From assembly GCF_900103535.1 (NCBI RefSeq), contig NZ_FNHQ01000017.1, forward strand, positions 1 through 64,000: a DNA stretch of 64,000 nucleotides. The letters run 5' to 3'. Under the pieces are notes generated by a model that had not been told where the DNA came from, did no database searches, and saw only the letters and a program-made list of their open reading frames with translations. Shown piece after piece: positions 1 to 64,000 of this stretch. This stretch comes from Megasphaera paucivorans. Lineage in GTDB: Bacteria > Bacillota > Negativicutes > Veillonellales > Megasphaeraceae. Position 1 is the first letter of the stretch; every line of letters begins with the position of its first letter. The translations under genes and the position numbers were made by a program.

Positions 1-1
1 C

Positions 2-739
2 CCGCAGATGCGGGATGCCGCGGAGGTAGTCTGCCGGACACTGGAAACGCATGGCGATGAAGGCGTAGAACTGTATGCACTGGTTCCCAACACCTACGGG
101 GCTAAGGCCGCCGCTGCTGCCGGACTGAGTGAAGTTGCGACGGTTATCTCTGTCAGTGAATCGCATAATAAGGCCAATATCAACCGGACGGTCGAAGAAT
201 CGCTGCAGGGATTGGAAAAAATGCGTCAGGCCCTGCCGGACCTGAATATCAATCTGTCCATGGCAACGGCTTTTACCTGTCCGTTTGAAGGGGTAACACC
301 GGTAGAAAATGTATTAAAGGTTATCCGGCGGGCGGCCGGGCTGGGAATCACCCGGTTCTGCCTGGCAGATACGATTGGGGAAGCCGATCCGAAGATGGTG
401 CGGGATACGCTGACCATCGTACAGCAGGTATTTCCGGATATTACGCTGGACGTGCATATTCACGATACGCGCAACATGGGAATTGCCTGTACCCTGGCAG
501 CCTTAGAGGCGGGTGTTGTCAACGTGCAGGCCGCACTGGGAGGATTGGGCGGCTGCCCCTTTGCCCCAGGTGCCTCCGGCAATGTCGCATCGGAGGATTT
601 GATTTTCATGCTGAACAAAATGGGTTTTGAAACGGGGATCGACTTTGACAAGATGCTGGCTGCCGCTAAATACGAACGGTCCGTCATTACGGGCAACTTC
701 AGCGGCCACCAGGTACATATCGGGGAACCCTGCAACTAA
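2..739 (+). CDS. Hydroxymethylglutaryl-CoA lyase-like protein, 3' part
   Basis: The gene is open from the window edge, so its N-terminus lies outside; 245 residues are visible. It is a DRE-TIM-barrel lyase/aldolase of the HMG-CoA lyase family, which cleaves a 3-hydroxy-3-methyl acyl-CoA to a ketone body and acetyl-CoA. Seen directly: the metal-binding HxH in DVHIHD, and the family cysteine signature GLGGCPFAPGASGN near the C-terminus. The true substrate could be a related hydroxyacyl-CoA. Its wobble positions are visibly richer in G and C than in the AT-rich genes that follow. An MFS carrier starts 36 bases downstream, so the two may share a transcript and the carrier may import the precursor; this is inference. 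Confidence 0.82.
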   Translation, partial: PQMRDAAEVVCRTLETHGDEGVELYALVPNTYGAKAAAAAGLSEVATVISVSESHNKANINRTVEESLQGLEKMRQALPDLNINLSMATAFTCPFEGVTPVENVLKVIRRAAGLGITRFCLADTIGEADPKMVRDTLTIVQQVFPDITLDVHIHDTRNMGIACTLAALEAGVVNVQAALGGLGGCPFAPGASGNVASEDLIFMLNKMGFETGIDFDKMLAAAKYERSVITGNFSGHQVHIGEPCN

Positions 740-775
740 TATTATAATCCGTATATATTGAAAGGAAGTGTCTTT

Positions 776-2077
776 ATGCAAAAGAAAACCAACTATCGCT
801 GGATAGTTATGGCAATCTTATTTATTCTTTATACGGTAGCGAATGCCGACCGTGCGAATTTGGGCTTTGCCCTTCCCTATATCCGTCAAGAATTTAATAT
901 GACGAATACAGAAGCAGGGGCTATTATTAGCTTTTTCTTCTTCGCATATGCGTTTTTCCAAATTCCGTCGGGTTTTTTGGTAAAAAAGTTTGGCAATAAA
1001 ATTATGTTTTGTTTAGGAATGGCGGTTACCTCTATTTGTACGGGATTAATGGCAATTGCACCTAATGCATTAGCTTTTAAACTTTGCCGTCTCGGTGTTG
1101 GAATTGGTGAAGCACCGGTAGCTATTTCCAGTTCTGGTACTATAAATAACTGGTTTCCTCCTAAAGAAAAAGGTACGGCGACGGGGATTTTTTTGGCGGG
1201 TTCCAAAATGGGACCTTTAGTCGTTCCTTTTATCTGTGCATGGATCATACAAATGTGGAGCTGGCATATGATTTTTGTTGGATTTATGATCCCGGGGCTG
1301 ATGTTGGCAGTGGTCTGGTATTTTCTTGTAGCCAATCGCCCACGTGAAAGCCGTTTTTGTAATGATGCAGAAGCTGATTATGTTGAACAAGGGGAAGCCG
1401 TTGTAAAAGAAGAAATAAAAAGTTCTTATAATATGAAATGGCTGGATAAAATTGTTCGTGCTAAGAAAGTAGTACCCCTTAGTTCGGCTAAAGAGGTATT
1501 TCGCTGCAAAGACATGTGGGCTATTGCAATAGGTTATTTCTTTGTTGTTGGGTTATCTAGTGTATTTATGTCTTGGCTGCCTTCTTATCTAGTTAATGTG
1601 AAGCATTTTGCTATTATGAAAACTGCATTTGTTGCTGCCGCACCATTTGCGGGTACGGTCGTAGGAAATTTCTTTGGCGGCTGGGCATCGGATCATATTT
1701 TTGGCAAACGCCGTAAACCGATGATGATGATTACAGCACTTTCGACTAGCGTATTTATGTATGCCATGCTTTCTGCTCCGGAAAGTCCGGTGCTTTTGGG
1801 ACTGTTGCTCTTTGGAGCTGGTGTATTTTTGGCATTTGGTTATTCTATGTATATGGCATATGGCATGGGACGTGCTGATCATAATACCTATCCCGTTGCT
1901 TTTTCTCTTGTTAATACAGGCGGTCAAATTGGCGGAGCTATCATGCCGCTGGTTGTTGGAGTTATTTTGGATAACTTTAGCTGGGATGCAGTTTGGCTGA
2001 CGATTGCGATTGGATCTCTGATTTGTTTTGCTGTAGTGTGTACGGCAGTTGAACCGGTAGATGATCCACTGGTATAA
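776..2077 (+). CDS. MFS transporter, anion:cation symporter (ACS)-like
   Basis: A 433-residue integral membrane protein with the hydrophobicity pattern of a 12-helix major facilitator carrier. The first helix starts at about residue 9. The motif FFFFAYAFFQIPSGFLVKKFG near residue 50, and the following GxxEAPVAI stretch, resemble ACS-family organic-anion carriers of the hexuronate, galactonate and glucarate type. The ATG at 776 is chosen because AAAGGAAG at 761-768 is correctly spaced before it; an upstream TTG at 758 lacks such a site. It probably imports a small carboxylate used by the preceding lyase. The substrate cannot be read from the sequence. Confidence 0.8.
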   Translation: MQKKTNYRWIVMAILFILYTVANADRANLGFALPYIRQEFNMTNTEAGAIISFFFFAYAFFQIPSGFLVKKFGNKIMFCLGMAVTSICTGLMAIAPNALAFKLCRLGVGIGEAPVAISSSGTINNWFPPKEKGTATGIFLAGSKMGPLVVPFICAWIIQMWSWHMIFVGFMIPGLMLAVVWYFLVANRPRESRFCNDAEADYVEQGEAVVKEEIKSSYNMKWLDKIVRAKKVVPLSSAKEVFRCKDMWAIAIGYFFVVGLSSVFMSWLPSYLVNVKHFAIMKTAFVAAAPFAGTVVGNFFGGWASDHIFGKRRKPMMMITALSTSVFMYAMLSAPESPVLLGLLLFGAGVFLAFGYSMYMAYGMGRADHNTYPVAFSLVNTGGQIGGAIMPLVVGVILDNFSWDAVWLTIAIGSLICFAVVCTAVEPVDDPLV

Positions 2078-2104
2078 ATTTTGCAATAATATCAATTCAT
2101 TGTA

Positions 2105-2162
2105 ATATACAACAACCGCAGTAACAGCGTATAGAATTTCTGTTACTGCGGTTGTTGTATAT
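2105..2162 (+). terminator. Long hairpin terminator after the MFS gene
   Basis: Two perfectly complementary 23-base arms (2105-2127 and 2140-2162) enclose a 12-base loop. The arm core is CAACCGCAGTAACAG. Only a weak T-rich tail follows, but the stem is very stable and sits between the carrier and the regulator gene. Confidence 0.75.
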
Positions 2163-2251
2163 ATAAAATGTTATATTCTTTATGATAAATTTGTGGTAAA
2201 ATTTATTTGTATATAATCGGGATGATAGTTGATATAAGGGAGACTATGGAC

Positions 2252-4162
2252 ATGAAACAGATATTGCTGATCGCGCCCTCGGAATTATTTGCATTGCGGG
2301 CTCAAGAAATTATTGATGAACGGGGTATGGAGGTTGATGTGCAGATTGCTGTACTGGAAGATGCTTTGGAGGTAGCACAGAAGGGCATCAGCCGGGGGGT
2401 TAAAGTTGTTATTAGCCGCGGCGGGACAAGCAGTTTTATCCAGCAGCATGTCCAGGTTCCGGTTATTGGTGTAAAATTAAACAGTGGCTGTTATATTGAT
2501 GCCTTCGAAAAAGCTAAGGATATAGAGGGTACTGTAGCCTTTTTTTCTTTTGACAAAATGGCAGATAGTGTGGAAACATTATGCTATTTATTAGATGTTA
2601 AAAGTCGGTATTATCGTATTACTAATTATGAAAGCTGCCAGCATATTGTGCAGCAAGCAATCAAAGATGGTGCAAAATTAGGGATAGGCGGTTCTGTAAC
2701 TAAAATATATGCTGAACAAAGCGGGTTGGATTATATTATGGTAGAAAACACGCGCGATGATATTGAACAAGCATTGGACTCGGCACAGCAAACACTAAAT
2801 TCTTTACTTTTAGAAGAAAAGCGCAAGCGTGATTTACAATTGCGCCTGCATCGGTATGAAGCTATTTTTAATTATACACATGACGGTATTATTGCTGTAG
2901 ATAAGCAGGGCAAAGTAGAAATTGTCAATAAACAGGCTGAAGAAATTCTTCCTTTGAAAAATAAACCGTATGAAGGGAAATATATTGAAGAAATTTTACC
3001 GAATACAAAACTTCCCGCTGTACTCCGGAATGGAGAAATGGAAACAGATGAACTGATGAAAGTACAAAATGTGATTATTAATACAAACCGCATTCCGATT
3101 ATGATTGATGGACATGTAGAAGGTGTTGTGGCTACTTTCCGGGATATTGAATCTATTCGTCTTAGTGAACAAAAAATTCGCAGTAATATGCATAAAAAAG
3201 GTCTTATTTCCAGATATCGTTTTCATGATATTATTGGAGAATCGAAAGCTATTAAACGGACGGTACGAATGGCAAAAGGATATGCGAAATCACAATCTAA
3301 CATTCTGCTTTTAGGTGAAATAGGAACAGGAAAAGAAATGTTTGCTCACTGTATTCATCATGAAAGCAATCGTAAAAAAGCCCCATTTGTAACCGTTAAT
3401 TGTGCGGATATATCTTCGTTGGCATTAAAAACCGAACTTTCCGGATTTGAAGAAGGATCATCCCCCTATGGTGTTTCGGGAAGTAAAGAGGGTGCTTTTG
3501 AAATGGCTCATGGTGGGACGATATTTCTTGATAAAATTGGAGATGCTTCTTTGGAAACACAAACCATGATTTTACGTGTTTTGGAAGAGCAGGAGGTTCG
3601 CCGTATTGGTGGAGATCATGTCATTCCTGTAGATGTAAGAGTTATTGCATCTACAAATAAAAATTTGCGGGATGAAATCTTATCAGGAACTTTTTTGGAA
3701 GAATTGTTTTATCGTCTTAGTGTGTTGACATTAGCGATTCCACCGTTACGAGATCGTGGCGATGACTATATGTTGTTCAGTGATGATTGGTTTCGTCGCT
3801 ACTTTAGTGCTGATTATTATAAATATGAACGTTCTATTCATATTATTATGGAACAATTGAAAGATTATTCTTGGAAAGGTAATATGCGTGAATTGTCTAA
3901 TGTGGTTGAACGGATTAGTGTTTTACTGCAAAATGATATTACTATTGAGGAAATTTTTTCGGCATTGCCGTTGAATACAAAAGATATAGAACAAAAAGAA
4001 GATGTTATGTTAGGAAAATGGACACGAGCATCTATATTAGAAGCATTGACCGTCAGCAAATTAAATATTTCTCGGACAGCACGCCTGCTTAACTGCAGCC
4101 GCAGTACTCTTTATAAAAAAATGAATGAATTTAATATTAAGATTACTAATATGAATCAGTAA
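2252..4162 (+). CDS. PrpR-type enhancer-binding-like regulator with degenerate AAA+ core
   Basis: The protein has 636 residues. In order: a PrpR_N sensor domain (about 1-165), a PAS domain (about 200-305), an AAA+ domain of the sigma-54 activator type (about 325-550) and a C-terminal Fis-type helix-turn-helix (SRTARLLNCSRSTLYKKM). Walker A is kept as GEIGTGKE near residue 354. The sigma-54-contact motif GAFTGA is replaced in exact register by GSSPYG near residue 401. Walker B reads IFLDKIGD instead of the usual LDEIG, and the first arginine of the FRxDLYYRL segment is lost (FLEELFYRL). It therefore probably does not remodel sigma-54 holoenzyme and may regulate like TyrR, through sigma-70; that is inference. 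AAGGGAG at 2236-2242 favours ATG 2252 over ATG 2246. Targets could be the flanking carrier or binding-protein genes. Confidence 0.85.
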   Translation: MKQILLIAPSELFALRAQEIIDERGMEVDVQIAVLEDALEVAQKGISRGVKVVISRGGTSSFIQQHVQVPVIGVKLNSGCYIDAFEKAKDIEGTVAFFSFDKMADSVETLCYLLDVKSRYYRITNYESCQHIVQQAIKDGAKLGIGGSVTKIYAEQSGLDYIMVENTRDDIEQALDSAQQTLNSLLLEEKRKRDLQLRLHRYEAIFNYTHDGIIAVDKQGKVEIVNKQAEEILPLKNKPYEGKYIEEILPNTKLPAVLRNGEMETDELMKVQNVIINTNRIPIMIDGHVEGVVATFRDIESIRLSEQKIRSNMHKKGLISRYRFHDIIGESKAIKRTVRMAKGYAKSQSNILLLGEIGTGKEMFAHCIHHESNRKKAPFVTVNCADISSLALKTELSGFEEGSSPYGVSGSKEGAFEMAHGGTIFLDKIGDASLETQTMILRVLEEQEVRRIGGDHVIPVDVRVIASTNKNLRDEILSGTFLEELFYRLSVLTLAIPPLRDRGDDYMLFSDDWFRRYFSADYYKYERSIHIIMEQLKDYSWKGNMRELSNVVERISVLLQNDITIEEIFSALPLNTKDIEQKEDVMLGKWTRASILEALTVSKLNISRTARLLNCSRSTLYKKMNEFNIKITNMNQ

Positions 4163-4214
4163 GATAAATTTCCATTTCATTCACATTAATATACAAAAAT
4201 ATTCGAAAAAAGCT

Positions 4215-4280
4215 AGACATTTTCAGATAAATTATTTATAATTATACCAAGTTATAAATATACTGAAGATGTCTTTTTTT
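4215..4280 (+). terminator. Intrinsic terminator after the regulator gene
   Basis: Arms AGACATTTTCAG (4215-4226) and CTGAAGATGTCT (4263-4274) pair with one wobble, and a run of T follows to 4280. A smaller AT-rich stem lies in the loop. Confidence 0.75.
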
Positions 4281-4364
4281 ATGTAAGAGTACCGGATGAG
4301 TCTTAGGGTGAGCATGTAGGGAGAAAATATCTTTGGTTATGGGGTAAAATGAGGAGGATATAGT

Positions 4365-5189
4365 ATGGGTCGAAAAAGGAAGATAATATGTTTATTGTCG
4401 GCAGTTCTGGCAGTGATTGTTATTACTGGCTGTGGACAGCAAAAAAGTGCAGAAAAAACGTCGAATCAGGATAATGCACCGCTTAAAGTTGCAACAAATG
4501 CTACCTTTGTGCCATTTGAATTTAAAAGTGAAGAAAATGGTGATTTTGCTGGATATGAAATGGATTTGATTCGAGCTGTTGGCAAAAAACTTAATCGAGA
4601 TGTACAAATTCAAGATATGGCTTTTAACGGACTGATTCCGGCATTGCAATCGGGTGAACTGGATGTAGCTGCTTCTGGTATGGCTATTACTAAGGAACGA
4701 ACAGATAAAGTATTGTTTTCTTCACCATTTTATGAAACGCGATTGGTAATTTTAGCTAAAAAGGGAAGCGGGATCCAATCAGAGGCTGATTTAAATACTC
4801 ATCGGATAGCGTGTCAAATGGGAACAATTGCTGCAGATTATATTCAGCAGATGGGGTTAAAAGCGAAACAATTTGACCATAATGCGGATGCGTTAATGGA
4901 TTTAAAAGTTGGCGGTTCGGATGCTGTTGTTGCCGCAAAACCGGTACTTGATTATTTTGCTGCTAATAATGGAAAAGATGATTTTGTAGTTATTCCTATA
5001 AAAGATACACCGAAACAATATGTAGCATTTGCTCTTAATAAACAAAATACAAAATTACAAAAAGAAATTGATGAAGCATTAGCAGAAATGAAAAAATCAG
5101 GGGAATTTCAGCAAATTTATAAAAAATGGTTTGGACATGAGCCAGAAACATTGCCGGTTACAACGGAAGATGCTCTTCAGGCAAAATAA
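4365..5189 (+). CDS. Amino-acid ABC transporter substrate-binding lipoprotein (copy 1)
   Basis: A 274-residue extracytoplasmic solute-binding protein of the polar amino-acid type (SBP family 3, GlnH/HisJ-like). A signal peptide ends in the lipobox ITGC with the lipidated Cys at residue 23. The mature part begins LKVATNATFVPFEF and contains the family stretch GYEMDLIRAVGK and the hinge DVAASGMAITKERT. Ribosome site GAGGAGG at 4351-4357. It lies 30 bases before a close paralogue, but no permease or ATPase gene is adjacent, so it must borrow a transporter encoded elsewhere or act as a sensor. The ligand is not determinable; glutamine, glutamate or arginine are typical of the family. Confidence 0.88.
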   Translation: MGRKRKIICLLSAVLAVIVITGCGQQKSAEKTSNQDNAPLKVATNATFVPFEFKSEENGDFAGYEMDLIRAVGKKLNRDVQIQDMAFNGLIPALQSGELDVAASGMAITKERTDKVLFSSPFYETRLVILAKKGSGIQSEADLNTHRIACQMGTIAADYIQQMGLKAKQFDHNADALMDLKVGGSDAVVAAKPVLDYFAANNGKDDFVVIPIKDTPKQYVAFALNKQNTKLQKEIDEALAEMKKSGEFQQIYKKWFGHEPETLPVTTEDALQAK

Positions 5190-5219
5190 TTATTTTATCA
5201 TATTAGGGAGGATATACTT

Positions 5220-6029
5220 ATGAAATTAAAGAAACTTATGACTATTTTGTTAACTACTGTTATAACAACTGCTGTACTTACCGGCTGTGGGCAACAGGAA
5301 AATGCAAAAGATGCGCAGAAAAAACCATTAAAGGTTGCAACGAATGCTACGTTTGTTCCATTTGAATTTAAAGGAGACGGCGATTCGGATTATAAAGGAT
5401 ATGAAGTGGATATGATTCGTGCTGTGGGCCGTGTTATGGGACGTGACATTGAATTTAATAATATACCTTTTAGTGGAATTATTCCTATTATTCAATCAGG
5501 TGATATGGATGTAGCGGCTTCAGGTATGACTATTACAAAAGAACGAGCAGGAAAAGTTTTATTTGCGGCTCCATTTTATGAATCTAAATTAGTTATTTTA
5601 ACAAATAAAAATAGTGGGATTAAATCAGTTGAAGATTTAAAAAATCATAGCGTTGCGGTGCAAATGGGAACAACGGCTGCTGATTATGCTCAAAATTTGG
5701 GCCTTAAGACAAAACAGTTTGATCATAATGCGGAAGCTCTTATGGAATTGAAAATTGGTGGATCGGATGCTGTTATTGCGGATAAACCTGTTGCGGACTA
5801 TTATGTCGCGACGGAAGGCAAGGGGGAAGATGTTGTTATTCCTATTCCAGATTCAAAAAAGGAATATTTAGCGTTTGCTATGAATGCTAAAAATAAAGAT
5901 CTGCAGAAAGAAATTAATGCAGCTATTGCAAAATTAAAGGAAACGGGTGAGTTCCAGCAAATTTATAAAAAATGGTTTAATGTTGACCCCGGTGATTTAC
6001 CGAAAACAGCAGAAGAAACATTGCAATAA
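5220..6029 (+). CDS. Amino-acid ABC transporter substrate-binding lipoprotein (copy 2)
   Basis: A 269-residue paralogue of the preceding gene, again with a lipobox (LTGC, Cys23) and the same LKVATNATFVPFEF opening. Long identical blocks such as KQFDHNA and EFQQIYKKWF show tandem duplication. Differences in the N-lobe (for example NNIPFSGIIPIIQSGD where copy 1 has QDMAFNGLIPALQSGE) suggest the two copies may bind different ligands. AGGGAGG at 5205-5211 is the ribosome site. The pair is probably co-transcribed and ends at the strong hairpin at 6164-6219. Confidence 0.88.
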   Translation: MKLKKLMTILLTTVITTAVLTGCGQQENAKDAQKKPLKVATNATFVPFEFKGDGDSDYKGYEVDMIRAVGRVMGRDIEFNNIPFSGIIPIIQSGDMDVAASGMTITKERAGKVLFAAPFYESKLVILTNKNSGIKSVEDLKNHSVAVQMGTTAADYAQNLGLKTKQFDHNAEALMELKIGGSDAVIADKPVADYYVATEGKGEDVVIPIPDSKKEYLAFAMNAKNKDLQKEINAAIAKLKETGEFQQIYKKWFNVDPGDLPKTAEETLQ

Positions 6030-6116
6030 AGTTACAAGGAATAAAAATTTTGTGTTCTTAATGTTGTAAAAAAAAGTTATGAGTATATGGAAGTGTATGA
6101 TAGTAATAATATTTTT

Positions 6117-6142
6117 ATCGCCATCCAATCATGGATGGCGAT
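6117..6142 (+). terminator. Small hairpin after the binding-protein pair
   Basis: Arms ATCGCCATCC (6117-6126) and GGATGGCGAT (6133-6142) form a 10-base-pair stem with a 6-base loop. There is no good T run after it, so it may only assist the stronger hairpin downstream. Confidence 0.45.
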
Positions 6143-6163
6143 TGTTATATCAATAATAAAAAC

Positions 6164-6232
6164 GAAACGACATAAATTTTCAAGGAATTATCTTACTTTC
6201 CGGAAATTTATGTCGTTTCATTTTTTGTGTTT
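6164..6232. terminator. Bidirectional terminator between convergent genes
   Basis: Perfect 16-base arms (6164-6179 and 6204-6219, core GAAACGACATAAATTT). A T-rich tail follows on the plus strand, and on the minus strand the sequence CGTTTTTATT follows. It separates the plus-strand binding-protein genes from the minus-strand symporter. Confidence 0.85.
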
Positions 6233-6234
6233 TA

Positions 6235-7650
6235 TTAATTTATGTCATTATTTTTTTTAGGGGGAATAATAGGTGTATGGTCTAGTATGCGGACGAGTAA
6301 CAAAGTAATAATACAAATAACCCATTCAAAATAAATTACGTGTGGTAAAAATCGTATTGTTGGGCAAATCTGCCAAAGAAATAAACCTAAGATTCCAATC
6401 AAAGTTGTATAAAAAGCTGTGTTTTTACGACAAAGACCAGGAAAAAATAAAGTGCATAGAAAAACTAATGTAAATGCAGTAGTTAGACTTAAACCAATCA
6501 TCATTACTTTAACAATACCTACCGCGTTAAAAGCTAGCCATAAGGTCCCTATCCCAATAAGAAGGATAACAAGCCGATTGATTTTTAAAAACTTTTCATT
6601 TGTTACATTAGGGTTGAAAAAACGTTTATATATATCTTGAGAAATCAGTGTTCCTGCACCTAAAAGTATTGTGCAAGCTGTTGATACATCAGCGGCCCAT
6701 AAAGCAGCAAGAGTGATTCCGGAAGAAAAAGGATCAAGGCTCATAATGATTTGTGGTAAGGCTAATGTAGGATTTAATTCAGGAAATTGTGCTTTTGCAG
6801 CGAGACCGAGTATGGCAGAAAAAAAACCAATTGGAAATATCATAATGCCACCTAAAATAAATCCGTTTCGAGCTGACTTGGAATTTTTGGCACCACATGC
6901 GATCTGGACAGGTCCTTGCGCTGTAATAGCTTGGGAAACCATAACTAGAATCCAACCAAGAAGGACGGCAACTCCTAATCCACCCATTGGACTAAACCAA
7001 TCGAAAGGAGCAGCTGGTAGTTTTGATTCAATGCCGCTAAGTCCACCGTCCCGAATTAGAATCATGATCATAGAGTAAAGAATTCCAATGTAAATAAGAG
7101 AAACGCTGAGTACATTAGATAGTCCGGAAGACCAAAGCCCACCAATGGCCGTTATGCCAATAAATACGATAGCACTGGTAATCATGCCACCATGCATAGA
7201 AAATATATTGGGCATCAGAGTTGAAAGAATAGAACCGCCAGCGACATATTGCAGGGAAGTAATACAAATCATGATGAGGGCTAGGCCAACGACACTAATG
7301 ACACGTGCTTTTTGATCATAACTTCGTTCAAATAGTTCAGGAATGGTAGTGCAATTTAATTCGCGGTATTTTCCTGCCGCTAAAATTCCCATAACAATGG
7401 CTCCGATAGACCAAGCCCCATTATACCATCCTGCGGCAAAACCGATTTTAGTGGCACTTTCGGCAACTCCAACCGTTGAAGCAGCACCAACTGCGAGTCC
7501 GGTAACACTTACAGCAACAAGTCCGGTACTTAATTTGCGGCCGGCAAAAAGATATTCTGTTGGATTTTTATCGGCTCTTTTTTTTACGTAAAATGATATA
7601 GCGAATAATAAGATAATATATAGTATTACAATTGCTAATTGAATAGACAT
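6235..7650 (-). CDS. Sodium:solute symporter family (SSF) transporter
   Basis: A 471-residue membrane protein with about 13 predicted helices. The N-terminus is out-facing, and the family region GLAVGAASTVGVAESATKIGFAAGWYNG, which forms the sodium and substrate core in SSF carriers, spans roughly residues 53-80. It takes up an unknown solute with Na+. The start has an excellent ribosome site (AAAAAGGAGG) 9-10 bases before the ATG. It is monocistronic, with its own promoter at 7738-7766 and a terminator shared with the convergent binding-protein genes. Candidate operator repeats lie in its leader. Confidence 0.85.
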   Translation of the reverse strand: MSIQLAIVILYIILLFAISFYVKKRADKNPTEYLFAGRKLSTGLVAVSVTGLAVGAASTVGVAESATKIGFAAGWYNGAWSIGAIVMGILAAGKYRELNCTTIPELFERSYDQKARVISVVGLALIMICITSLQYVAGGSILSTLMPNIFSMHGGMITSAIVFIGITAIGGLWSSGLSNVLSVSLIYIGILYSMIMILIRDGGLSGIESKLPAAPFDWFSPMGGLGVAVLLGWILVMVSQAITAQGPVQIACGAKNSKSARNGFILGGIMIFPIGFFSAILGLAAKAQFPELNPTLALPQIIMSLDPFSSGITLAALWAADVSTACTILLGAGTLISQDIYKRFFNPNVTNEKFLKINRLVILLIGIGTLWLAFNAVGIVKVMMIGLSLTTAFTLVFLCTLFFPGLCRKNTAFYTTLIGILGLFLWQICPTIRFLPHVIYFEWVICIITLLLVRILDHTPIIPPKKNNDIN

Positions 7651-7680
7651 GCTATATCGACCTCCTTTTTTTTTACAAAT

Positions 7681-7728
7681 TTAGCACTAAACACTTTCAC
7701 ACTGTAAAGCTTGTTAGCACTAAAGTGC
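7681..7728 (-). promoter_or_regulatory. Repeated element in the leader of the SSF gene
   Basis: The 11-mer TTAGCACTAAA occurs at 7681-7691 and 7714-7724, with starts 33 bases apart (about three helical turns). The second copy is part of GCAC-TAAA-GTGC (7717-7728), a short inverted repeat. Both copies lie between the predicted transcription start and the start codon, so a repressor operator is plausible; the protein is unknown. Confidence 0.4.
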
Positions 7729-7737
7729 ATTACTTAT

Positions 7738-7766
7738 ATTTTAGAATGAATTTAAAATAATTACAA
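7738..7766 (-). promoter_or_regulatory. Promoter of the SSF symporter gene
   Basis: Reading the minus strand: -35 TTGTAA (7766-7761), a 17-base spacer, -10 TAAAAT (7743-7738). Confidence 0.6.
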
Positions 7767-7790
7767 CTGTTTATAAATATTATTTTTAAA

Positions 7791-7806
7791 TGTTTCACGT
7801 GAAACA
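7791..7806. other. parS: parS centromere site 1 (intergenic)
   Basis: TGTTTCACGTGAAACA is a perfect 16-base palindrome identical to the canonical ParB/Spo0J-binding sequence. It lies between the symporter promoter and the copA terminator hairpins. The cognate parAB genes are at 27.1-28.8 kb. A second identical site lies 409 bases away. Confidence 0.95.
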
Positions 7807-7818
7807 TTTAATTTATAT

Positions 7819-7856
7819 AAAGACTACTCATATAAATTAAAATGAGTATAGTCTTT
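7819..7856. terminator. Hairpin between copA and the SSF promoter
   Basis: Arms AAAGACTACTCAT (7819-7831) and ATGAGTATAGTCTTT (7842-7856) pair with a two-base bulge. With the next hairpin it separates the copper operon from the symporter. Confidence 0.45.
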
Positions 7857-7865
7857 AAATTAATT

Positions 7866-7909
7866 AAAGCTCGCATAAATCTGATATATTTTCAGATCCT
7901 GCGAGCTTT
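7866..7909 (-). terminator. Terminator hairpin after copA
   Basis: Arms AAAGCTCGCA (7866-7875) and TGCGAGCTTT (7900-7909) enclose a second small stem. It is followed on the minus strand by an AT-rich stretch, about 50 bases past the copA stop. Confidence 0.55.
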
Positions 7910-7959
7910 AAGCAATAGATATTACAAGATGTTCAATTAAATAAATTGTAGTTGCATTG

Positions 7960-10521
7960 TTATTGTACTAATTCATATCCAGCATTTATGATGCTTTTTT
8001 CAAACTCTGCAGTAGTTATTTCACGAGTACTTGTAACATCAGCTTTATTTCCTTCTAAATCGACGCTTACTGTTACAACTCCGTCAATTGCTTGCAGTGC
8101 TTCCTGAACATGTTTTTGACAATGAGTACACATCATACCTTTAATTTTTAATGTTGTTTTTATCATAGTAGCCTCTTCTTTCTTTTGAATTTGTGAGAAT
8201 GTTTCACGTGAAACATTCTGATTTATATGATCCGTTTTAAAAAAACGTAATCGTAACGCATTAAGGACAACACATACACTGCTCATACTCATTGCGGCAG
8301 CTCCAATCATAGGACTTAATTTAATACCAAACGAAGGATATAACAATCCGGCAGCTAATGGAATGCCAATAATATTATAAAAAAAGGCCCAAAATAAATT
8401 TTCTTTTATGTTTTTAATAACTGCTTTGCTTAAACGTATTGTTGTGACAGCATCAAGCAAATCATTTCTCATAAGAACCGCATCAGCACTGTCAATAGCG
8501 ATGTCGGTACCGGCTCCAATCGCAATTCCTAAATCAGCTTTTGCTAAAGCAGGGGCGTCATTAATACCATCGCCAATCATTGCAACTTTATGTCCTTGAC
8601 TTTGTAAAACTGTAATTTGTTTTTCTTTATCCTGTGGTAAGACTTCGGCAATAACTTGTGGTATTTGAAGACGTTTGCGCAGTGCGTCTGCAGTGCGTAT
8701 ATTGTCACCGGTGAGCATAACAACAGATATATTCATTTTTTTAAACAAAGAAATAGCACGAGCACTTGTGGGTTTTTCAATATCAGCTACAGCTAAAATG
8801 CCAATAATATCTTTTTCACAAGCAAATAATAGTGGCGTTTTTCCTTCATCTGCCAATTGGTTCAGTGTAGAAGAGACAAAAGAAATATTTGTTCCTTGTT
8901 TTTCCATAAAAGCGGCATTACCAGCATAATATGTACTGTTTTTATGAATTCCCTGTATTCCTTGTCCAAATGAAGCCTTGAAATTATTAAATACATAAGG
9001 CATAATATTTTGCGAATCGGCATATTTTACAATTGCTTCAGCTAAAGGATGTTCACTGTTTTTTTCTAGCCCAGCTGCGATAGCTAATAATGTTTTAGAA
9101 TCCATATTAATCGGCAGACAATTTGTTACTACTGGATGACCTTCGGTAATAGTTCCAGTCTTGTCAATAACGACCGTGTCAATTGTATGGGCTATTTCCA
9201 GTGCTTCACCGGATTTAATTAATATTCCATTTTCTGCCCCTTTTCCGGTTCCGACCATAATTGCTACCGGGGTCGCTAATCCTAATGCACAAGGACAAGA
9301 AATTACTAAAATTGCAATACCAATAGAAAATGCAAATTCGATAGAACTTCCTATGAAAAGCCAAATACAAGTAGCAATTACTGCTATTGTTATTACTACA
9401 GGAACAAAAATACCAGATATTTTATCAGCAAGTTTAGCAATGGGAGCTTTACTGCTGCTAGCTTCATCAACTAATTGGATAATTTGATTAATGGTTGTAT
9501 CAGACCCTACTTTTTGAGCAATAAAATGGATAGAACCATTTTTATTCAGCGTAGCAGATATAACAGTATCACCTATTTGTTTTTCAACAGGAATACTTTC
9601 ACCAGTAATAGCTGATTCATCGATACTTGTATTGCCTGTAGAAATGATTCCGTCGACAGGGATAGCTTCTCCTGGACGAACAATGATTTCATCGCCTACC
9701 TTTAAAGAGTCTATTGGAACGATAATTTCTTGATTGTTTTTTAATATTGTTGCTCGTTTTGGTACTATATTAATCAGTTTTTCAATAGCTTCACTGGTTT
9801 TTCCTTTTGATTTACTTTCTAAAAACTTACCTAAAGTAATCAGTGTGATGATCATGCCGGCTGATTCAAAATATAAATTGGAACTATAGTCTATTACTAA
9901 ATTCCAATTTTCATGACCTAATCCCCAACCTATACGAAATATAGAAAAAATTCCGAATAATACAGAGGCGCCAGCACCTATAGCAACAAGACTATCCATA
10001 TTCGGAAATCCTTGGAAAAGATTTCGGAAGCCATTTTGAAAGTATTTCCGATTAAAATATAAAATAGGTAAAACTAGTAAAAATTGTGTAAAAGAAAAAG
10101 TCAGCGCATTTTCTGGTCCATGAAAAATACTGGCAATCCATATAGGAACAGGTAATCCTAACCACCTAAAAAACATATGGTGCATAGCAATATATATAAT
10201 AGGTATTAAAAAAATAAGGGAAGTAATTAATCGATATTTTATCCGCTGTGTTTCATTTTTTGTGCTAACAGGGGTATTGGAAGATTCTTGCTTTTCTATA
10301 GATCCTTTTTTTGTGATAGAAGCTCCGTATCCAGTACGAATGACTGTTTGTATTATCTTTTCAGGAGTTAAACATGTCTCGTCATAGTCAACCTGCATAC
10401 TGTTTGTCAATAAATTAACATTAATTTTTTTTATTCCTTCTAATTTAGCAATTGATTTTTCAATTCTGGTTGCACACGCTGAGCAACTCATTCCTGAAAT
10501 ATTATATTTTTCATGTTTCAT
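7960..10521 (-). CDS. copA: Copper-exporting P1B-type ATPase with fused C-terminal CopZ-like domain
   Basis: The protein has 853 residues and pumps Cu(I) out of the cytoplasm. In order: an N-terminal heavy-metal-binding domain with GMSCSACA (Cys13, Cys16), membrane helices, the actuator loop (TGES), the CPC metal site in helix 6 (ISCPCALG, near 408), the phosphorylation site DKTGT (near 453), the hinge GDGINDAPAL, and the last helices. After a linker of about 20 residues comes a second metal-binding domain with GMMCTHC (near 795), which looks like a complete copper chaperone CopZ fused in frame. The linker NVSRETF is encoded by a parS site. The usual CopA has its metal-binding domains only at the N-terminus. 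ATG 10521 has AGAAGGG before it. It follows csoR in one operon. Confidence 0.93.
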   Translation of the reverse strand: MKHEKYNISGMSCSACATRIEKSIAKLEGIKKINVNLLTNSMQVDYDETCLTPEKIIQTVIRTGYGASITKKGSIEKQESSNTPVSTKNETQRIKYRLITSLIFLIPIIYIAMHHMFFRWLGLPVPIWIASIFHGPENALTFSFTQFLLVLPILYFNRKYFQNGFRNLFQGFPNMDSLVAIGAGASVLFGIFSIFRIGWGLGHENWNLVIDYSSNLYFESAGMIITLITLGKFLESKSKGKTSEAIEKLINIVPKRATILKNNQEIIVPIDSLKVGDEIIVRPGEAIPVDGIISTGNTSIDESAITGESIPVEKQIGDTVISATLNKNGSIHFIAQKVGSDTTINQIIQLVDEASSSKAPIAKLADKISGIFVPVVITIAVIATCIWLFIGSSIEFAFSIGIAILVISCPCALGLATPVAIMVGTGKGAENGILIKSGEALEIAHTIDTVVIDKTGTITEGHPVVTNCLPINMDSKTLLAIAAGLEKNSEHPLAEAIVKYADSQNIMPYVFNNFKASFGQGIQGIHKNSTYYAGNAAFMEKQGTNISFVSSTLNQLADEGKTPLLFACEKDIIGILAVADIEKPTSARAISLFKKMNISVVMLTGDNIRTADALRKRLQIPQVIAEVLPQDKEKQITVLQSQGHKVAMIGDGINDAPALAKADLGIAIGAGTDIAIDSADAVLMRNDLLDAVTTIRLSKAVIKNIKENLFWAFFYNIIGIPLAAGLLYPSFGIKLSPMIGAAAMSMSSVCVVLNALRLRFFKTDHINQNVSRETFSQIQKKEEATMIKTTLKIKGMMCTHCQKHVQEALQAIDGVVTVSVDLEGNKADVTSTREITTAEFEKSIINAGYELVQ
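8200..8215. other. parS: parS centromere site 2, inside copA
   Basis: A second perfect TGTTTCACGTGAAACA. It lies within the copA reading frame, where it encodes part of NVSRETF, exactly in the linker between the ATPase and the fused CopZ-like domain. The position tolerates an invariant DNA motif because the linker is not constrained structurally. Confidence 0.95.
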
Positions 10522-10533
10522 ATACAACCCTTC

Positions 10534-10854
10534 TTATTTCATTAATTTTTGTAATGTACAAACTAATTCATCAACGACTTCATCGTTACCCTTTCGAATA
10601 TCATGGACAACACAACTTTTGATATGTTGCGCAAGTAATTCTTTATTAAATGAATTTAAAGCAGATTGAACAGCACTGACTTGTGTTAAAATATCAACAC
10701 AATATCGATCATCTTCAACCATATTTTTAATTCCGCGAATTTGTCCTTCAATTCTATTTAAGCGACTGATAAGATTTTTATATTCTTTGCCATTTTTATC
10801 ACGATGTTTTATTTTCATGTTTGAACAACATCCACTATAATTATTAGTATCCAT
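10534..10854 (-). CDS. csoR: Copper-sensing transcriptional repressor CsoR
   Basis: A 106-residue all-helical repressor that leaves DNA when Cu(I) binds. The Cu-ligand triad of the family is present: Cys in RYCVDIL, and His and Cys in QHIKSCV. The core SRLNRIEGQIRGI matches the family. ATG 10854 is preceded by AAGGAG. It lies 12 bases upstream of copA and downstream of a long palindromic operator-promoter, so it should autoregulate the csoR-copA operon. The extra N-terminus (NNYSGCCSNMK) adds two cysteines not needed by the family. Confidence 0.93.
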   Translation of the reverse strand: MDTNNYSGCCSNMKIKHRDKNGKEYKNLISRLNRIEGQIRGIKNMVEDDRYCVDILTQVSAVQSALNSFNKELLAQHIKSCVVHDIRKGNDEVVDELVCTLQKLMK

Positions 10855-10874
10855 ATATAACTCCTTAGTTAGTG

Positions 10875-10937
10875 TTTCTTGACATATATACCCCACGTAG
10901 GTATATTATACCTGTATGGGGTATATATGTCAAGAAA
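10875..10937 (-). promoter_or_regulatory. csoR-copA promoter and 63-base palindromic operator
   Basis: Minus strand: consensus -35 TTGACA (10933-10928), a 17-base spacer and consensus -10 TATAAT (10910-10905). The region is an almost perfect inverted repeat: 21-base perfect outer arms (10875-10895 and 10917-10937) containing TATACCCCA, and inner arms AGGTATA/TATACCT. The TACCCC-GGGGTA steps fit a CsoR operator covering the -35 to -10 spacer. Because of the symmetry the plus strand also shows TTGACA-17-TATATT, although no plus-strand gene follows. Confidence 0.85.
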
Positions 10938-11113
10938 CGAAAAAGTAGATATGCCTAAATTTGTGTGTATTTTTGATTTTAAGCGCATTTGTCCGTTCTT
11001 TATATAAAACTATTAAAAATAAATAAAACGAGCTTACATGGCGACTGAAGAACGTATAAATAATATTTTTATAAGAATTAATATTCAGATAAATAATATA
11101 TATTTTTATAATA

Positions 11114-11151
11114 AAAAAACATTGTGATAATGTACCGTCACAATGTTTTTT
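11114..11151. terminator. Terminator after the EAL protein gene
   Basis: Perfect 14-base arms (11114-11127 and 11138-11151, AAAAAACATTGTGA) with A and T runs on both sides, so it works in both directions. The rest of 10938-11173 is AT-rich without a credible gene. Confidence 0.8.
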
Positions 11152-11173
11152 AAATAAAATACAGTATATTTTC

Positions 11174-13720
11174 CTATTTAATTTTTTCTAATTTATTATT
11201 GTAATATTTAATTGATTCAAAAACATTTTTTACACGCTGTTGTAAAATAGCAGGAACAAATGGCTTTACAATATAATCTTTTATACCCATTTCCAACAAG
11301 CGATTTTGCTGCTGGGGAGAATCATCAGCTGTAATAACAATAACGGGAATTCCGGCAATTTCGGGAATTGTAAGCTTTCTTTCCAGAAAAGTAATGCCAT
11401 CCATTTCTGGCATTACTAAATCCAGCATGATTAAATCTATCAGACTATTGTGGTTTTTTAATATACATAAAGCACCTTTTGCATCAGTGGCTTGAAGAAC
11501 GTGAAAATCACCTTTAAAAATATTACTTAAAATTGTACGATTTACCTCTGCATCATCAATAATTAAAATTGTTTGTGGTGTGTTTTCTTTTGAAGCAAGA
11601 GCTGTACGATATTTTAATACTTCCATTTCCATGATTTTTTGTGAAGTAATATCACAAAGATTTACAAGTATGATATCTTTTTTTGCCATTTTTCTGATAT
11701 ATTTTAATTTCATATTGATCCATTTAGGGTTTCCATTTTTTGGTTTTCGACAAAATTCGCATTCAGCTTTTTGATGATTGGAAGCTACTTTATGAAACGC
11801 ATTCCAAATATTTTCATAGTCGGAATCACTAATAACGTCTATAAAAATATGACGAATAGTAGCAGCTTCCTGATACCCAAACATTGCATGATAAGTATCA
11901 TTTCCGCGTAGAACTTCAATATTAGTGCCATCAAATTCATATAAAGCCATAGCTTGAAGCATATTAGAAAACAAAGATTCCAATTGAGAGGTTGTATTCC
12001 AAACATCATCTGCACTGATGGTTTGATTTGTATCAGGTGGTGGCGGGATAAACGTACTTTTTTTAGCAATTAGTGTTTCAAAGTCTCCAATAGAAATTGG
12101 TTTGGAAAAGTAATATCCTTGGACATATTCACAGCCAATACTGCGAAGAAAATTCACTTGTTCTGCTGTTTCTACACCTTCTACAATAACGAGTAAATCA
12201 AGCCATTTTGCCATTCGGACGATAGAACCTAAAATATTTTCTCCACGTCCGGGTATTTCACAATCGGAAAGAAAACGCATATCTATTTTTAATATATCTA
12301 CGATGATATCTTTTAGCATATTTAGTGAAGAATATCCAGTGCCAAAGTCATCCATCAATATAGTAAATCCTTTTTCCCGCAGTGAAGCCATTCGTTTTTT
12401 TATTAACTGTGGGTTGCTTGTGTAAGCACTTTCGGTTAGTTCTAATTGCAATAGCTTGGGTGACAAATTATATTTATTTACAAGCGCGCAAATGGTATCG
12501 ACAAGTTTTGGATTAAATAAGTCTACGCGAGATATATTAACCGAAATTGGATAAATGGGACGACCTTCATCAAGCCAGCGGCGTAATAATTTACAAACTT
12601 GATCCCATATGTAAAAATCTAAATTTACAATAAAGCCATTGTGTTCAAATATAGGAATAAAAACATTGGGGGAAATGAGGCCTTGTTCTGGATTATTCCA
12701 CCGTACTAATGCTTCGGCTCCATCAATGGTATTTGTTCGCAAATCATATTTTGGCTGTAGATAAATAATAAATTGGTCATTTTCCAATGCCTCTTTCATA
12801 TTATTTACGACATATTGTTCTTCTATGGATTTATCATTCATAGAATTTTCATAAAAACAAAAATGTTGTAAATAATTTGTACTGCAGTTTTTACTTGCAA
12901 GAACGGCTTGATCAAAAAGGATATTAATATCTGTTTTATTATCTTCAATGAGTGAGATGCCAATCCGTGGCTGAATGGCAAATGGAAGGGGATACGTTTC
13001 TAAGTTGTTGTACAATTTATTGCTTAAAGCGACAAGTTGATCGTGGGTATTAAAAGATACACAGAAAGAAAAAACATCTCCGGACATATGACCGTAGGAA
13101 AAATATGGAAATATCATTTGGTACTGTTGTAAATGCGCGGCAATATATTTAATAACGTTATCCCCTTCACGCCTTCCAAAAAAAGCATTTATCAAGCGAA
13201 AACGTTGTATGTCAAAATAAAAAATGGCAAAATTTTTGTTAGGATGGTCATTTAATAATTTTCGAGTTACTGCAAAAAAGTGACGTTTATTATAAATTCC
13301 GGATACAGGGTCATAATTAGATAAATATAGAAGTTTGTCAGTCAGTGTAAAATTACTATGCTGTATTGCATTTTTTACACGAAGTTGAAATACACAGTTT
13401 TTTATAGGCTTGGCGATGAAATCCCATACGCTGTAATTTAAATATGATTCCTCTTCCTGCCAATTACTAGTTGTAATAATTAATGGAATAGATTTATATT
13501 CTATTGCGTTATTATATAAGGTAAGAAATGGTGTAAGCTCTGTAATGGATTTATCCGTATCTATAATGATTAATATAATTTGAGTGACAGTATGCTTGAG
13601 GAATTCCGGGGCTTGAGAAATACATACTAAGTATGGGATAAAACCATCTTTTATGATATTTTCTAATATAATTGATTTTATAGAGGTATCGGTTATTAGC
13701 ATGACAATATCTTTTTTCAT
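11174..13720 (-). CDS. Cyclic-di-GMP phosphodiesterase (REC-like/GGDEF*/EAL/PAS/REC)
   Basis: The protein has 848 residues. Seen in order: a receiver-like N-terminal domain of weak conservation (about 1-115), a GGDEF domain whose motif is degenerate (SGDVF, in GHMSGDVFSF), a complete EAL domain, a PAS domain (about 575-690) and a well-conserved C-terminal receiver (MLDLVMPEMDG, near 760). The EAL residues for metal and catalysis are all present: EALVRW, SVNISR, LELTES, MDDFGTG, LKID, VEGVET and QGYYFSKP. It should hydrolyse c-di-GMP and not make it. A GGAG overlapping an upstream in-frame ATG (13732) is the ribosome site for ATG 13720. No histidine kinase is nearby. Confidence 0.87.
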   Translation of the reverse strand: MKKDIVMLITDTSIKSIILENIIKDGFIPYLVCISQAPEFLKHTVTQIILIIIDTDKSITELTPFLTLYNNAIEYKSIPLIITTSNWQEEESYLNYSVWDFIAKPIKNCVFQLRVKNAIQHSNFTLTDKLLYLSNYDPVSGIYNKRHFFAVTRKLLNDHPNKNFAIFYFDIQRFRLINAFFGRREGDNVIKYIAAHLQQYQMIFPYFSYGHMSGDVFSFCVSFNTHDQLVALSNKLYNNLETYPLPFAIQPRIGISLIEDNKTDINILFDQAVLASKNCSTNYLQHFCFYENSMNDKSIEEQYVVNNMKEALENDQFIIYLQPKYDLRTNTIDGAEALVRWNNPEQGLISPNVFIPIFEHNGFIVNLDFYIWDQVCKLLRRWLDEGRPIYPISVNISRVDLFNPKLVDTICALVNKYNLSPKLLQLELTESAYTSNPQLIKKRMASLREKGFTILMDDFGTGYSSLNMLKDIIVDILKIDMRFLSDCEIPGRGENILGSIVRMAKWLDLLVIVEGVETAEQVNFLRSIGCEYVQGYYFSKPISIGDFETLIAKKSTFIPPPPDTNQTISADDVWNTTSQLESLFSNMLQAMALYEFDGTNIEVLRGNDTYHAMFGYQEAATIRHIFIDVISDSDYENIWNAFHKVASNHQKAECEFCRKPKNGNPKWINMKLKYIRKMAKKDIILVNLCDITSQKIMEMEVLKYRTALASKENTPQTILIIDDAEVNRTILSNIFKGDFHVLQATDAKGALCILKNHNSLIDLIMLDLVMPEMDGITFLERKLTIPEIAGIPVIVITADDSPQQQNRLLEMGIKDYIVKPFVPAILQQRVKNVFESIKYYNNKLEKIK

Positions 13721-13773
13721 ATAGTACTCCATTTTTTAACGAACAAACACATTGCTGATAAGGTATATTTCTA

Positions 13774-13802
13774 ATTATAATTTTTTTAAGAAGAATATGC
13801 AA
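13774..13802 (-). promoter_or_regulatory. Promoter of the EAL protein gene
   Basis: Minus strand: -35 TTGCAT (13802-13797), a 17-base spacer, -10 TATAAT (13779-13774). Confidence 0.6.
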
Positions 13803-13848
13803 CTTACAAGTAATCAACACAGTGGTTACACTAATTTATAATAAAAAA

Positions 13849-13872
13849 AGACTCTGTTTTTGACCAGAGTCT
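13849..13872 (-). terminator. Terminator after the OmpH gene
   Basis: Arms AGACTCTG (13849-13856) and CAGAGTCT (13865-13872). On the minus strand a run of seven T follows. It ends the ompH transcript just before the EAL gene promoter. Confidence 0.8.
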
Positions 13873-13886
13873 CAATAATAAAATTA

Positions 13887-14315
13887 TTACTGCAGTAATT
13901 TACTTACTTCATTTGTTTCGTCTACGGCATTATCAGCACCAGCAATAATAGCTCCCTGGGCTACGATACAGTCTAGATTCTTGTCTACTCGTACTTGTTC
14001 TACTTTTGCAACAACGTCTTTTTCAATTGGCGTAATTAATGTATTTTCCAGCGTGTTTAGGCGCTGTGCAAGTTGTTTCCCCAAATCTTGTTTTTCTTGA
14101 TCTGTTTTTAACGAAGGTGCTTTTTTAGTAAATTCTTCATTGGCAGATTTGATGGCGGATTGCATTTGAGCACTTACCTTTGGGAAATCCTTATGGGCTT
14201 GTACTAATGCGTCAAAATTAACATATCCCACACCCGAAGCAAAAGCAGATGTTGTTGCAATAATGCTCATCATACCTGCTATAGTCAAAGATGCTAATTG
14301 TTTTTTTAATTTCAT
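13887..14315 (-). CDS. OmpH/Skp-family periplasmic chaperone
   Basis: The 142-residue precursor has a signal peptide of about 26 residues ending TTSAFA. It continues with GVGYVNFDALVQAHKDFPKV and a long charged helix (about 45-115), the Skp arm arrangement. In diderm bacteria Skp holds outer-membrane proteins during export; its presence indicates an outer membrane. It has the ribosome site AGGAGGA, its own promoter (14369-14397) and its own terminator. It is not next to bamA or lpxD in this window. Confidence 0.85.
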   Translation of the reverse strand: MKLKKQLASLTIAGMMSIIATTSAFASGVGYVNFDALVQAHKDFPKVSAQMQSAIKSANEEFTKKAPSLKTDQEKQDLGKQLAQRLNTLENTLITPIEKDVVAKVEQVRVDKNLDCIVAQGAIIAGADNAVDETNEVSKLLQ

Positions 14316-14368
14316 GCTATATTCCTCCTGAATTTATTTCAATAATTTTTATTGTTATTGTGACTATG

Positions 14369-14397
14369 ATTATAACAAACTTAGTATAAAAAAACAA
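14369..14397 (-). promoter_or_regulatory. Promoter of the OmpH gene
   Basis: Minus strand: -35 TTGTTT (14397-14392), a 17-base spacer, -10 TATAAT (14374-14369). Confidence 0.6.
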
Positions 14398-14434
14398 CTA
14401 AACGAAACCTATTTCCGACTGTTTTTGTCTGTCT

Positions 14435-14866
14435 TTAAAGCGGTGTATTTTTTTTAGATGCTAACGTGTCCGTGTCAATATCATCTAATTCTTCATCTTT
14501 AATATAAATGTATTTATCCTTTTTCATTTTATCAATGATTTCCGGTGCCATGGTAATTAATTTTTCAAAAGCCGATGCTTGATAACCGCCCTTTTTGATG
14601 GAAAACATTTCTACACGGTCGCCCTTGATGACCAAAATTGCTGTTGGTTCCAATTTGGCTCCACCGCCACTACCAGCACTGTTGCGGCCTGTTTCACATT
14701 TTCCGTTATACCCGCCGGAAGCAAAGCCTAAGGTCACGTCAACAAAAGGAATAAGAATTGCGTCGCCGATATGTACTGCTTCACCAACAACGGTTTCTAC
14801 TTTAATCATACGCTGGAAGTTTTCAAAAATTGTTTCCAAATTGTTTTTTATGTAGCTATTATCCAT
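14435..14866 (-). CDS. ytfJ: GerW/YtfJ-family protein
   Basis: A 143-residue protein matching the sporulation protein YtfJ (GerW) family. It has an N-terminal amphipathic region, then FVDVTLGFASGG, the glycine-rich stretch around GRNSAGSGGGAKLEP, and AILVIKGDRVEMFSI. In Bacillus the family member is needed for a germination step. In Negativicutes it is also kept by lineages that do not make spores, so the role here is open. The start codon overlaps the end of the DUF2953 gene by 8 bases, implying coupled translation. Confidence 0.85.
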   Translation of the reverse strand: MDNSYIKNNLETIFENFQRMIKVETVVGEAVHIGDAILIPFVDVTLGFASGGYNGKCETGRNSAGSGGGAKLEPTAILVIKGDRVEMFSIKKGGYQASAFEKLITMAPEIIDKMKKDKYIYIKDEELDDIDTDTLASKKNTPL

Positions 14867-15599
14867 GTGAGTGTTCCCTTCCTTTTTTTAGCCAGTGAAA
14901 CAAAAATAAACGGACTGGCTTAGATAATATAAAGTTGATAGAATATGTAAGCAACACCGCTGGATATACACGGCCCGCGGCATATCCTTGACAGTCGTAT
15001 TCTTCTTCAACAAAATTAAAACGGAGTTCGTTAATATTTGAAGGTATTGCAGCATATAATATGCCTGCAAATATGCCTGTTTCGTAAGGTTCGGGGAATC
15101 CTAATGAACCTTTTAAATAAAAAGAACGCATACGGGAATGTCGTAATATTTGCAGCAGATAAGCAGTTCCTGTTTCAATAAATGGCTCATTTAATACATA
15201 GGGCCGCCACCAAGATATGGGCGGTTTTTCTTTGGGTGGGAGCGTATTTTTGTTGGATATTTTAATTTTCTCATAGGTTGTCTGGCGGCTTTCCTGCTCT
15301 AATTTATGCCAGACTGATTGTGCATCATTTTGAATTGAATCAGCAGTATCGCTGGATTTTGATGGGGGAGTAGATACGGCACTTTTGCATGTGTGCCAGC
15401 GTATATACAGGATAGTTTGCAGGGGTTTTCCATATTGGTAATCTAATTCACAGTATAATGCATGTCCTAACCAATGCACTTTCCAATTAAAATGAAATGG
15501 ATTATGAATATATATTCGGCTCTCATATACTACAGGGATGCAAAGGCATATGATGAGGAGCATGAAGAATAGTACCGGAATAATGGTTAACCCATTCAT
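14859..15599 (-). CDS. ytfI: DUF2953-domain membrane protein (YtfI-like)
   Basis: A 246-residue protein with one N-terminal helix (about 5-23). A DUF2953-like pattern follows with FHFNWKVHWLGHALYCELDYQYG, a proline-rich middle (about 115-130) and a hydrophobic C-terminal part. Its pairing with GerW/YtfJ is conserved across sporulating and non-sporulating Firmicutes and supports the call. Function unknown. AAGGAG precedes the ATG. Confidence 0.75.
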   Translation of the reverse strand: MNGLTIIPVLFFMLLIICLCIPVVYESRIYIHNPFHFNWKVHWLGHALYCELDYQYGKPLQTILYIRWHTCKSAVSTPPSKSSDTADSIQNDAQSVWHKLEQESRQTTYEKIKISNKNTLPPKEKPPISWWRPYVLNEPFIETGTAYLLQILRHSRMRSFYLKGSLGFPEPYETGIFAGILYAAIPSNINELRFNFVEEEYDCQGYAAGRVYPAVLLTYSINFILSKPVRLFLFHWLKKGREHSHG

Positions 15600-15683
15600 A
15601 CAATCACTCCTTGTTTATAATGTAATAGCATAGTTATATTATTCTGCATTATATGGTTTGAATCCTTTTTTTATACACCTATA

Positions 15684-16781
15684 TTACTCTTGTTTGTTAA
15701 AAATACAATTAACATTTTCTGAACCAAAACAGCGTGAACAGGAAATACAAAGAGACGGCTCTGTATTTCCTGTTTTCCAGATTTTAGGAAGATCGGGTTG
15801 GCGTAATAAAGGGCGGCACATAGAAATAAATGCAACGGGACTTTGTTTTAAATATTGCTCCATATCAGTGGCAGAACGAAAACCACCTACAACGCCTATA
15901 TCTATTTTGTTTTTGAGTAAGGTCGAAATATCAGCCGCATATTTTGAAAAGTACATCGGTTCTTTTGTACGGCGTATAGCACGAATAGGACCTTGACGAG
16001 GTAAGGAAGATGTATTTCCTCCGCTAATTTCAACAGCATTGATACCGATACGGGATATCCACAGAATGACTTGTTTGCTTTCTTCAAAAGTCATACCGCT
16101 CTCTTTCATAAAATCAGAACTATTGATTTTGACCCAAATCGGAAAATCCGGACCCACAGCTTGACGGATAGCTCTTAAAGAAAATAAAAGAAAACGAGCT
16201 CTGTTTTCTAAAGTTCCACCATAGTCGTCAGTACGAGTATTATAATACGGTGTTAAAAATTTGCTGGCCAAATATCCATGAGCACCATGGAATTGAACAC
16301 CATCAAAACCCGCTTTTTTTACTCGAATCGCAGCTTTTGCAGCATCTTCAATCAGTTTTTCAATTTCTTTTATTGTTAAGGCGTGAGATTCTTTGCTTCC
16401 GGCATTCATCTCTGGAATTCCGCTTGGACTGACAATAATTCGGTTTTCTCCCTCAGGAACTAAGATTGCCGAACCCATGATGACAATTTGAGCAATAATT
16501 TTCCCACCTTTATCATGCACACGTTTTGTCAGTGCTTGTAAGGGCGCAATACAGTCATCTGTGTCAATGCAAACTTGGCAATGTTGATGAGGTTCCATGG
16601 GACTGATAGCCATCATCCCCGTAATAATAATACCCACACCGCCGTCTACCAGTGTTTCATACATCTGGATCAGGCTTTCCGTAGGGTATCCGTTTCTATC
16701 AGCTCTTCCTTCAAACGTTGCGGAACGGACAATGCGGCAAATTGTGTTGATACCGCCGATGGTTGTATTATCAAATAACAT
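15684..16781 (-). CDS. Old yellow enzyme-family NADH:flavin oxidoreductase
   Basis: A 365-residue TIM-barrel FMN enzyme. Seen: the flavin and substrate residues in GFDGVQFHGAHGYLASKFLTP (near 170), the arginine-rich ENRARFL, and VGGFRSATDMEQYL near the FMN phosphate site. The C-terminus carries CISCSRCFGSENVNC. These cysteines resemble the 4Fe-4S cluster region of the larger 2,4-dienoyl-CoA reductase-like members, but here the protein ends without the second flavin domain. Substrate unknown (enones and alkenes are typical). AAGGAGAG is the ribosome site, and a perfect palindrome lies in the leader. Confidence 0.85.
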   Translation of the reverse strand: MLFDNTTIGGINTICRIVRSATFEGRADRNGYPTESLIQMYETLVDGGVGIIITGMMAISPMEPHQHCQVCIDTDDCIAPLQALTKRVHDKGGKIIAQIVIMGSAILVPEGENRIIVSPSGIPEMNAGSKESHALTIKEIEKLIEDAAKAAIRVKKAGFDGVQFHGAHGYLASKFLTPYYNTRTDDYGGTLENRARFLLFSLRAIRQAVGPDFPIWVKINSSDFMKESGMTFEESKQVILWISRIGINAVEISGGNTSSLPRQGPIRAIRRTKEPMYFSKYAADISTLLKNKIDIGVVGGFRSATDMEQYLKQSPVAFISMCRPLLRQPDLPKIWKTGNTEPSLCISCSRCFGSENVNCIFNKQE

Positions 16782-16805
16782 AAAATCTCTCCTTAAAAAA
16801 CTAAA

Positions 16806-16830
16806 TAATGCAAAAAAGTTTTTTGCATTA
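16806..16830. promoter_or_regulatory. Perfect 25-base palindrome upstream of the OYE gene
   Basis: TAATGCAAAAAA (16806-16817), a central G, then TTTTTTGCATTA (16819-16830). There is no loop, so it reads as a dimer-binding DNA operator and not an RNA hairpin. It sits 25-49 bases before the start codon of the oxidoreductase. The regulator is not identified. Confidence 0.55.
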
Positions 16831-16976
16831 CCACTATTATATGATAAAACTAGTAAAAACGCTACAATTATTATTAATAATTCAGGTAATTTTCCTAAAT
16901 CAACTTAGACATAACTTTTGTCTTTTCTAGTTAGACAAATGACATTTAGCAGATACAGTATAATGTGTAGATTTCG

Positions 16977-17005
16977 TTGTATTAAGTAAAGATTTCGTGT
17001 ATAAT
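16977..17005 (+). promoter_or_regulatory. purA promoter
   Basis: -35 TTGTAT (16977-16982), a 17-base spacer, -10 TATAAT (17000-17005). The segment AGATTTCGT is repeated around it (about 16969 and 16991), a possible operator. No PurR-type site was recognised. Confidence 0.6.
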
Positions 17006-17047
17006 AAGGGTGTTTGTTAAAAGATGTTATACGAAGGGATGTTATGA

Positions 17048-18337
<1,290 letters not shown>

Positions 18338-18368
18338 GATACCATTTGGATAACACCATAACATAAAC

Positions 18369-18405
18369 ACAAAGAGCAGCTTTCTTCCTGAAGGCTGCTC
18401 TTTGT
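18369..18405. terminator. Bidirectional terminator between purA and metF
   Basis: Perfect 12-base arms ACAAAGAGCAGC (18369-18380) and GCTGCTCTTTGT (18394-18405) between two convergent genes. Confidence 0.8.
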
Positions 18406-18407
18406 AT

Positions 18408-19265
18408 TTATGCTTTTACGATTTCGTTTATGATATCAATGTGATTCATTGGCATAATATGTACACCTGCAGAAAGCTGGCGAATTTCTGTATACTGTTC
18501 ACGAGCAATTTCAATTCCCGCTTCTAAACCGCCTTTGCGGAGACGATCCATTATACTCATGGGAATGGAAATACCTGGAACATTGTTTTCTAAATAGGTT
18601 GCCATTTTGATTCCTCGTAATGGCATAAGACCAAGCAGTATGGGAATATTGAATCGAGATGCATTATCTATAAAGCGTTTGGCTACTTCTAGATCATATA
18701 TTGGTTGGGTTTGAATAAATTCTGCACCAGAAGAGACTTTATTTGCTAGTTTTGCCATTTCAAGCGATTGGTCAGATATCCCGGGATTTGCTGCGGCACC
18801 AATGTAGAAATGAGTAGCAGCTCCCAATGCGTTTTCGTTTATGTCTGTGCCTGTATTGAGGGTATGGGCTAATCGAATCAAACCACAAGTATCTGTATCA
18901 AAAACAGCTTTCGCCTGGGGAGTATCACCATTTTGTGGATTATCACCGGTTAGAGTTAGTATATTATGTACACCTAGTCCGGCAGCTCCAAGCAGTTCTG
19001 CCTGCAAGCCGATATAGTTACGATCACGGCAGGTAAGGTGAAAAATAGTTTCAATGCCGCAGTCTTCTTGAATAATGTGAGCTAAAGCGATAGGACTCAT
19101 GCGCATTTTTGCCATAGGACAGTCTGCAATATTAATACCGTCTACCAATCCTTTTAATGTGGATGCTTGTTCTTCGGTAATTTTAGCAGAAGCACTTTTT
19201 GGCGGATCTAATTCTACTGTGATTGTGAATTTTCCATCCTTGTGTTTTTCTTTTAATGTGTTCAT
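18408..19265 (-). CDS. metF: Methylenetetrahydrofolate reductase-type protein
   Basis: A 285-residue TIM-barrel flavoprotein of the MetF family, which forms 5-methyl-tetrahydrofolate for methionine synthesis. Seen: the acidic N-terminal strand TITVELDPPKS, HLTCRDRN, NILTLTGDNPQ, and EFIQTQPIYDL followed by PILLGLMPLRG. Its start overlaps the stop of the methionine synthase gene (4 bases, ATGA), so it is the last gene of the SAM-controlled operon. It supplies the methyl donor for the gene upstream. Confidence 0.93.
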   Translation of the reverse strand: MNTLKEKHKDGKFTITVELDPPKSASAKITEEQASTLKGLVDGINIADCPMAKMRMSPIALAHIIQEDCGIETIFHLTCRDRNYIGLQAELLGAAGLGVHNILTLTGDNPQNGDTPQAKAVFDTDTCGLIRLAHTLNTGTDINENALGAATHFYIGAAANPGISDQSLEMAKLANKVSSGAEFIQTQPIYDLEVAKRFIDNASRFNIPILLGLMPLRGIKMATYLENNVPGISIPMSIMDRLRKGGLEAGIEIAREQYTEIRQLSAGVHIMPMNHIDIINEIVKA

Positions 19266-21649
19266 TGGTTTTCTCCCATTAATATATTTGCCAAACGGAC
19301 AGTATCTGTGGCATTGCTGGCGTAAGCATCAGCACCTGCTTTTTGTGCGTATTCTGAGGTGAGTACTGCTCCGCCGACAATAATTTTAACTGTTAAATTT
19401 TCTTTTTTTAATGCCTGTATAGTTATATCAATTTGCGGCATTGTTGTTGTCATAAGAGCACTGAGTCCCACTAGCGGAGCTTTTGATTGATGAACGGCAG
19501 ATACAATTTTTTCTGGGGAAACATCTTTTCCTAAATCAATGACTTCATAACCACTGTTTTCTAAAAGTGCGATGACAATATTTTTCCCTAAATCATGAAC
19601 ATCTCCTTTTACTGTTGCGATAACAAATGGACCTTTTCTTGTAATATTAAATTTTCCTGGCAGTGCTTTTTTTAAAGCTATAAAAGCTGCTTGCATTGTT
19701 TCTGCCGCTATCATTACTTGCGGTAAGTAACAGCGTCCTTTGCCATACTCTTCTCCAATTGCTGTCATAGCAGCAGTGAGGCCATCGTTTGTAATAACCA
19801 TGGGATCTATACCGGCATTCAAAGCCTCATTTAATAAGGAACCAATTTCTTCTTTTGAACCATCTCGTACGGCTTGTTGAATTTTTTTTAAAGGAGAAAG
19901 GGTTTCATTGTTTTTGAGTTGATGCTGATTTTCGATAGGCTGATTTTGAAAACGAGTAATATAATTATGGGCGGCGGAATCATAACCGAGTAATAGAAGA
20001 GAACGAACATACGCATCTATTAAATCGGACTGCAATGGATTCATAATCGGAGCGTTGAGACCAAAAGCTAGTGCCATAGCTAAAAAATTGGCATTTAAAC
20101 CAGAGCGGCCGGGCAATCCAAAGGATATATTGCTTAATCCCATGACAGTAGGTATTTTTAAGGTTTCTTTGTAAGTGCGTAATGTCTGCAGCGTTTCTTT
20201 TGGTGCGTTAGTTGAGGCGGCTGCTGTAAGAACCAAGGGGTCTGCTAATAGATCTTCATGGCGCAAGCCTGTTTGCAAAGCTGCGTTGTATATTTTTTTG
20301 ATCAATGTGAGACGGTCAGCTGCTGATTCCGGAATTCCTTTAGAGCCTATGGGCAGACAAAGAAGGGCAGCGCCGTATTTTTTTGCAATGGGAAAAATAG
20401 CGGACATTTGTGCGGAATCGGCATTAACAGAGTTTATTAAGGTTCGTCCAGGATATATACGAAGTGCTTTTTCTAAAACCGAAGGACTCGTTGCATCAAT
20501 AATTAACGGGGTATCTACAAGCATAGAGAGTTCTTTAACGACATTTTCCATAAGTGCGGCTTGGTCAACGTCAGGAACACCCATATTGATATCCAAAAGA
20601 TGTGCACCTGCTTTTACTTGATTCAGTGCTTCAGTCTTAATTGGAACTAAATTTTTCTCTTGCAAATCTTTTTGCAGTGTTTTTCGTCCTGTAGGATTAA
20701 TGCGTTCACCGATAATGACGGGAGGATGACCTTCGCCGATATATACAATGCTGGTTCGGGAAGTAAGTGCGGTAGGAGGTGTAATTACTTTTCGCTTGTA
20801 TGGTACCGCACGATCTAAAGCCTGTCTCATGGCGGCTAGGTGTTCAGGTGATGTGCCGCAGCAACCGCCAATATATGTAGCACCAGAATTAACCATGGCT
20901 TGGACATACTCGGCCATGTCATTGGGATGTAAGGGAAAAACAGTTTTACCGTCAATTAGTTTGGGTAATCCGGCATTAGGCTGAATAACAAGCGGCAAAT
21001 TACTTACGGCGGACATACGAGAAATAAGAGGAATTAATTTATCCGGACCGAGGGAACAGTTTGCTCCAATAATAGAGGCACCTAAGCTTTCCAGAAGCAC
21101 CGCAGCTGCTTCTGGTGTTGTGCCCGTAATAGTTCGACCATCTTCGCTGAAAGAAAATTCACACATAATGGGGATGTTTGGAGCTGCCTCTTTAGCGGCC
21201 AATATGGCTGCACGCATTTCCTGAATATCAATAATAGTTTGAATAAGTAATAGATCGACACCCGATTCAGCTAATATACTGGCTTGCTCATAATAGGCTT
21301 GGTATACGTCTTCAAAATCAGTGTCCCCTAAAGGGAAAATAAACTTACCGGTAGGCCCCATGTCACCTAAAATTCTAGTATTTGTCCCATCAACAGCTTT
21401 TTTTGCATTAAACACAGCGGCCCTGCATATTTCTTTTACTTTATCAGCACATCCGTATTCATTCAATTTGATGCGATTAGCTCCAAACGTATTGGTTTGA
21501 ATCAAGTCACTACCAGCTTTTATGTAACTACGATGAATATTTTCAATAGCTTGTGGATGTTCTATATTTGATAATTCAGGACAATCTCCAGGCCGTAAAT
21601 AACCTTGTTGCTGCAATAAGGTCCCCATAGCGCCATCTAATAAAAACAT
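19262..21649 (-). CDS. metH: Cobalamin-dependent methionine synthase, catalytic part
   Basis: The protein has 795 residues. Domains: a zinc homocysteine S-methyltransferase (about 1-295; ligands in GANCSLGP and GGCCGTSPEH), a pterin-binding TIM barrel (about 315-580; INPTGRKTLQKD), the B12 cap helices (about 600-680) and the cobalamin-binding domain (KGDVHDLGKNIV, near 695). The reactivation domain of the classic 1200-residue MetH is absent and is supplied by the gene just upstream. ATG 21649 with AAAGGA before it is chosen; frames extending further upstream overlap the previous gene. Confidence 0.95.
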   Translation of the reverse strand: MFLLDGAMGTLLQQQGYLRPGDCPELSNIEHPQAIENIHRSYIKAGSDLIQTNTFGANRIKLNEYGCADKVKEICRAAVFNAKKAVDGTNTRILGDMGPTGKFIFPLGDTDFEDVYQAYYEQASILAESGVDLLLIQTIIDIQEMRAAILAAKEAAPNIPIMCEFSFSEDGRTITGTTPEAAAVLLESLGASIIGANCSLGPDKLIPLISRMSAVSNLPLVIQPNAGLPKLIDGKTVFPLHPNDMAEYVQAMVNSGATYIGGCCGTSPEHLAAMRQALDRAVPYKRKVITPPTALTSRTSIVYIGEGHPPVIIGERINPTGRKTLQKDLQEKNLVPIKTEALNQVKAGAHLLDINMGVPDVDQAALMENVVKELSMLVDTPLIIDATSPSVLEKALRIYPGRTLINSVNADSAQMSAIFPIAKKYGAALLCLPIGSKGIPESAADRLTLIKKIYNAALQTGLRHEDLLADPLVLTAAASTNAPKETLQTLRTYKETLKIPTVMGLSNISFGLPGRSGLNANFLAMALAFGLNAPIMNPLQSDLIDAYVRSLLLLGYDSAAHNYITRFQNQPIENQHQLKNNETLSPLKKIQQAVRDGSKEEIGSLLNEALNAGIDPMVITNDGLTAAMTAIGEEYGKGRCYLPQVMIAAETMQAAFIALKKALPGKFNITRKGPFVIATVKGDVHDLGKNIVIALLENSGYEVIDLGKDVSPEKIVSAVHQSKAPLVGLSALMTTTMPQIDITIQALKKENLTVKIIVGGAVLTSEYAQKAGADAYASNATDTVRLANILMGENQ

Positions 21650-21656
21650 AGTATAA

Positions 21657-22325
21657 TCATTCCTTTCTAGAAGAACACGTATTGTGCATAGAACAATTAC
21701 GGCAACCAGATGGGATGCCGCTTTCGACAACCGAACGAGCCATACCGATAATTGCAGTAATAGATTTTTGGGGTACCAGCATGCAACCGGAAGTTAGATG
21801 AATATCAATTTGATCCGCGTGTACCGCTTTAATTAAATTCATCTGCTGCGTCAAAGGCCAATCTCCATATCCGGGACTATAGCGCCAGGTGGTTTCATAT
21901 CCATGTTTAGCCGCCATTTCATCAATATAATGATTTAATTGATCGGCAATCATTTCAGTAGCAGTTGTGGCGGCTGCATCCAGCATAAGTCCTTTGGAAT
22001 ATTCTTTTTTTGAAAATAGGGTATTAACTTCTTTTTCTATGTCACCGCCAATCGTTACGGCCATGATAATTGCGATTTCTGAATTTTTTAAATGTTCGCG
22101 AATTTTAGAGCCTTCAATAGTAAACGGCTCTTCGCATAGGAGTTGGCAAGAATCGGAGTCATAGCAACATTGTTGAAAAATACCCCGTGGTTTGGCAATA
22201 GCTTGTGCAGCCATACAAGCGTCTGCCACAATTTTATCAGAAAAATTTTCAGATGTGCGCAAACCAGCATATCGCTTTGTTTCTGCAATGTCTATTTTTT
22301 GAAGAAAGCCATTAAATATAGGCAT
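21657..22325 (-). CDS. Methionine synthase reactivation domain protein
   Basis: A stand-alone 222-residue protein related to the C-terminal AdoMet-binding reactivation domain of MetH. The signature RYSPGYGDWPLTQQ (near residue 150) matches the RxSPGYG motif that holds S-adenosylmethionine. A cysteine-rich tail (CRNCSMHNTC) may carry a metal or cluster. It should re-methylate oxidised cob(II)alamin on the separate MetH, using a low-potential electron donor. It is the first gene after the riboswitch, and metH starts 7 bases later. GAAGGGA precedes ATG 22325. Confidence 0.9.
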   Translation of the reverse strand: MPIFNGFLQKIDIAETKRYAGLRTSENFSDKIVADACMAAQAIAKPRGIFQQCCYDSDSCQLLCEEPFTIEGSKIREHLKNSEIAIIMAVTIGGDIEKEVNTLFSKKEYSKGLMLDAAATTATEMIADQLNHYIDEMAAKHGYETTWRYSPGYGDWPLTQQMNLIKAVHADQIDIHLTSGCMLVPQKSITAIIGMARSVVESGIPSGCRNCSMHNTCSSRKE

Positions 22326-22347
22326 AATATATTTCCCTTCATATAAC

Positions 22348-22488
22348 AAAAAAAGGCTCTTTCACAAATGAAAGAGCCGAATCTACGTGCTATTCTCTCA
22401 TCTGTCAGATAATATCTGCAGGAATTGGCACCGCTTTTGCGGTTGCCGGATTTCATCGGGCCTGTCCCTCCATCGCTCTTGATAAGAG
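22348..22488 (-). promoter_or_regulatory. SAM-I (S-box) riboswitch with terminator
   Basis: On the minus strand: the P1 strands CTCTTATC (22488-22481) and GATGAGAG (22402-22395), the S-box cores GAGGGACAGGCCCGATGAAA and CCGGCAACC, and GGTGCCAATTCC. It ends in a terminator with 10-base arms (22355-22364 and 22369-22378) followed by a T run. High SAM should stop transcription before the metH-metF operon. Confidence 0.97.
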
Positions 22489-22499
22489 TTATCTTTATT

Positions 22500-22528
22500 A
22501 ATATATCAGGTTTACGTGTATTTGTAAA
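22500..22528 (-). promoter_or_regulatory. Promoter of the riboswitch-metH-metF operon
   Basis: Minus strand: -35 TTTACA (22528-22523), a 17-base spacer, -10 TATATT (22505-22500). This places the start about 5 bases before the S-box P1 stem. The remaining 22529-22722 is AT-rich and carries the upstream region of the hydrogenase operon; one DnaA-box-like TTATGCATA was seen there. Confidence 0.65.
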
Positions 22529-22722
22529 GATTTATAAGTGTTTTATACTGTTTTAGTAATCTATGAAGTATAAACTAAAAATATAAACACAGGTCAATAT
22601 CGTATTATGCATAAAAGTAATATTGATAATTCCAAAATAATATGATATTGTAATTGGTATAAAAGTATGTTGTAAAACGATGCTGTATTATGTGTAAACA
22701 ATGGAAAAGGAAGTGGCAAAAT

Positions 22723-23220
22723 ATGTCTTTAGTAGAAAAAAAATCAGCTTATAGAGACGATAGTGTTCCTAAACAGTCTTGTATTGATGAAATTTTGAAT
22801 ACCTACAAAGATGAAAAAGGGGCATTGATTCCTATTCTGCAACACACACAAAACTTGTTTAATTATTTGCCAAAATCGGCGCTGCTGTATATTGCAGATA
22901 AGACAGATATCCCTATTTCTACCATTTACGGCGTGGTAACTTTTTACTCGCAATTTCATTTACAGCCTCGCGGACGTAATATTATTTGTGTCTGCCAAGG
23001 AACAGCATGCCATGTACGCGGCGGTAAAATCATTTTAAATGCTGTAGAAAAAGAGTTGGGAATTAAGGCCGGCCATACGACAGAAAATTTACGGTTTACA
23101 TTGGAGACGATTGCCTGTTTGGGGGCATGTGGATTGGCACCGGTTATGAAAGTCAATGAGGATACACATGGCCGTATGACGGAAGAGGAAATTGCCAAGG
23201 TGCTGGCACAATATAAATAA
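22723..23220 (+). CDS. hydC: NuoE-like subunit of bifurcating [FeFe] hydrogenase (HydC-type)
   Basis: A 165-residue thioredoxin-fold [2Fe-2S] protein of the NuoE family. The cluster cysteines are in CVCQGTACHVRGG and CLGACGLAP. It passes electrons between the flavin subunit and the rest of the complex. It is the first gene of a three-gene operon. ATG 22723 is chosen for AAGGAAG before it, although ATG 22690 is in frame upstream. Confidence 0.92.
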   Translation: MSLVEKKSAYRDDSVPKQSCIDEILNTYKDEKGALIPILQHTQNLFNYLPKSALLYIADKTDIPISTIYGVVTFYSQFHLQPRGRNIICVCQGTACHVRGGKIILNAVEKELGIKAGHTTENLRFTLETIACLGACGLAPVMKVNEDTHGRMTEEEIAKVLAQYK

Positions 23221-23335
23221 ACACAGTTGTACTTTTGGAGAATCTAAAACACGGGCATATGTTCGGGAAAGTATTGTCATATTGTCTACAGGAACAGTAT
23301 ACCCAGAAAAAAACTATAGGAGAAGAGGATCGCGT

Positions 23336-25213
23336 ATGATGATTACAGCAGAAAAATTAAAGGAAATGCAAGATGTATATAAAACTGCGGTTTCCCTTCG
23401 GCTGGAAAAAAATGATAGAAATGAACAGCCGACAGTGTTTGATGTACTGATTTGCGGAGGCACAGGCTGTAAATCCTCCGGGTCCAAAGAAATCCAAAGA
23501 CAATTAGAATACGAATTGGCAGCGAGGGGAATGCTAGATAAAGTACACGTAGTACAAACAGGCTGTCATGGTTTTTGCGAAAATGGTCCCTTGATGATTA
23601 TTTACCCGGGGCAGTTTTTTTACTGTCGAGTAAAGCCGGACGATGCAGGAGAAATTGTAGAGAGTCATTTATGTAACGGCCGGCCTGTTGAGCGCCTGCT
23701 CTATTACGATCCCGTTGATGGAAAGCCGGCATTAACGGCGGCGGATGTTTCGTTTTATAAAAAGCAGAAGCGTATTGTATTGGAACATTGCGGTCGGATT
23801 GATCCAGAAAAAATAGAAGAGTATATTGCAGTTGGCGGATATGCTGCGTTAGTTAAGGCTCTTACGGAAATGACACAAGATAAAGTCATCGAGGAAGTGA
23901 TTGATTCCGGTCTGCGGGGACGAGGCGGAGCCGGATTTCCGACGGGTAAAAAATGGAGTTTTGCAAAAAATGCAGAAAGCGATAAAAAATATATTATCTG
24001 TAATGCGGATGAAGGAGATCCGGGAGCCTTTATGGACCGAAGTGTTCTCGAAGGAGATCCGCATCGGGTACTGGAAGGAATGGCAATAGCCGCTTATGCT
24101 ATTGGTGCAGATGAAGGCTATATTTATGTACGGGCGGAATACCCGTTGGCGGTGCAGCGGTTAAAAATAGCAATTCAGCAGGCAGAGGAAAGAGGTTTTT
24201 TGGGAAAAAACATTTTTGGCAGCGGGAAAGATATTATGCTGCATATTAAAGAAGGGGCGGGAGCCTTTGTTTGTGGAGAAGAAACAGCACTTATCGCATC
24301 CATTGAAGGGCGGCGGGGCATGCCGCGTCCGCGTCCGCCATTTCCTGCAAACGAAGGATTGTGGGGAAAGCCGACAAATAATAATAATGTTGAAACTTAT
24401 GCCAATGTTGCACAGATTATCAATAAAGGCGCTGCGTGGTATCGGCATTTTGGTACAGCAGAATCGCCGGGTACGAAAGTATTTGCTCTTACCGGTAAGA
24501 TAAATCATACGGGATTGGCCGAAGTGCCGATGGGGATTACCATGCGTGAAATTATTTATGATATTGGAGGCGGTATCTTAGACGGGAAAAAATTTAAGGC
24601 AGTGCAGATAGGCGGTCCGTCCGGAGCTTGCCTGCCGGAAGAACTGCTGGATTTACCGGTGACGTATGATTCTTTGACGGAAGTAGGGGCCATGATGGGA
24701 TCAGGCGGGCTGGTAGTCATGGATGAAACAACCTGTATGGTGGACGTAGCTAAGTTTTTCATTAATTTCACACAATCTGAATCGTGTGGGCAGTGTACCC
24801 CCTGTCGGGAAGGTACTAAGCGTATGCTGGAGATATTGACACGAATTACAGAAGGCGGCGGATCCGAAAGTGATTTGGAATTATTAGAGATATTGGCGAG
24901 GAATATAAAGCAGGCTTCTTTGTGTGGATTGGGGCAGACAGCACCGAATCCGGTTCTTAGCACGATCAAATATTTTCGGGATGAATATGAGGCACATATC
25001 AAAGAAAAACATTGTCCGGCGGGTGCGTGTGAAAGCCTGGCCAGTTATATCATTACGGATGCGTGCAAAGGATGTGGGTTATGTGCACGAAACTGTCCGG
25101 TACATGTTATAACGGGAAAGGTAAAAGAAAAACATTGCATTGATCAAGAAAGATGCATTAAATGTGGCACCTGTTATACGAATTGTCCGTTTGACGCAAT
25201 TATCAAAGAGTAA
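23336..25213 (+). CDS. hydB: NuoF-like flavin/NADH subunit of bifurcating hydrogenase (HydB-type)
   Basis: The protein has 625 residues. An N-terminal thioredoxin-like [2Fe-2S] domain (about 30-120; CGGTGCKSSG, QTGCHGFC) is followed by the FMN/NADH domain (GLRGRGGAGFPTGKKW, NADEGDPGAFMDRS), SLBB, a 4Fe-4S site (ESCGQCTPCREGTKR) and two C-terminal ferredoxin clusters (CKGCGLCARNCP, CIKCGTCYTNCP). This layout is typical of HydB, which couples NADH and ferredoxin with H2. AGAGGA before ATG 23336 sets the start. The HydA start is 13 bases after its stop. Confidence 0.95.
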   Translation: MMITAEKLKEMQDVYKTAVSLRLEKNDRNEQPTVFDVLICGGTGCKSSGSKEIQRQLEYELAARGMLDKVHVVQTGCHGFCENGPLMIIYPGQFFYCRVKPDDAGEIVESHLCNGRPVERLLYYDPVDGKPALTAADVSFYKKQKRIVLEHCGRIDPEKIEEYIAVGGYAALVKALTEMTQDKVIEEVIDSGLRGRGGAGFPTGKKWSFAKNAESDKKYIICNADEGDPGAFMDRSVLEGDPHRVLEGMAIAAYAIGADEGYIYVRAEYPLAVQRLKIAIQQAEERGFLGKNIFGSGKDIMLHIKEGAGAFVCGEETALIASIEGRRGMPRPRPPFPANEGLWGKPTNNNNVETYANVAQIINKGAAWYRHFGTAESPGTKVFALTGKINHTGLAEVPMGITMREIIYDIGGGILDGKKFKAVQIGGPSGACLPEELLDLPVTYDSLTEVGAMMGSGGLVVMDETTCMVDVAKFFINFTQSESCGQCTPCREGTKRMLEILTRITEGGGSESDLELLEILARNIKQASLCGLGQTAPNPVLSTIKYFRDEYEAHIKEKHCPAGACESLASYIITDACKGCGLCARNCPVHVITGKVKEKHCIDQERCIKCGTCYTNCPFDAIIKE

Positions 25214-25226
25214 AGGGGGCTTGAGT

Positions 25227-26951
25227 ATGAAAACAGTATCTTTGACAATTAACGGAATTGTTGTTAAAGCACCACAAGGCTTTAGCATATTGGAAGCAGC
25301 CCGTTCAGCCGGTATTTATATTCCGACACTCTGTTATCATCCGGATCTGGTACCGGAAGGAGCTTGCCGCATGTGCATTGTGGAGGGCAGCGGGGCAAAA
25401 ACATTAGTGGCATCCTGTATGTATCCAGTAGAAGAAGGGATGATCGTAAAAACAAATACGGCAAAAGTGCGGGAGGCACGGCGCATGGTGATAGAACTTT
25501 TGTTGGCAAATCATCCGAAGAATTGTTTGACGTGCCGCAAAAACGGAGATTGTGAATTACAAACAATGGCGGCTGATATGGGAGTCCGGACGCATCGGTT
25601 TGACTGGGGAGAACGGAAAATACATACGTTTGATGCATCTAATCCTTGTTTGGTTCGCGATCAGGAAAAGTGCATCTTATGCGGGCGATGTATTCGTGTG
25701 TGCCGAGATATACAGCAAATGAATGTATACAGTTTTGCCAACCGGGGATTTAATTCTATCGTTTCAACGGCATTTGAACAAGATTTAAGCAAAGTAGCCT
25801 GTACCTATTGCGGACAATGTGCCAGTCTTTGTCCGACGGGAGCCATCGTTGAAAAAGATGATACAGAACGCGTATGGGAGGCGATAAACGATCCGGGAAA
25901 AGTGGTGGTTGTCCAAGTTGCTCCCTCTGTACGGGTAGCATTGGGAGAAGAAATGGGGATGGAGGCGGGCAGTATTGTAACAGGGAAAATGGTGGCGGCG
26001 CTTCGAAACTTAGGGTTTGATAAAGTATTTGATACAAATTTTAGTGCTGATTTGACGATCATGGAAGAAGGATATGAATTTCTCGATCGACTGACAAAAG
26101 GCGGAGTGCTGCCGATGATAACCTCATGCAGTCCGGGATGGGTAAATATGTGTGAGCTGAAATATCCGGATTTATTGAACCATTTATCTACGGCGAAGTC
26201 TCCGCAGGGAATGTTCGGCACCGTCATAAAAACCTACTTTGCCCATCAAGCAGAAATTGATCCGGCGCATATAGTCAGTGTTTCTGTTATGCCGTGCACT
26301 GCGAAAAAAGCGGAATGTGTGCGGCCGCAATTACGTGATTCGGGATATCAGGATGTCGATATTGTGATTACGACGCGCGAATTGGGACGGATGCTTCGCG
26401 AAGCCGGCATTGATTTCAGGAGCATCCGATCTGTGGATTTTGATTCACCCTTAGGGTATGGAACCGGAGCCGGAGCTATTTTTGGAAGCAGCGGCGGCGT
26501 CATGGAAGCAGCGCTTCGCACGGTAGCGGATATTGTGACAGGACAGGATTTATGGGATATAGAGTATACGGAAGTACGGGGATTAGATCGTACAAAAGAG
26601 GCGCAGATACAGATGGGAGATAAGGAAATTCGGATTGCGGTGTGTAATTCCCTGGGAGCAGCGCAAAAAATGATGGATAGGGTGCGAAATGGTACGGCAT
26701 CGTATCATTTCATTGAAATCATGGCCTGTCCCGGAGGCTGTATCGGAGGCGGCGGACAGCCGGTTCCAACCAATATGGATATTAAGAAAAAACGTGCGGA
26801 AGCATTGTATAAAATTGATGAGTATTCTCAATTTCGAAAGTCCCATGAAAATCCCGATATTAAAACTATTTATAAGGAATGGCTGGAACAGCCATTAAGT
26901 AAAAAATCCCATCAATATCTGCATACTACATATGGCAGGCAGAAACGCTGA
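25227..26951 (+). CDS. hydA: [FeFe] hydrogenase catalytic subunit (HydA-type)
   Basis: The protein has 574 residues. N-terminal [2Fe-2S] domain (CYHPDL, CRMCIV), His/Cys3 4Fe-4S motif (HPKNCLTCRKNGDC), two 4Fe-4S clusters (CILCGRCIRVC, CTYCGQCASLC), then the H-cluster domain. The three H-cluster motifs are intact: TSCSPGW, MPCTAKKAE and MACPGGCIGGGGQP. With the two upstream subunits it forms the trimeric electron-bifurcating type that makes H2 from NADH plus reduced ferredoxin. Its maturases (HydE, F, G) are not in this window. AAAGGGGG before ATG 25227 fixes the start. Confidence 0.96.
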   Translation: MKTVSLTINGIVVKAPQGFSILEAARSAGIYIPTLCYHPDLVPEGACRMCIVEGSGAKTLVASCMYPVEEGMIVKTNTAKVREARRMVIELLLANHPKNCLTCRKNGDCELQTMAADMGVRTHRFDWGERKIHTFDASNPCLVRDQEKCILCGRCIRVCRDIQQMNVYSFANRGFNSIVSTAFEQDLSKVACTYCGQCASLCPTGAIVEKDDTERVWEAINDPGKVVVVQVAPSVRVALGEEMGMEAGSIVTGKMVAALRNLGFDKVFDTNFSADLTIMEEGYEFLDRLTKGGVLPMITSCSPGWVNMCELKYPDLLNHLSTAKSPQGMFGTVIKTYFAHQAEIDPAHIVSVSVMPCTAKKAECVRPQLRDSGYQDVDIVITTRELGRMLREAGIDFRSIRSVDFDSPLGYGTGAGAIFGSSGGVMEAALRTVADIVTGQDLWDIEYTEVRGLDRTKEAQIQMGDKEIRIAVCNSLGAAQKMMDRVRNGTASYHFIEIMACPGGCIGGGGQPVPTNMDIKKKRAEALYKIDEYSQFRKSHENPDIKTIYKEWLEQPLSKKSHQYLHTTYGRQKR

Positions 26952-26975
26952 AAGTACCCTTGATCAAGTTAAATA

Positions 26976-27030
26976 AAAACGGCTGTAGACGAATTTTAAG
27001 GACGATATCTATACGCCGTTTTTGTTTTTT
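26976..27030 (+). terminator. Terminator of the hydrogenase operon
   Basis: The stem AAAAACGGC with GCCGTTTTT (plus a few further pairs) is followed by a long T run, about 25 bases after the hydA stop. Confidence 0.75.
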
Positions 27031-27146
27031 TATTAGTTTAACTCCATGATTTATCAAGAAGAAATACCTGTTTTTTCGTGAAATTCATAAAGACCTATGA
27101 TATACTATAAGATAGCAAAACTTTTATGTGAAATGAGGTGGCTTTG

Positions 27147-27911
27147 GTGGCACATATCATTGCCGTAACGAACCAAAAAGGAGGCGTCGGAAAAACAACG
27201 ACTGCCGTTAATTTAAGTGCCTGTCTGGCGGTAGCGGGAAAACGCACGCTTTTGATAGATCTTGATCCACAAGGAAATGCTACGAGTGGACTAGGAATAG
27301 ATAAAGAAAGATTGGAAGGCAATTTGTATGATTGCATTATTGAGAAAGTCCCCATGACGGAGGTTTTGCAAAAAACTGCAGTAAAGAAACTCCATATTGT
27401 TCCGGCAACAATGGATTTAGCTGGAGCAGCAGTTGAACTGGTTAATATGGAAGGGCGTGAAACCGTTTTACGGCAAGTAATTCAATCTATCCGGGATATG
27501 TATGAGTTTGTTGTTATTGATTGTCCGCCTTCATTGGGATTATTAACTATTAATGCGTTGGTGGCGTCTGATTCCGTAATTATTCCCGTGCAGTGTGAAT
27601 TTTATGCATTGGAAGGTTTGGCACAACTGATGCAGACGGTAGAAATGGTACGGGACAGTATGAATAAAAGTTTGCGGTTATTGGGGTTGGTTCTTACTAT
27701 GTTTGATGGAAGAACTAATTTATCAATTCAAGTTACGGAAGAAGTTAAAAAATATTTTAGCGGACAGGTTTTTAATACTATTATTCCAAGGAATGTCCGC
27801 TTGGGAGAAGCGCCAAGCCATGGCGAACCAATTACTACCTATGATCCCCATTCTCGGGGAGCGGAAGTATATAAGAAATTGGCAAGAGAGGTGATTGACC
27901 GTGTCGGTTAA
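27147..27911 (+). CDS. parA: Chromosome-partitioning ATPase ParA/Soj
   Basis: A 254-residue ParA ATPase with deviant Walker A KGGVGKTT at residue 12, DLDPQGNAT, and VIDCPPSLGLLT. It works with ParB and parS in origin segregation and control of DnaA. GTG 27147 is preferred over GTG 27138 because GAGGTGG (27136-27142) is then correctly spaced. The 3' end overlaps parB by 11 bases. Confidence 0.95.
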   Translation: MAHIIAVTNQKGGVGKTTTAVNLSACLAVAGKRTLLIDLDPQGNATSGLGIDKERLEGNLYDCIIEKVPMTEVLQKTAVKKLHIVPATMDLAGAAVELVNMEGRETVLRQVIQSIRDMYEFVVIDCPPSLGLLTINALVASDSVIIPVQCEFYALEGLAQLMQTVEMVRDSMNKSLRLLGLVLTMFDGRTNLSIQVTEEVKKYFSGQVFNTIIPRNVRLGEAPSHGEPITTYDPHSRGAEVYKKLAREVIDRVG

Positions 27912-28824
27912 AAAAAAAGGACTGGGTTCAGGAACTGGATTAGGAAAACGGCTGGAAGCCTTAGGACTTACAGAAAGCCATCTGGATGATGTCAGGAAAC
28001 CTGCACTGGAAATAGAAGTTACCGATATTATACCCAATCCTCGACAGGCACGTAAAATCTTTCATAAAGAAGCGCTGCAAGCATTGGCAGATTCTATTAA
28101 CCAATATGGAATCGTACAACCGGTGGTAGTTCAAAAAAAAGAAAATGGAAAATATGAACTTATTGCAGGCGAACGTCGGTGGCGGGCGGCTCAGTTATGT
28201 CATTTAAAAACGGTTCCGGCTATTATTAAGGAATACACCGTTGATGTAGCTACGGAAATTTCTTTAATTGAAAATTTACAGCGCGAGGATCTTGATGTGA
28301 TTGAAGAAGCGGCTGCCTATCAGATGTTGATTCAAGAGTTTGAACTGACACAAGAACAGGTATCGGCAAAGGTTGGTAAAAGTCGTTCTCATGTAGCTAA
28401 TATGGTGCGTCTTCTGCAGCTTCCGCAGCGTATTCAGGAAATGCTTTCTGATGGACGGCTTACTATGGGGCAGGCACGTCCGTTACTTATGCTGAAGAAT
28501 GAAACACAGCAGCTGAATTTGGCAGAGCGGATTGTTCGAGATGGTTTGTCAGCACGTCAAGTAGAAATATTGGCTAAAGCAATAATAGAACGTGAAGGAA
28601 AAGAAGAAAAAAAGCCGGCAGAAAAAGATGTATATTTGGAATCACTTCAAGATAAATTAAAAATGCATTTAGGTACCGGTGTTTCTATTCATTTGAACCA
28701 TAAAAAAAATGCCGGAAAAATTGAAATTTCTTTTACATCTGAAAAGGAATTTGAACGATTGTTAGCAATGCTTACAGATGAAGATCAGAAACGAGAATAT
28801 GCTATTTCTGATTTTAGTGTTTGA
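27901..28824 (+). CDS. parB: Chromosome-partitioning protein ParB/Spo0J
   Basis: A 307-residue ParB with an N-terminal GLGSGTGLGKRLEAL (ParA-stimulating type), the CTP-binding GERRWRAAQ motif, the ENLQRED box, and a helix-turn-helix near residue 155 (SAKVGKSRSHVANMVRLLQLP). It should bind the two parS sites found at 7.8 and 8.2 kb, about 20 kb away, and spread from them. GTG 27901 has GAGAGGTGA before it. Confidence 0.95.
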   Translation: MSVKKKGLGSGTGLGKRLEALGLTESHLDDVRKPALEIEVTDIIPNPRQARKIFHKEALQALADSINQYGIVQPVVVQKKENGKYELIAGERRWRAAQLCHLKTVPAIIKEYTVDVATEISLIENLQREDLDVIEEAAAYQMLIQEFELTQEQVSAKVGKSRSHVANMVRLLQLPQRIQEMLSDGRLTMGQARPLLMLKNETQQLNLAERIVRDGLSARQVEILAKAIIEREGKEEKKPAEKDVYLESLQDKLKMHLGTGVSIHLNHKKNAGKIEISFTSEKEFERLLAMLTDEDQKREYAISDFSV

Positions 28825-28924
28825 AAAAAATTATAATTAATTTACAATATAGGTTGTTTTTTTGGCTTTTTTTAGTGTATTATAAAGTACGGACTTTAAA
28901 TAGATACTTCAGCAGGAGGAAAAC

Positions 28925-29449
28925 ATGTGGGATGGAATGAATATGGGGATGATGTATCTGGTTGCTGCTGGCGCAGTGGGGATTTTGCTATTGCTCTTGC
29001 TTATATATATAGTAGTGTTGAATTATCGTGTTAATAAATTAACAAGGAAATATAGTTTTTTTATGCAGGATGAAACAGGGAAAAGCGTAGAAACCAAGTT
29101 GCGTGAAGATGTAGTACAGCTGCGTGAATTGTCGGACACGTTAGATTCTCTTTACGGCACACAAGCGGAAATGCTGACAATACAGAATCATTGTTTTCGA
29201 AAAATTGGGTTTGTAAAGTATAACGCGTTTGATAATATTGGAAATCATCTAAGTTTTGCCTTTACTATTTTAGATGGTAAAAATGATGGTTTTTGTCTTT
29301 CCAGTGTGTACGGAAGGAATGAGTCACGTATTTTTGCGAAACCTATTGTTAATGGACGAAGCTTATACAGTATGAGCGAAGAGGAAAAAGAAAGTTTGGA
29401 AAATGCATTACATTATACGGGAGAAGTAACTGCCGTTAACAAAGAATGA
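28925..29449 (+). CDS. DUF4446-family membrane protein
   Basis: A 174-residue protein with one N-terminal helix (about 10-30), then a coiled region and the conserved C-terminal part CFRKIGFVKYNAFDNIGNHLSFAFTILDGKNDGF. This matches DUF4446, typically found next to parB in Negativicutes and Clostridia. Function unknown. The sequence TTGTTT-18-TATTAT at about 28855-28884 is a possible promoter, and GGAGGAAA precedes the ATG. Confidence 0.85.
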   Translation: MWDGMNMGMMYLVAAGAVGILLLLLLIYIVVLNYRVNKLTRKYSFFMQDETGKSVETKLREDVVQLRELSDTLDSLYGTQAEMLTIQNHCFRKIGFVKYNAFDNIGNHLSFAFTILDGKNDGFCLSSVYGRNESRIFAKPIVNGRSLYSMSEEEKESLENALHYTGEVTAVNKE

Positions 29450-29464
29450 AGAAGGGACCCATAA

Positions 29465-30415
29465 TTGAATATCCAGACATATAAGCGTCAGTGTCAGTGT
29501 GAAGTAAAGAAATTAACTAAACAATTTCACGCACTTCGTAACAATCGAACAGGACCTATTTTAATTACGCCAAGGCAATATAGACGTGCAGTTATAACAG
29601 CTGCAGCGGCAGCGCTATTAATTGTAATCGGAGTTGTTGTAGGTATATTTGAATATGTAGAATTACAGAATGTGCGGGAAAAAGAAGTGCTGCATGAGCA
29701 GCAACTTGAGATTATGAGGGATAAAACTGCATCGTTGCAGGAAAAAATGGATAAGTTAGATTCGCTGGATCAGGAATTGCGCCAGATGGTGAAAGGAGCT
29801 GAAACTGGCGACAGCCCAAAAGGTGATGGTGGGGTAATAGATAAGCCGAAGAAATCTCCGGACATTTCTAAAGCAAGTTTTAATGATTTATTACTTACCA
29901 CCTCGCGTATGGAAACCAGGGTGAATGCTCGTGTTGTAAGCTTCATCACGTTAAAAACAGTTTTAAGTGACACTGCGGGTGAACAAGTCCGGGAAATGCA
30001 GCAATCTCATAAAAAATATGAATCGTCTAATTATCCATCTATATGGCCGGTTAAAGGGACTATTACGTCTAAATTTGGATATCGTGGAAACCCCATCGGT
30101 GGAGGTACGGGTTTTCATGAAGGTGTTGATATTGCGGCAGACTATGGTACCCCTATAAGAGCAACGGCCTCAGGAACAGTAACAATTGCCGGTTGGACTG
30201 GTGGGTATGGCAATTTGGTAGAAATTGATCATGGCGGTGGATTTGTAACACGATATGGTCACAATTCGATGTTGTTGGTTGTTCAAGGACAAACAGTTAA
30301 GACTGGGGATATTATTGCTTTGGCTGGCAGTACAGGAAATAGTACAGGGCCGCATTGTCATTATGAAGTTCGTGTAAATGGCACACCGACGGATCCGATG
30401 TTGTTTTTACCATAA
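29465..30415 (+). CDS. M23-family (LytM) peptidoglycan endopeptidase, membrane-anchored
   Basis: A 316-residue protein: one helix (about 39-60), a coiled coil (about 65-100), a linker, and a C-terminal M23 zinc domain. The metal residues are present: H in GFHEGVDIA, D in the same motif, and HCH in GPHCHYEVR. It acts on cell-wall cross-links or serves as an amidase activator. No ATG fits; TTG 29465 has GAAGGG 8 bases before it. It ends the parAB-DUF4446 group. Confidence 0.87.
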   Translation: MNIQTYKRQCQCEVKKLTKQFHALRNNRTGPILITPRQYRRAVITAAAAALLIVIGVVVGIFEYVELQNVREKEVLHEQQLEIMRDKTASLQEKMDKLDSLDQELRQMVKGAETGDSPKGDGGVIDKPKKSPDISKASFNDLLLTTSRMETRVNARVVSFITLKTVLSDTAGEQVREMQQSHKKYESSNYPSIWPVKGTITSKFGYRGNPIGGGTGFHEGVDIAADYGTPIRATASGTVTIAGWTGGYGNLVEIDHGGGFVTRYGHNSMLLVVQGQTVKTGDIIALAGSTGNSTGPHCHYEVRVNGTPTDPMLFLP

Positions 30416-30420
30416 TATAA

Positions 30421-30468
30421 CAGGGAGAAGCGTTATCTGAAAAGATGACACTTACTCCTTGTTTTTTT
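30421..30468 (+). terminator. Terminator of the parAB-M23 group
   Basis: CAGGGAGAAG (30421-30430) pairs imperfectly with CTTACTCCTTG (30451-30461), and seven T follow. Confidence 0.65.
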
Positions 30469-30620
30469 AGTTGAGGCCTATATTGGAAGATAGACAGAAT
30501 GGGGAGAAGTTAGTGAAAAATTAATAAAAATCAAATAGATTTTATATTTTACTAGTTACTATTTTTGATATCCATGCTGTCTAGATAGATTGCGTTGGAA
30601 ACGAATGCATTAAAAAAAAT

Positions 30621-30755
30621 ATGGATAAGATTTTACAAATGGATTCATTGGGACTTGGCGTGATGATGAGCGGGATTGTTGTAGAACAAAATGGTTCTAT
30701 TTTTTCAGAAGGAATAGCGGACGCTTTCATGAGAATGTCTGATTTTCCGAAGTAA
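30621..30755 (+). CDS. Small orphan reading frame (44 residues), possibly a gene remnant
   Basis: An ATG-initiated frame without a visible ribosome site. It encodes MDKILQMDSLGLGVMMSGIV and ends FMRMSDFPK. The hydrophobic patterned stretch reads like a piece of a larger protein, but I do not recognise the family. The rest of 30469-30770 shows no gene. Confidence 0.25.
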   Translation: MDKILQMDSLGLGVMMSGIVVEQNGSIFSEGIADAFMRMSDFPK

Positions 30756-30773
30756 TAAACATATTAGCATGAT

Positions 30774-30826
30774 AAATGAGAAAATAACAGACTTATTCTC
30801 ATTTACGTGTTTACAAATGAGAATAA
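30774..30826 (+). promoter_or_regulatory. Three Fur-like repeats upstream of the CDF exporter gene
   Basis: AAATGAGAA (30774-30782), its inverse TTCTCATTT (30796-30804), and AAATGAGAATAA (30815-30826). TGAGAAT/ATTCTCA half-sites resemble Fur-family operators. The last copy lies inside the -35/-10 spacer of the predicted promoter. Confidence 0.5.
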
Positions 30827-30838
30827 AAGTGGTAGTAT
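30810..30838 (+). promoter_or_regulatory. Promoter of the CDF exporter gene
   Basis: -35 TTTACA (30810-30815), a 17-base spacer, -10 TAGTAT (30833-30838). Confidence 0.5.
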
Positions 30839-30852
30839 TAGTTCTACCGGAC

Positions 30853-30927
30853 AGATTACATCTTGTAATCGGGCGAAAGCAACAGGTCAGCCTGTGGGAA
30901 TATAGGTAAGTTCCCACAGGCTGTTTT
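30853..30927 (+). promoter_or_regulatory. Transcription attenuator in the leader of the CDF gene
   Basis: A terminator with perfect 13-base arms (core CAGCCTGTGGGAA) at about 30888-30922 followed by five T lies before the start codon. A competing stem ACAGG-TCAG-CCTGT (30881-30894) would block it, and GATTAC-ATCTT-GTAATC (30854-30870) forms an upstream stem. The arrangement is that of a riboswitch or leader attenuator; metal sensing is inferred from the downstream gene. A NiCo (czcD) riboswitch is possible but not verified. Confidence 0.5.
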
Positions 30928-30956
30928 TATATTTTAATTTGAAGGAAGATATATAT

Positions 30957-31823
30957 ATGCTGCAACAAGAAATTCAATTGAAACGCAATACTGCAAGGTT
31001 ATCCGTAATTAGCAATATAATTTTAGTGATATGTAAGCTCTTTGTTGGAATGTTAACTGGTACTGTCAGTATTTTTTCAGAGGCGGTTCATTCAGGAGTC
31101 GATCTTCTGGCAGCGGCAATTGCTTTTATGGCAGTTAAAAAAGCATCATTGCCTCCCGATCAAGATCATGATTATGGACATGGAAAAGTAGAAAATATAT
31201 CCGCTGCATTTGAATCCTTATTGATTATTTTGGCGGCCGTGTTCATTTTATCAGAAGCGATTACTAAGTTGACGGTACCACAGAAACCACAATCATTAAA
31301 TTTAGCGCTTATTGTTATGTTAGGGTCTAGCTTGCTCAATATTTTTATTTCACGTCGATTATGTATCGTTGGCAAACAGACGGGGTCACAAGCTTTATTG
31401 GCAGACGGAATGCATTTACGCACAGATGTATGGACTTCGGCGGGTGTCATGGCAGGAATTCTGTTTATGAAAATAACCGGATTTTTGTGGATTGATCCGT
31501 TGATTGCTTGTTTAGTAGCAGGTGGAATTATGCGCGTTGGTTATAAAATGTGTCGTTCGAGCTACGATGATTTAACAGACGCATCATTAAGTGACGCTGA
31601 AGAAAGCCGAATTGGCAACATTATTATGAAAAATCCGGAAGTGCTGGGGTTTCATCATCTTCGTACACGTATGGCGGGTAAGGAAGTATTGATGGATTTT
31701 CATTTGGAATTAGACAAAAAATTATCGTTGTGTCAAGCGCATACTATATCAGAAAAAGTCGAAGCATCACTGCATGAAGCATACGGAAATTGCGATCCTG
31801 TTATACATATTGACCCTAAATGA
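30957..31823 (+). CDS. Cation diffusion facilitator (CDF) metal exporter
   Basis: A 288-residue protein with six predicted helices and a cytoplasmic C-terminal domain. The metal site residues sit in helix 2 (SEAVHSGVDLLAA) and helix 5 (DGMHLRTDVWTS), both HxxxD. A histidine-rich loop DQDHDYGHGKVE lies between helices 2 and 3. The family exports Zn, Fe, Mn or Co/Ni in exchange for protons. Ribosome site GAAGGAAG sets ATG 30957. The leader has Fur-like repeats and an attenuator, which suggests control by metal at two levels. The exact metal cannot be read. Confidence 0.88.
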   Translation: MLQQEIQLKRNTARLSVISNIILVICKLFVGMLTGTVSIFSEAVHSGVDLLAAAIAFMAVKKASLPPDQDHDYGHGKVENISAAFESLLIILAAVFILSEAITKLTVPQKPQSLNLALIVMLGSSLLNIFISRRLCIVGKQTGSQALLADGMHLRTDVWTSAGVMAGILFMKITGFLWIDPLIACLVAGGIMRVGYKMCRSSYDDLTDASLSDAEESRIGNIIMKNPEVLGFHHLRTRMAGKEVLMDFHLELDKKLSLCQAHTISEKVEASLHEAYGNCDPVIHIDPK

Positions 31824-31876
31824 TAATTTAATACGAAAAAATATAGTAATCATATCCTACGATAAGGTACAGATAT

Positions 31877-32605
31877 TTATATGCAGAATGGTTGATATAG
31901 GAGCATTGCTTTTTTTCGTTTCTTCCAATCAGGCATAATTTTTTCTATCAATCCATAGAACTGGGAAGAGTGATTAGGATGCAGAAGATGACAAAGTTCA
32001 TGTAAAATAACGTATTCTGTGCAATCGTTTGGCATAACCGTCAAATATGTATTTAACGTTATTATTTGTTTGCAAGGGATACAAGATCCCCAACGAGATT
32101 TCATTAAACGCTGGCGGAATTGGGGGGGAGTTATGCCATATGGACGAACTAATTTCAGGCTTTGTTTGATGATAGGCGGCAGATGTTGTGATGCTGTTTG
32201 ATGTAGAAATTTATGATAAAGGCTGCGTTTATACTCCCAATCATCTGGCCGGGTCGTTTTTATTTGCAATATATTATTTTCTATGGATATTAAGTTTGAT
32301 TGACTGCGGTTGACTTGTACAATCATTTTGTTTCCTAAAAGATATATTACATCTTTTGATTTTAAAGATATTACAGGGTGTAATCGTTTCTGCTGGCGTA
32401 GTTGATAGAGCGCACGTAAAATAAAATGTTTATGCAGGGTGAGAAAGATTTCTATGCGGGTTTGAGAAATATGGGAGGGGGAGGAAACATACACTGTTTC
32501 ATCCGGACGTATACGAAGATTGATGTTTTTGATGTTCTTTTTTTCCCAAGTATATAAAATGGCGGTATTATCAAATGTAATCTGGCATATGTGTATATTT
32601 TTCAT
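31877..32605 (-). CDS. YgjP/SprT-like metal-dependent hydrolase
   Basis: A 242-residue protein with the zinc motif HELCHLLHPNHS near residue 195, preceded by RWGSC and LNTYLTVMP. This matches the YgjP (DUF45, M48-like) family of soluble metallohydrolases. Substrate unknown. AAAGGA before ATG 32605 sets the start. It is convergent with the CDF gene. Confidence 0.87.
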   Translation of the reverse strand: MKNIHICQITFDNTAILYTWEKKNIKNINLRIRPDETVYVSSPSHISQTRIEIFLTLHKHFILRALYQLRQQKRLHPVISLKSKDVIYLLGNKMIVQVNRSQSNLISIENNILQIKTTRPDDWEYKRSLYHKFLHQTASQHLPPIIKQSLKLVRPYGITPPQFRQRLMKSRWGSCIPCKQIITLNTYLTVMPNDCTEYVILHELCHLLHPNHSSQFYGLIEKIMPDWKKRKKAMLLYQPFCI

Positions 32606-32777
32606 ATTTATTCCTTTGAGTATATTGTTATAAAAGCAGAAAATCAAATCATTGCAGCGGGAATACTATACGCAGGAAGTACCTGTATTTTGAAAGGACA
32701 GATTTTATATAAAAAGACTGCATTTTCAAAATACATGGTATAATATAGTATAATTGTTTGAAAGGATGTTATTATAA

Positions 32778-33335
32778 ATGTTGGATTTTACAGCGATTGA
32801 TTTTGAAACAGCTAATAAATACGCTAATAGCGCATGTTCTTTGGCTGCTGTTACAATGCATGATCGACAATGTGTACAAGAAGCATATTCTCTTATCCAA
32901 CCGCCATTTATGCGCTTCGATCCAGTAAATGTAGAAATTCATGGGATAACTGAAGATAAAGTAGCACACAAACCAACTTTTGATGTGTTGTGGACAGATA
33001 TACGACGTCATTTGGAAGGTAGAATTGTTATTGCTCATTATGCAGTATTTGATATGCGCGTTTTGCGTAGTATGCTTAAAACATACGAATTGGAACGACC
33101 TAAAATGCAATATGCATGTACGGTGGAAATATCACGTAAAGTTTGGCCAGAGTTACCTGATCACAAACTGGATACCATGGCCGACTATTTGGGGATTTCT
33201 TTCCAACATCATCAAGCGCTTGACGATGCTCGGGTTTGTGCAGCAATCGCCTGTTCTGCAGCTGAAAAACTGCATGCAGCTTCTTTTGAAGAGCTAATGG
33301 TTCTTACAGGATTGACATTAAAACAGTTTAAGTAA
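32778..33335 (+). CDS. DnaQ-like 3'-5' exonuclease
   Basis: A 185-residue DEDDh exonuclease domain: Exo I DFET (residue 8), Exo II in IVIAHYAVFDMRVL, Exo III HHQALDDARVC. It is related to the proofreading epsilon domain of DNA polymerase III but is a stand-alone gene, probably for repair or RNA and DNA trimming. GAAAGG precedes the ATG. A TATAAT box lies at about 32740. Confidence 0.9.
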   Translation: MLDFTAIDFETANKYANSACSLAAVTMHDRQCVQEAYSLIQPPFMRFDPVNVEIHGITEDKVAHKPTFDVLWTDIRRHLEGRIVIAHYAVFDMRVLRSMLKTYELERPKMQYACTVEISRKVWPELPDHKLDTMADYLGISFQHHQALDDARVCAAIACSAAEKLHAASFEELMVLTGLTLKQFK

Positions 33336-33500
33336 ATTGCTATATTTTTATAGGCATATAACGTTGAATTTACAAGGAATGGAAAAAAAGGTTGCAGCAT
33401 AATAGGATGGAGTCAATAATATAAAAAATAGATAATGATTTGGAGATTAGAAAAACGAAGAAGAAACTTACGTTTGAATTTCTTCTCCGCTTTTTTGATC

Positions 33501-36500
33501 TTATTTTTTTTCTGTATTTTTAATAGTGTTCTGCAATACGATGTGCCAATTTATTTCAGATGTATTGCCGATAGCAATATCAAAATTAAAATGTAAATGT
33601 CTTTTTATTTTTAGAAAAATTTGAACCTTACGTACTTCATCAAACGTTTTTAAAATTTGATTTCGGATAATTGATTTTGAAAATACATAAGGTTTAAAAA
33701 GAAAAAACTGGTTTTGTTTATAGTTACTCAGTATGTATTCATTACCTAATATAAATCGAAATACATGTCCCACTATCTGACCTTCACCGGTAAATGAAGA
33801 CGGGTTTTCTGCATCAAAGGTTTCCTTTAGTCCCAAAATTTTGATAAAAACAACAGCAAATGGTGTTTTTTCCGGCAAGTGAGAAACAAGGGTATCAATA
33901 TATGGTATTGCTGTATCCTGTGAATATAAACTCAGTTCGTTATCAAGGAGCAGCGGGTTACAGGCCAATGGAAGCCATTGGCGTGATTTGCTGATGTTGC
34001 AGCAAAAATTGAAGGCATATATTTCTTTAGATACAGGGTTATTGGTAAACCACATTTCTTGTGAGAAGACCGCGGCAGCAGCATTCGGTTTTTTTATTTT
34101 AAATTCTTTATACATTGATATTTTTCCGTTTTTAGCGGCTGTTAATAAATTATTTCGACTGAATATATTCCAATAGGTCGACTTATCCTTACCAGAAAGG
34201 TGTATTGCTTTTTGATTGCAGTATGAGCTGTACGAAGGATAATTTTCTATGGTTTTAAGAGGGTAATATTCTTCTACAATATCCTGTGTAAGGTTTATTT
34301 TTGCACAGCTATAGGCCGTACGACGCAGTGCTGTGAATAATCGATTTTCTTTTATAAAGCGGTAGTGCTTTGTTTCAATAGATGGTAGATATTCTGTAAT
34401 GCCGATGGCTTTTCTTGCAATTCCCGTGCTGGTGTATAATGTGTGATAAGATAAAGCAGCCCAACAGTATTCCAGCGTTCTTCTGCTTCTGACCAGAAAA
34501 GCGCCGTGACCTGTGGGATTTCCGCGTAAGAGACCATTGCAAAAAGCTTTATAAGAAACAACGGAATCGGGATGAATCCATCCTTCTTTAATAATGGAAA
34601 GGGGAAAGTTAGGGACGATAGTATTTGCTACATAAGTTTGCGTTGTATTATCGAACATAGCAAATACTTTGGTTTTAAGATCAACCTCCCAAAGCATACT
34701 GGAGGTCTGATCAAAAGCGATACGTAATCGTTCATTGCTTTCTGCGATAACGTTTTCTTGTTCTTTTAGACGCGTAATATCTGTAATAATGGCTAATACC
34801 ACTGGAAATGTATTGTCATAGGGAATCCGGACGGCCCGCAAATGACGCCAGTTTATTTTTCCGGAAAAATCTTCTGTACGAAAAGTAAGTTCTATAGGAG
34901 CGTCCTTCACAGCTCCGGTGCGCAGCGCATTTTCAAATTTTTTTAAATCAGGAGAATATATTTCTTTTAATAAATCTGGTTCCTCCCACTTTTCTGTTTG
35001 AGAATGACCGAAAGCTGTTTTAAAACTGGGACTTATGTAAAGCAATTTAATTTCAGCGGCAACTTCAATGAGCAAAATACCGCCATCCATGTATTGCAGC
35101 AAAGGTTGCAACTGTATGGAGTTAAAAGACGGAGCTGTTTTTGGGGAAAGCGATACAGAGGGAGCGTCATTTGTAGTTGATGTTTCTACTATTTGATATC
35201 GACTTTTTCCTGCATTTTTTGCTGTGTAAGCAGCGGCATCTGCCGTTTTATAAAAAGAAGTAAAAGAAACTTTTTTTTTGGCAACCGCTACACCGATACT
35301 GGCAGAAACATTAATTGTTGGATTGGTACCAATCGACAGTTGCAAGGAACTGCAGAGCGCGGCTGCCTTTTTATGAATCACTTCGTCGGAAGCGTTAAAC
35401 GTACTATATACTAAAAATTCATCGCCGCCAATGCGTCCGATAATATCAGATGTTCGGAAAGAGTGTCTAAGTATAGAAGCAATATGGATTAATATGTCAT
35501 CTCCTGATTGGTGTCCTAAGGTATCGTTGATTTGTTTAAAATCATCAATATCGATCATAAATAAAGATAAAGTACTGCCATTTTCAAAAACAGATAACTT
35601 TTCTGTAATATGTTGTACCGTTGCCTCATGATTGTATAATTTAGTTAAAGAATCGCGCGAAGCCAATTGAGCTAAGCGTTCCATTTTGCGGCGTTGTTCA
35701 TCAATATCGCTAAATACAAGGACGGCTTTGATTTCATCAGAAGTCAATTGTTTGGTGAGATGTACGTTCAATCGTACCCAGAAAATCTTTTCTGCGGTAA
35801 TAAAACGGAATTCTAATTTATCTTTTAATATATTACTTACATAAAGACTTAATAAGTGCTCACGTGTCAAAAATTCTGTAAATTCACTTCGATCTTCTGT
35901 ATATACAAAATGAGTCGAAAGGTATGCAACATAAGATATAATTAAGCCATTTGTCAACTGGCGGCAGATATAATCGGAAGTTCCGTCTTCATAATCAACG
36001 ATTCCGCTGGTAAGATTCAGTGTAGTATAGAGAAAGTAGTCACCTGCAGGCCGCGCCGGTTCGGATACGGAAATAGATACGGGAGCAGTTGTTGCGGCGC
36101 CTTTATTAACAAGTTCAATAATTCCGGCATCAATGACAATTTTTTCTATTTCTCGTCGAGGTTCTCCCACCATATGAACGTAATGAATGCTGCCGTTTTT
36201 TGTAATAATGCGAAAAGTAATAGATAAACTTTTCTTTGTTGTAACCGCATTTTTTAATGTTCCGAACAAGGTCGGCTGATCTGCCGAATATACAAGTCTC
36301 CAAGTATCGATGCCCATACAGCTGTACATATCTTTTTCATCATTATATCCGCACAGGCGATAAAATGCATCATTAGCAAAAAGAATGACAGGGGGTTGCT
36401 GCACGGTTATTGTGCATAAAGAAATACAGCCGTTATCAGCCAGCTGTTTGATGATGGACAGACTATTATCTGCGGTTAATCTATGTGGTTTTTTGCTGTT

Positions 36501-36503
36501 CAT
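33501..36503 (-). CDS. Multi-PAS diguanylate cyclase
   Basis: The protein has 1000 residues. A PAS domain (about 15-140), a second sensor-like segment (about 150-270) and a GGDEF domain (about 280-445) come first. The active-site motif GGDEF and the upstream product-inhibition site RTSD are both intact, so it should make c-di-GMP. A PAS domain with PAC follows (about 470-590), then another PAS-like unit and a C-terminal 400 residues with no clear family. Its last part (FDIAIGNTSEINWHIVLQNTI) resembles the end of a very diverged GGDEF fold. No membrane helix is evident. ATG 36503 is used, with AGGTG before it. Confidence 0.85.
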   Translation of the reverse strand: MNSKKPHRLTADNSLSIIKQLADNGCISLCTITVQQPPVILFANDAFYRLCGYNDEKDMYSCMGIDTWRLVYSADQPTLFGTLKNAVTTKKSLSITFRIITKNGSIHYVHMVGEPRREIEKIVIDAGIIELVNKGAATTAPVSISVSEPARPAGDYFLYTTLNLTSGIVDYEDGTSDYICRQLTNGLIISYVAYLSTHFVYTEDRSEFTEFLTREHLLSLYVSNILKDKLEFRFITAEKIFWVRLNVHLTKQLTSDEIKAVLVFSDIDEQRRKMERLAQLASRDSLTKLYNHEATVQHITEKLSVFENGSTLSLFMIDIDDFKQINDTLGHQSGDDILIHIASILRHSFRTSDIIGRIGGDEFLVYSTFNASDEVIHKKAAALCSSLQLSIGTNPTINVSASIGVAVAKKKVSFTSFYKTADAAAYTAKNAGKSRYQIVETSTTNDAPSVSLSPKTAPSFNSIQLQPLLQYMDGGILLIEVAAEIKLLYISPSFKTAFGHSQTEKWEEPDLLKEIYSPDLKKFENALRTGAVKDAPIELTFRTEDFSGKINWRHLRAVRIPYDNTFPVVLAIITDITRLKEQENVIAESNERLRIAFDQTSSMLWEVDLKTKVFAMFDNTTQTYVANTIVPNFPLSIIKEGWIHPDSVVSYKAFCNGLLRGNPTGHGAFLVRSRRTLEYCWAALSYHTLYTSTGIARKAIGITEYLPSIETKHYRFIKENRLFTALRRTAYSCAKINLTQDIVEEYYPLKTIENYPSYSSYCNQKAIHLSGKDKSTYWNIFSRNNLLTAAKNGKISMYKEFKIKKPNAAAAVFSQEMWFTNNPVSKEIYAFNFCCNISKSRQWLPLACNPLLLDNELSLYSQDTAIPYIDTLVSHLPEKTPFAVVFIKILGLKETFDAENPSSFTGEGQIVGHVFRFILGNEYILSNYKQNQFFLFKPYVFSKSIIRNQILKTFDEVRKVQIFLKIKRHLHFNFDIAIGNTSEINWHIVLQNTIKNTEKK

Positions 36504-36919
36504 GGTAGACACCTGTTTCTATCATGCAAATAAGGGTTTACAAAATTATTACAATAAGTAAATACACTTATCCTTATACATTATACAACAAACGATTGTA
36601 ATGTAAATATTTTTTATTGGCTTTTAGTTGAGTATATAAAAATATAATGTATATTATACGTTTTTTTATAAGTTTAACTAATAAATGCAGTATATATATT
36701 ATGTTTTATACAATTAAACAAAAAAATATATATTTTTGTTGAGAAGCGATGCAGCAGCGACTGGATTCGTATTGCAAACAAATAAAGTGCAATAGTATGC
36801 AAAATAATGTGATAATTATATCGTATTATTAATAAATAAATCAGATGTATATGTATCAGGAGGATCTTGAATGTGTTAAAATGTAAGAGCCACAACTTTG
36901 ATTGAAAGGAGATGTTACA
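36504..36919. other. AT-rich intergenic region
   Basis: About 415 bases between divergent genes. It holds the promoters of the diguanylate cyclase (left) and the sulfatase (right) but no credible gene. TAAAAT at about 36876 is a candidate -10 for the right-hand gene. Confidence 0.4.
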
Positions 36920-38809
36920 TTGCGATTTTTACATCATATACAACAAGATTTAAAGCTTTTTATTTATTTACACGTCATCATAATGATATTCCGCTGGTCT
37001 TTTATTGCAATTTATTCAGGGCAATTAAACGATGCCAATATGCATGACTTATGGTTGACTTTCTGGTTTGGGCTGCGTATTAGTTTAAAGACCGCAGCAG
37101 CGTTTACGGCAGTATCCTTGGTTTTTGCAACAATACCAGCCAGTTTTTTAAAAAAATGGCCGGGAGACCGGATTCGCTTAATTTGGGGAAGTATCAGTAC
37201 TGTTGTGTTGTCTTTTTTATTTATGGCGCGGATTCCTTATTATCGAGTGTTCCATCAATCCTATAATATTATGCTCTTCAATGGAATGAAGGATGATAAA
37301 ACTGCTATATGGCAGACTATGGTTAGTCAATATCAGTTATGGCCGCGTTTGGCAGGTTGTATTATATTAGCAGCTATTTTAGTATATCTATGGTACCGTT
37401 TTTCACAAACAAAAACTTGGACACCTAAACAATATGTACGCCCTGTTGTTTGCGTTATTGTTCTATTTTTACCTGTGTTTGGTATTTTTTGCAGATTTGG
37501 CGGAGCATTTAATTCGGATAGCGGAGTTCCATGGGAGGATGCAGGACAAACTCGGTCACACTTATTAAATGAGGCCATACTTGATGATGGGCAGGCCTTA
37601 TATAGGGCATATAAGACGTATCAGCGCGCATATAGCAAGGCTCAACGCAAGATTTCACCACAAGAGTTAAAGGATGCAATTCGTACTTTAGGGGGAAATC
37701 CCAATGCTAAGACGATAGATGAAGCTTTTTTGCATAAAGCACCAGGTTCTCCGCTGAAAACACCGCCTAAGGAGGTGGTGCTTGTTGTTGGGGAGAATTA
37801 TGCGTTATGGCCTCTTTTACCGCAATATCAAGACCTGGGATTATGTCTGAGTGGAGAAAAATTAGCTAAAGGGGGAGCTTCTACGTATCAATTCTTGGCG
37901 GCAGGAAACGGTACAATAACGTCACTTAATGGTTTGTTTACGGGTCTTCCTTATGTAGGATTATCCCCTAATTATATCCAAAACCCAGATGGAGCATATG
38001 GAATGGGTATTGGGATGCTTATGAAAAAAATGGGATATAAAACGGTTTTCTGGTATGGAGGATTAAGCAGCTGGCAAGATATAAAGGCATTTACTCTTCG
38101 AGAAGGGTTTGATGAATTTCATTGTTCTGATGAAATGCCACCGCAAGATGAAGGAACGTGGGGCGTCCCTGATGGAGAACTATTTAATGCTATTCAAAAA
38201 TATATGGCAAAGGATACGGGAAAAACCTTTCATATGATTATGACGACAACGAATCATCCGCCATTTGCTTATAATGTAGATGCTTATGGTTTTCCTCGCA
38301 AAGAAGTTACAGAAAAACTGCCCAAAACGATTCCAACAGATAAAGCAACAATTGACCAGTTAGGCCATATTTGGTATGCAGACAATGTTTTGGGTAAATT
38401 TATTGATGATGTTTCGGCTAAGGACCCTAGTGCCTTATTTGTTGTAACCGGCGATCATGCAGAACGTTTTAATTTTGCTACGGATGTGTCTTTGCCGGAA
38501 CTGAGTGGAATTCCTTGTTTCTTTTATGGTGATGGGGTTACTCCGAATATGTTGCCTCCTGAAGCAGCAGGTAGTCATTTACAGATTATACCGACCCTTG
38601 CGGAGTTCATTTTGCCGCAGGGTGCTGAATATGAAGCGTTGCTTCCACCGCTTACGAGGTCACAACAGGCGTTTAACTATCGACTGGTTATTAACAAGGG
38701 AGCCATGATGGAAGAGAAAAATATGCATGATATGTCATACGAGAAATATATTACAGCGGCGAATACTATTGCGATATGGCGTATTTTAAAAGGAAATGCA
38801 ATGCCTTAA
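36920..38809 (+). CDS. LTA-synthase-like membrane sulfatase / phosphoglycerol or phosphoethanolamine transferase
   Basis: A 629-residue protein with five N-terminal helices (to about 200) and an extracellular sulfatase-fold domain. The nucleophile threonine is probably in GNGTITSLNGLFTG. Metal ligands are seen in VVGENYA, FHMIMTTTNHPPF and VVTGDHAERF. Gram-positives use this family for lipoteichoic acid; in a diderm it more likely modifies an outer-membrane or periplasmic glycan. No ATG fits: TTG 36920 with AAGGAG 8 bases before it is the best start. Confidence 0.87.
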   Translation: MRFLHHIQQDLKLFIYLHVIIMIFRWSFIAIYSGQLNDANMHDLWLTFWFGLRISLKTAAAFTAVSLVFATIPASFLKKWPGDRIRLIWGSISTVVLSFLFMARIPYYRVFHQSYNIMLFNGMKDDKTAIWQTMVSQYQLWPRLAGCIILAAILVYLWYRFSQTKTWTPKQYVRPVVCVIVLFLPVFGIFCRFGGAFNSDSGVPWEDAGQTRSHLLNEAILDDGQALYRAYKTYQRAYSKAQRKISPQELKDAIRTLGGNPNAKTIDEAFLHKAPGSPLKTPPKEVVLVVGENYALWPLLPQYQDLGLCLSGEKLAKGGASTYQFLAAGNGTITSLNGLFTGLPYVGLSPNYIQNPDGAYGMGIGMLMKKMGYKTVFWYGGLSSWQDIKAFTLREGFDEFHCSDEMPPQDEGTWGVPDGELFNAIQKYMAKDTGKTFHMIMTTTNHPPFAYNVDAYGFPRKEVTEKLPKTIPTDKATIDQLGHIWYADNVLGKFIDDVSAKDPSALFVVTGDHAERFNFATDVSLPELSGIPCFFYGDGVTPNMLPPEAAGSHLQIIPTLAEFILPQGAEYEALLPPLTRSQQAFNYRLVINKGAMMEEKNMHDMSYEKYITAANTIAIWRILKGNAMP

Positions 38810-38887
38810 TATAAAGTAGAACTGCCTCTTGTGCGTTAGCTATATAATCTAATGTACGAGAGGCAGTTTAATGTTTATGCAGCTAAT

Positions 38888-39730
38888 TTATTTTTTTTCA
38901 ATGTTTTGCAAATGCAATAAACAAGGTTCTATTTGGACGCCTTCACGAGGATCACTGCCGGATTGGTATGTATAATTGATACAATAATTCATAAAGCTGA
39001 TTACTTTACTGACGGCATCATGAAGAGACAAGTCTTTTAAAAGACAGCCAGTAAGAACACTCGTAAATAAATCACCGGTTCCACAGGTGTTGAAGGGAAT
39101 ACGGGAAATTGTGTATTCGTCAAACGAAGCAGTCATGCTATCATAACTGATATTTTTGATTTCATTATTTGAAGCGGGGACGCTGGTAATAACAATCTTG
39201 CTTGGTCCTAATGCAGATAATTTCTGACACCAAGTGGTTATTTTCTTAGTTGTTGGTATTTCGTCTGTATATGGAATATTGAGAAGTAAACAAGCTTCAG
39301 TATAATTGGGTGTTATTACCGTAGCTTTACTGATGAGATGACGCATAGCATCAATGATAGCAGGTTTGAATACAGGATAAAGATTTCCGTTATCCGCCAT
39401 GGCTGGATCTACGATAATCGTAGTATCCTTTTTTGCAAAACGGGAAATCGCATCTTCAACAATAGAAATTTGTTCAGCATTTGCTAAAAATCCACTATAT
39501 ATAGCGTCATATTGATATCCATTTTTTTGCCATATATCCATAAAATGCCGCATATGAGGCGAAAAATCATAAAAATCGATATTATCATAGGTTAAATTAT
39601 TGCTGTATATGGCGGTTGGAAAAGGGCAAACTTGTATACCCATTGCAGATAATACCGGCAGTACTGCTGTTAAAGAGCATCTTCCAAAAGCACACATATC
39701 ATGAATTGCCAAAACTCGTGGTGTTTTCAT
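38888..39730 (-). CDS. pdxY: Pyridoxal/pyridoxamine kinase
   Basis: A 280-residue ribokinase-fold enzyme of the PdxY/PdxK type, phosphorylating vitamin B6 vitamers. Seen: the N-terminal IHDMCAFGRCSL, DPAMADNGNLYP, ITPNYTEACLLL, and the anion hole with catalytic Asp in CGTGDLFTSVL. The cysteine in place of the common GGTGD glycine is seen in related anaerobes. The gene stands alone; an imperfect hairpin between it and the next gene (about 39793-39817) may be regulatory. Confidence 0.9.
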   Translation of the reverse strand: MKTPRVLAIHDMCAFGRCSLTAVLPVLSAMGIQVCPFPTAIYSNNLTYDNIDFYDFSPHMRHFMDIWQKNGYQYDAIYSGFLANAEQISIVEDAISRFAKKDTTIIVDPAMADNGNLYPVFKPAIIDAMRHLISKATVITPNYTEACLLLNIPYTDEIPTTKKITTWCQKLSALGPSKIVITSVPASNNEIKNISYDSMTASFDEYTISRIPFNTCGTGDLFTSVLTGCLLKDLSLHDAVSKVISFMNYCINYTYQSGSDPREGVQIEPCLLHLQNIEKK

Positions 39731-39857
39731 TTCTATACCTCCTAATATAAACTGTACTAATATTTTAATGCAAAATATACATGGTGTAAATAGGACAGAT
39801 AGAAAATATTTCTGTCCCTTATATATACTTTATTTCATTTAGAATCAGTATAATTTC

Positions 39858-39886
39858 TTGTCAATATACATGTCTCATGATAAAAT
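39858..39886 (+). promoter_or_regulatory. Promoter of the decarboxylase-tmk-holB operon
   Basis: -35 TTGTCA (39858-39863), a 17-base spacer, -10 TAAAAT (39881-39886). Confidence 0.65.
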
Positions 39887-39902
39887 ATAAAGACATTAAT
39901 GT

Positions 39903-39926
39903 CCGTGCTTTTGCATGGATTTTTTT
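39903..39926 (+). terminator. Leader terminator ahead of the decarboxylase-tmk operon
   Basis: CCGTGC-TTTT-GCATGG stem (39903-39918) followed by ATTTTTTT, just 18 bases before the start codon of the first gene and about 10 bases after the expected transcription start. It would act as an attenuator. Confidence 0.5.
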
Positions 39927-39943
39927 GTTAGAAAGGAAGCACG

Positions 39944-41413
39944 ATGGATAAAAATCGACAAAATAGAGTTCCTTTTGTAGCGGCTTTGGAAGAGTATGTA
40001 CATCGACAGATGATGCCGTTTCATACGCCGGGGCACAAGATAGGAAAAGGAGCCTCTTGTTATCAGAAATATCTTTTTGGGGGAGCGTTAGCTCGAGATT
40101 TGGGATTGATGTATGCTTTGGATGATTTGTTCCAACCGGAAGGACCATTACGGGAGGCTATGCAGCTAGCAGCTGATTTATATGGTGCCGGTCGAACTTT
40201 TTTTTCGATAAATGGAACAACTGCTTGTGTTCAAGCGATGATATTGGCAATATGCCGATGTGGGGATGAAATCATTATCCCGCGAGAATCACATAGTTGT
40301 GTAATGAGTGGTCTTATTATGAGCGGGGCTGTACCTGTGTATATGGAGAGCCGCTTTGCACAGAAGGAACAAGTATCACTGGGGCCTGATATGGATAGTT
40401 TACAAAAAGCGTTAGATAAGCATCCGAAAGCCAAGGCTGTTCTTTTTACATATCCTACTTATGATGGGATTGCGTGTAATCTTCGAGATATGGCGGCGTA
40501 CGCACATAATAAGGGATTGGTGGTTCTTGTTGATGAAGCCCATGGAGCGCATCTTCCATTTCATGAGGAGCTTCCAGATACGGCATTGTCTTGTGGGGCA
40601 GATTGTGTAGCACAAAGTACACATAAGCTAGCAGGATCATTAACCCAGACATCGATGCTGCATTGCCGTAAAGGGTTTAGCGGTACCGAAAAAGTTGCAG
40701 CAGCTATGGCGCTTGTTCAATCGACGAGTCCCAATTATTGGTTTTTGGCATCGCTTGACAGTGCCCGCTGCCAACTCGCTTTACAGGGAACTGAATTAGT
40801 GGGGGGTGCTGTTGAATTAGCTCGCGGTTTACGTAATCAATTGAATAATATTGAAGGAATAGTTTCTTTTGGGAAAGAAATTCTTTCTTATCCCGGTGTA
40901 AGCGGATTTGATGAAACTAAAATTACTATCGATTTTTCTCAAATCGGTTTTTCCGGCCGACAAGCAGAACTTTTGCTGCGGCAGCAGGGAATCGAAGTGG
41001 AAATGACAGCCGGAAATCATGTATTAGCGCTGATTACTATAGGCGATGATAAACAGAGCATTGCATCATTACTACGGGCTTGCCAAAAAATAGCATGTGG
41101 AAAAAGACGAAATTCCATAGATATAAAAGAACCATCTCTGCCACACCCTGAAATAGTGATTTCACCTCAGAAAGCATGGAATGGGAAGGTTGAAGCAGTT
41201 CCCCTAACGAATAGTGAAGGGTGTATTGCGGCAGAAACCATAACTTTTTATCCTCCCGGGATTCCGGTTATTTCTTTAGGGGAAAGAGTTACCAAAGAAT
41301 GTTTGGCATACATAAAAGATAAATTGACTTATGGATATATTCCGCATGGGAGTTCAGATAAAACGTTGCAGACGTTGTGTGTCTTAAATTATTCTGATAA
41401 AGAAGGGAGATAA
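39944..41413 (+). CDS. Orn/Lys/Arg decarboxylase-family PLP enzyme (YaaO-like)
   Basis: A 489-residue fold-type I PLP enzyme. The PLP lysine is in STHKLAGSLTQTSML. PFHTPGHKIG at the N-terminus and DEAHGAHL are typical of the SpeA/YaaO group. It decarboxylates arginine, lysine or ornithine to a polyamine precursor. Its placement before tmk and holB is the same as yaaO in Bacillus. The tmk start is 1 base after its stop. Confidence 0.9.
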   Translation: MDKNRQNRVPFVAALEEYVHRQMMPFHTPGHKIGKGASCYQKYLFGGALARDLGLMYALDDLFQPEGPLREAMQLAADLYGAGRTFFSINGTTACVQAMILAICRCGDEIIIPRESHSCVMSGLIMSGAVPVYMESRFAQKEQVSLGPDMDSLQKALDKHPKAKAVLFTYPTYDGIACNLRDMAAYAHNKGLVVLVDEAHGAHLPFHEELPDTALSCGADCVAQSTHKLAGSLTQTSMLHCRKGFSGTEKVAAAMALVQSTSPNYWFLASLDSARCQLALQGTELVGGAVELARGLRNQLNNIEGIVSFGKEILSYPGVSGFDETKITIDFSQIGFSGRQAELLLRQQGIEVEMTAGNHVLALITIGDDKQSIASLLRACQKIACGKRRNSIDIKEPSLPHPEIVISPQKAWNGKVEAVPLTNSEGCIAAETITFYPPGIPVISLGERVTKECLAYIKDKLTYGYIPHGSSDKTLQTLCVLNYSDKEGR

Positions 41414-41414
41414 C

Positions 41415-42092
41415 ATGGCAGGATATTTGATTATATTAGAAGGCGGCGATGCTTGTGGCAAAGCAACACAGACAAAACTTCTCTATGAACATCTGCAAAA
41501 AGACGGAGAGAAAGTACAGGCTGTCAGTTTTCCCGATTATGATAGTCCATCCAGTGCATTGGTAAAAATGTATTTGGAGGGGGCTTTTGGTAGAGACGCA
41601 GATGCAGTTAACCCTTATGCAGCGTCGACTTTTTATGCGGTTGATCGATTTGCATCATATCAAATGAAATGGAAAACTTTTTTTGAGGAAGGCGGCATTA
41701 TACTGGCAGATCGCTATACTACAAGTAATATGCTGTATCAGATGATAAAGTTTAATACTACGCAGGAACGCCAGACATATTTACAGTGGCTTTGTGACTT
41801 GGAATTTTACAAAATGGGCCTTCCTGTGCCGGATTTAGTTGTTTTACTGGATATGCCGTTACATGTAAGTGAAAAATTAATGTCTCAGCGAAAAGGAAAA
41901 ACAGGTGGACGGACGGGTGATATTCATGAAAAAAACAGAGAATTTTTGACTAAGTGTCATCATGCATATCATGAACTTGCGAAAACTTACGGGTGGCAAA
42001 AAATTGATTGTACAAAAGGAGAAGAACTACGATCTCCGACTGATATACATTTAGATATTTATACGAAAGTAAAAGCACTTTTAAGGAAATAG
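41415..42092 (+). CDS. tmk: Thymidylate kinase
   Basis: A 225-residue kinase making dTDP. P-loop EGGDACGKATQT at residue 9 (the usual form is EGxDGxGKTTQ, so an Ala replaces the first Thr), DRYTTSNMLYQ, and a LID-like stretch SQRKGKTGGRTGDIHE. This is the longer tmk variant known from Clostridia. ATG 41415 follows the decarboxylase stop directly. Confidence 0.93.
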   Translation: MAGYLIILEGGDACGKATQTKLLYEHLQKDGEKVQAVSFPDYDSPSSALVKMYLEGAFGRDADAVNPYAASTFYAVDRFASYQMKWKTFFEEGGIILADRYTTSNMLYQMIKFNTTQERQTYLQWLCDLEFYKMGLPVPDLVVLLDMPLHVSEKLMSQRKGKTGGRTGDIHEKNREFLTKCHHAYHELAKTYGWQKIDCTKGEELRSPTDIHLDIYTKVKALLRK

Positions 42093-42187
42093 AAGAACAC
42101 GAATGAAATAATCTGAAATTATGGACTTTATAGGAAAATGCTTTTATAATAAACTAGATAGACATTCTTTTCGAGGAGGGCTTTGTG

Positions 42188-43177
42188 GTGGATGATTCAT
42201 ATTTTGCCGGTATCATTGGCCATGACAAGATAAAAAAACGTCTGCGGCATTTAATTGAAATTGATCGAATGCCTCATGCGATTATTTTTACCGGATCCTC
42301 TGGCTTGGGAAAAACTTGTATGGCTGTAGCCGCTGCTTCGGCAATGGTACATCGTCGAGTGCTTTCCAATTGGGAAGAGTTTCGGGAACAGGTTATTGTA
42401 CAAGATCGAGATGATGTTTATTTTTTGTCACCTATGGGATCTATGCTTAAAGTTGATCAATTTCGTCAGCTTCAAGAAAAACTTATGCTTATGGGAGAAC
42501 TTGGCAGTAAACGTATTTGCCTTATTGATCATGTGGAGACAATTAATAAAGAGTTTGCGAATCGCATGCTGAAAATATTAGAAGAGCCGCCGCAGGATGT
42601 TTGTTTTTTTCTTGTTACAAATCAAATTGATATATTGTTACCGACAATTATTTCCAGGTGCGCTGTTTTTTCTTTTGAACCCGTAGAAGATAAAGAAATG
42701 GCTGATGGATTGATTCGCCTGCGAGGTGGTACGTTTAAAGACTATGAACAAGCGATTTTGTGGGGCGGAGGAAATGTTCGGACTGTACTGGATCTACTGG
42801 ATGGAAAAGGGGCTGAAAATGTGCACTATGCTTTGGATTTTCTCCGTCTTATGGCAAAGCATGCGTGTCCCTATGCGAAATGGCTGACAATATCAAGTGC
42901 GTTCACAGATAAAAATACAATGGAAATTTTACGTTGGACAGGTGTTTTTCTGCGTGATATGATGGTTATTCGAAGCGGGAGTGCTCCGGATCAGATACGA
43001 TTGAAGCAATACAGAGAGAATATAATAGAATTGCTGCCTTTTTGGTCTGATGAAGCGATAGTTAATGGATTAGAAGCTCTTGATGCGGGAACAGAAGCTG
43101 TTTTTCGTCATGTTAATACACGACTTGTCTGGGATTATGTTACTATCCGGTTCCAGCAATCAAAAGGAGGAATTTAG
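42188..43177 (+). CDS. holB: DNA polymerase III delta-prime subunit
   Basis: A 329-residue clamp-loader subunit. SSGLGKTCMA marks the ATP-fold P-loop, and EPPQDVCFFLVTNQ and PTIISRCAVFSFEP match the family. GAGGAGGG fits GTG 42188 better than GTG 42185, but both are possible. Its stop codon directly abuts the next start. Confidence 0.92.
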   Translation: MDDSYFAGIIGHDKIKKRLRHLIEIDRMPHAIIFTGSSGLGKTCMAVAAASAMVHRRVLSNWEEFREQVIVQDRDDVYFLSPMGSMLKVDQFRQLQEKLMLMGELGSKRICLIDHVETINKEFANRMLKILEEPPQDVCFFLVTNQIDILLPTIISRCAVFSFEPVEDKEMADGLIRLRGGTFKDYEQAILWGGGNVRTVLDLLDGKGAENVHYALDFLRLMAKHACPYAKWLTISSAFTDKNTMEILRWTGVFLRDMMVIRSGSAPDQIRLKQYRENIIELLPFWSDEAIVNGLEALDAGTEAVFRHVNTRLVWDYVTIRFQQSKGGI

Positions 43178-44029
43178 GTGATAGTTGTAGGCGTACGTTT
43201 TAAGGCAGCTGGCAAAGTATACTACTTTGATCCTACGGGTATCGAATTAAATATAAATGATGGCGTTATTGTGGAAACCGCTCGGGGTATGGAATATGGA
43301 ACCATTGTCATTGCTCCGCGAGATGTTCCTGATAGTGAAGTAGTACAGCCATTAAAACCAATAATTCGTAAAGCAACGGCAAAGGATCAACACCAGGTAG
43401 AAAAGAACAGAGAACGAGAAAAAAAAGCGCTTTCGATTTGTCTTGAAAAAATTGTTAAGCATAAGCTGCCAATGAAACTTATTGATGTAGATTATACGTT
43501 TGATATGGGAAAAATCATATTTTTCTTCACTGCTGATGGACGTATTGATTTTCGTGAACTTGTGCGTGATTTAGCTTCGGTTTTTCGTACACGCATTGAA
43601 CTTCGTCAGATTGGATTGAGAGACGAAGCGAAGATGGTTGGAGGAATTGGCTGTTGTGGCCGGCCCTTGTGCTGTGCTTCTTTTTTAGGTGATTTTAAGC
43701 CTGTATCCATTCGCATGGCCAAAGGACAGGGAATGTCACTTAACCCGACTAAAATTTCGGGTATTTGTGGAAGACTTATGTGTTGTCTGCGTTATGAAAA
43801 TGATTTATATACGTCAGGCGAGCTGAAATGTACCAATTGTCAGCACAGGTCTGCAAAGTCGGAAGAACAAAGCGCTCCGGCTGTGGGACAGCGGGTTATC
43901 ACTGATGATGGATTGGGGACGATATTGCGAGTCCATATGAAGGATCATACTGTCAAAGTTCAATTAGAGTCAGGCCATACTGTCAATATATCTTGGGCGG
44001 ATATTGCCGTTCCAGATCAAGATGATTAA
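43178..44029 (+). CDS. yaaT: PSP1-domain protein YaaT/RicT
   Basis: A 283-residue protein with the PSP1 domain (about 55-140). The cysteine cluster GGIGCCGRPLCCASFLG and GRLMCCLRYE (near 155-210) carries an Fe-S cluster in the RicAFT complex of Bacillus, which affects RNase Y and sporulation. Two more cysteines (KCTNC) follow. GTG start with AGGAGG just before it. Its partners RicA and RicF are not in this window. Confidence 0.93.
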   Translation: MIVVGVRFKAAGKVYYFDPTGIELNINDGVIVETARGMEYGTIVIAPRDVPDSEVVQPLKPIIRKATAKDQHQVEKNREREKKALSICLEKIVKHKLPMKLIDVDYTFDMGKIIFFFTADGRIDFRELVRDLASVFRTRIELRQIGLRDEAKMVGGIGCCGRPLCCASFLGDFKPVSIRMAKGQGMSLNPTKISGICGRLMCCLRYENDLYTSGELKCTNCQHRSAKSEEQSAPAVGQRVITDDGLGTILRVHMKDHTVKVQLESGHTVNISWADIAVPDQDD

Positions 44030-44753
44030 CCTTAATGAACACGAACGTCTGGATGATCTTGTCCTCGATGGAATGAAAATCATACAGCGGGATGATCAAT
44101 TTTGCTTTTCTTTAGATACCGTTTTACTAGCACACTTTGGAGATGTGCCCCATGGACCGGTTCTTGACTTGGGAACAGGAACGGCGGCGATACCTCTTAT
44201 TTTAACAGCACGCGGAGCGAGAAATATTATTGGGATAGAATATAATCCGGTTATGGCAGATATTGCTCACCGCAACGTTGAACTGAATGGACGGAGCGAT
44301 TATATTCGTATTGCAGAAGGCGATTACAGAAAGTTGAAAGATAGGTTTTCAAGCGGTGCTTTTTCCGTTGTTTATGCCAATCCGCCATATCGAGAAATAG
44401 GCAGGGGCGCAGAAAGTAAAATTGTGGGTGTTCGCCGGGCCTGCCATGAAGAAACTGTTTCACTAACGGATGTAATAAAAGCCGCACGCTATGCTCTTAA
44501 ATACCATGGACGTTTTCGCATGGTGCATATAACGGAACGACTAACAGATGTATTGACAGCTATGCGAATGTATAATATAGAACCAAAGTCTTTGTGTATG
44601 ATTCATGGGCGAATTCATAAACGGGCCAAGCTTTTTCTTATTGAAGGCATTCGCGGCGGGAAAACAGGTCTTACCGTGCAGCCTCCACTTATTGTTCATA
44701 ATGAAGATGGTTCCTATACACAGGTCATCCTTGATTGGTATGGCAAAAAATGA
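44022..44753 (+). CDS. tRNA1(Val) adenine-N6 methyltransferase-like protein (YabB)
   Basis: A 243-residue SAM methyltransferase. The SAM motif is VLDLGTGTAAIPLIL and the catalytic NPPY is in VYANPPYREIGRG. It matches the TrmN6/YabB group that methylates A37 of tRNA. ATG 44022 overlaps the yaaT stop by 8 bases; the weak ribosome site suggests coupled translation. Confidence 0.9.
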   Translation: MINLNEHERLDDLVLDGMKIIQRDDQFCFSLDTVLLAHFGDVPHGPVLDLGTGTAAIPLILTARGARNIIGIEYNPVMADIAHRNVELNGRSDYIRIAEGDYRKLKDRFSSGAFSVVYANPPYREIGRGAESKIVGVRRACHEETVSLTDVIKAARYALKYHGRFRMVHITERLTDVLTAMRMYNIEPKSLCMIHGRIHKRAKLFLIEGIRGGKTGLTVQPPLIVHNEDGSYTQVILDWYGKK

Positions 44754-44775
44754 TATTAAAATAAAGAGGTATGCT

Positions 44776-45618
44776 ATGGCAGAAGTATTTAAAAAAGGAA
44801 CATTATATCTTTGTGCGACCCCAATTGGAAATCTTGAAGATATTACATATCGGGCTGTGCGCTGTCTCAAAGAAGCGGATTTAATTGCTGCAGAGGATAC
44901 CCGTCATACAAAACTGCTTTTGCGTGCTTACGGGATTGAAACTCCCCTTACCAGTTATCATGAACATAATAAGGAAACAAAGGGACCAAAGCTTCTAAAT
45001 CGAATGATAGCAGGAGATATGGTTGCGTTAGTGAGTGATGCGGGTATGCCTGCTATTTGTGATCCTGGCAGTGATCTTACTACGCTGTGTATAGAACATA
45101 ATATCTGTGTTGTACCTGTTCCAGGAGCCAATGCAGGACTTACGGGATTGATTGCGTCGGGTATGGATACGACACGATTTACTTTTATGGGTTTTTTGCC
45201 TAAAACAAAAAAACATCGGCAGCCTGTACTGGAATCTATTAAATTTTACGAGGGAACGTTAATTTTTTATGAAGCGCCTCACCGTATCCAAACAATATTA
45301 GCAGAAATCATAGACATATTGGGTGATCGGAAAGCTGTATTGTGCAGGGAACTTACAAAGTGTTACGAGCAGTACTTTAGAGGAACGCTGACCGAACTAC
45401 GTATAATATTACAAGCGCAAGAGATTCGGGGTGAATTTGTTATCCTTATTGAAGGAGCAAAAATTGATAAGGAAAATGCTGATGGAGATGCGGATTATGT
45501 GTCTTTGGTCAGGGAATTGATGGAACAAGGAATTTCCAAGAAGGAAGCTATCCGTACCGTTTCACGACGATGCGGCGTTTCTAAACGCAGTGTGTACCAG
45601 GCTGCGCTTATTATATAA
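44776..45618 (+). CDS. rsmI: 16S rRNA (C1402) ribose-2'-O-methyltransferase
   Basis: A 280-residue tetrapyrrole-methylase-fold enzyme. LYLCATPIGNLEDIT, AAEDTRHT, VSDAGMPAICDPG and FYEAPHRI are all family motifs. It acts on the ribosomal P-site nucleotide C1402. AAAGAGGT precedes ATG 44776; the frame is open further upstream inside yabB but has no start signal. Confidence 0.95.
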   Translation: MAEVFKKGTLYLCATPIGNLEDITYRAVRCLKEADLIAAEDTRHTKLLLRAYGIETPLTSYHEHNKETKGPKLLNRMIAGDMVALVSDAGMPAICDPGSDLTTLCIEHNICVVPVPGANAGLTGLIASGMDTTRFTFMGFLPKTKKHRQPVLESIKFYEGTLIFYEAPHRIQTILAEIIDILGDRKAVLCRELTKCYEQYFRGTLTELRIILQAQEIRGEFVILIEGAKIDKENADGDADYVSLVRELMEQGISKKEAIRTVSRRCGVSKRSVYQAALII

Positions 45619-45654
45619 TCTGCCGGCTCATTTGTCGGCATAGGAGGGACATAC

Positions 45655-47586
45655 ATGTCTGAAAAAAAGAATACCTATTTTATTACTACACCCATTTATT
45701 ATCCTAGTGCAAAACTTCATATTGGGCATACTTACTGTACAACTATTGCTGATTCACTTGCACGATATCATCGTCTTAAAGGGGATGACGTGTTTTTTCT
45801 GACGGGATCAGATGAACATGGTCAGAAAATTCAACGAGCTGCTGAGGCTAAAGGAATGACGCCTATTGCCTATGTTGATGATATTGTGTCTTTATTTCAA
45901 CAATTATGGAAAAAACTCAATATTTCTAATGATGATTTTATTCGTACGACAGAAAAACGGCACGAAATAGTCGTTCAAGACTTAATGCAGAAATCCTATG
46001 ACAATGGGGACATATATAAATCGGAATACGAAGGCTGGTATTGCACACCTTGTGAAACATTTTGGCCGGAAAATAAACTTCCGGAGGGGAAACATATTTG
46101 TCCCGATTGTGGGCGTCCGTTGGAACTTGTTAAAGAAGAAAGTTATTTTCTTAAAATGAGTAAATATGCTGACCGCTGGCTTGCATTTATTGATGAAAAC
46201 CCTGATTTTATCCAGCCGGAATCGCGGCGCAATGAAATGATTGCTTTTGTTAAAAGCGGGCTGGAAGATCTTTGCGTTTCCCGCACGTCCTTTGATTGGG
46301 GAATTAAAGTTCCGTGGGATCCTAAGCATGTTGTGTACGTGTGGTTTGATGCATTGGTCAATTATATTACGGCAGCTGGGTATCATGATAATCCGGAACG
46401 ATTTAAAGAACTTTGGCCGGCAGATTTGCACTTGGTGGGAAAGGAAATTGTCCGATTCCACTCTATCATATGGCCAATCATGCTTATGAGTTGCGGATTG
46501 CCTCTTCCCAAAAAGGTTTTTGGACATGGATGGCTTATTGTTGATGGCACGAAAATGAGTAAATCCTTAGGCAATGTTGTTGATCCTATTCCACTTATTG
46601 AAAAATATGGAGCAGATCCGCTTCGTTATTATCTCTTAAAAGAAATTCGATTAGGGCAGGATGGTAATTTTTCACTTCCTTCTTTTATTCGTCGTATTAA
46701 TGCGGATTTGGCAAATGATCTTGGCAATTTGCTGCAGCGAACCTTGGCTATGGTAGAAAAATATGAAGGCGGTGTTGTTGCGGCGCCTTCTCTTGCGGAA
46801 ACGGTTGATGAGGATTTGGCGGCTTGTGGGGTTGATACCGCAAAACGTTTTGAAATTTTTATGGATGATATGAAAATTAATGACGCAATCAATGATGTAT
46901 GGGTACTTATTCGGCGTTCCAATAAGTATATTGATGAAACAATGCCATGGGTACTGGCTAAAGATAATCAAAAGCAAAAACGCTTGGAAACCGTGTTGTA
47001 TAATCTAATGGATTCTTTACGGATTATAGCTACTCTCGTTAGTCCTTATATTCCAGCCAGTGCTGAAAAAATGTGGCAGCAGCTTGGTCTTGGCGATTTT
47101 TCAAATGCGACATTGCAGATGGCCCAAGTATGGGGACAATATCCGGCGGATACCAAGATATCCAAAGGAGCGGCACTTTTCCCAAGATTTGAACTGCCTG
47201 AAGAAGTGGAAGAAAGTGAGCCGGAAAAACTTGTTTGTACTGCGGCAAAAGAAGTATTTAAACCGGAAATTGAAATCGATGATTTTGGGAAAGTGGATTT
47301 ACGTGTAGCGAAGGTTTTAGATTGTGAAAAAGTTCCTAAAACTTCTAAACTTTTGAAACTAAGTCTGGATTTTGGAACTGAACAGCGTGTCGTTGTTAGC
47401 GGAATTTCCCAGTTCTACAAACCAGAAGATCTTATTGGACATTGTATTATCTGCGTAACAAATTTAAAAACGGCAAAACTTTGTGGAGTGGAATCAAAAG
47501 GCATGCTGTTAGCTGCTTCGGATGGTGATGGCAAGCTGCAAGTTGCATTTGTTGATGGTATGGCTCCGGGAAGCCGGGTGAGGTAA
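45655..47586 (+). CDS. metG: Methionyl-tRNA synthetase
   Basis: A 643-residue class I synthetase. HIGH-type KLHIGHTYCT at residue 20, a zinc knuckle (CTPCETF ... CPDCGRP) near 127-148, and KMSKS in GTKMSKSLGN. It has the C-terminal tRNA-binding domain (about 540-643, FGKVDLRVAKVLDCEKVP). Ribosome site GGAGGGAC. Confidence 0.97.
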   Translation: MSEKKNTYFITTPIYYPSAKLHIGHTYCTTIADSLARYHRLKGDDVFFLTGSDEHGQKIQRAAEAKGMTPIAYVDDIVSLFQQLWKKLNISNDDFIRTTEKRHEIVVQDLMQKSYDNGDIYKSEYEGWYCTPCETFWPENKLPEGKHICPDCGRPLELVKEESYFLKMSKYADRWLAFIDENPDFIQPESRRNEMIAFVKSGLEDLCVSRTSFDWGIKVPWDPKHVVYVWFDALVNYITAAGYHDNPERFKELWPADLHLVGKEIVRFHSIIWPIMLMSCGLPLPKKVFGHGWLIVDGTKMSKSLGNVVDPIPLIEKYGADPLRYYLLKEIRLGQDGNFSLPSFIRRINADLANDLGNLLQRTLAMVEKYEGGVVAAPSLAETVDEDLAACGVDTAKRFEIFMDDMKINDAINDVWVLIRRSNKYIDETMPWVLAKDNQKQKRLETVLYNLMDSLRIIATLVSPYIPASAEKMWQQLGLGDFSNATLQMAQVWGQYPADTKISKGAALFPRFELPEEVEESEPEKLVCTAAKEVFKPEIEIDDFGKVDLRVAKVLDCEKVPKTSKLLKLSLDFGTEQRVVVSGISQFYKPEDLIGHCIICVTNLKTAKLCGVESKGMLLAASDGDGKLQVAFVDGMAPGSRVR

Positions 47587-47587
47587 C

Positions 47588-48358
47588 ATGTTGTTTGATA
47601 CGCATTGCCATATCAATGACACGTCGTATGATGTAGATCGGCAGGCAATGCTGCAACGCGCTTTTGATGCAGGTGTAGGAGTAATGATGTGTCCGGGAAC
47701 AGATATACTTACATCAGCAGAAGCAGTTGCCATGAGTCGCCAATATACACAGGTATATGCGGCTGTCGGGATTCATCCGGAAGATGCTGCTAGTGCTGAT
47801 TCTGAAAGTTTCACACAAATTCGAAAATGGCTTGCAACTGAAAAGAAAATTGTTGCAATAGGAGAAGTTGGGCTGGATTATCATTGGCCGGAGCCTTCAC
47901 ATGAAGTGCAGCAGAAGGTGTTTATTGAACAGGTGAAACTAGCGAGTGAATACAATATCCCTATCGATATTCATGATCGGGAAGCACATGGGGATACCAT
48001 GAACATCTTGCGTCAATATGGCAAGGGACTGCAGGGCGTTTTTCATTGTTACTCAGGCAGCTTAGAAATGGCACAGGAATTGTTGAAAATGGGATTTTAT
48101 ATCGGCTTTACGGGCACTATGGTTTTTCCAAAGTCACAAAAACTGAAGCGTATTGCTTCAGAAATTCCACTGGATAGAATTTTAATTGAAACTGATTGTC
48201 CCTATCTTACACCACCACCGTTTCGTGGCAGACGAAACGAACCAGCATATGTAAAATACGTAGCTGCTGAGTTAGCGAGACTTCGAGGGATGGAAGTGGA
48301 AGAAATACAAAAAATTACCTTTGAAAACGGAAAACGTATTTTTAGAATTGATTTATAG
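47588..48358 (+). CDS. tatD: TatD-family metal-dependent DNase
   Basis: A 256-residue TIM-barrel hydrolase: FDTHCHIND, GEVGLDYHW, IDIHDREAH, GVFHCYSG and ETDCPYLTP supply the metal ligands. It acts in DNA repair or turnover. It starts 1 base after metG and closes the operon, as yabD does after metS in Bacillus. Confidence 0.93.
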   Translation: MLFDTHCHINDTSYDVDRQAMLQRAFDAGVGVMMCPGTDILTSAEAVAMSRQYTQVYAAVGIHPEDAASADSESFTQIRKWLATEKKIVAIGEVGLDYHWPEPSHEVQQKVFIEQVKLASEYNIPIDIHDREAHGDTMNILRQYGKGLQGVFHCYSGSLEMAQELLKMGFYIGFTGTMVFPKSQKLKRIASEIPLDRILIETDCPYLTPPPFRGRRNEPAYVKYVAAELARLRGMEVEEIQKITFENGKRIFRIDL

Positions 48359-48367
48359 CTATTTTTT

Positions 48368-48406
48368 ATGGACTTCCGATATTTCTATATCGGAAGTCCA
48401 TTTTTT
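48368..48406 (+). terminator. Terminator after tatD
   Basis: Perfect 15-base arms ATGGACTTCCGATAT (48368-48382) and ATATCGGAAGTCCAT (48387-48401) with a 4-base loop and six T. Confidence 0.9.
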
Positions 48407-48822
48407 GAATAATAGTTATAAAATATAGGAATAAATTTATATGTATCATTCTATATATCGAGCAAGTATCGTTATATAGAATAAAAATTTTTAATAGTAT
48501 CTATTTTGTATAACATATAAAGGCATCATTTTTTTTGATACACTATACATAGCAGTATGATATGTCATGCTAAATGGGTAAAGACAATAAAATTTTTTTA
48601 AAAACAAGCCGAGAGTTGTTTTATTGACACTGCCTATCGTTGGTTTTATGTGATTGCCGGAATAATGTGAAATAGTACAAAATAGGGTTGCAAAAAGCAA
48701 CCACAGGGATTATAATTGTCCCGATGACTAATTTAACTTGCCATTTTCGAACAAATATCATAAAATATTCTTATGGAACTATTAAAATTAGAATAAAATG
48801 ATTATTTGAAAGGATGGCAACT
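48407..48822. other. Non-coding region upstream of a LysR gene
   Basis: About 415 bases without a credible gene. It contains a consensus -35 TTGACA at 48624 with a weak -10, and two adjacent stems: GGTTGC-AAAAA-GCAACC (48686-48702) and a GGGA/TCCC stem at about 48706-48722. These may structure the leader of the LysR gene. Confidence 0.35.
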
Positions 48823-49698
48823 ATGCTGGATTTTCGTATTCATACGTTTCTATGTGTTTGCCGCCACATGAATTATACTAAAGCAGCGGCAGAATTACGC
48901 ATTACCCAGCCAGCGGTATCTCAACATATACGTTATCTGGAAAAAGAATATGGGGCAAAGCTGTTTAGTTATACTGGGAAACACCTTGCACTGACCCAAG
49001 CAGGCCACATCCTTTTGAATGCAGCGGCAACGATTCGGCATGATGATTCTATGTTGAAACAGCGGCTTCAGGATTTACAGCGCAATAATAAATCGATAGC
49101 AATGGGTGCTACACATACTATTGGCGAGTTCTGTATTGTTGACAAGTTAGCGGAGTTTTTGAACCGCAATCCTAATTTAAATTTACGGTTGGAGATTGCT
49201 GATACGGAATATCTGTTAAAATTGGTAGATGAAGGAAAAATCGATTTTGCTATTGTTGAAGGTTTTTTTGAAGTATGTGAGTATGATACGCTTCCTTTTT
49301 CTGAAGAACCCCTAATTGCTGTATGTGGACCTGACTACCCAGCAGAGGATATTACGGTTTGGAAAGATTTATTAAAAATGCGTATTATTATTCGTGAAAA
49401 AGGTGCTGGAGCCCGGGATTTGCTGGAACGGCATTTGGCAGAGCATAATTTGACAATAGAAGATTTTGCGTATCGAGTAGAGGCTGGTAGTCCTAAGGCA
49501 ATAAAAGAGATGGTTTCGCGTAATTGCGGAGTCGCTTTTTTATATGAACATTCTGTGCGCAGGGAATTAGAACAAGGATTGCTGCGTCAGGTTCCCATTC
49601 GCCATTTTAATGTGCGTCATGCGTTTTCCTTTTTATGGCGTAAAGGCAGTATGCATAAACAAACATTTAAAGACATTTTTAAGCAGTTAAAAAATTGA
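48823..49698 (+). CDS. LysR-family transcriptional regulator
   Basis: A 291-residue regulator. Its winged helix is at the N-terminus (YTKAAAELRITQPAVSQHIRYLEKEYGAKLF), followed by the periplasmic-binding-like effector domain. GAAAGGA sets ATG 48823. It is encoded 50 bases before the NifU-like gene on the same strand, so it could regulate or be co-transcribed with that pair. The effector is unknown. Confidence 0.9.
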   Translation: MLDFRIHTFLCVCRHMNYTKAAAELRITQPAVSQHIRYLEKEYGAKLFSYTGKHLALTQAGHILLNAAATIRHDDSMLKQRLQDLQRNNKSIAMGATHTIGEFCIVDKLAEFLNRNPNLNLRLEIADTEYLLKLVDEGKIDFAIVEGFFEVCEYDTLPFSEEPLIAVCGPDYPAEDITVWKDLLKMRIIIREKGAGARDLLERHLAEHNLTIEDFAYRVEAGSPKAIKEMVSRNCGVAFLYEHSVRRELEQGLLRQVPIRHFNVRHAFSFLWRKGSMHKQTFKDIFKQLKN

Positions 49699-49748
49699 AG
49701 AAGATTGTTTTGAGATAGGTATATATTCTGGGGAGGGAAATATAAATT

Positions 49749-50441
49749 ATGTTATATTCAACAGAAGTAAAGAATATGTGCTCGGTTAAAAAGGGTGCAT
49801 ATCATGGTCCCGCACCAATTCCTGAAGAAGGAAAATGGGTGCAGGCTAAAGAGATAAAGGATATTAATGGGTTGACGCATGGCATCGGCTGGTGCGCCCC
49901 GCAGCAGGGGGCTTGTAAACTGACCTTAAATGTAAAGGAAGGTATTATAGAAGAAGCACTTGTAGAAACTATCGGCTGCTCAGGGATGACGCATTCTGCC
50001 GCGATGGCTTCGGAAATTTTACCGGGTAAGACATTGCTTGAAGCATTGAATACCGATCTTGTCTGTGATGCTATCAATGTTGCTATGCGCGAACTTTTTT
50101 TGCAGATTGTATATGGCCGTACACAAACCGCTTTTTCTGAAGGGGGACTTCCCATCGGGGCTAGTCTTGATGATTTGGGAAAAGGTATGCGCAGCCAAAT
50201 AGGAACTATGTTTGGAACAAAGAAAAAAGGAACTCGGTATTTAGAACTTACAGAAGGATATGTTACCAGAATGGCTCTTGATGAAGAAAAGCAAGTGATT
50301 GGTTACGAATTTATTCATCTTGGAAAAATGATGGAAGCTATAAAAAAAGGTATAGAACCGGCTGCTGCTATGGAAAAAGCAAAAGGACAGTATGGCCGTT
50401 TTGATGAAGCAGATTCATATATCGATCCAAGAGAACAATAG
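49749..50441 (+). CDS. IscU/NifU-like iron-sulfur scaffold-related protein
   Basis: A 230-residue protein. The stretch ETIGCSGMTHSAAMASEILPGKTLLEAL resembles the IscU/NifU N-terminal fold around its second cysteine. Further cysteines are in GWCAPQQGACKL and LVCDA. The C-terminal half (about 140-230) is not part of IscU. It is commonly annotated as an Fe-S assembly scaffold when found beside a GGGtGRT protein. No isc or suf genes are nearby, so true scaffold activity is uncertain. Confidence 0.75.
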   Translation: MLYSTEVKNMCSVKKGAYHGPAPIPEEGKWVQAKEIKDINGLTHGIGWCAPQQGACKLTLNVKEGIIEEALVETIGCSGMTHSAAMASEILPGKTLLEALNTDLVCDAINVAMRELFLQIVYGRTQTAFSEGGLPIGASLDDLGKGMRSQIGTMFGTKKKGTRYLELTEGYVTRMALDEEKQVIGYEFIHLGKMMEAIKKGIEPAAAMEKAKGQYGRFDEADSYIDPREQ

Positions 50442-50453
50442 GAGGGCTTAAAC

Positions 50454-51464
50454 ATGGAACTATTCGAAAGCTATGATAGAAGAATCGATAAAATTCTGGA
50501 AGTGTTGAAAAAATATAGTATAAATAGTGTGGAAGAATGCCGGGATATCTGTGCGAAAGCAGGAATTGATCCATATACGATCGCAAAAGAAATTCAGCCC
50601 ATTGCTTTTGAAAATGCGGGGTGGGCGTATACGGTAGGGGCGGCGATTGCTATCAAAAAAAATTGTCGTACTGCTGTAGAAGCCGCGGCCGCTATTGGAA
50701 TTGGATTACAAGCGTTTTGTATTCCCGGTTCGGTAGCAGACGATCGCAAGGTTGGCTTAGGTCATGGGAATTTGGCATCGATGTTGTTAAAAGATGAAAC
50801 GAAATGTTTTGCTTTCTTAGCGGGTCATGAGTCTTTTGCAGCGGCAGAAGGTGCCATTGGTATTGTTCGCAATGCTAATAAAGCGCGTAAAGTTCCACTT
50901 AAAGTTATATTAAATGGATTAGGCAAAGATGCAGCTCAAATTATTTCTCGTATCAATGGATTTACCTATGTGCAGACACAATTTGATTATATGACTGGAA
51001 AACTTGCAATTGTTAGTGAAATTCCTTATTCTAAAGGTGAACGTGCAGATGTTTGCTGTTTTGGAGCGGATGATGTCCGTGAAGGTGTTGCAATCATGCA
51101 TTATGCGGGCGTGGATGTATCTATCACCGGGAATTCTACAAATCCTACGCGATTCCAGCACCCTGTAGCTGGCACGTATAAAAAAGAATGCATTGAAATG
51201 GGGAAAAAATATTTTTCCGTAGCTTCCGGCGGCGGCACGGGCAGAACGCTTCATCCGGACAATATGGCGGCAGGGCCGGCATCTTATGGTATGACGGACA
51301 CTATGGGGCGGATGCATTCAGATGCACAGTTTGCTGGCTCTTCGTCTGTCCCTGCTCATGTTGAAATGATGGGATTCCTAGGTATGGGAAATAATCCTAT
51401 GGTAGGAGCTTCTGTTGCGGTGGCTGTCGCTGTAGAAGGTGCGGCAAAAGAAAATAAATTTTAA
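50454..51464 (+). CDS. GGGtGRT-family protein of unknown function
   Basis: A 336-residue protein carrying the family signature GGGTGRTLHPDNMAAGPASY near residue 260, followed by AQFAGSSSVPAHVEMMGFLGMGNNPMVG. The family (Pfam GGGtGRT) has no assigned reaction. It contains several conserved glycine and histidine stretches (GLGHGNLASMLL, AGHESFAAAEGAIG) that look like a nucleotide or metal site. It starts 12 bases after the NifU-like gene (GGAGGG ribosome site), so the two proteins are probably partners. Confidence 0.85.
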   Translation: MELFESYDRRIDKILEVLKKYSINSVEECRDICAKAGIDPYTIAKEIQPIAFENAGWAYTVGAAIAIKKNCRTAVEAAAAIGIGLQAFCIPGSVADDRKVGLGHGNLASMLLKDETKCFAFLAGHESFAAAEGAIGIVRNANKARKVPLKVILNGLGKDAAQIISRINGFTYVQTQFDYMTGKLAIVSEIPYSKGERADVCCFGADDVREGVAIMHYAGVDVSITGNSTNPTRFQHPVAGTYKKECIEMGKKYFSVASGGGTGRTLHPDNMAAGPASYGMTDTMGRMHSDAQFAGSSSVPAHVEMMGFLGMGNNPMVGASVAVAVAVEGAAKENKF

Positions 51465-51482
51465 TATACATATTATATAATT

Positions 51483-51520
51483 CAACGGATTCGAATTTAT
51501 TTCGAATTCGTTGTTTTTTT
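51483..51520 (+). terminator. Terminator after the GGGtGRT gene
   Basis: CAACGGATTCGAA (51483-51495) pairs with TTCGAATTCGTTG (51501-51513) with one wobble, then seven T. Confidence 0.85.
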
Positions 51521-51572
51521 GACGATATAAAGTAAATATGGTATAATGATTATCGAAATTAATGAGAATGAC
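51519..51572 (+). promoter_or_regulatory. Strong promoter overlapped by Fur-like box
   Basis: -35 TTGACG (51519-51524), a 17-base spacer, -10 TATAAT (51542-51547). The -10 is inside ATAATGATTATC (51543-51554), which matches the core of a Fur box. AATGAGAATGA (about 51561-51571) follows as a second half-site. Iron-dependent repression is plausible. Confidence 0.6.
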
Positions 51573-51591
51573 ACAGTATAACAACAATATA

Positions 51592-51638
51592 AAGGCTATC
51601 CTAAAAGTAATGTCAGTGTTCTTTTCGGATAGCCTGTT
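51592..51638 (+). other. Hairpin in the leader between Fur-like promoter and NlpC/P60 gene
   Basis: AGGCTATCC and GGATAGCCT arms (about 51592-51600 and 51626-51634) form a 9-base-pair stem with a loop of about 25 bases, followed by GTTTAATAAG. It could be a leader element or the end of a short RNA; the T run is weak. Confidence 0.35.
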
Positions 51639-51716
51639 TAATAAGTGTAAACAACTAACAATGACTAAATATGGGAAAGCAAAGGCTTTATACTATCCAA
51701 AAGGAAGGAGTATTTG

Positions 51717-52670
51717 ATGGGTACTTGGCAAAGAGTAGCAGGTGTTACCTGTATAATCATGTTAACAGTTACATCCTATTCGGGTGCGACATTTCATCCG
51801 GGGGATCGGGGAACTCAAATAGTTGCTATTCAGCAGGCATTAGGTATTGCTGCTGATGGTGATTATGGCACGGGGACCGTTCAAGCGGTCAAAAATTTTC
51901 AATCTAGTCACGGCTTGGATGTTGATGGAATTGTTGGTGCGCAAACGTATAAAGCCATTATGGGATCCGATATTCCGGTAAATAATACAAGTCGTTTTGT
52001 ACAAAAAAATTTTAACGGGTCTGCAGATGCAGGAACCGTTTCGGCTGCTCCTGTAATAAATTCAGATACAGTTATTACTATTATTCAGCAGGCACTTGTC
52101 AATAAAGGGTATAATATACCTGTTGACGGTGATTTTGGCAGTGTTACCGAGCAAGCTGTCAGGCAGTTCCAGGCGAGTCAAGGCTTTGACGCAGATGGAA
52201 TTGTTGGTCCGACAACGTTTAGGGCACTTACAGGACGTGAACTTACTACGGGGTCTGTTCGTCGCTATTCTTACAGCAGAAGTCCTGACCGGGCCTATTC
52301 CTCCATGCGGGATCGAGTACTTGGAATAGCTAATCAATATTTAGGAGTACCTTATGTTTTTGGCGGGAATACACCGAGTGGATTTGATTGTTCTGGGTTT
52401 ACGCGATATGTTTATTCGGCAGTAGGTATTGACTTGCCGCGGATGGCAGATGATCAATATGCTATTGGCAGCTATGTCTCTTCCTCTATGCTGCAGCCGG
52501 GAGATCTGGTTTTCTTTACTACCTATGCGCCTGGAGTTTCACACTCTGGAATTTATATTGGAAATGATCAGTTTATCAGTGCGACTACTTCAGGAGGTGT
52601 CGCAATAGCTAATTTACACAGCAGCTATTGGGAATCCCGGTATATTGGCGCTAAGCGCGTAATCAGCTGA
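51717..52670 (+). CDS. Secreted NlpC/P60 peptidoglycan hydrolase with two PG-binding repeats
   Basis: A 317-residue protein: an N-terminal signal sequence (to about 25), two peptidoglycan-binding_1 repeats (about 27-83 and 115-170; DGDYGTGTVQAVKNFQ and DGDFGSVTEQAVRQFQ) and a C-terminal NlpC/P60 domain. The catalytic Cys is in FDCSGFTRYVYS and the His in GVSHSGIYIGN. It cleaves D-Glu to diaminopimelate linkages. GGAAGGAG precedes ATG 51717. Its upstream promoter overlaps a Fur-like box. Confidence 0.92.
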   Translation: MGTWQRVAGVTCIIMLTVTSYSGATFHPGDRGTQIVAIQQALGIAADGDYGTGTVQAVKNFQSSHGLDVDGIVGAQTYKAIMGSDIPVNNTSRFVQKNFNGSADAGTVSAAPVINSDTVITIIQQALVNKGYNIPVDGDFGSVTEQAVRQFQASQGFDADGIVGPTTFRALTGRELTTGSVRRYSYSRSPDRAYSSMRDRVLGIANQYLGVPYVFGGNTPSGFDCSGFTRYVYSAVGIDLPRMADDQYAIGSYVSSSMLQPGDLVFFTTYAPGVSHSGIYIGNDQFISATTSGGVAIANLHSSYWESRYIGAKRVIS

Positions 52671-52679
52671 TACGGAAAA

Positions 52680-52725
52680 GCGATTGTAAACGTAGGAAAA
52701 TTCTACTTACAATCGCCTTTTTTTT
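52680..52725. terminator. Bidirectional terminator
   Basis: GCGATTGTAA (52680-52689) and TTACAATCGC (52707-52716), with further ACGTAG/CTAC pairing inside and a T run after it. It separates the NlpC/P60 gene from the convergent unknown gene, and its tail overlaps that gene's stop codon. Confidence 0.75.
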
Positions 52726-53506
52726 ACTTTATATAGGTAGCGGCAACGGTGATAATATCCTTCTTTGTAATAGAAGGGATATATCCAGATTTAAACATAT
52801 TCCAAATAGCCGTATCGTCCACAATCCATAAAGAAGGGCGCAGCTCTGCACAATGATCTCTCATATAAGCCAGGGTACAGAGGGCAATATTACTTATCGG
52901 CAGACTTTGGAGTACATATGAAAAGTTTGTCCGGGGAATTGATTTTGCAGGTTGTTTCCATACATTTTCTATTTCTAAGGTATAATCACATTCATGGTAT
53001 CCATTGGAGATGGCCTCTTTTCCGATGTCTTCTGTATTTTTTTTTCCCATATCCATAAGCAAATAGTTATAAAACAGTTCTCGTTCCCATTTCTGAAGTA
53101 TAGCGTCTCGACCTGTTAAAATTTCACAAATGTCTTCTCGGTACAACTGGATTAACTCTAATAAGAATGAGAAACGATGTTGTTTAAAAGTGAAGTCACC
53201 AGCGGTTAAGAATAATTCGCGCATGCGGATGTATATTGTGATTTCTTGGCGGTAGTCAGTGTCAAATACACTTAACGGTGTTTGTTGTCTAATATATTGA
53301 TATAATTTTTTCTCTAAAATAAATGCTTTACGAGCCGCTGCGGTTCTTTTGTTATTAGCAGCCAGTACGTCAAGCCGGCTACGGTTTAATAGGTCTAAAT
53401 AGTTTAAACCGGCAGTTACTGTCGAAATTGAACTGAACTGTCCGTTTTTCATTTGATGGCTAAATATTTCATGTATATCTTCACTAGCTAATACTTCTTG
53501 GCACAT
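52724..53506 (-). CDS. Unknown protein, probably co-transcribed with a LysR gene
   Basis: A 260-residue soluble-looking protein. I do not recognise its family. It is rich in helix-forming residues, with no signal peptide or membrane segment. WERELFYNYLLMDMGKK and a charged N-terminus are the only notable stretches. It starts 22 bases after the LysR stop (AGAAGG ribosome site) and shares its strand, so the two form a two-gene unit and this may be its effector or partner. No catalytic motif was seen. Confidence 0.7.
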   Translation of the reverse strand: MCQEVLASEDIHEIFSHQMKNGQFSSISTVTAGLNYLDLLNRSRLDVLAANNKRTAAARKAFILEKKLYQYIRQQTPLSVFDTDYRQEITIYIRMRELFLTAGDFTFKQHRFSFLLELIQLYREDICEILTGRDAILQKWERELFYNYLLMDMGKKNTEDIGKEAISNGYHECDYTLEIENVWKQPAKSIPRTNFSYVLQSLPISNIALCTLAYMRDHCAELRPSLWIVDDTAIWNMFKSGYIPSITKKDIITVAATYIK

Positions 53507-53528
53507 GATTATAAAAACCTTCTTTCTT

Positions 53529-54422
53529 TTATGTTTTATTTTTAAAATATTTTTTGAATGATTCAACCCAAATTTTAGCTGGATATGGCAAGAATCCCTG
53601 GCTTTTCCAAGTCATAGCAACAGTCCATGTAATTTTAGGTTCAATTAAAGGAATCGAAACAATATCATTATTTGAATAATGAGTACAAATATTTTGCGGT
53701 ACTAAGGCAATGCCTAAATGGATGCGTACCATTTCTACAAGAAAATTCCAATTACTGCTCCGGCAGACCACCTTTGGGTGTCCCATTACTTTTTGAAAAT
53801 AGGATTGGATGAAAGGATTTAAGGCAAACGTGGCAGGATAATATACAAAAGTTTCGTTTTTTATATCTTCTATAGTTAATGATTGTTTTAGTGTTAACGG
53901 ATGATTGCGCCAGACGAGGATATTTAATAGTTCTTCTTTGAAAATATAATATTCATAGGGGATGTCATAGCGCATCGGTAATATTATAAAACCAGCTTGG
54001 ATCTTTCCTTCGTCAATAGCGGTAATCGTTTTTTGGGAACTTATTTCCAGAAGTTCTAAATTGATGTACGGGTATGTTTTTAAAAAATAGCTGATAAAAG
54101 GTGCGATAGAAGGCATGCTGAGCATAGAAGGAATTCCAATGGATAAATTTCCGGAATTTAAACAACGTGAGGATTCCATTTGTTCATTTATTTTAGTGAA
54201 ATCGTTCACAATAATTTCGACTTTAGGTAATAAATATAAACCAGTTTCCGTTAATTCAATTGTTTTCCCCTTACGGTTAAATAATGTTGTATTCCAATTT
54301 TTTTCTAATGTTCGAATACCTTTACTAATAGAAGGTTGACTAATGTGCAAGGATTTTGAGGCTTTTGTAAAACTTTTTTTGTGAGCAACTTCAACAAAAT
54401 AGGTTAACTGAAATAAATCCAT
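53529..54422 (-). CDS. LysR-family transcriptional regulator
   Basis: A 297-residue regulator. Winged helix at the N-terminus (SFTKASKSLHISQPSISKGIRTLEKNWNTTLFNR) and a LysR effector domain. GGAGGTG lies about 11 bases before the ATG, a rather long spacing. It leads a two-gene unit with the unknown protein. The effector is unknown. Confidence 0.9.
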   Translation of the reverse strand: MDLFQLTYFVEVAHKKSFTKASKSLHISQPSISKGIRTLEKNWNTTLFNRKGKTIELTETGLYLLPKVEIIVNDFTKINEQMESSRCLNSGNLSIGIPSMLSMPSIAPFISYFLKTYPYINLELLEISSQKTITAIDEGKIQAGFIILPMRYDIPYEYYIFKEELLNILVWRNHPLTLKQSLTIEDIKNETFVYYPATFALNPFIQSYFQKVMGHPKVVCRSSNWNFLVEMVRIHLGIALVPQNICTHYSNNDIVSIPLIEPKITWTVAMTWKSQGFLPYPAKIWVESFKKYFKNKT

Positions 54423-54600
54423 AAATCATGACACCTCCTAAATAGGAACTATATATATTATATTAACACACTTTAGTAAATAAGAAAACGAATTAGTTAT
54501 TTAATTCACATATTGAAAGGCGAGTATTTTATATTGATGATATATCAAAAATTGTAAAAAGTTGTATAATAGACTATATAGAAAATACGGAGGAATCAAA

Positions 54601-55776
54601 ATGTCAGTTCGTTGGATCATGCATGTTGATATGGATGCATTTTATGCATCTGTTGAGCAGCGAGATAATCCTGCATTACGGGGACTTCCTGTTATTATTG
54701 GTGGTTTAATGGATCGTGGTGTTGTTGCCACTGCTTCATATGAGGCACGTGCTTTTGGCGTTCATTCGGCAATGAGTATGAAACAAGCGCGCCGATTGTG
54801 TCCCAACGGTGTATTTTTGCCAGTGCGCATGTCTTATTATCGAAAAGTATCCCACCAGATACGCCTTATTATGTCGCATTATTCACCATTTATTGAACCA
54901 TTATCTTTAGATGAAGCATTTTTGGATGTGTCTGGTATGGAACGGCAATACCCAAAGATAAAAGATATAGGTATTGCTATTAAAAATGATATTCATAAGA
55001 ACATAGGTCTTATTGCTTCTGCGGGGATTGCTCCGAATAAATTCTTGGCAAAATTAGCATCTGATTTGCGAAAACCAGATGGTCTAATGTGGATTCCATA
55101 TGGAAAAGAACAGGAAATATTGGCACCCTTGCCAGTAAACCGGCTCTGGGGAGTGGGGCGAGTAACTGCAGCGGCATTAGAATCTGCTGGGATTTGTACT
55201 ATTGGTGATGTTGCTGCAGTGGGAGTAAGTGTGTTGACTGCTGTTGCCGGAAGCCAGGCAAAACGCCTTTACGAGTTATCCTGCGGTATAGATAAACGAC
55301 CATTGCAAGTAAGCCGCCGGCCTCAGTCAGTTGGCAATGAACATACCTATGAACATGATATTTTTACTTTTGAGGAAATCGACGAGCAGTTTCGAATATT
55401 GGCCAATGAAGTTTCATGGCGCTTGCGCCGACATCATCTGATGGGACGAACTATTACAATAAAAATTAGATTGGCCTCATTTCATACGATAACTCGTTCA
55501 CTTACGCTTCAGAATAATGGAACTTGTTCAGAGGAGCAATTATATTTTTCTGCAAAAAAATTGTATAATAAAGCGGGGAGAGTAAAACCGATACGGTTGT
55601 TAGGATTGACAGTAAGTCAATTGCAGCCGCTTCGAATTCAGGGAGATCTTTTTTCTGAAGATGAGGAAATAAAAGGTAAAGTAGTTGAAGCGATTGATAA
55701 CTTACAACAGCGATTTGGCCGCAACGCTATTATGGAAGGGTTTTTATGGGAATTATCTCATGATAAAAATAAATAA
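54601..55776 (+). CDS. dinB: DNA polymerase IV
   Basis: A 391-residue Y-family translesion polymerase. The catalytic acids are in HVDMDAFYASVE and SLDEAFLDV, followed by the HhH region (LWGVGRVTAAALES) and the little-finger domain. The end does not show a clear beta-clamp-binding peptide beyond QGDLFSED, which fits the QxxLF type. CGGAGG sets ATG 54601. Confidence 0.95.
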   Translation: MSVRWIMHVDMDAFYASVEQRDNPALRGLPVIIGGLMDRGVVATASYEARAFGVHSAMSMKQARRLCPNGVFLPVRMSYYRKVSHQIRLIMSHYSPFIEPLSLDEAFLDVSGMERQYPKIKDIGIAIKNDIHKNIGLIASAGIAPNKFLAKLASDLRKPDGLMWIPYGKEQEILAPLPVNRLWGVGRVTAAALESAGICTIGDVAAVGVSVLTAVAGSQAKRLYELSCGIDKRPLQVSRRPQSVGNEHTYEHDIFTFEEIDEQFRILANEVSWRLRRHHLMGRTITIKIRLASFHTITRSLTLQNNGTCSEEQLYFSAKKLYNKAGRVKPIRLLGLTVSQLQPLRIQGDLFSEDEEIKGKVVEAIDNLQQRFGRNAIMEGFLWELSHDKNK

Positions 55777-55824
55777 AGAGTGTTTAAAATATTGTTAATT
55801 TTATTTAGCGAGGAGTAATGTGAT

Positions 55825-56118
55825 ATGTCTATTTTCAAGGTAATTGCTCATACGGATTCAAATAATAATGGTTATATTCAATATGATACGGAGACAAAAG
55901 AGTTGACAATATGTCTTCATGATTTGGAAAAAGAAAAACAAGTTCGAGAATATTTGACAAAAGAAAAAGCGATGCATCGTTATGTGGGGCTGTCAACTTT
56001 TGAAACGATAAGCGCGGCACCTGTTTCCAGCTTAGAAAATTTAAAATTAGCGTTAGGATACATATGGTTGGACTTAGATGTCCACATTGATTGGAGCCGT
56101 CCAACAGAAGAAATCTAA
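55825..56118 (+). CDS. Small conserved-looking protein of unknown function
   Basis: A 97-residue protein without signal or membrane segment. It starts 48 bases after dinB with a GAGGAG ribosome site. The family is not recognised. The C-terminal half (LKLALGYIWLDLDVHIDWSRP) is unusually rich in aromatic and acidic residues. It borders the DnaA-box cluster, so any link to replication start would be worth testing, but nothing in its sequence shows one. Confidence 0.65.
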   Translation: MSIFKVIAHTDSNNNGYIQYDTETKELTICLHDLEKEKQVREYLTKEKAMHRYVGLSTFETISAAPVSSLENLKLALGYIWLDLDVHIDWSRPTEEI

Positions 56119-56580
56119 TAGAAAATAAGGTTATCCACAATTTGTTCACAATTTATCACCATGGATGTACCATTGTGTGCGTAAACGGAAAAAAATATAC
56201 GATAATAGTCGAATACGCCGAATGTATAGCAAAAATGGAAACAATAAAATGTGGATAACTAAAAAAAACAATGCATCCTAAGTACATAATTATATAGAAA
56301 ATAAGCACAACCATGCGGATAAGTATGATTATTTTATGTTTATCGGTTAAAGTGGATATATTGTGGATTGCTGTGGATAAATAATGGATATCGGGGTGTA
56401 TGATCTTGGGAAAATAAAAAAAATGATGATACGTACGCAATTTTTTACAAAAACATAGGCATCTTCTATGAAAATGTATAAGTTATCCACAATTTTTATA
56501 AAAATTTCCCTAGTAAAATACATACGTCTATTTGTTGTAATATATAAATATATAGTATAATGTATGGTGTAATAATAAAA
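56119..56580. other. oriC: DnaA-box cluster, candidate oriC
   Basis: Four perfect DnaA boxes TTATCCACA: plus strand at 56131-56139 and 56483-56491, minus strand at 56250-56258 and 56372-56380. The pattern is two inner boxes on one strand and two outer ones on the other, 111-122 bases apart. Near matches: TTGTTCACA (56142), the minus-strand copies TTATCCGCA (56314-56322) and CAATCCACA (56362-56370). Very AT-rich DNA at 56490-56580 could be the unwinding element. No gene lies in it and dnaA is not adjacent. Confidence 0.7.
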
Positions 56581-56620
56581 AAGTCTCCGAAGAATATGCT
56601 GTTTGGAGACTTTATTTTTA
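56580..56620 (+). terminator. Hairpin upstream of a LysR gene
   Basis: AAAGTCTCC (56580-56588) and GGAGACTTT (56605-56613) followed by ATTTTTA. A TATAAT (about 56556) just before it could start a short leader transcript, making this an attenuator or a barrier next to the origin-like region. Confidence 0.5.
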
Positions 56621-56645
56621 TATTGGAAATATAAGGGGACAGGTA

Positions 56646-57533
56646 ATGATGAATTTGCCAAATATACAACAATTAGAAAATTTTATTATTTACGGAAAAG
56701 TCCGTAATTTTACTGCCGCGGCAAAAGAAGCTAATATAACACAATCTGCCTTTAGTTTCCAAATGAAAAAATTGGAAGAACTGATAGGAGTACAGCTTAT
56801 TGCACGATCAAATAAGGGCAGTAAGTTAACGAAAGAAGGAGAATTGTTTCTGACGGAAATACAAATTATTTTGCAGGATCTTGAAGAGTGTATATGTGAT
56901 ATACAAGCATTGAGTGGCCAGACACTTTCTCTTTCTGTGGGGACACTTATGTCATTAGGTGACGTGCTTATGAATCGTCATTTAGCATATTTTCAGAAAC
57001 ATCATCCGGAAATGTCTATTAGTGTGTATAATTTAGAGGCACGGGAGCTTCTAAAACAGCTTGAAGAAGATAAACTTGACATTATATCGACTTTTTGCCT
57101 TCCGCAAATGAATATTAATAACTATGAACAGACTTTTTTTTGTACAGAAAAAATGGTATATTACGCTCCGAATATGCATGTAGAAAATCAACCGGTTACT
57201 GCCGATTATATTGCGAGACATCCATTAGCGCAGTATTCGTCATATTATTTGATGAATACTAATATTGAAAGATATTTTTCGGATATAGATTGTCATCCTG
57301 TTGTACAGGCATGGTTTTCTACACCGTATGCGATTATGCAGTATTGTCAGGAAAATCTTACAGGGGCGTTGTTATCTGAACGATTTCTTATGGCGATGGG
57401 AGTTTGTAAAGGATACTATGAAGTAGAACCAAAGTTTGATATGTCCTGTTATTTGTTATACAAGAAAAAAAATCCAAAATATAAAATGATGAAAATATTT
57501 ATTGATTATATTCGAAAATTATATCAAAGCTAA
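56646..57533 (+). CDS. LysR-family transcriptional regulator
   Basis: A 295-residue regulator. Winged helix FTAAAKEANITQSAFSFQMKKLEELIGVQLIAR, then an effector domain. GGGGA at 56635-56639 serves ATG 56646 or ATG 56649. It precedes an MFS carrier on the same strand by about 120 bases and probably controls it. Confidence 0.9.
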   Translation: MMNLPNIQQLENFIIYGKVRNFTAAAKEANITQSAFSFQMKKLEELIGVQLIARSNKGSKLTKEGELFLTEIQIILQDLEECICDIQALSGQTLSLSVGTLMSLGDVLMNRHLAYFQKHHPEMSISVYNLEARELLKQLEEDKLDIISTFCLPQMNINNYEQTFFCTEKMVYYAPNMHVENQPVTADYIARHPLAQYSSYYLMNTNIERYFSDIDCHPVVQAWFSTPYAIMQYCQENLTGALLSERFLMAMGVCKGYYEVEPKFDMSCYLLYKKKNPKYKMMKIFIDYIRKLYQS

Positions 57534-57656
57534 TTGTAGGTAACGCTTTATCTGTCATCACATTATTTTATATCCGATATTATTATTATTTGTTATACAA
57601 GAAAGACTATTAGGTATAAAATAGGCTCTATCAATTTAATGGAGATGACACAGGGA

Positions 57657-58877
57657 ATGAAGGAAAAATCGTTATGGAATAAAGATTTTTTGTTGGATAC
57701 GGGCATCAATTTTATCGTATATTTGATTTATTATTTACTTATGGTTATTATTGCTGTTGTCGCAAAAGATCAGCTTAATGCGTCATTAAGTGAAGCAGGA
57801 CTCGCATCTGGCGTTTTTATTGTTGGGACGTTGCTGGCACGGTTGCAATTAGGGAAAAATATTGAATTATATGGAAGAAAAAAGACGTTATACTGTGGAA
57901 TTGTTTTTTATTTTGTTTCTACACTTTTTTATTTCTATATTCCGAATTTAGAAATAATGTATGGGATACGGTTTCTTAATGGTCTTGCGTATGGCATTAT
58001 TTCAACGGCAACGAATACAATTATTACTAATTGCATTCCTGTAAAACGTCGTGGTGAAGGTATTAATTATTATGGATTAAGTACTAGTTTAGCAGCAGCT
58101 ATTGGACCATTTTTGGGAATGGTACTTATGTTGATAGCTAATTTCAACGTTGTTATTATTATTTGTGCAATTTTAGTCGGATTGTGTGTAATCGGCTGTT
58201 TCATGCTGCAGATCAATGAAATTGAGTTGACAGACGAACAAATTAAACGCATGAAAAACTATTCTATTGATAATTATATAGAACCACGTGTTATTGTTAT
58301 TTCTGTCATTGCTCTTTTTATGGGGTTTGCTTATTCTAGTGTGCTCAGTTTTCTGGCGGCCTATGCTCGTGAAATTCATTTGGTTCAGGCAGGTACCTTT
58401 TTCTTCGTTGTATATGCTGTCGTTATTACGATTACGCGGCCTCTTACGGGAATTATTTTTGACCGCAAAGGTGAAAATTATGTACTGTATCCGTGTTATT
58501 TATTTTTAGCGGTTGGTTTATATATTTTAAGCATAACGGATACGGCATTTTTACTATTACTCTCTAGTGTTTTTGTCGGATTAGGATATGGTACTTTTAT
58601 GTCGAATGGGCAAGCCGTATGCATTAAATTAACACATCCTCATCGTGTAAGCGTAGCTTTATCAACCTATTTTGTGGCATTGGACTTGGGGATTGGAATA
58701 GGACCTTACATTTTGGGGAATATGCGTAATGTGTTTTCTTTTTCCCAACTTTATACTGTTGCCGGTGTGATTGCATTTTTTTGTTTTATTTTGTATTTTT
58801 TATTTTATGGACGAAAAGCTTGCAGTAATAAAATTGCAGAAGAAACAATTATTGCGATGGAAAAATCACCTGATTAG
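57657..58877 (+). CDS. MFS transporter (drug/sugar-type)
   Basis: A 406-residue carrier with about 12 helices. Loop 2-3 has ELYGRKKTLYCG and loop 8-9 FDRKGENYVLYP, matching MFS motif A positions. It probably exports a toxic compound or small metabolite. The start is uncertain: ATG 57657 is preferred, with GGAG 12 bases upstream, but ATG 57639 is in frame. Confidence 0.82.
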   Translation: MKEKSLWNKDFLLDTGINFIVYLIYYLLMVIIAVVAKDQLNASLSEAGLASGVFIVGTLLARLQLGKNIELYGRKKTLYCGIVFYFVSTLFYFYIPNLEIMYGIRFLNGLAYGIISTATNTIITNCIPVKRRGEGINYYGLSTSLAAAIGPFLGMVLMLIANFNVVIIICAILVGLCVIGCFMLQINEIELTDEQIKRMKNYSIDNYIEPRVIVISVIALFMGFAYSSVLSFLAAYAREIHLVQAGTFFFVVYAVVITITRPLTGIIFDRKGENYVLYPCYLFLAVGLYILSITDTAFLLLLSSVFVGLGYGTFMSNGQAVCIKLTHPHRVSVALSTYFVALDLGIGIGPYILGNMRNVFSFSQLYTVAGVIAFFCFILYFLFYGRKACSNKIAEETIIAMEKSPD

Positions 58878-59197
58878 AAACTGCAAGTGGAATGAGTGTG
58901 ACGTTTTAAGAGAAATTCATTTATTACATATTTTTTGAAATAAAGAAACTGCGGTATAAATTGCAATGTACTACGCAGCTAAAATTAAACAGATTCTTGC
59001 ATAGGGATAAGCGTCCCTCCTATAATGGAAATGATATAGCTATCCATTATAGGAGGTTTTTTTGTACAGGTAGTACAGTAAATTCCCTGCATGATATATA
59101 AGATACCAGGGACTGCTTTTAGTATAATTTTTCAGATGACAGAATATAAAATACATGGTATTATAGTGGTGCGCACAAAATATTGTGCGTGTTTGAT
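58878..59197. other. Non-coding region before tRNA-Arg
   Basis: About 320 bases. It has an imperfect stem around 58948-58980 (ACTGCG/CGCAG), the strong terminator at 59016-59063, and a tRNA promoter with TATTAT near 59159. A small stem CGCACAA/TTGTGCG (59172-59189) lies just before the tRNA. No gene was found. Confidence 0.4.
59016..59063 (+). terminator. Strong terminator of an unassigned transcript
   Basis: Perfect 14-base arms CCTCCTATAATGGA (59016-59029) and TCCATTATAGGAGG (59043-59056), then seven T. It lies 140 bases after the MFS stop, so it ends either that transcript or a separate short RNA. Confidence 0.8.
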
Positions 59198-59274
59198 GCG
59201 CCCATAGCTCAGCTGGATAGAGCAGCAGTTTCCTAAACTGCGTGTCGGATGTTCGAGTCATCTTGGGCGCACCA
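59198..59274 (+). tRNA. tRNA-Arg (anticodon CCU)
   Basis: A 77-base cloverleaf: acceptor GCGCCCA pairs with TGGGCGC. Anticodon stem GCAGT/ACTGC with loop TTCCTAA gives anticodon CCU (59232-59234), reading AGG. The T arm contains GTTCGAGTC and the 3' ACCA is encoded. Confidence 0.96.
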
Positions 59275-59314
59275 TTTTTATGTGTAATTACAAGAATAAC
59301 AGGAGTTGATGGTT

Positions 59315-60679
59315 GTGGCGGAAAATAAGGATATGCAGGATGTTCTTGCATTTGAGCAGGAACTTTTGGCAGATTATGATCTTACGTTGCAGGAGGCCGT
59401 CATGGAAGCACGGCGTTGTCTACATTGCGCCGTACCGCAATGTCGGAAGGGGTGTCCCATTAATAACGAAATTCCGCAATTTATACATGAACTGTCTGTA
59501 GGAAATTTCGGTGCAGCTGCAGAATATATTTTACATCGTAATGATTTACCCGCTATTTGTGGACGTGTCTGTCCGCGGGAAATACAGTGTGAGGGTCATT
59601 GTATTTTGGGAAAGAAAGGAAAACCTATTGCCATTGGAAAATTGGAACGATTTGTTGCAGACGTTTCGATGGAAGGAGGCTTTCTTCCTCAAAAAGCAAG
59701 CAAAAAGAGCAATGGCAAAGTTGCTGTCATAGGCAGCGGACCGGCGGGGCTTACTGTTGCCTATGAACTGGCACGCAGAGATTATGACATTACGGTGTTT
59801 GAAGGAGATGGACAGCCAGGCGGAATGCTGCTGTTTGGAATTCCTGCATTTCGACTGCATAAAAAATATATTTATCGTGAAATAGAATCACTGCAGCAAT
59901 TGGGTGTACATTTTCAATATAATATAAAAATCGGTGGGAATAAGTCATTGGAGGATTTATTTGCCGAAGGGTATGAAGCAGTATTTGTCGGTATTGGTAC
60001 ATCTGTTGCGTGGAGTCTTGGCATTGACAATGACCAAATAGACGGAGTGGTTGATGCACAAGCATTTCTTCATCAGGTACAGCAAGTGCAAATGGGTGAA
60101 GAGGAGGTTAAAAATCTTCCTATTCAAAAAGGGGATGCCGTAATTGTCGTAGGAGCGGGAAATGTTGCTATTGATGCCGCTCGGACAGCGCTGCGTCTGC
60201 AGGCTGATGTATCTATTATGTATCGCCGCGCAGAGAAAAATATGAAGTGCCTTCCATCAGAATATGAGGAAGCGAAAGCGGATGGCGTGAAGTTCCAATT
60301 TTATTCAGCACCTCGTGCTGTTGTTGGAACTGAGCATGTGGAGGGCTTGCAATATGAAAAGCAAAAAATACTTGCAGATGCTGCCATGGTTCCCACTGGT
60401 GAATATGGAATTGTTCCGGCGAATAAAATTATTGCAGCTATTGGCAATCGTCCCGAAATCGACAGCATTCAGTCATTGAAAGTGGAAGTAACGGATGACG
60501 GGTATATCTCGACGATGCAAAAACCTTATGGCATGACCCATCGTGCGGGGGTATTTGCTGCCGGTGATGTTGTTCATAAACCGGCAACCGTTGTGCTGGC
60601 TATGCGCGAAGCAAAAAAGACAGCGGCAGGTATTGACCAGTATATACAAGCAAAACATTTGTTGAATGGTATAGTGTGA
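59315..60679 (+). CDS. GltD-like NAD(P)-dependent oxidoreductase
   Basis: A 454-residue flavoprotein of the glutamate synthase small-subunit type. The N-terminal cysteines for Fe-S clusters are in CLHCAVPQCRKGCPI and CGRVCPREIQCEGHC. The FAD site is AVIGSGPAGLTVAYEL and the NAD(P) site is VVGAGNVAIDAART. No large subunit (GltB) or NfnA-like partner is adjacent, so it may be the flavin subunit of a bifurcating ferredoxin:NADP system or a stand-alone enzyme. AGGAG at 59301-59305 fits GTG 59315 best; ATG 59309 is too close. Confidence 0.88.
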   Translation: MAENKDMQDVLAFEQELLADYDLTLQEAVMEARRCLHCAVPQCRKGCPINNEIPQFIHELSVGNFGAAAEYILHRNDLPAICGRVCPREIQCEGHCILGKKGKPIAIGKLERFVADVSMEGGFLPQKASKKSNGKVAVIGSGPAGLTVAYELARRDYDITVFEGDGQPGGMLLFGIPAFRLHKKYIYREIESLQQLGVHFQYNIKIGGNKSLEDLFAEGYEAVFVGIGTSVAWSLGIDNDQIDGVVDAQAFLHQVQQVQMGEEEVKNLPIQKGDAVIVVGAGNVAIDAARTALRLQADVSIMYRRAEKNMKCLPSEYEEAKADGVKFQFYSAPRAVVGTEHVEGLQYEKQKILADAAMVPTGEYGIVPANKIIAAIGNRPEIDSIQSLKVEVTDDGYISTMQKPYGMTHRAGVFAAGDVVHKPATVVLAMREAKKTAAGIDQYIQAKHLLNGIV

Positions 60680-60713
60680 TCACATATATTTTCTGTTTTC
60701 AGGAGGTTGGATC

Positions 60714-61277
60714 ATGTCTCTTTTATTACAGCAGATTAAAGAAGCAAATAATATATTTGTAGCGTGTCAACTAAAATCAGCGAAAGCACCTGTTTGTAAG
60801 TATCCTACGCGTAAATTGGCAATTCTTGCCTGTATGGATACCCGCCTTGTATCTTTTTTAGAGCCGGCAATGGGAATTTCCCGTGGAGAAGCTAAGGTTA
60901 TCAAAGTGGCGGGCAATGTGGTGTATACAGATTTTGATAGTGTTATCGGCAGTTTGATGGTTGCAGTATATGAACTTCAGGTTCAGGAAATTCTGGTTAT
61001 GGGGCACGATGATTGTGGAATGCTGCATACTACGGCAGCGAGCTTGTGTGCTAAAATGAAAGCACGAGGAATTGCTGCGTCGGATATTGAAAAGATTCAT
61101 CCACAATTGCAGAAATGGGCAGATCCCATCGAAAATATCACGACATCGGTTATGACAACGGTAGAACATCTACGAAAAAATCCGTATTTGCCTGCGGATG
61201 TTTTGATTCATGGTGCTGTAATCCATCCGGATACAGGTCGGATTACGATTCTTTCAGATGGTTCAGATAGGGAATAA
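60714..61277 (+). CDS. Beta-class carbonic anhydrase
   Basis: A 187-residue enzyme for CO2/bicarbonate interconversion. Zinc ligands are seen in ACMDTRL and GHDDCGM. It is a clade with a short C-terminus. AGGAGG precedes the ATG. It lies 35 bases after the GltD-like gene and 14 bases before gmhA, on one strand. Confidence 0.93.
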   Translation: MSLLLQQIKEANNIFVACQLKSAKAPVCKYPTRKLAILACMDTRLVSFLEPAMGISRGEAKVIKVAGNVVYTDFDSVIGSLMVAVYELQVQEILVMGHDDCGMLHTTAASLCAKMKARGIAASDIEKIHPQLQKWADPIENITTSVMTTVEHLRKNPYLPADVLIHGAVIHPDTGRITILSDGSDRE

Positions 61278-61291
61278 AGGAGGTGTTTCTT

Positions 61292-61849
61292 TTGAGTATT
61301 ATTGAAGAACGGATGCATGACCATGAAGTTGTTTTATCTGCGACAAAGAGGTTGCAACCCGAAATCGAACGAGCAGGAGCGATAATCAGCAAAGCTATTG
61401 CGGAAGGCCATAAAATTCTTTTTTGTGGTAATGGCGGAAGTGCAGCTGATGCACAGCATTTAGCTGCAGAATTTGTGGGCCGCTTTCAAAAAGAACGAAA
61501 GGCGCTTCCTGCCACCGCTTTGACTGTAGATACCTCTATTCTTACGGCGATTGCCAATGACTATGGATATGAAACCATATTTAAACGACAGGTTGAAGCA
61601 TTGGGACAGGCAGGAGATGTATTGGTGGGGATTTCCACGTCAGGTAATAGTGCAAATGTTTTGTCGGCAATGTATGCTGCTAGAGAATATGGTCTTATGG
61701 TTATTGGCATGACGGGTATGGGAGGCGGCAAAATGGCAGAAATCTGTAATGTATGTCTGGCTGTTCCATCTGAGGTCACAGCAAGAACGCAGGAAATGCA
61801 TATTATGATTGGCCATATTTTGTGCGAATTAGCAGAAGCGGATATATAA
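61292..61849 (+). CDS. gmhA: Phosphoheptose isomerase (sedoheptulose 7-phosphate isomerase)
   Basis: A 185-residue SIS-domain enzyme. FCGNGGSAADAQHLAAEFVGRF and GISTSGNSANVL match GmhA. It makes D-glycero-D-manno-heptose 7-phosphate for the LPS inner core, supporting a diderm cell. No ATG fits; TTG 61292 has AAGGAGGT 7 bases before it. It ends with the strong terminator downstream. Confidence 0.92.
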   Translation: MSIIEERMHDHEVVLSATKRLQPEIERAGAIISKAIAEGHKILFCGNGGSAADAQHLAAEFVGRFQKERKALPATALTVDTSILTAIANDYGYETIFKRQVEALGQAGDVLVGISTSGNSANVLSAMYAAREYGLMVIGMTGMGGGKMAEICNVCLAVPSEVTARTQEMHIMIGHILCELAEADI

Positions 61850-61872
61850 AATAACAGCAAGATACATTTGTT

Positions 61873-61929
61873 AAACAAAAGAAAGAAGCAGAGAATATAC
61901 ATCTATTTCTCTGCTTCTTTCTTTTGTTT
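61873..61929. terminator. Bidirectional terminator after gmhA
   Basis: Perfect 23-base arms (61873-61895 and 61907-61929, core AAGAAGCAGAGAA) between convergent genes, with T-rich sequence inside both ends. Confidence 0.85.
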
Positions 61930-61956
61930 GCAATATACATGATTATATGGACGGAT

Positions 61957-62604
61957 TTAATATCCGAGATTTTCTCCAACAAGAATTATTTTAATTCTAT
62001 TTGCAGGTTTGCAGAATCGAGTGCGTACTATTTGGCAGCATATAGTCTGTGGATTTAGACAGTCAGCACACATTCCTGTTATAAAGCAAGGTGTTTTTGT
62101 ACCGGCAAAACGCTGAACGTTGATAGGTGCTGCTACGGAACGGGCGCGAGCAATAGCGGTATCTACAGTAGGTTCAATTTTATTCATGCCAATGATTGCA
62201 ATGACTTGTTTGGGACCATAACAAAGGGCTGCGACACGGTTGCCATTCCCATCAATATTAAATAACTGTCCATCTTCACAAACCGCATTAGCGCTCATAA
62301 GAAATGTATCACAGAGCAATGCGTTGCGCATTAGTTCGATACGTTCTTCTGGAGATTTTGCATCATCACGGTTAATAACTGTGTAACCGTGTTCCAAAAT
62401 ATAAGGCCGCAGACCTATTTCATCAATAGAGACGGAACCGCCCCAGGAAATCACATCTTCTTTGGGAATAAGAGACAATGCTCTTTCCAATGCATTTTCT
62501 TTAGTAGGACAATAATACGCTTCAAAATTTCGCTTTTCGAAAGCTTTGGCTACTGCGGGGCCTTTCTTGTCATACATCACGTGCATCATATCAGATCTAT
62601 CCAT
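61957..62604 (-). CDS. LUD-domain protein (LutC/YkgG-like)
   Basis: A 215-residue protein of the LUD (DUF162) family: SWGGSVSIDEIGL, LMSANAVCEDG and GMNKIEPTVDTAIARAR are characteristic. Members take part in lactate oxidation with LutA and LutB, which are absent here; stand-alone copies are common in anaerobes and unassigned. GAAGGAGGA sets ATG 62604. The C-terminal cysteines (CADCLNPQTICC) could hold a metal. Confidence 0.87.
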   Translation of the reverse strand: MDRSDMMHVMYDKKGPAVAKAFEKRNFEAYYCPTKENALERALSLIPKEDVISWGGSVSIDEIGLRPYILEHGYTVINRDDAKSPEERIELMRNALLCDTFLMSANAVCEDGQLFNIDGNGNRVAALCYGPKQVIAIIGMNKIEPTVDTAIARARSVAAPINVQRFAGTKTPCFITGMCADCLNPQTICCQIVRTRFCKPANRIKIILVGENLGY

Positions 62605-62681
62605 GTTTATTCCTCCTTCAATACTAAATATAAAAGTATAGGTGCTATTGGCAGAAAATAACATACTGGTTCATAAAGAAA

Positions 62682-63335
62682 TTATTCATTGATCAGAGCT
62701 TTAAAATCTGGATCGCTGCGGATAGAGTCAAAGTGAGACTGTGTACGGGCAGCCTGCTTTACATTGATGCTGTCCAAAAAAATTGCTTTTTTTAAATATG
62801 TTACAGCTTCTTTTGCTTGGCCTTTATCGCCATATATTGTAGCAATTCCATAATAACTCCATGTATTATCAGGTTCTTTTTGAATAACCTTTTGAAACCA
62901 GCAGATAGATTCGTCATAGTTTTTATTGATTTTCAATGCTAAGGCTAAATCGTAAAAAGCAGGTACATAATTAGGATCCTTTTGCAAAGCACTTTTGATC
63001 AAAGTGATTCCAGTAGTAATATCCTGCGTATTGTTGTTTTCATTACCTTGCATGGCTAAAGCAATTCCTTTTCCGGAAAGGGCCTTATAATTATTTTTGT
63101 CGATAGAAAGTGATTTATTATAAAAGGATATTGCTTTATTATAATCAAACACTTCGTAAGCGGTTAATCCTTTTTGAAAAAGTTGTTCCGATTGCGGATC
63201 AATTGAAGGAATTGCTGATACTGCAGATGAAATAGAAGGTGCTGGCGGGGGTGTTGAGTTAGGTAAACTGCCGCAGCCGCTTATCCATAATAGAAAAAAT
63301 GCAGGTATGTAGAAAAACGATTTACATGAATACAT
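62682..63335 (-). CDS. TPR-repeat lipoprotein
   Basis: The 217-residue precursor has a lipobox LWISGC (Cys at about residue 21), a proline-rich stretch, and four TPR-like helical repeats (for example AFYDLALALKINKNYDESICWFQKVIQ). It is likely anchored to the inner or outer membrane as a protein-binding scaffold. The partner is unknown. It lies 78 bases upstream of the LUD gene on the same strand. Confidence 0.85.
   Translation of the reverse strand: MYSCKSFFYIPAFFLLWISGCGSLPNSTPPPAPSISSAVSAIPSIDPQSEQLFQKGLTAYEVFDYNKAISFYNKSLSIDKNNYKALSGKGIALAMQGNENNNTQDITTGITLIKSALQKDPNYVPAFYDLALALKINKNYDESICWFQKVIQKEPDNTWSYYGIATIYGDKGQAKEAVTYLKKAIFLDSINVKQAARTQSHFDSIRSDPDFKALINE

Positions 63336-64000
<665 letters not shown>

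Follow-up and report, generated by a model that had tools for sequence, protein, structure and literature searches.

Within the window, that is, the whole 64-kb stretch of Megasphaera paucivorans DNA that was analysed, dinB, encoding DNA polymerase IV (54562..55776, + strand), is followed by a gene for a 97-residue protein of unassigned function (55825..56118, +), an intergenic array of DnaA boxes (56131..56491) and a gene for a LysR-type regulator (56646..57533, +). The 97-residue protein, whose gene is conserved upstream of the array, matched no Pfam or NCBIfam family; its AlphaFold model is a confident alpha/beta structure (pLDDT 92) for which no fold match was found in the PDB. Between the array and the LysR gene lies a stem-loop with a T-rich tail (56582..56613, +), an inverted repeat that the terminator scan did not list and that represents a possible terminator. 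A noncoding RNA within the array was considered and rejected, as there were zero Rfam matches there. Elsewhere in the window, a SAM riboswitch (RF00162; 22395-22488, -) and a tRNA gene (59198-59271, +; Rfam match) were detected.

The four perfect TTATCCACA boxes described in the initial annotation are indeed present, at 56131..56139 (+), 56250..56258 (-), 56372..56380 (-) and 56483..56491 (+), with spacings of 119, 122 and 111 bases. These spacings are real, but the period of about 120 bases read from them captures only part of the pattern, and relatives keep a different inner spacing. What is shared is a core of three boxes, A(+), B(-) and C(-), with 34-35 bp from A to B and 72-78 bp from B to C. 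In the window, core box A (56142..56150, +) is degenerate (TTGTTCACA, with 2 mismatches against a single one in the sister genome G001) and lies 11 bp after the first perfect box, core box B (56176..56184, -) is degenerate as well (TTACGCACA, 2 mismatches) and follows box A at 34 bp, in line with relatives, and core box C is the perfect box at 56250, 74 bp after box B. Further downstream come a one-mismatch box, TTATCCGCA (56314..56322, -), and a degenerate box (56351..56359, -; 2 mismatches) located, as in relatives, 21 bp before the perfect box at 56372, which itself lies 122 bp downstream of core box C (most family members have 121-125). The near-matches noted earlier stand as weaker boxes at conserved places, but not as a general excess, one-mismatch boxes being unenriched window-wide (24 found, 22 expected). 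The array itself is AT-rich, but an AT-rich flank is not conserved among relatives.

No perfect box other than these four occurs in the window, and the array is the densest perfect-box group among the 42 perfect boxes of the 2.91-Mb genome. In simulations that kept the dinucleotide content, windows had a mean of 0.95 perfect boxes and a maximum of 2 per 370 bp, and about 1e-6 four-box groups like the array are expected per genome at the observed box rate; a chance origin of the array is thus excluded.

Homologous loci in relatives were fetched via the 97-residue gene. A DnaA-box group was found directly behind this gene in 17/17 genomes examined from Megasphaera's family, the copy of the gene in G015 being interrupted by a stop, and the box order, where complete, is + + - - - - +. 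The spacing is kept across relatives at 11-12 / 34-35 / 72-78 for the core, after which the two central minus boxes are about 121 apart in most family members. Smaller box groups follow the 97-residue gene in most members of genera g7 and g11 and in g13, and genus g4 (Veillonella-like) keeps the gene with the array absent at that place. Upstream of the 97-residue gene, dinB is found in Megasphaera's family and in most g4 genomes and not in g7, g11 and g13. The gene downstream of the array varies as well, LysR being replaced by a nagA-like amidohydrolase, a brnQ-like transporter or another gene (names read from sequence, LysR alone coming from a family search).

Many Megasphaera-type arrays (L008-L019) carry in addition a palindrome-like motif, ATGGCATAATTATGCCAT, about midway in the linkers between boxes, of which the window holds one weak copy only (56302..56319), overlapped by the one-mismatch box at 56314. 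Comparison with shuffled sequences (129 vs 61-109) gives the motif moderate support; a 1.2-Mb sample from three relatives showed no enrichment of it, it was absent at dnaA, and it was specific to these arrays. Weak terminators or degenerate DnaA boxes could account for some of its copies, and the suggestion that it marks a partner protein is a lead, not a finding.

Beyond the family, a scan with the 97-residue protein family retrieved homologues from further genera, among them Sporomusa, Anaerospora, Selenomonas and Anaerovibrio. Boxes are again located just behind the gene in the Sporomusa/Anaerospora group and related MAGs. Counted from A(+) as 0, B(-) is at +34 and C(-) at +110/111, with a weak box at +12 in the majority of loci and another frequently present at +135. 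The agreement of this spacing with that of Megasphaera was not built into the search, since the loci were chosen by protein and not by box pattern. In Selenomonas-type genomes the 97-residue gene and the element occupy separate places, and the link between the two could be functional or merely a shared position. A strict DNA pattern for the core was matched in 55/381 genomes of the class Negativicutes, a lower bound because the strict pattern misses diverged boxes, and in 17/102 genera, with 0 matches for the reversed control pattern; the window's own genome, in which core boxes A and B are degenerate, fails it. With a relaxed pattern, 7 of 57 chosen genomes matched (control 0). The strict core usually occupies one place per genome, the three-box geometry is common to several families, and dnaA was not within about 1.5 kb of any pattern locus examined. 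Pattern loci without a link to the 97-residue gene have neighbours that look like ppk/tadA in L225, like purL and a LysR gene in L234, and like glgB and an MFS gene in L239 and L242, all named by reading the sequence and not from a family search. The pattern search did not find the element in most other families of the class (for example Veillonella proper, f5 and most f24 genera), so it would be dispensable or diverged there. Judged from this comparison, the element is independent of neighbouring genes and, in many lineages, linked to the 97-residue gene and not to dinB or LysR.

Two further observations concern the distribution of boxes. In G142 (L229) the element seems to be part-duplicated in tandem, with boxes at 0, 12, 34, 110 and then at 210, 222 and 244. 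Second clusters exist in two Veillonella-like genomes about 205-255 kb from dnaA (L132, G048:1833026-1833130; L133, G021:1862704-1863159); they were rejected as a moved copy of the element, as DnaA-box-like sequences are repeated there at intervals of about 21 bp within a reading frame, and they resemble coding-region repeats, perhaps forming a coding-region DnaA cluster.

The location of the array away from dnaA, already pointed out in the initial annotation, was confirmed, the only full DnaA gene of the genome being on contig C60 at 12341. This genome is a draft in which array and dnaA are on separate contigs, and proximity to the origin was measured in relatives. In 11 relatives the two loci share a contig, and 0.8-11.4% of the genome separates the element from dnaA. 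The distances are 148 kb in G004, with the element on the opposite replichore and about equally far away, 192 kb in G005, 165 kb in G010, 106 kb in G012 (an incomplete assembly, its percentage being based on the main contig alone), 18 kb in G055, 77 kb in G305, 168 kb in G366, 106 kb in G365, 305 kb in G142 and 294 kb in G135; in G356, looked up afterwards as a test, the distance is 299 kb in a genome of 4.78 Mb (6.3%). Under uniform placement, P = 0.23 for one locus to fall within 11.4%, and about 1e-4 for six families taken as independent, a figure that shared ancestry weakens. Origin proximity could partly reflect conserved synteny within families.

Two options had been raised at the outset, a displaced oriC and a DnaA-titrating cluster, and it is the latter that fits best, given an element that is origin-proximal, intergenic, conserved in its box geometry and independent of its neighbours. 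We consider it reasonably probable that the array is a stand-alone, cis-acting and origin-proximal site acting as a sink for DnaA or promoting its inactivation, working in a way comparable to datA or to the clusters of B. subtilis. DnaA is predicted to bind the array, close to oriC, and may form a looped or phased complex on it. Being near the origin, the array would be duplicated soon after initiation, and its doubled, precisely spaced and putatively high-affinity boxes would take up DnaA, perhaps with its inactivation being promoted; beyond titration, the array may also stimulate ATP hydrolysis. Such uptake would have a negative effect, keeping oriC from refiring too early. Against a simple sink, the fixed spacing suggests more than passive titration.

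A more specific reading, which we put forward tentatively and hold to be possible rather than probable, is that of an ancient DnaA control element specific to Negativicutes, where the fixed box layout would assemble a defined complex changing the state of DnaA while Hda and YabA are absent. In Megasphaera the second palindromic motif would belong to this reading as well, and the 97-residue protein might be a partner. No match to Hda above the curated cut-off was found in the window's genome, the best match being DnaA itself, and none to YabA, for which the B. subtilis control was positive, results that count in favour of the sink or inactivation site too. Little is known about how replication is restricted to once per cycle in bacteria without Hda or YabA, and a single recognisable, origin-proximal element in several Negativicutes families, common gut and rumen bacteria, offers a concrete target. 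Our search of the literature on DnaA control in Veillonella, Megasphaera and Negativicutes, with subscription journals largely outside its reach, found no earlier description.

The main rival to a sink or inactivation site is a DARS-like element, at which facing DnaA boxes would gather ADP-DnaA, release the ADP and regenerate ATP-DnaA, thereby promoting initiation. The three-box core including a facing pair is shared with DARS1 and DARS2 of E. coli, from which the array differs in spacing and chromosomal position (PMC5010248). Like datA, the element is close to the origin; the insertion sites near DARS2 and DARS1, by contrast, have relative genome positions of about 0.22 and 0.33, respectively (PMC5010248). 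In the DARS1 region of E. coli, 14 bp separate the starts of the facing boxes, vs 34-35 here, or 22 if counted from the weak box A2. A search for the geometry of the element gave no match in the DARS1 region and one match with another spacing (24, 95) in the DARS2 region, and on the whole we regard a DARS-like role as unlikely.

Somewhat less likely still is a regulatory region through which DnaA would control how the 97-residue gene, dinB or the downstream gene is transcribed. The array does sit between genes, and DnaA is known to regulate some promoters in other bacteria. However, it follows rather than precedes the 97-residue gene, it is set apart from the LysR gene by a stem-loop that resembles a terminator, and the boxes stay while the downstream genes differ (LysR, nagA-like, brnQ-like) and while, in other families, the surroundings are unrelated. 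As the neighbouring genes differ between lineages, the array is not the promoter of one gene.

A displaced or second replication origin is very improbable: four strong boxes in AT-rich DNA, and a perfect-box count in a single intergenic region that exceeds the count upstream of dnaA in the window's genome, would suit it, but dnaA lies elsewhere with its own flanking boxes (perfect ones at 11636, 11738 and 11761 upstream and 13433 downstream on contig C60), relatives conserve no AT-rich, unwinding-like flank, and the sign of the GC skew switches at dnaA and is unchanged across the array or its homologue in five relatives (G005, G012, G305, G366 and G135). Skew was compared between 20-kb blocks flanking dnaA, in relatives with array and dnaA on one contig; in G010 the GC skew was too weak to judge, and the change at dnaA is confined to AT skew and coding strand. 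The bipartite, dnaA-linked oriC of Firmicutes likewise has clustered TTATCCACA boxes, and the array differs from it in lying away from dnaA without a skew switch. As a separate observation, L137, in a small-genome relative of family f4 (G019:978839-978894), has four perfect boxes within 56 bp at 18 kb from dnaA and is possibly an oriC separated from dnaA.

Returning to the sink or inactivation site that we favour, its closest counterparts are the DnaA-box clusters (DBCs) of B. subtilis and datA of E. coli. Both are found near oriC and lose their effect when moved to the terminus (PMC5010248), and a doubling of the DnaA sink or inactivation site soon after initiation has been proposed for both (PMC5010248, PMC4585315, PMC5295017, PMC13220808). 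Deletion of the six B. subtilis clusters leads to early initiation (PMC13220808; PMC5295017), yet one review denies them a significant regulatory role (PMC5295017), which makes the B. subtilis analogy itself a matter of debate. With these clusters, likened here by functional class and not by homology, the element shares groups of boxes outside but near oriC, where position matters; several such boxes were found in the window, and their nearness to oriC in relatives. B. subtilis has six clusters, whereas the strict core of the element usually occupies one place per genome. B. subtilis has no IHF, and the array likewise lacks the IHF consensus, WATCAANNNNTTR having no match in 17 family arrays, although a diverged site is possible. 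With datA the array has in common an intergenic location, several high-affinity boxes and a fixed relative distance from oriC, as found in the 11 relatives; datA differs in that an IHF-binding site lies between its essential DnaA boxes, in that its region is without the A-34-B-76-C geometry and in having unrelated neighbours. Since datA, DARS1 and DARS2 of E. coli are all without the geometry of the element, we do not file it as a member of the datA/DARS family, and by analogy it would at most work like datA. Perhaps the datA type of solution, a DnaA-binding locus kept at a roughly fixed place near oriC, exists elsewhere with a geometry of its own.
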